Position numbers and translations under genes: made by a program | Notes under the pieces: model-generated | The model's input: only the letters and a program-made list of their open reading frames with translations | What the model was told of the DNA's origin: nothing | Databases searched by the model: none | Shown here: positions 1 to 12,434 of the stretch, piece after piece | Layout of the letters: the number at the start of each line of letters is the position of its first letter | Position numbering within the stretch: position 1 is the stretch's first letter | Assembly (NCBI GenBank): GCA_934573945.1 | Contig: CAKTMQ010000040.1 | Coordinates: 1 to 12,434, forward strand | Source of the DNA: an uncultured Oscillospiraceae bacterium | GTDB taxonomy: Bacteria > Bacillota > Clostridia > Oscillospirales > Oscillospiraceae | Length of the DNA stretch: 12,434 nucleotides | Reading direction: 5' to 3'

Positions 1-1491
1 GCCATCGCCGCCTGCGAGGACGTGCGGTGGGTGCCCGCCTGGGGCAAGGACCGTATGCGCTCCATGATCCTGGAGCGCACCGACTGGTGCATCAGCCGCC
101 AGCGCCGCTGGGGTCTGCCCATCCCGGTGTTTTACTGCAAGGACTGCGGCAAGCCGGTGTGCAACGACGAGAGCATCGAGGCCGTGGCCAGCCTGTTCGA
201 GAAGGAAGGCTCTAACGCCTGGTTTGAGAAGGACGCCATGGACATCCTGCCCAAGGGCTTTGTGTGCCCCCACTGCGGCAAGAGCGGCGGCTTTGAGAAG
301 GAGACGGACACGCTGGACGGCTGGTTCGACTCCGGTTCGACCCACTTCGCCGCTATGGAGCGGGATCAGGGCTTCTGGCCCGCCACCATGTATATCGAGG
401 GTCTTGACCAGTACCGCGGCTGGTTCCAGTCCTCCCTGCTGGTGGCCGTAGGCGCGCTGGGCCGGGGCGCACCGTTCAAGGAGTGCGTCACCCACGGCTG
501 GACGGTGGACGGCGAGGGCAAGGCCATGCACAAGTCCCTGGGCAACGGCATGGACCCCGCCGAGATCTTCAACAAGTACGGTGCGGACCTGCTGCGCCTG
601 TGGGCGGGCAGCTCCGACTATCACGTGGACGTGCGCTGCTCTGACGAGATCTTCAAGCAGCTGAGCCAGAACTACCTGAAGTTCCGCAACACCTGCAAGT
701 TCTGCCTGGACAACCTGGTGGGCTTTGACCCGGATCAGCTGGTGCAGCCCGGCGAGATGCTGGCGCTGGACAGGTGGGCCGTGACCCGGCTGAACAGCCT
801 GATCGAAAAGGCCTTCGCGGCGTATGACGAGTATGAGTTCCATGTGGTGTCCCACATGATCAACGACTTCTGCGTGGTGGATCTCAGCTCCTTCTACTTC
901 GACATCATCAAGGACCGCCTGTACTGCGACGGTGAGGACAGCCTGTCCCGCCGCAGCGCCCAAAGCGCCATGTGGATGATTTTGGATGCCATGACCCGGA
1001 TGTTTGCGCCGATTTTGGCGTTCACCTGCGACGAGATCTGGCTGGCCATGCCCCACCGTCACAGCGATGACGGGCGGAACGTGCTGTTCAACGAGATGGT
1101 GCTGCCCTACGGCGGCTACGCCCTCGGCGAGGACGAGATGGCCAGGTGGGCGCGGATCGCCGCGCTGCGGGGCGCGGTCAACGGTGCGCTGGAGCAGGCC
1201 CGCGCCGATAAGACCATCGGCAAGAGTCTGGAGGCCGAGGTGGATCTGACCGTCACCGCCGGGGACGCCTTCCTGGCGGACATGGACGCCGGTATGCTGG
1301 CGGATCTGCTGATCGTCTCTCAGGTGCGTGTGGACGTGGGTGCGGAGCAGTCCGTGGCCGTCCGTCCCGCCAGCGGCGCCAAGTGCCTGCGCTGCTGGAA
1401 GGTGCTGCCCACCGTGGGCAGCGACGCGGCGCATCCCGAGCTGTGCCCGCGCTGCGCCGCCGTGGCCAAGAAGTTCCCCGACCTGGCGTAA
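1..1491 (+). CDS. ileS: Isoleucyl-tRNA synthetase, C-terminal half (5' end outside window)
   Basis: Class I aminoacyl-tRNA synthetase that charges tRNA-Ile in the cytoplasm. The frame is open from base 1, so this is about 496 residues of a protein usually near 930; the HIGH motif and most of the editing domain lie outside. Visible landmarks: a CxxC...CPHC zinc-ribbon-like insert (bases 136-285), the DTLDGWFDSGSTH motif of the catalytic core (around 307-345), and the KMSKS loop in the variant form AMHKSLGN (bases 523-546), in which the first Lys is Ala and the first Ser is His. The anticodon-binding helical domain follows. The end carries the typical C-terminal zinc finger CLRCW...CPRC (1384-1455). 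I recall the AMHKS variant from other clostridial IleRS proteins, so I do not read it as inactivating. The gene ends in TAA and is followed after 26 bp by a strong terminator, so it is the last gene of its transcript. Confidence 0.97.
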   Translation, partial: AIAACEDVRWVPAWGKDRMRSMILERTDWCISRQRRWGLPIPVFYCKDCGKPVCNDESIEAVASLFEKEGSNAWFEKDAMDILPKGFVCPHCGKSGGFEKETDTLDGWFDSGSTHFAAMERDQGFWPATMYIEGLDQYRGWFQSSLLVAVGALGRGAPFKECVTHGWTVDGEGKAMHKSLGNGMDPAEIFNKYGADLLRLWAGSSDYHVDVRCSDEIFKQLSQNYLKFRNTCKFCLDNLVGFDPDQLVQPGEMLALDRWAVTRLNSLIEKAFAAYDEYEFHVVSHMINDFCVVDLSSFYFDIIKDRLYCDGEDSLSRRSAQSAMWMILDAMTRMFAPILAFTCDEIWLAMPHRHSDDGRNVLFNEMVLPYGGYALGEDEMARWARIAALRGAVNGALEQARADKTIGKSLEAEVDLTVTAGDAFLADMDAGMLADLLIVSQVRVDVGAEQSVAVRPASGAKCLRCWKVLPTVGSDAAHPELCPRCAAVAKKFPDLA

Positions 1492-1517
1492 CGAATATAA
1501 GGAGTACCCAAAAGCAC

Positions 1518-1552
1518 AAAAAGCTGTCTGCCCATCGGGCAGACAGCTTTTT
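1518..1552. terminator. Bidirectional intrinsic terminator after ileS
   Basis: A perfect 16-bp inverted repeat with a 3-nt loop (ATC): left arm 1518-1533, right arm 1537-1552. A run of A on the left and T on the right gives a U-tail on either strand. It ends ileS on the plus strand and can also serve the convergent small gene ending at 1590. A second hairpin (ACGGCGTG at 1565-1572 with CACGCCGT at 1580-1587) lies between the two but lacks a T tract. Confidence 0.93.
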
Positions 1553-1589
1553 GCTATCTGCAGCACGGCGTGACCACACCACGCCGTAC

Positions 1590-1751
1590 TCATTTCTGCT
1601 CTTTCTCATGGATCGCGTGCAGACTCAATTCTCCGGCCAGCTTAAACAGGGTGTCGCTGATGACCTGCTCTGTGGACAAGTTCGCCTGCCGCCCGACATT
1701 ACTGTAAAACGCGTAAAGATAGTCCGGAACTTTGATAGTGATCTCTTGCAT
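1590..1751 (-). CDS. Small (53-residue) protein, possible ribbon-helix-helix DNA-binding protein
   Basis: The ORF begins MQEITIKVPDYLYAFYSNVG and ends in TGA. The start is ATG at 1751 with a clear AAGGAGA ribosome binding site 9 nt upstream, and a plausible sigma-A promoter lies further upstream (1782-1810), so I regard this as a real gene in spite of its size. The layout, a short ITIKVP strand followed by two predicted helices separated near residues 24-27 (ANLS), resembles the MetJ/Arc ribbon-helix-helix fold and VapB/RelB-like antitoxins. That assignment is inferred from pattern only. It is divergent from the Arc-like gene at 1859, and no toxin-like ORF sits next to either. Alternatives are an orphan antitoxin or an unrelated small protein. 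Confidence 0.6.
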   Translation of the reverse strand: MQEITIKVPDYLYAFYSNVGRQANLSTEQVISDTLFKLAGELSLHAIHEKEQK

Positions 1752-1771
1752 AGGTGTACATCTCCTTAAGG

Positions 1772-1789
1772 CGATAACTAAACGATAAC
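1772..1789. repeat. Tandem CGATAAC repeats, candidate operator
   Basis: CGATAAC occurs at 1772-1778 and again at 1783-1789, exactly 11 bp (about one helical turn) apart. The second copy overlaps the predicted -10 of the leftward small gene. An inverted copy, GTTATC, is at 1851-1856, immediately before the TTG start of the rightward gene, and looser GATAG-type copies are at 1803-1807 and (inverted) 1830-1834. Such spaced short repeats fit operator half-sites for ribbon-helix-helix dimers encoded by the flanking genes. Binding is an inference. Confidence 0.45.
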
Positions 1790-1810
1790 ATATAGTTTGT
1801 AGATAGTCAA
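1782..1810 (-). promoter_or_regulatory. Sigma-A-type promoter for the leftward small gene
   Basis: On the minus strand, TTGACT (1810-1805) is followed after 17 bp by TATCGT (1787-1782): 5 of 6 matches at -35 and 4 of 6 at -10. The ribosome binding site and ATG at 1751 follow at a normal distance. The -10 overlaps a CGATAAC repeat, which suggests autorepression. No equally good rightward promoter is visible for the gene at 1859; TTGTTT (1812-1817) with CATACT (1834-1839) is a weak candidate. Confidence 0.5.
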
Positions 1811-1858
1811 ATTGTTTTTGGGTAAAATGCTATCATACTGCTAAAGGGGTGTTATCAT

Positions 1859-2041
1859 TTGGCTACTGACCGCATTCAGACCGGTATTCGTTTTCCGGAG
1901 AACTTGCTGCGAAAGATCACGTATATTGCAAAGAAGAACCATCGTTCACTGAATGCACAGTTGGAGCATCTGGCGCAGGAATGCGTGGATGCTTATGAAC
2001 GGGAGCATGGAGACATCGTTCTGCCGGAGGATGAAGAATAA
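1859..2041 (+). CDS. Arc-family ribbon-helix-helix DNA-binding protein
   Basis: A 60-residue protein. Residues 7-16 (QTGIRFPENL) form the expected DNA-contacting beta strand. Helix A follows (about 15-27, LLRKITYIAKKNH), then the turn RSLNAQ and helix B (about 31-48), as in Arc/Mnt repressors, which bind DNA as dimers of beta-strand pairs. An acidic tail (LPEDEE) ends it. The start is TTG at 1859, preceded by AAAGGGGTG about 8 nt upstream; the nearest upstream ATG (1827) is out of frame. It is divergent from the small gene at 1590-1751 and convergent with the XRE membrane gene, with which it shares a terminator. The likely role is a local transcriptional regulator, perhaps of the divergent promoter carrying GATAAC repeats. 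Without a toxin partner it is best called an orphan Arc-like regulator. Confidence 0.82.
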   Translation: MATDRIQTGIRFPENLLRKITYIAKKNHRSLNAQLEHLAQECVDAYEREHGDIVLPEDEE

Positions 2042-2044
2042 ACA

Positions 2045-2077
2045 AAAAGCAGGAGGGATTTGAACCCTCCTGCTTTT
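2045..2077. terminator. Bidirectional terminator with a tRNA T-arm-like loop
   Basis: A 13-bp perfect stem (2045-2057 with 2065-2077) and a 7-nt loop, with A and T runs giving a U-tail on both strands. It sits between the convergent Arc-like gene (ends 2041) and the XRE membrane gene (ends 2113). Read on the minus strand, the loop is TTCAAAT inside GAGGG...CCCTC, which fits the tRNA T-arm consensus. Confidence 0.9.
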
Positions 2078-2112
2078 ATACATGACAGTATCGATAAATG
2101 AAATACGCCGCC

Positions 2113-3081
2113 TTACGCGCCGCCCGCCTCCGGGGTATCCGACTGCTTCTGCCGGGTCGCCACCGCCGTGATTACCAGCGCCAGGATCGTAACGGCCACG
2201 ACGATTCCTGGCACATATGAGAAGGAGAGCGTTTCGGCATAAGCCGTGAGCAGCTTGTCGCTCTCGCGGATCCATTCGCCCGCCCAATAGCCGTTGTCGG
2301 TGCTGGCGGCGTAGGCCAGTGTGGGCGGCAGCGCCACGATCCAGTGGACGACCTCCTCCGCCACGGCCGCCAGCCATATGGCGGCCGTGACCCGGAAGTA
2401 GGGACGGGGCAGCAGAAAGCGGTCATCACTCCAGCGACGGACAGCGCTCCGCAGCAGGATGTATACCGCGGGCAGCAGCAAAAGTGTCAGATCCCACTGG
2501 ATAAAGCGATGCAGATTATCCCCCATACTGTACTGCCGCGGATAGCCCGTCAGCAGCCAGTGTGTCAGTCCCGGGGTGATCCAGAAGCCCAAAGCGTTCC
2601 ATACCAGCATCGCCCCACAGGGCAGCAGCAGTGTCATCCGGCGGCGCAGTACTCTTCGGGGACAGCTGCCCCAGCCCACCCACACGGCGGCCAGAGCCAT
2701 GGGAAGCATGAGGATACCGATGACGTATCCGAAGGAGGAATAGTAAAAATAGCTGTTCAATAGTACGGCTGTGATCAGGCACAGCACCGCCGCCGCGTAG
2801 CCGATCTGCCAACGCAGCGCGCCCCGCTGGGCAAGATACTGCTCCACCTGCCGCCCGCCGGTGCTGCCCCGTACCGTTTCACCCGCCAGAATGTCGTCCG
2901 CCGTCACGCCGTACAGCTCCGCCAGCGCCGGCAGAATGGCGATGTCGGGAAACCCGCCGCCGCTCTCCCATTTGCTGATGGTCTTGTTGGATATGCTGAG
3001 CCGGTCAGCGGCCTCCTGCTGCGTCATGCCCGCGTTCTTCCGCAGCGCCGCCAGATAGCTGCCGGTTTTCATGGTATCCAT
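2113..3081 (-). CDS. XRE-type helix-turn-helix regulator fused to a multi-pass membrane domain
   Basis: A 322-residue protein. Residues 7-62 are a Cro/CI-type HTH: LRKNAGMTQQEAADRLSISN is helix 1 to the recognition turn, then KTISKWESGGGFPDI. The rest has about six or seven hydrophobic segments (about residues 92-110, 114-135, 148-172, 200-215, 230-250 and near the C-terminus 290-312) with basic loops such as RRVLRRR. This architecture, XRE domain plus membrane anchor, is common in Firmicutes and usually annotated as a helix-turn-helix protein of unknown function; it may couple an envelope signal to DNA binding. The start is ATG at 3081, with AAGGAG 9 nt upstream; the next Met (residue 4) is too far from that site, and longer in-frame extensions lack a ribosome binding site. 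It is a single-gene unit that ends at the shared terminator near 2060. Confidence 0.85.
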   Translation of the reverse strand: MDTMKTGSYLAALRKNAGMTQQEAADRLSISNKTISKWESGGGFPDIAILPALAELYGVTADDILAGETVRGSTGGRQVEQYLAQRGALRWQIGYAAAVLCLITAVLLNSYFYYSSFGYVIGILMLPMALAAVWVGWGSCPRRVLRRRMTLLLPCGAMLVWNALGFWITPGLTHWLLTGYPRQYSMGDNLHRFIQWDLTLLLLPAVYILLRSAVRRWSDDRFLLPRPYFRVTAAIWLAAVAEEVVHWIVALPPTLAYAASTDNGYWAGEWIRESDKLLTAYAETLSFSYVPGIVVAVTILALVITAVATRQKQSDTPEAGGA

Positions 3082-3181
3082 GTGGTCACGCTCCTTTCGT
3101 CGTGGTGCCAGTATGCCGCAGAACAGCCGGAGCTGTCCATCCCCGCGTCTCGGAATTCTGTCTGCGCAGCGTAGAATTGAC

Positions 3182-3220
3182 GTAAAAGCCCCGTTTTGCA
3201 CCGCAAAACGGGGCTTTTAC
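3182..3220. terminator. Perfect 18-bp inverted repeat; probable terminator of the murT operon
   Basis: Left arm 3182-3199, loop ACC, right arm 3203-3220, with no mismatch. It lies 79 bp after the stop codon of the last operon gene (3299) and before the XRE gene start (3081), so on the minus strand it would end the mnmG-gatD transcript. The T-rich part (CTTTTAC) is inside the stem and the tail is weak, so it may instead be a repeat element. A second, shorter pair (AATTCT 3154-3159 with AGAATT 3173-3178) abuts it. Confidence 0.6.
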
Positions 3221-3298
3221 AATTTGTCTCGCAGAGTTCGCGGCGCAGCCGTCCGCAGACCCCGTTGGCAATGGAACCAAAGATTTCATGCCGGAATT

Positions 3299-4009
3299 TT
3301 AATACTTCCAGCTTCGTCCCGGTTCCATAAACTCCGCCACCCGTTTTTCATAGCTGTCCATGGCGGCCTGTTCAAAGGCCAGCGCGTCGGAGGGAGCACC
3401 CATCTGCCGCAGCAGCCACTTGCACAGCGGCGGGTTCAGGATCAGCAGCGGGCCGATGAGGTAGGTGGCCAGCAGGCCGCCCCGGCGGAAGCCCTCGCCG
3501 CTGCCCTCGGTGCCGTCCCGTCCCACGCCCTTCACGGTGGCGAACAGCGCCTCGCCGACGCCGTGAGAGTGGCCGAACAGGCTCTTGAAGCCCACGATGT
3601 CCATGTCCTCGAATTTGCCTACAAAGAAGCTGTTGTGCCGCTGCATCATGCGGTAGGAGGCGTGGGTGTCCAGCAGCCCCAGTCCTTCGATCCGGGGCGC
3701 CGTGTCGCTGTCGATGTAGCTGCCCAGAATGTCCAGCGCGTTGCCGGTGGCCAGAAACAGCTGGCCTGCGTCCACCCGGGCGGCGATGTCGTCCCGGTAG
3801 GGACGCAGCGCCTCCGCCGCCAGCAGCAGACCCTGCTCGGTGGTGGAGCCCATGAAAACCAGCGCGATCTCCTCGGTCAGAAACCGGGGCTTGGTTTTCA
3901 GGTCGGTCTCCACGATCTCCAGCTGCCCGCAGCAGCGCTTCAGATAGTGGATGTTCTGCAGATCGCCGTAGAGGTTGCATACCTCCGGAAATAAGATCTC
4001 CGCTTTCAT
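3299..4009 (-). CDS. gatD: GatD-like class I glutamine amidotransferase homologue lacking the catalytic Cys and His
   Basis: A 236-residue protein, the usual size for GatD, the subunit that supplies ammonia to MurT for amidation of D-Glu in lipid II. The family is recognisable by the N-terminal LYGDLQNIHYLK (residues 13-24), MGSTTEQGLLLA (53-64) and the C-terminal TYLIGPLLILNP (182-193). However, the nucleophile elbow, normally of the form LAICGGYQ, reads LATGNALDILG (86-96), with no Cys. The catalytic His of the usual YLHGP motif is Ile185 (codon 3455-3457). So the glutaminase centre appears dead. The start is ATG at 4009, overlapping the murT stop by ATGA, which implies translational coupling and a stoichiometric complex. 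It may act as a structural or regulatory subunit, or the complex may use free ammonium. Family membership is confident; the function is open. Confidence 0.8.
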   Translation of the reverse strand: MKAEILFPEVCNLYGDLQNIHYLKRCCGQLEIVETDLKTKPRFLTEEIALVFMGSTTEQGLLLAAEALRPYRDDIAARVDAGQLFLATGNALDILGSYIDSDTAPRIEGLGLLDTHASYRMMQRHNSFFVGKFEDMDIVGFKSLFGHSHGVGEALFATVKGVGRDGTEGSGEGFRRGGLLATYLIGPLLILNPPLCKWLLRQMGAPSDALAFEQAAMDSYEKRVAEFMEPGRSWKY

Positions 4010-5394
4010 TGGGCGTTTCCTCCCTTCGCCAGCAGCAGTTCCTTCAGTTTCGCCTTTACCCGGAAGGCCAGCGGTGTGCCGTCCACGCCGTAGAGGATAT
4101 ATACGTCGTCGCCGGGGGTCAGATACAGCTTGTCCAGCGCCTTGAATTCGTCGTCCTCCAGAAAGATCTTCTCCTCCGGGATCCCTGCCAGCAGCAGCCG
4201 CAGCTTGTAGTCCCGGGCGCGTGGGCCGGCACACACCAGCTGCACGATGTCGTCGTGGTTGAGGAACTCAAAGTCGGTGTCGTACATCCAGCTGGGGTTC
4301 TCCGACCAGTTTTTGGACACGCCCATGCAGTTCATCATCACCAGCAGCTCCTTGCGGCCGGGCTTGGACTGGATGTAGTCGAAGTTCCGGCTGCAGGCCA
4401 GAGCGTTCTTGTCCTTGGACATCTGCATGATCACGTTGACGCCGCCGATCTTCTCCTCAGAGAGACGGCTCTCCAGGATCTTCGTCCCGGCAAACTGCTG
4501 CCGGATGGTCTCGTGGGACAGTCCCAGCTGCCGCAGCACGGCGATGACCGCCATCATGTTGTAGATGTTGAACAGACTGTCGGTGATCAGGTCATAGGGG
4601 TGCTCGATGCCGTCCTTCTCCCGTACCACCATGGTGCGGCCGGTCAGATCCACCTGCTGCGCCAGATAGTCCGCCTCCGGGGAGTGGAAGCCGCAGCTCT
4701 CGCACACGGCGTGGCCGATGTGGTGGTAGCGCCGGTACTCATACCGAAGCTTGCCCGCGCAGCGGGGGCAGATGCGCATATCGTTCAGCAGGTTCACGCA
4801 GTCAGTCACGTCGCCGGGCATCCGGCCGATGCCAAAATAGCAGCGGGCATTGTCCGGCGCCACACCGCAGGAGATCAGATCGTCGGCGTTGAGGATCAGC
4901 TTGCTCTCCCGCGGCAGATTCCGGCTGAGAATGTCCGCGATGTAGCCGGGGTGGGCGTTGCGCATGATGGAATCCCGGAACAGGTTGGTGATGAGGATAT
5001 ACTGGGGCTTGATATAGGGGTAGATCCTCGGCGCGGAGCGCTCGTCTATTTCCAGCACTGCCATGTCACAGCCGCGCACCCGCCCCAGCAGGTCACAATT
5101 GCGGATAAAGGCGGTGGATATGCCGGAGGTGATGTTGCTGCCGGCGCGGTTGCTGAGCACCCGGTGTCCCTCCGCCTCCAGCATATCCGTCAGCATATTG
5201 CTCACGGTGGTTTTGCCGTTGGTGCCGGTGACGGCCACCATCAGCGGCGGCTTGCCCACATATTTCAGAAAGTCCGGGCACAGCTTCACCGCCAGCGAGC
5301 CGGGGAAGTCGGTGCCGTTGTGCCCCGTGATCTTCAGCGCCGGGATGGACAGCTTGCCCAGCCACAGCGCCAGCAGAAACCGCAGTTTTCCCAT
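4006..5394 (-). CDS. murT: MurT-like Mur ligase (lipid II isoglutaminyl synthase, ligase subunit)
   Basis: A 462-residue, ATP-dependent Mur-ligase-family enzyme; MurT with GatD converts D-Glu of the peptidoglycan stem peptide to D-isoglutamine at the inner face of the membrane. Visible: P-loop GTNGKTT at residues 57-63; a Mur central domain with ITNLFRD (135-141) and LILNADD (166-172); the MurT-typical four-Cys zinc ribbon CPRC (209-212) and CESC (231-234); and a C-terminal domain (DUF1727-like) with SWMYDTDFEFL (368-378). That last motif carries the Asp which, in characterised MurT/GatD, completes the amidotransferase triad. All the expected ligase features look intact. The start is ATG at 5394, GGAGG 7 nt upstream, only 2 nt after the stop of the preceding gene. 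It is in an operon with mnmG, a cyclase-family hydrolase and the gatD-like gene. Confidence 0.9.
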   Translation of the reverse strand: MGKLRFLLALWLGKLSIPALKITGHNGTDFPGSLAVKLCPDFLKYVGKPPLMVAVTGTNGKTTVSNMLTDMLEAEGHRVLSNRAGSNITSGISTAFIRNCDLLGRVRGCDMAVLEIDERSAPRIYPYIKPQYILITNLFRDSIMRNAHPGYIADILSRNLPRESKLILNADDLISCGVAPDNARCYFGIGRMPGDVTDCVNLLNDMRICPRCAGKLRYEYRRYHHIGHAVCESCGFHSPEADYLAQQVDLTGRTMVVREKDGIEHPYDLITDSLFNIYNMMAVIAVLRQLGLSHETIRQQFAGTKILESRLSEEKIGGVNVIMQMSKDKNALACSRNFDYIQSKPGRKELLVMMNCMGVSKNWSENPSWMYDTDFEFLNHDDIVQLVCAGPRARDYKLRLLLAGIPEEKIFLEDDEFKALDKLYLTPGDDVYILYGVDGTPLAFRVKAKLKELLLAKGGNAQ

Positions 5395-5396
5395 GG

Positions 5397-6023
5397 TCAG
5401 TCCTCCATTGCGATGGCGCGGCAGGAGCAGCCATCGGCGTTTTCGAATTTCAGCGGCAGCGTCACGAAGGTGAACCGCCGTCCCAGTAGGGCGTCCAGCC
5501 CCTTGAGGTTCTCAGTGTTGACAAAGTCCGCACGCATCAGGGCGATGTGGTTGGGGAAATCGGTGCTGTCGCAGGGATCCAGCGAGATGGTGTCCTCGCC
5601 CACGCCCTTCAGGGGCAGCGCGGCCAGATAGGCCGCGGCCTCTGCCGTCAGACAGGGAAAGCCCTCAAAGTAGGCCGCCTGCCCCCACTTTTTGTCCCAG
5701 CCGGTGCAGAACAGCACAAAGTCCACGCCTGTCAGATCATAGCGGCGCAGCAGCGGCAGCGTGATGGCCGCCTCGCCCCGGCAGTCGATCACCACGGCGG
5801 TGCCGGCGAATTTGCCGCCGGAATAGCTGTCCAGCGCGGCACCGTCCGGCAGCATATGCGCCGGCGCGTCCATATGGGTGCCGGTGTGGGAGAACATATG
5901 CAGCAGCGTCTCCCGGTAGCCCGCCTGGTCAATGGTGCAGGCGGTGGTCAGCTGCGGCTGCTCCGTGCCGGGATACACCGGCATATCGTTCCGGATGGTA
6001 TGGGTCAGATCATAGACCTTCAT
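5397..6023 (-). CDS. Cyclase-family (kynurenine-formamidase-like) metal-dependent hydrolase
   Basis: A 208-residue protein of the cyclase family (PF04199 type), which includes arylformamidases and isatin hydrolases. The start [10 protein letters not shown] is typical, and the metal-binding motif [11 protein letters not shown] (residues 46-56) is complete, with His46, His50, Asp52 and His56 as likely metal or catalytic ligands. [10 protein letters not shown] (around 150) is also a familiar block of the family. The true substrate cannot be told from sequence. The start is ATG at 6023 with AAGGAGG about 7 nt upstream. The frame is also open upstream into mnmG because of a deletion in that gene, so automatic calling may give one 821-residue fusion; the ribosome binding site and full-length domain argue for an independent gene. 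It is followed after 2 nt by murT. Confidence 0.85.
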
Positions 6024-7862
6024 GGCCGTTCCTCCTTTTCTTTTCCCAGATAGATCATCAGTGCCGCCATGTCGGCGGGGACGGACGGCGCTGAGCTTTT
6101 CCCGTGCCTCCAGCCGCAGCCCCTGAATGTGGGCGTAGTCCAGCTCCTCCGGCAGCAGACGGCATTCCAGCCGTTCGAATTCCTCCACCTGCTTTTGCTG
6201 GCGTTGGATGTAGCCCTCGTACTTGACGGCGATCTCCACCTGCTCCACCACATCCCGACCCAGTACCGGTGCGCCGGGATCGAAGGGCCTCAGATCCGCG
6301 TAGCTGATCTGAGGCCGCCGCAGCAGATCGATGAGGCGGCATCCATCGGTAACGGGCGTGGTGCCCCGCACCGTCAGCATATCGTTGAGTGCCGGACTGC
6401 CCGGAATGCCGGTGTGCTCCAGCCGCCGGATCTCCTGCGCCACGGCGCGGTACTTGGCCTCCACCGCCGCCAGCCGTTCGGCGCTCACCAGCCCGATCCG
6501 GTGCCCGATGGCCGTCAGCCGTGCGTCGGCGTTGTCCTGCCGCAGCACCAGCCGGTATTCGGAGCGGCTGGTCATCATGCGGTAGGGCTCCTCGGTACCC
6601 TTGGTCACCAGATCGTCGATCAGCGTGCCGATATAGCTCTCGCTGCGCTTGAGTACCAGTGCTTCACGCTCCAGCAGTGCCAGCGCCGCGTTGACGCCGG
6701 CCACAAAGCCCTGTACGGCAGCTTCCTCGTAGCCGGAGGAGCCATTGAACTGCCCTGCGCCGTACAGCCCCGCCACCGCCTTTGTTTCCAGCGTGGGTTT
6801 CAGCGCCAGCGGATCGATGCAGTCGTATTCGATGGCGTAGGCGGGGCGGGTCATCACCGCCTGTTCCAGCCCGGGAATGGTGTGCAGCATCCGGATCTGC
6901 ACCTCCTCCGGCAGGGAGGAGGAGAAGCCCTGAATGTACAGCTCCTCGGTGTCCAGCCCCATCGGCTCGATGAACAGCTGGTGCCGGGGCTTGTCGGCAA
7001 AGCGCACTACCTTCGTCTCGATGGAGGGACAGTACCGCGGGCCGATGCCCTCGATCACGCCGCTGTAGATAGGGCTGCGATCCAGATTCTCCCGGATGAT
7101 CCGGTGTGTCTCCTCATTGGTATAGGTCAGATAACACACCGCCCGGTTTTCCGGCGGCTGCGTTGTCTCAAAGCTGAAGGGCAGGGGAGAGGGGTCGCCC
7201 CGCTGGATCTCCATTTTGGAGAAGTCCACAGTGCGGGCGTTGATCCGGGGTGGCGTGCCGGTCTTGAACCGCCGCAGCGGCAGTCCCAGTGCCCGCAGTG
7301 CATCGCCCAGCGCGGCTGCGGGGTGCATCCCGTCCGGCCCGCTGTCCTCGATGCACTCGCCGATGATGGTGCGCCCGTGGAGGTAGGTGCCGGAACAGAT
7401 CACCGCAGCTTTGACGGAGAACACCGCCCCTGTCCGCAGTACCACCTGCGCCACGTGACCGTCCGCCACCCGGATGTCCACCACCTCGCCCTGCCGGACA
7501 GTCAGGTGGAGCTGCCGCTCCAGTGTGTGCTTCATGATCTTCTGGTATTCCCGCCGGTCAGCCTGCGCCCGCAGCGACCACACCGCCGGCCCCTTGCCCC
7601 GGTTGAGCATCCGATACTGGATGCAGGCGCGGTCAGCCGCCTTGGCCATCTCGCCGCCAAGCGCGTCCAGCTCCCGCACCAGATGCCCCTTGCCGGTGCC
7701 GCCGATGGCGGGATTGCAGGGCATATTGCCTACGGCGTCCAGATTGATGGTAAAGCACACCGTCTCCAGCCCCAGCCTGGCCGCCGCCAGTGCCGCCTCG
7801 ATGCCTGCGTGCCCCGCACCGATCACGGCAATATCAAATTGTCCCGCCGAAAACTCTTTCAT
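6020..7862 (-). CDS. mnmG: tRNA uridine-5-carboxymethylaminomethyl modification enzyme MnmG, frameshifted near the C-terminus
   Basis: An FAD-dependent enzyme that, with MnmE, installs the (carboxymethyl)aminomethyl group on U34 of tRNAs. Visible: FAD site [17 protein letters not shown] from residue 15; [14 protein letters not shown] with a conserved Cys; [26 protein letters not shown]; and [11 protein letters not shown] with the second conserved Cys. The frame is normal up to EKLSAVRP (residue 595). There the usual continuation, about 14 residues with the QASRISG motif, is missing and the frame changes. The expected end, [22 protein letters not shown], is present in another frame (6076-6020) and its TGA would overlap the cyclase ATG. 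In the uninterrupted frame translation instead runs on into the cyclase gene (to 5397). The start is ATG at 7862, with GAGGG 6 nt upstream. Up to residue 595 the protein is complete; loss of the C-terminal tail, which belongs to the MnmE-binding helical domain, may impair it. A sequencing or assembly error is the main alternative. Confidence 0.9.
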
Positions 7863-7899
7863 ACCCGTCCCTCATGGTAAAATAGAAGTAAGTTCCTAT

Positions 7900-7928
7900 A
7901 TTATAATGGTCCTTGTGGCAAAGTGCAA
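7900..7928 (-). promoter_or_regulatory. Sigma-A promoter of the mnmG-gatD operon
   Basis: On the minus strand, TTGCAC (7928-7923) and a perfect TATAAT (7905-7900) are separated by 17 bp. Transcription would begin near 7893, giving a leader of about 30 nt before the mnmG ATG at 7862. The -35 matches in only three positions. Confidence 0.7.
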
Positions 7929-7992
7929 GGGGGACTGTGCATCATGCCAAAAAAGGTAGTAAAAATTTTGGTAAAAATAGATAAAATAGCGC

Positions 7993-8021
7993 TTGCAAAC
8001 CGGCGAGAAGGGGCATATAAT
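7993..8021 (+). promoter_or_regulatory. Strong sigma-A promoter facing right
   Basis: TTGCAA (7993-7998) and a perfect TATAAT (8016-8021) with a 17-bp spacer. The predicted transcript starts near 8028 and covers a possible 25-codon ORF, several hairpins, and, if not terminated, the two-component genes. It is back to back with the mnmG promoter. Confidence 0.75.
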
Positions 8022-8062
8022 AAAACCGTAAAATAAAACAGGAAAGGAGTGTGATAGATACG

Positions 8063-8140
8063 ATGCTGAACAAGCTCATCACGGGTGATCTGGATGACAT
8101 GATCTTTGCAGACTGCGATTGGCAGCCCAGTGATCGGTGA
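8063..8140 (+). CDS. Possible 25-residue leader peptide or small protein
   Basis: ATG to TGA, beginning MLNKLITGDLDDMIFADCDW: acidic, soluble, with no membrane segment. It lies some 35 nt into the transcript from the promoter at 7993-8021. An AAAGGAG sequence is upstream, but at 13-14 nt the spacing is longer than ideal. I do not recognise the peptide. It is followed immediately by hairpin-forming sequence, as in attenuator leaders or small stand-alone transcripts. A chance ORF is possible. Confidence 0.35.
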   Translation: MLNKLITGDLDDMIFADCDWQPSDR

Positions 8141-8142
8141 TC

Positions 8143-8212
8143 ATCCCCCATACGAAGGAACCACGACACATCGGTGCCGTGGCGATTTGCTTTTTTGGGG
8201 ATAAAATTCCCC
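8143..8212 (+). promoter_or_regulatory. Hairpin cluster, candidate attenuator or terminator in the leader
   Basis: Hairpin CCACGACAC-ATCG-GTGCCGTGG (8161-8182, one mismatch) is followed 8 nt later by T6 (8191-8196). ATCCCC (8143-8148) can pair with GGGGAT (8197-8202), enclosing that hairpin, and the same GGGG can alternatively pair with CCCC (8209-8212). Mutually exclusive pairings next to a T tract are typical of attenuation, or this may be the end of the small transcript. I matched no known riboswitch class. Further on, up to 8303, there is a GC-rich hairpin (8238-8246 with 8250-8258), and AGGAGG-N5-GTG opens a four-codon ORF at 8268-8282. Confidence 0.4.
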
Positions 8213-8303
8213 ATAATGATACAAAAAGCGACGTTCCCTCTGCCGCGCCGCGGCGGAGGAGGACGCCGTGAAGATACTGTAAGAATCCGGAAAACGCCGC
8301 GTC

Positions 8304-8348
8304 TTAACGGAATTTTAACGAGACGTTCGTGAAAATCTATGGTACAAT
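8304..8348 (+). promoter_or_regulatory. Promoter of the two-component operon with three 11-bp direct repeats
   Basis: TTAACG at 8304-8309, TTAACG at 8315-8320 and a degenerate TTCGTG at 8326-8331 are each spaced by 11 bp. The extended -10, TGGTACAAT, has its TACAAT at 8343-8348, and there is no good -35. This is the layout of promoters activated by OmpR/PhoB-family regulators, which bind direct repeats with an 11-bp period where a -35 would be. The regulator could be the OmpR-type protein encoded just downstream (autoregulation, inferred). Confidence 0.55.
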
Positions 8349-8394
8349 TTGATCATACTGTGCGCGGCGGATGCATCGGGAGGTGAGGCACTGC

Positions 8395-9525
8395 GTGAAA
8401 AAATGGCATATCCCGTGGCCGGGAGAGTGGACAAAAAAGCGTAAGCTGTTCCACAGAGCTCTCTTGTATTCGGGAAAGGATTTCATTATTTCGGCGGTGC
8501 TGTTTTTTTTCACCGTGCTGCTGTGCCTGCTGCTGCGCTCGGTGGATACCAAAAGCGACACCAGCTATGTGGCGGTGCTGTTCTTTCTGGACGTGTTCCT
8601 GACGGCGCTGCTGACCGACGGGTACCTATTCAGCATCCTCATTGCCGTCACCGGTGTGCTGTGTGTGGACTATGTGTTCACCGCGCCCTATTGGGAGATC
8701 AGCTTCACGCTGGCCGGCTTTCCGCTGACCTTCATCGTCATGATGTTCATCTCACTGGTCACCGGTATGCTGACCAGCCGTGCCAAGCAGGTGGAGACCA
8801 TGAAGCGGGAGACGGAACGGGAACGCATCCACGCCAATCTGCTGCGTGCGGTGTCCCACGACATCCGCACGCCGCTGACCGGCATCGTCGGTGCCACCGA
8901 CGTACTGCTGGAGCAGGAGGAGACGCTGACGGCGCAGCAGCGCCATCAGCTGGCCGCTTCCGCCAACGAGGATGCCCGGTGGCTGATCCGCATCGTGGAG
9001 AACCTGCTGTCCATCACCCGTATCGGCGCCCAGGGTGACACCAAGGTCACCAAGACGCTGGCGGTGGCGGAGGAGGTCATTGAAAGCGCGGTGTCCAAGT
9101 TCACCAGCCGCTGTGACCGCCTGTCGGTACACGTGCATCTTCCCGAGGAGGTGCTGCTGGTGCCGATGGACGAGCTGCTGATCGAGCAGGTGCTGCTGAA
9201 CCTGCTGGAGAATGCCCAGATCCATGCCGAGGGTGCTACCCAGATCGATATTACGCTGGAGAAGCATGACACGATGGCGCGGATCACGGTGGAGGATGAT
9301 GGTGCCGGCATCCCGCCGGAGGAGGTCAAGACCCTCTTTGACAGCAGTGCCCACCAGAGCCAGCAGGGGGACAATAAGCGCAATATGGGCATTGGACTTT
9401 CCGTGTGCAAGACGGTGATGCAGGCGCATGACGGCAGCATCTGGGGGGAGAATGCGAAAAAAGGCGGCGCACGGTTTGTGATTGAATTACCTATGGAGGA
9501 GGACACCCATGAAAATCAAGGATAA
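8395..9525 (+). CDS. Sensor histidine kinase, KdpD-like (membrane DUF4118 plus kinase, no N-terminal KdpD domain)
   Basis: A 376-residue membrane sensor kinase. Hydrophobic segments at about 29-48, 57-74, 78-97 and 107-125 match the four-helix DUF4118 region of KdpD. Then come the phosphoacceptor SHDIRTPL (His155), the N box LLENAQIH (around 270), and the ATP-binding motifs DDGAGI (301-306) and GIGLSV (332-337), all intact. The N-terminal cytoplasmic KdpD/USP sensor part (roughly 400 residues in E. coli KdpD) is absent, and no kdpFABC genes are in view, so the signal may be K+ or osmotic stress but is not certain. I place the start at GTG 8395 (GGGAGGTGA about 8 nt upstream); an in-frame ATG at 8371 has no clear ribosome binding site. 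The 3' end overlaps the regulator gene by 17 nt, so the two are co-translated. Confidence 0.88.
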   Translation: MKKWHIPWPGEWTKKRKLFHRALLYSGKDFIISAVLFFFTVLLCLLLRSVDTKSDTSYVAVLFFLDVFLTALLTDGYLFSILIAVTGVLCVDYVFTAPYWEISFTLAGFPLTFIVMMFISLVTGMLTSRAKQVETMKRETERERIHANLLRAVSHDIRTPLTGIVGATDVLLEQEETLTAQQRHQLAASANEDARWLIRIVENLLSITRIGAQGDTKVTKTLAVAEEVIESAVSKFTSRCDRLSVHVHLPEEVLLVPMDELLIEQVLLNLLENAQIHAEGATQIDITLEKHDTMARITVEDDGAGIPPEEVKTLFDSSAHQSQQGDNKRNMGIGLSVCKTVMQAHDGSIWGENAKKGGARFVIELPMEEDTHENQG

Positions 9526-10216
9526 GGTATTGATCGTGGAGGACGAGCAGAGCATCAGCAATTTCATCTCCATGATCCTGACGGCCAACGGCTACGACAC
9601 CATTGTCGTTCGCAGCGGCGAGGAAGCACTGACCATGATCTCCTCCCACTGTCCCGATCTGATCGTGCTGGATCTGGGGCTGCCGGATATGGACGGCATA
9701 GAGGTGCTCAAGTCTGTCCGTAAATGGTCGAGTCTGCCGGTGGTGGTGGTCTCAGCCCGCCATCATGAGCACGACAAGGTAGAGGCGCTGGATTACGGTG
9801 CCGATGACTATATCTCCAAGCCCTTCGGCACTTCGGAGCTGTTGGCGCGTATCCGCACCGCCATCCGCCATACCCGCACCACGCTGTCCGATCCCCAGAT
9901 CGCCCAGTCCGGCAAATTTACCACCGGTGAGCTGACCATTGATTACGACAAGCATCAGGTGCTGATGCGGGGTGAAAACGCCAAGCTGACGGTCAACGAA
10001 TACAAAATCGTGGCGCTGCTGGGTAAATACGCCGGCAAGGTGCTGACCTATGACTTTATCATCCGGGAGCTGTGGGGGCCCAAGGCCAAGACGGACAACC
10101 AGATCCTGCGGGTGAATATGGCCAACATCCGCCGCAAGATCGAGAAGGATCCCGGCCATCCCGAGTACCTCTTCACCGAGGTGGGCGTGGGTTACCGGAT
10201 GCGTGAGGGTGATTGA
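9509..10216 (+). CDS. OmpR-family response regulator, KdpE-like
   Basis: A 235-residue regulator paired with the preceding kinase. The receiver domain (about 5-118) has the acidic pair Glu11/Asp12, phosphoacceptor Asp55 in LIVLDLGLPD, Ser82 and Lys104 in SKPF. The C-terminal winged helix (about 135-232) includes LTVNEYKIVALL, the VLTYDFIIRELWG segment, the NMANIRRKIE recognition helix and the final VGVGYRM. Sequence character (RSGEEAL, ARHHEHDKVEALDYGADDYISKPFG) is close to KdpE. The start is ATG at 9509, with GGAGGAGG 6 nt upstream, inside the end of the kinase gene. Candidate targets are the 11-bp repeats at 8304-8331 and perhaps those at 12045-12062. A terminator follows directly. Confidence 0.92.
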   Translation: MKIKDKVLIVEDEQSISNFISMILTANGYDTIVVRSGEEALTMISSHCPDLIVLDLGLPDMDGIEVLKSVRKWSSLPVVVVSARHHEHDKVEALDYGADDYISKPFGTSELLARIRTAIRHTRTTLSDPQIAQSGKFTTGELTIDYDKHQVLMRGENAKLTVNEYKIVALLGKYAGKVLTYDFIIRELWGPKAKTDNQILRVNMANIRRKIEKDPGHPEYLFTEVGVGYRMREGD

Positions 10217-10254
10217 CGCCTGTTTCACTTTGCGAAAGTTTTTGTACATAACGC

Positions 10255-10286
10255 AAAAAAGACGTCGTATCCACGGCGTCTTTTTT
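10255..10286 (+). terminator. Intrinsic terminator of the two-component operon
   Basis: A 13-bp stem, 10255-10267 with 10274-10286, with one G-T wobble and a loop TATCCA, ending in T6. It is 39 bp after the regulator stop codon. Confidence 0.9.
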
Positions 10287-10370
10287 CTTGAAAGGAGTGC
10301 TATTCCATAAGAGGACGATAAAGAAAGAGAATACCGCCGCCAGCTGTGCGTTAAGAAACGCCCCGGCTTA

Positions 10371-10399
10371 TTTACAGCCGTCGGGGGAAATAGTACACT
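10371..10399 (+). promoter_or_regulatory. Sigma-A promoter of the NSS transporter gene
   Basis: TTTACA (10371-10376), a 17-bp spacer, and TACACT (10394-10399): 5 of 6 and 4 of 6 matches. The leader of about 45 nt holds a small CCGTA-T6-TACGG hairpin (10409-10424) and the ribosome binding site. An imperfect GC hairpin spans the -35 (CCCCGGC with GCCGTCGGGG). Confidence 0.55.
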
Positions 10400-10451
10400 C
10401 TTCCTACACCGTATTTTTTTACGGCAACCTATTTTGTAAGGAGAGAAAACA

Positions 10452-11879
10452 ATGGAAGAAAGAAAAGGCTTTGGATCCAATTTTGGATTCCTGATGGCTG
10501 CGGTCGGCTCCGCGGTCGGCCTGGGCAACATCTGGGGCTTCCCCAATAAGATGGGTGCCTGCGGCGGCGCGATTTTCCTCATTATCTATCTGGTTCTGGC
10601 GGTCTGCTGCGGCTTCATCGTCATGGTGGGCGAGCTGGCCATCGGTCGTAAGACCGGCAAGGGCGCCGTGGAAGCCTACAAAGTGTTGAGCAAGAAGTTC
10701 AAGTGGATGGGCTGGATGGGCATCCTGTCCGCCTTCTTCATCCTGTTCTTCTACTGCGCACTGGGTGGCTACTGCATCAAGTACGTGGTGCTGAACGTGG
10801 GTGACCTGTTCAATGCGGGCTTCGGCTCCAACGGCCTTAACGGTGCTGAGATCTTCGGTGCGTTCATGTCCAGTCCCGCTGAGTCCATCATCTACGGTCT
10901 GATCTTCGTGGCACTGACCATGGTCATCGTCATGGGCGGTATCGGCGGCGGTATCGAAAAGGTCTGCTCCGTGGGTATGCCCGCTCTGTTCGTGGCGCTG
11001 CTGATCTGTATCATCCGCGCCTGCACCCTGCCCGGCGCCGTGGAGGGTCTGAAGTATATGTTCGTTCCCGGCTGGTCTGTCTCCCAGGGCATCGTGGAGT
11101 CCTCCAACTTCTTTGAGGTGCTTTCCACTGCCGGCGGCCAGATGTTCTTCTCCCTGTCTCTGGGCATGGGCGCCATGATCACCTACGGTTCCTATCTGGA
11201 TAAGAAGGAGAACATTGAAAAGAACGCCATCCTCATCGTGGTTATGGATACGCTGGTGGCGCTGATGGCCGGTCTGTGCGTCATCCCCGGCCGTTTCGCG
11301 CTGGATCCCACCGGTGATCTGGGCGGCCCCAAGCTGCTGTTTATCACCATGCAGAACGTGTTCCACAAGATGGGCGCGGTCGGCCCCATCTTCGGCATCC
11401 TGTTCTATCTGCTGGTGGTCTTTGCGGCCATCTCCTCCTCCATCTCTCTGCTGGAAGTGGTGGTTGCCCACTTCGTGGATAAGGCACGTGAGGCCGGCAA
11501 GGGCGATAAGCGTAAGAGCTACTGCCTGATCGCCGCCGCCGCTGTGGCCGTTGGCTGCATCCTGGTCTGTGCCGACTGCTTGGGCGGCGCGGGTATCGCA
11601 CCGGCAGATATTTTACATATTGAAAATCCCAAAGCATGGGCGGCCGACTGGCTGGACTTCTGGGATATGCTGTCCGAGGGCGTGATGATGCCTCTGGGCG
11701 CACTGCTGATGAGCCTGATGATCGGCTGGGAGATCGGCCCCGAGGTGATCCGGGACGAAGCCGAGCAGCAGGGCAACAAGTTCGGTGCCTATGGCTTCTT
11801 TAAGATCTGCACGAAGATCATCACCCCGCTGTGCATGGTGCTGATCCTGTACGGTCAGCTGAAATCCTTCTTCGGCTAA
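10452..11879 (+). CDS. Sodium-dependent transporter, neurotransmitter:sodium symporter (NSS/SLC6) family
   Basis: A 475-residue inner-membrane protein of LeuT fold, which would couple Na+ entry to uptake of an amino acid or similar solute; the substrate is not readable. The family signature AVGSAVGLGNIWGFPNK is at residues 17-33, in helix 1 with the unwound GLGN. Then come GELAIGRKTGKG, the helix 3 tyrosine region (FYCALGGYC), and about 11-12 hydrophobic segments, including SLSLGMGAMITYGSYL (helix 6/7 region) and SSSISLLEVVVAHF (helix 8). In LeuT and animal members the motif is (W/L)RFP, where the Arg forms the outer gate; here that position is Gly29. I recall this variant from a bacterial subgroup. 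The start is ATG at 10452, with AAGGAG 8 nt upstream. It has its own promoter and a strong terminator, so it is monocistronic. Confidence 0.93.
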   Translation: MEERKGFGSNFGFLMAAVGSAVGLGNIWGFPNKMGACGGAIFLIIYLVLAVCCGFIVMVGELAIGRKTGKGAVEAYKVLSKKFKWMGWMGILSAFFILFFYCALGGYCIKYVVLNVGDLFNAGFGSNGLNGAEIFGAFMSSPAESIIYGLIFVALTMVIVMGGIGGGIEKVCSVGMPALFVALLICIIRACTLPGAVEGLKYMFVPGWSVSQGIVESSNFFEVLSTAGGQMFFSLSLGMGAMITYGSYLDKKENIEKNAILIVVMDTLVALMAGLCVIPGRFALDPTGDLGGPKLLFITMQNVFHKMGAVGPIFGILFYLLVVFAAISSSISLLEVVVAHFVDKAREAGKGDKRKSYCLIAAAAVAVGCILVCADCLGGAGIAPADILHIENPKAWAADWLDFWDMLSEGVMMPLGALLMSLMIGWEIGPEVIRDEAEQQGNKFGAYGFFKICTKIITPLCMVLILYGQLKSFFG

Positions 11880-11924
11880 GAAAATGTTTGGCAGTCAAAG
11901 AAAATTTTTGCGGTAAGAATATAT

Positions 11925-11962
11925 AAAAAACCTGCCGGAGTTGTCACTCCGGCAGGTTTTTT
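11925..11962. terminator. Strong intrinsic terminator after the NSS transporter
   Basis: A perfect 17-bp stem (11925-11941 with 11946-11962) and a tetraloop TGTC, with A6 and T6 at the ends, so it can work on both strands. It lies 46 bp after the transporter stop codon. Confidence 0.95.
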
Positions 11963-12039
11963 GCCCGGTTTTGTCCTCAAAATGTGCGTGAAGCGGTCAA
12001 TCTGCGGCAAATGTGAACAATTTGTGAAATAAACCAAAT

Positions 12040-12090
12040 CGTTCGTTAAAAACTTGTTAAAAGAACTGAAAAAATGTGAAGAACTTGACA
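12040..12090 (+). promoter_or_regulatory. Regulatory region before the antiporter: 11-bp repeats and a consensus -35
   Basis: GTTAAAA at 12045-12051 and 12056-12062 are direct repeats with an 11-bp period, preceded by CGTTCGT (12040-12046), a heptamer that also occurs in the repeats before the two-component genes (8324-8330). A consensus TTGACA is at 12085-12090; its only -10 candidate, TATAAA at 12106-12111, is 15 bp away, which is short. The promoter position is therefore uncertain. Repeated TGTGAA at 12012-12017 and 12024-12029 is also noted without assignment. Confidence 0.35.
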
Positions 12091-12111
12091 ATGATGCAAG
12101 GAGGTTATAAA

Positions 12112-12126
12112 ATGAAGGCACCATAA
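12112..12126 (+). other. Four-codon ORF with a consensus ribosome binding site
   Basis: ATG AAG GCA CCA TAA, preceded by AAGGAGG at 7 nt spacing, which is better placed than the site of the downstream gene. A further three-codon frame (ATG AGG AGG TAA, 12130-12141) contains the Shine-Dalgarno sequence of the antiporter gene itself. These may form a translated leader that affects reinitiation at 12151, or may be leftover sequence. Confidence 0.3.
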
Positions 12127-12150
12127 ATCATGAGGAGGTAAATCTCAACA

Positions 12151-12434
12151 ATGGAAAAGAAAAGTACCAAGATAGCGTATTTTGTTGCGCTGGGCATCTT
12201 TATCGTGCTGCTGGCCGTACTCGGCATCACGTTTAAGGGTGCACCCCTGCCTACGCTGGAAGTTGATGGCGAGATGATCGAAGCCACCACTCCCTTCGCA
12301 GGTACTTTCTGGTCTCTGCTGCCCCCCATCGTGGCCATCGTGCTGGCTCTGATCAGCAAGGAAGTGTATTCCTCACTGTTCCTGGGCTGCCTGGTGGGCG
12401 CACTGCTGGTCAGCAACTTCCACCCCTGGGAGAC
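12151..12434 (+). CDS. NhaC-type Na+/H+ antiporter family protein, N-terminal part (3' end outside window)
   Basis: The first 94 codons of a gene that runs off the window. Residues 7-27 form a first membrane helix (IAYFVALGIFIVLLAVLGIT). After a short acidic extracytoplasmic loop (about 33-48) comes GTFWSLLPPIVAIVLALISK EV, SSLFLGCLVGALL and NFHPWE. The block SLLPPIVAIVLALISKEV is characteristic of the NhaC-like antiporter family in Firmicutes, integral membrane proteins exchanging Na+ (or other cations or organic acids) for H+. The start is ATG at 12151, with AGGAGG 12 nt upstream, a somewhat long spacing. The exact substrate cannot be stated from this fragment. Together with the Na+-coupled transporter and Kdp-like sensor upstream it suggests a cation-related neighbourhood. 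Confidence 0.85.
   Translation, partial: MEKKSTKIAYFVALGIFIVLLAVLGITFKGAPLPTLEVDGEMIEATTPFAGTFWSLLPPIVAIVLALISKEVYSSLFLGCLVGALLVSNFHPWE

Follow-up and report, generated by a model that had tools for sequence, protein, structure and literature searches.

The window, by which we mean the whole stretch of 12,434 nucleotides analysed here, encodes a GatD homologue in which both catalytic residues of the glutaminase are replaced, next to a MurT ligase. A non-hydrolytic GatD that is conserved over a clade and kept together with its MurT is well supported by the sequence comparisons. We give a probability of roughly one half to the reading that this pair belongs to an old and stably maintained branch in which glutamine hydrolysis has been given up, and in which MurT would work as an ammonium ligase and GatD as its scaffold. 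GatD is treated as the glutaminase of lipid II D-glutamate amidation, a modification reported to be essential in several Gram-positive bacteria (PMC6085368). A large branch devoid of glutamine hydrolysis in which both subunits are kept would separate the structural role of GatD from its catalytic role, show how ligases shift from glutamine to ammonium, and alter the gene-based prediction of wall chemistry in gut clostridia. In the literature searched, mostly outside subscription journals, we recognised no description of a Cys-less GatD branch.

The gatD-like gene (3299..4009, minus strand; 236 aa) lies downstream of a murT-like gene on the same strand (4006..5394; 462 aa, with Mur_ligase_M and MurT_C domains). 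Both overlap through an ATGA at 4006-4009, as had been described, and hence show the adjacent, co-directional arrangement of a murT-gatD operon. Among 41 relatives, 25 share the 4-nt overlap, and the others have murT ending at most about 160 nt from gatD, on the same strand. MurT passes the Pfam cut-offs (PF08245, 38.9 bits; PF08353, 87 bits) and GatD barely passes that of GATase_3 (PF07685, 27.5 bits for a cut-off of 27). Both proteins miss the NCBIfam equivalog cut-offs, with 53.4 against 450 and 35.9 against 400 bits for GatD, and 196.5 and 181.7 bits, both against 800, for MurT. Pfam, phmmer, alignment and the predicted structure, in which the GatD fold is kept, all place the protein with GatD. 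By kinship and fold it is a GatD, and the defining catalytic feature is absent from it. Proteins of the CobB/CobQ type, which have a corrinoid role, belong to the same Pfam family. They differ from the window GatD in that their GATase_3 domains keep Cys and His, according to PMC5871853.

The nucleophile elbow of the window GatD reads LATGNALDILG (residues 86-96) and the second motif reads YLIGP (residues 183-187), with Ile185 (3455..3457, minus strand) at the position of the catalytic His189. The loss of both Cys and His, which the preliminary description had claimed from the letters alone, is thus confirmed. It had placed the Thr88-Gly89 codons correctly at 3743-3748. Gly89 (3743..3745), rather than Thr88, most likely occupies the position of Cys94, the nucleophile of S. 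aureus GatD. Both hhalign and MAFFT produce a gapless alignment in which these two residues coincide, although phmmer pairs Cys94 with the preceding Thr88 (3746..3748) and the helix in the predicted elbow begins one residue early compared with that of a predicted canonical GatD.

Among the best 120 of 689 homologues both catalytic residues are absent in all; counting the query, Gly89 is found in 121/121, position 88 holds Thr in 120 and Val in 1, and position 185 holds Ile (112), Thr (8) or Leu (1). We then compared residues between 54 canonical rows and 109 rows of the main clade (including two whose length excluded them from the tree described below), omitting gaps at each position. The Cys94 position is Cys in 54/54 canonical rows and, in the clade, Gly in 108 and Ala in 1; that of His189 is His in 54/54 canonical rows and Ile (45), Leu (34), Thr (26), Val (2) or Ser (2) in the clade. 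Thr88 was considered as a substitute nucleophile and rejected: Val, Ile, Leu or Ala occupy its position in 10/109 clade rows, so it is not invariant and therefore not an essential nucleophile. No alignment column holds His in more than half of the 109 clade rows. A single column is more than half Cys (59/109 rows; Cys11 of the window, in the NLYGD motif), and since Cys is absent from the remaining rows it is not a general replacement.

On the other hand, parts of the glutamine pocket are retained. Arg124 (3638..3640, minus strand) corresponds to Arg128, for which a role in glutamine capture is described (PMC5871853), and this position is Arg in 104/109 main-clade rows. Glu58 within GSTTE (3836..3838, minus strand) replaces the Asp of the canonical GGGQD motif, position 63 being Glu in 105/109 clade rows and Asp in 50/54 canonical ones. 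An Arg and an acid kept in this way suggest that ligand binding by the pocket persists, a property for which a pure scaffold would have no use. GatD could hence be a glutamine sensor that does not hydrolyse its ligand and gates an ammonium-using MurT, the catalytic atoms being gone and the binding residues kept. We consider this rather improbable, as the channel-plugging Tyr17 is Tyr in just 59/109 clade rows and most of these rows have other residues in place of the oxyanion glycines 60-61.

The preliminary description had called the MurT partner intact. This holds for the P-loop TGTNGKT (residues 56-62; 5209..5229), the zinc ribbon (4693..4770), whose four Cys are kept and whose motif is present in all eight MurT sequences inspected, and the DTDFEF motif (residues 372-377; 4264..4281), all on the minus strand. 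The ligase core is complete: K59 (in the P-loop), N85, E110, D112 and E113 are all found in the window and in 107/107 clade rows, the latter also keeping D136 and R140. It does not hold for the triad Asp, the loop facing GatD or the acceptor-side motif. The triad has been proposed to consist of the GatD Cys and His and a MurT Asp, and a MurT-D349N mutant is severely impaired (PMC6113224). In the window the position of this Asp, which contacts the GatD His (Asp349 in S. aureus, Asp355 in S. pneumoniae), is Asn366 (4297..4299, minus strand), so that retention of the triad Asp is not supported. DTDFEF is a separate motif whose first Asp corresponds to the S. pneumoniae gate residue D361. Position 355 is Asp in 54/54 canonical rows and, in the clade, Asn in 73, Glu in 18, Asp in 10 and others in 8 (n=109). 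Directly before the lost Asp stands a new carboxylate, Glu365 (4300..4302, minus strand); position 354 is Glu in 81/109 clade rows, and an Asp or Glu is found at 354 or 355 in 106/109. Position by position, the residues of this triad have therefore been lost jointly in most members, with a complete ligase core. Alternatively, GatD Asp32 has been proposed as the third triad residue, and MurT D355A was found to lower activity without abolishing it (PMC6085368). This acid is kept, as Asp16 in the window and as Asp (80) or Glu (26) in the clade (n=109).

The side of MurT that faces GatD has been rebuilt. The loop to which PMC6085368 assigns this location and a role in the complex reads FRDSIMRNAH in the window (residues 139-148; 4951..4980, minus strand), with a new Asn146 and a new His148 (4951..4953); the canonical FRDQLDRYGE has become mostly FRDSIMRNAH or YRDQLTRNGH in the clade. 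Loop position 141 is Asn in 103/107 clade rows and Tyr or Phe in 54/54 canonical ones, and position 143 is His in 102/107 against Glu in 51/54. A new Arg119 (5038..5040, minus strand) adjoins the Mg-binding Asp-Glu pair, at position 114, which is Arg in 104/107 clade rows and Ala (45) or Gly (9) in the canonical ones (n=54). A separate table of MurT residues, in which the Asp349/Asp355 numbering was checked, has three columns, from which 11 rows labelled 'other' were omitted. The idea that His148 serves as the Mg-binding His known from Mur ligases was rejected, its loop position being 143 and not that of Gln137, which we take, from Mur ligase motifs, to match that His. Finally, positions 348 and 352, in a DNAAD-like motif near the acceptor, are Asp in 50/54 and 54/54 canonical rows and varied in the clade.

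A loop and a DNAAD-like motif altered beside the triad could mean another acceptor or another donor. Glycine or cadaverine is joined to the D-glutamate carboxyl in other bacteria. Putrescine is found on D-Glu in Cyanophora paradoxa (PMC3266927). The window pair might still modify the D-glutamate of lipid II but use glycine, a diamine or some further amine instead of ammonia, held or guided by the GatD pocket. The rebuilt MurT loop and acceptor side, the nearly invariant new Arg, Asn and His, and the retained Arg128 are consistent with it. We nonetheless regard it as unlikely, for no donor-specific motif was found and the ammonia path between the subunits is thought to be blocked or narrow in the known complex (PMC6085368).

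To assess how widespread the loss is, we examined several samples. A scan of genome contigs gave 41 relative loci, almost all from metagenome-assembled genomes titled Oscillospiraceae, Ruminococcaceae, Lachnospiraceae, Clostridia or Bacillota, and Cys and His are both absent in 41/41, a count that is biased because the scan patterns derive from the same Cys-less branch. To avoid this bias, the MurT domain alone was searched for in 150 genomes from the family to which G001 belongs. MurT was found in 95, all of which were classified. In 36 of them the pair has Cys and His intact, and 51 have a Cys-less pair like that of the window; the tree assigns 45 of these to the main clade, and motifs in the elbow, the His loop and the MurT loop identify the other 6. 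In the remaining 8 GatD was partial, otherwise lost or undetected. An intact pair never occurred together with a Cys-less one of this kind in any of the 95, whereas independence would predict 10.8 such genomes among the 150 for the 45 alone, shared ancestry being ignored; it is as if one pair replaces the other. Taken from their sequences, many gut clostridia do carry a Cys-less MurT-GatD pair, and the loss is permanent. The loss over the clade that the preliminary description had proposed to look for is hence found in the best 120 homologues, the 41 loci and the 109 clade rows alike.

These results also bear on the possibility that MurT has moved to an acceptor other than lipid II, its glutaminase becoming dispensable once the ligase had changed substrate. 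Positions 348 and 352, proposed to contact the stem peptide, point in this direction, as does the presence of two Cys-less pairs in some genomes. The lack of joint occurrence with an intact pair speaks instead for replacement, and in one subgroup the pair adjoins genes that resemble, by eye, rlmN, a PP2C phosphatase and a Ser/Thr kinase. We hold a change of acceptor to be unlikely, too.

A MurT tree was drawn from 194 rows (quick, midpoint-drawn and with long branches; L013 and L099, shorter than 300 residues, were left out). In it 107 rows fall on one side of a branch with an SH-aLRT of 95, and a GatD without both residues accompanies all 107. An earlier tree of 128 rows places L001 and L004 nearest to the window, and both fall within this group. 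The label 'lost' requires five changes on the tree, which fits one loss for the clade and four outside it: a five-row group (L133, L156, L157, L160 and L162), and three single rows, L084, L182 and L184. In another ten rows just one of the two residues is missing. In the classification of loci MurT matches below 100 bits were omitted, and ten later loci were classified and stand outside the tree and the residue counts. The loci of the class (40) and phylum (20) surveys were picked largely for low score and give no prevalence figure. The MurT_C score alone does not separate both types, as the intact pairs L136 and L173 also scored low.

Constraint on both genes was estimated. Comparing the window with its closest relative (L001) gives a dN/dS of 0.23 (gatD) and 0.10 (murT); in six more comparisons with the window it ranges from 0.27 to 0.46 and from 0.20 to 0.48, respectively, with synonymous sites partly saturated. 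Values below 1 indicate constraint on both genes. Gene decay was therefore rejected, and a pseudogene or sequencing artefact, in whose favour nothing was found, is hardly credible, the same changes being found in open frames in the 109 clade rows and the 120 listed homologues.

The preliminary description had also suggested that another amidotransferase might supply ammonia. With a canonical GatD profile, no intact GatD was found in 41 relative genomes of unstated completeness. Matches reached at most 67.5 bits and coincided either with the Cys-less loci or with longer frames, mostly of about 500 aa, except for one of 21.5 bits in a 255-aa frame (G031:C1). Furthermore, the 45 MurT matches in these genomes are all of the Cys-less type: 44 lie beside a Cys-less GatD and the other (L193), cut at a contig end, has the rebuilt loop. 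Supply by a second intact GatD thus finds no support. Docking of a different glutaminase or amidotransferase to the complex is very improbable: some genomes do encode other GATase_3 proteins, such as CobB/CobQ-like frames of about 500 aa, but the GatD site on MurT is filled by the retained GatD.

The loss of the glutaminase half beside a complete ATP-dependent ligase suggests free ammonium or another amine as the donor. Ammonium is high in the gut and the rumen. A laboratory mutant resembles the window pair closely: S. aureus MurT with GatD-C94G, also with Gly at the nucleophile and a MurT otherwise equipped, keeps NH3-dependent amidation of lipid II at pH 8.5 and loses the glutamine-dependent one, and GatD is still needed for the former (PMC3266927). 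The window pair differs in being natural and fixed over a clade, and in that its His and MurT Asp are changed too; it carries equivalents of both C94G and D349N. Compared with the MurT-GatD structures of S. aureus (6gs2), S. pneumoniae (6fqb) and S. pyogenes (9sq9), it lacks Cys94 and His189, has Asn for Asp349/355, and shows replaced oxyanion glycines and a rebuilt MurT loop. Human CPS1 likewise keeps its GATase domain despite a lost nucleophile (Cys to Ser) and takes up free ammonia (PMC4655335), although its ligase is unrelated, whereas the window pair consists of two subunits and its ligase subunit has changed as well. By analogy with this dead GATase domain, ammonium use with GatD as an obligate structural partner is probably the simplest mechanism. 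MurT would still use ATP to activate a carboxylate, which is most likely the alpha-carboxyl of D-glutamate in lipid II; free ammonium would enter MurT directly through the acidic gate, where the new His could bind or deprotonate it; and GatD would hold MurT in its active shape, its still equipped pocket perhaps binding a small amino acid as a signal.

Among the options that had been put forward for a non-hydrolytic GatD, free ammonium with a scaffold GatD fits best. It agrees with the clade-wide loss, the joint loss of Cys94, His189 and mostly the MurT Asp beside an unchanged ligase core, the predicted fold, the constraint on both genes, the mutual exclusion with the intact pair, the lack of an intact GatD in the 41 relative genomes and the further losses apart on the tree. 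Against the ammonium reading stand the 10/109 clade rows that keep MurT Asp355, the retained GatD Asp of the alternative triad (PMC6085368) and the use of NH3 by the S. aureus enzyme at pH 8.5 and not at 7.5 (PMC3266927). Nor does it account for the rebuilding of the MurT loop or for the retention of the glutamine-binding Arg, which is why the sensor, other-amine and other-acceptor alternatives are considered. A broader proposal, which we put forward tentatively, is that clostridia have a separate, second kind of MurT-GatD, in which GatD would be a ligand-sensing non-enzyme and MurT, with its active-site loop rebuilt, would join free ammonium or another amine to a wall precursor. If true, wall chemistry would be tied to ambient ammonium or amines and not to glutamine.

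Annotation can mask the branch. In Vescimonas fastidiosa MM35 the pair lies on an 861-kb replicon near a flippase gene, and its GatD, with Gly and Leu at the two catalytic positions, is annotated as a hypothetical protein.

Several other arrangements were observed. The GatDs of the five-row group above have lost Cys and His, probably independently, next to MurTs in which Asp355 and the canonical loop persist; the loss hence does not require a changed loop. L008, L012 and L031 each have a second MurT-GatD pair beside the first, in tandem with it in L031 and on the opposite strand in the two others, and these second GatDs also lack Cys and His. Within the stretches fetched, 14 MurTs with canonical-like loops have no detected neighbouring GatD (L077, L078, L079, L083, L086, L100, L103, L107, L140, L147, L158, L166, L175 and L176); in L083 and L100 the next long ORF resembles, by eye, an amidohydrolase. 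L178-L181 form a distant MurT-GatD group with an LVTGSSLSLFG-type elbow, in which the HGP motif is still present and the Arg128 position is occupied by Glu or Val.

An mnmG-like ORF is found near the pair in 15 of the 43 loci compared (window, L001-L041 and L132). In ten of the 43, gatD is followed by ORFs that read by eye as rlmN and a PP2C phosphatase, with further ORFs reading as a Ser/Thr kinase and rsgA in nine of these ten. In the window, an 821-aa ORF (5397-7862, minus strand) joins in frame an MnmG, whose residues 1-606 align to relatives, and a cyclase-family protein, with the junction near 6058-6110. In L001, L007 and L132 both parts lie in separate stretches, and a second frame of the window resembles the MnmG C-terminus. 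The fusion is likely a local deletion or a sequencing error.
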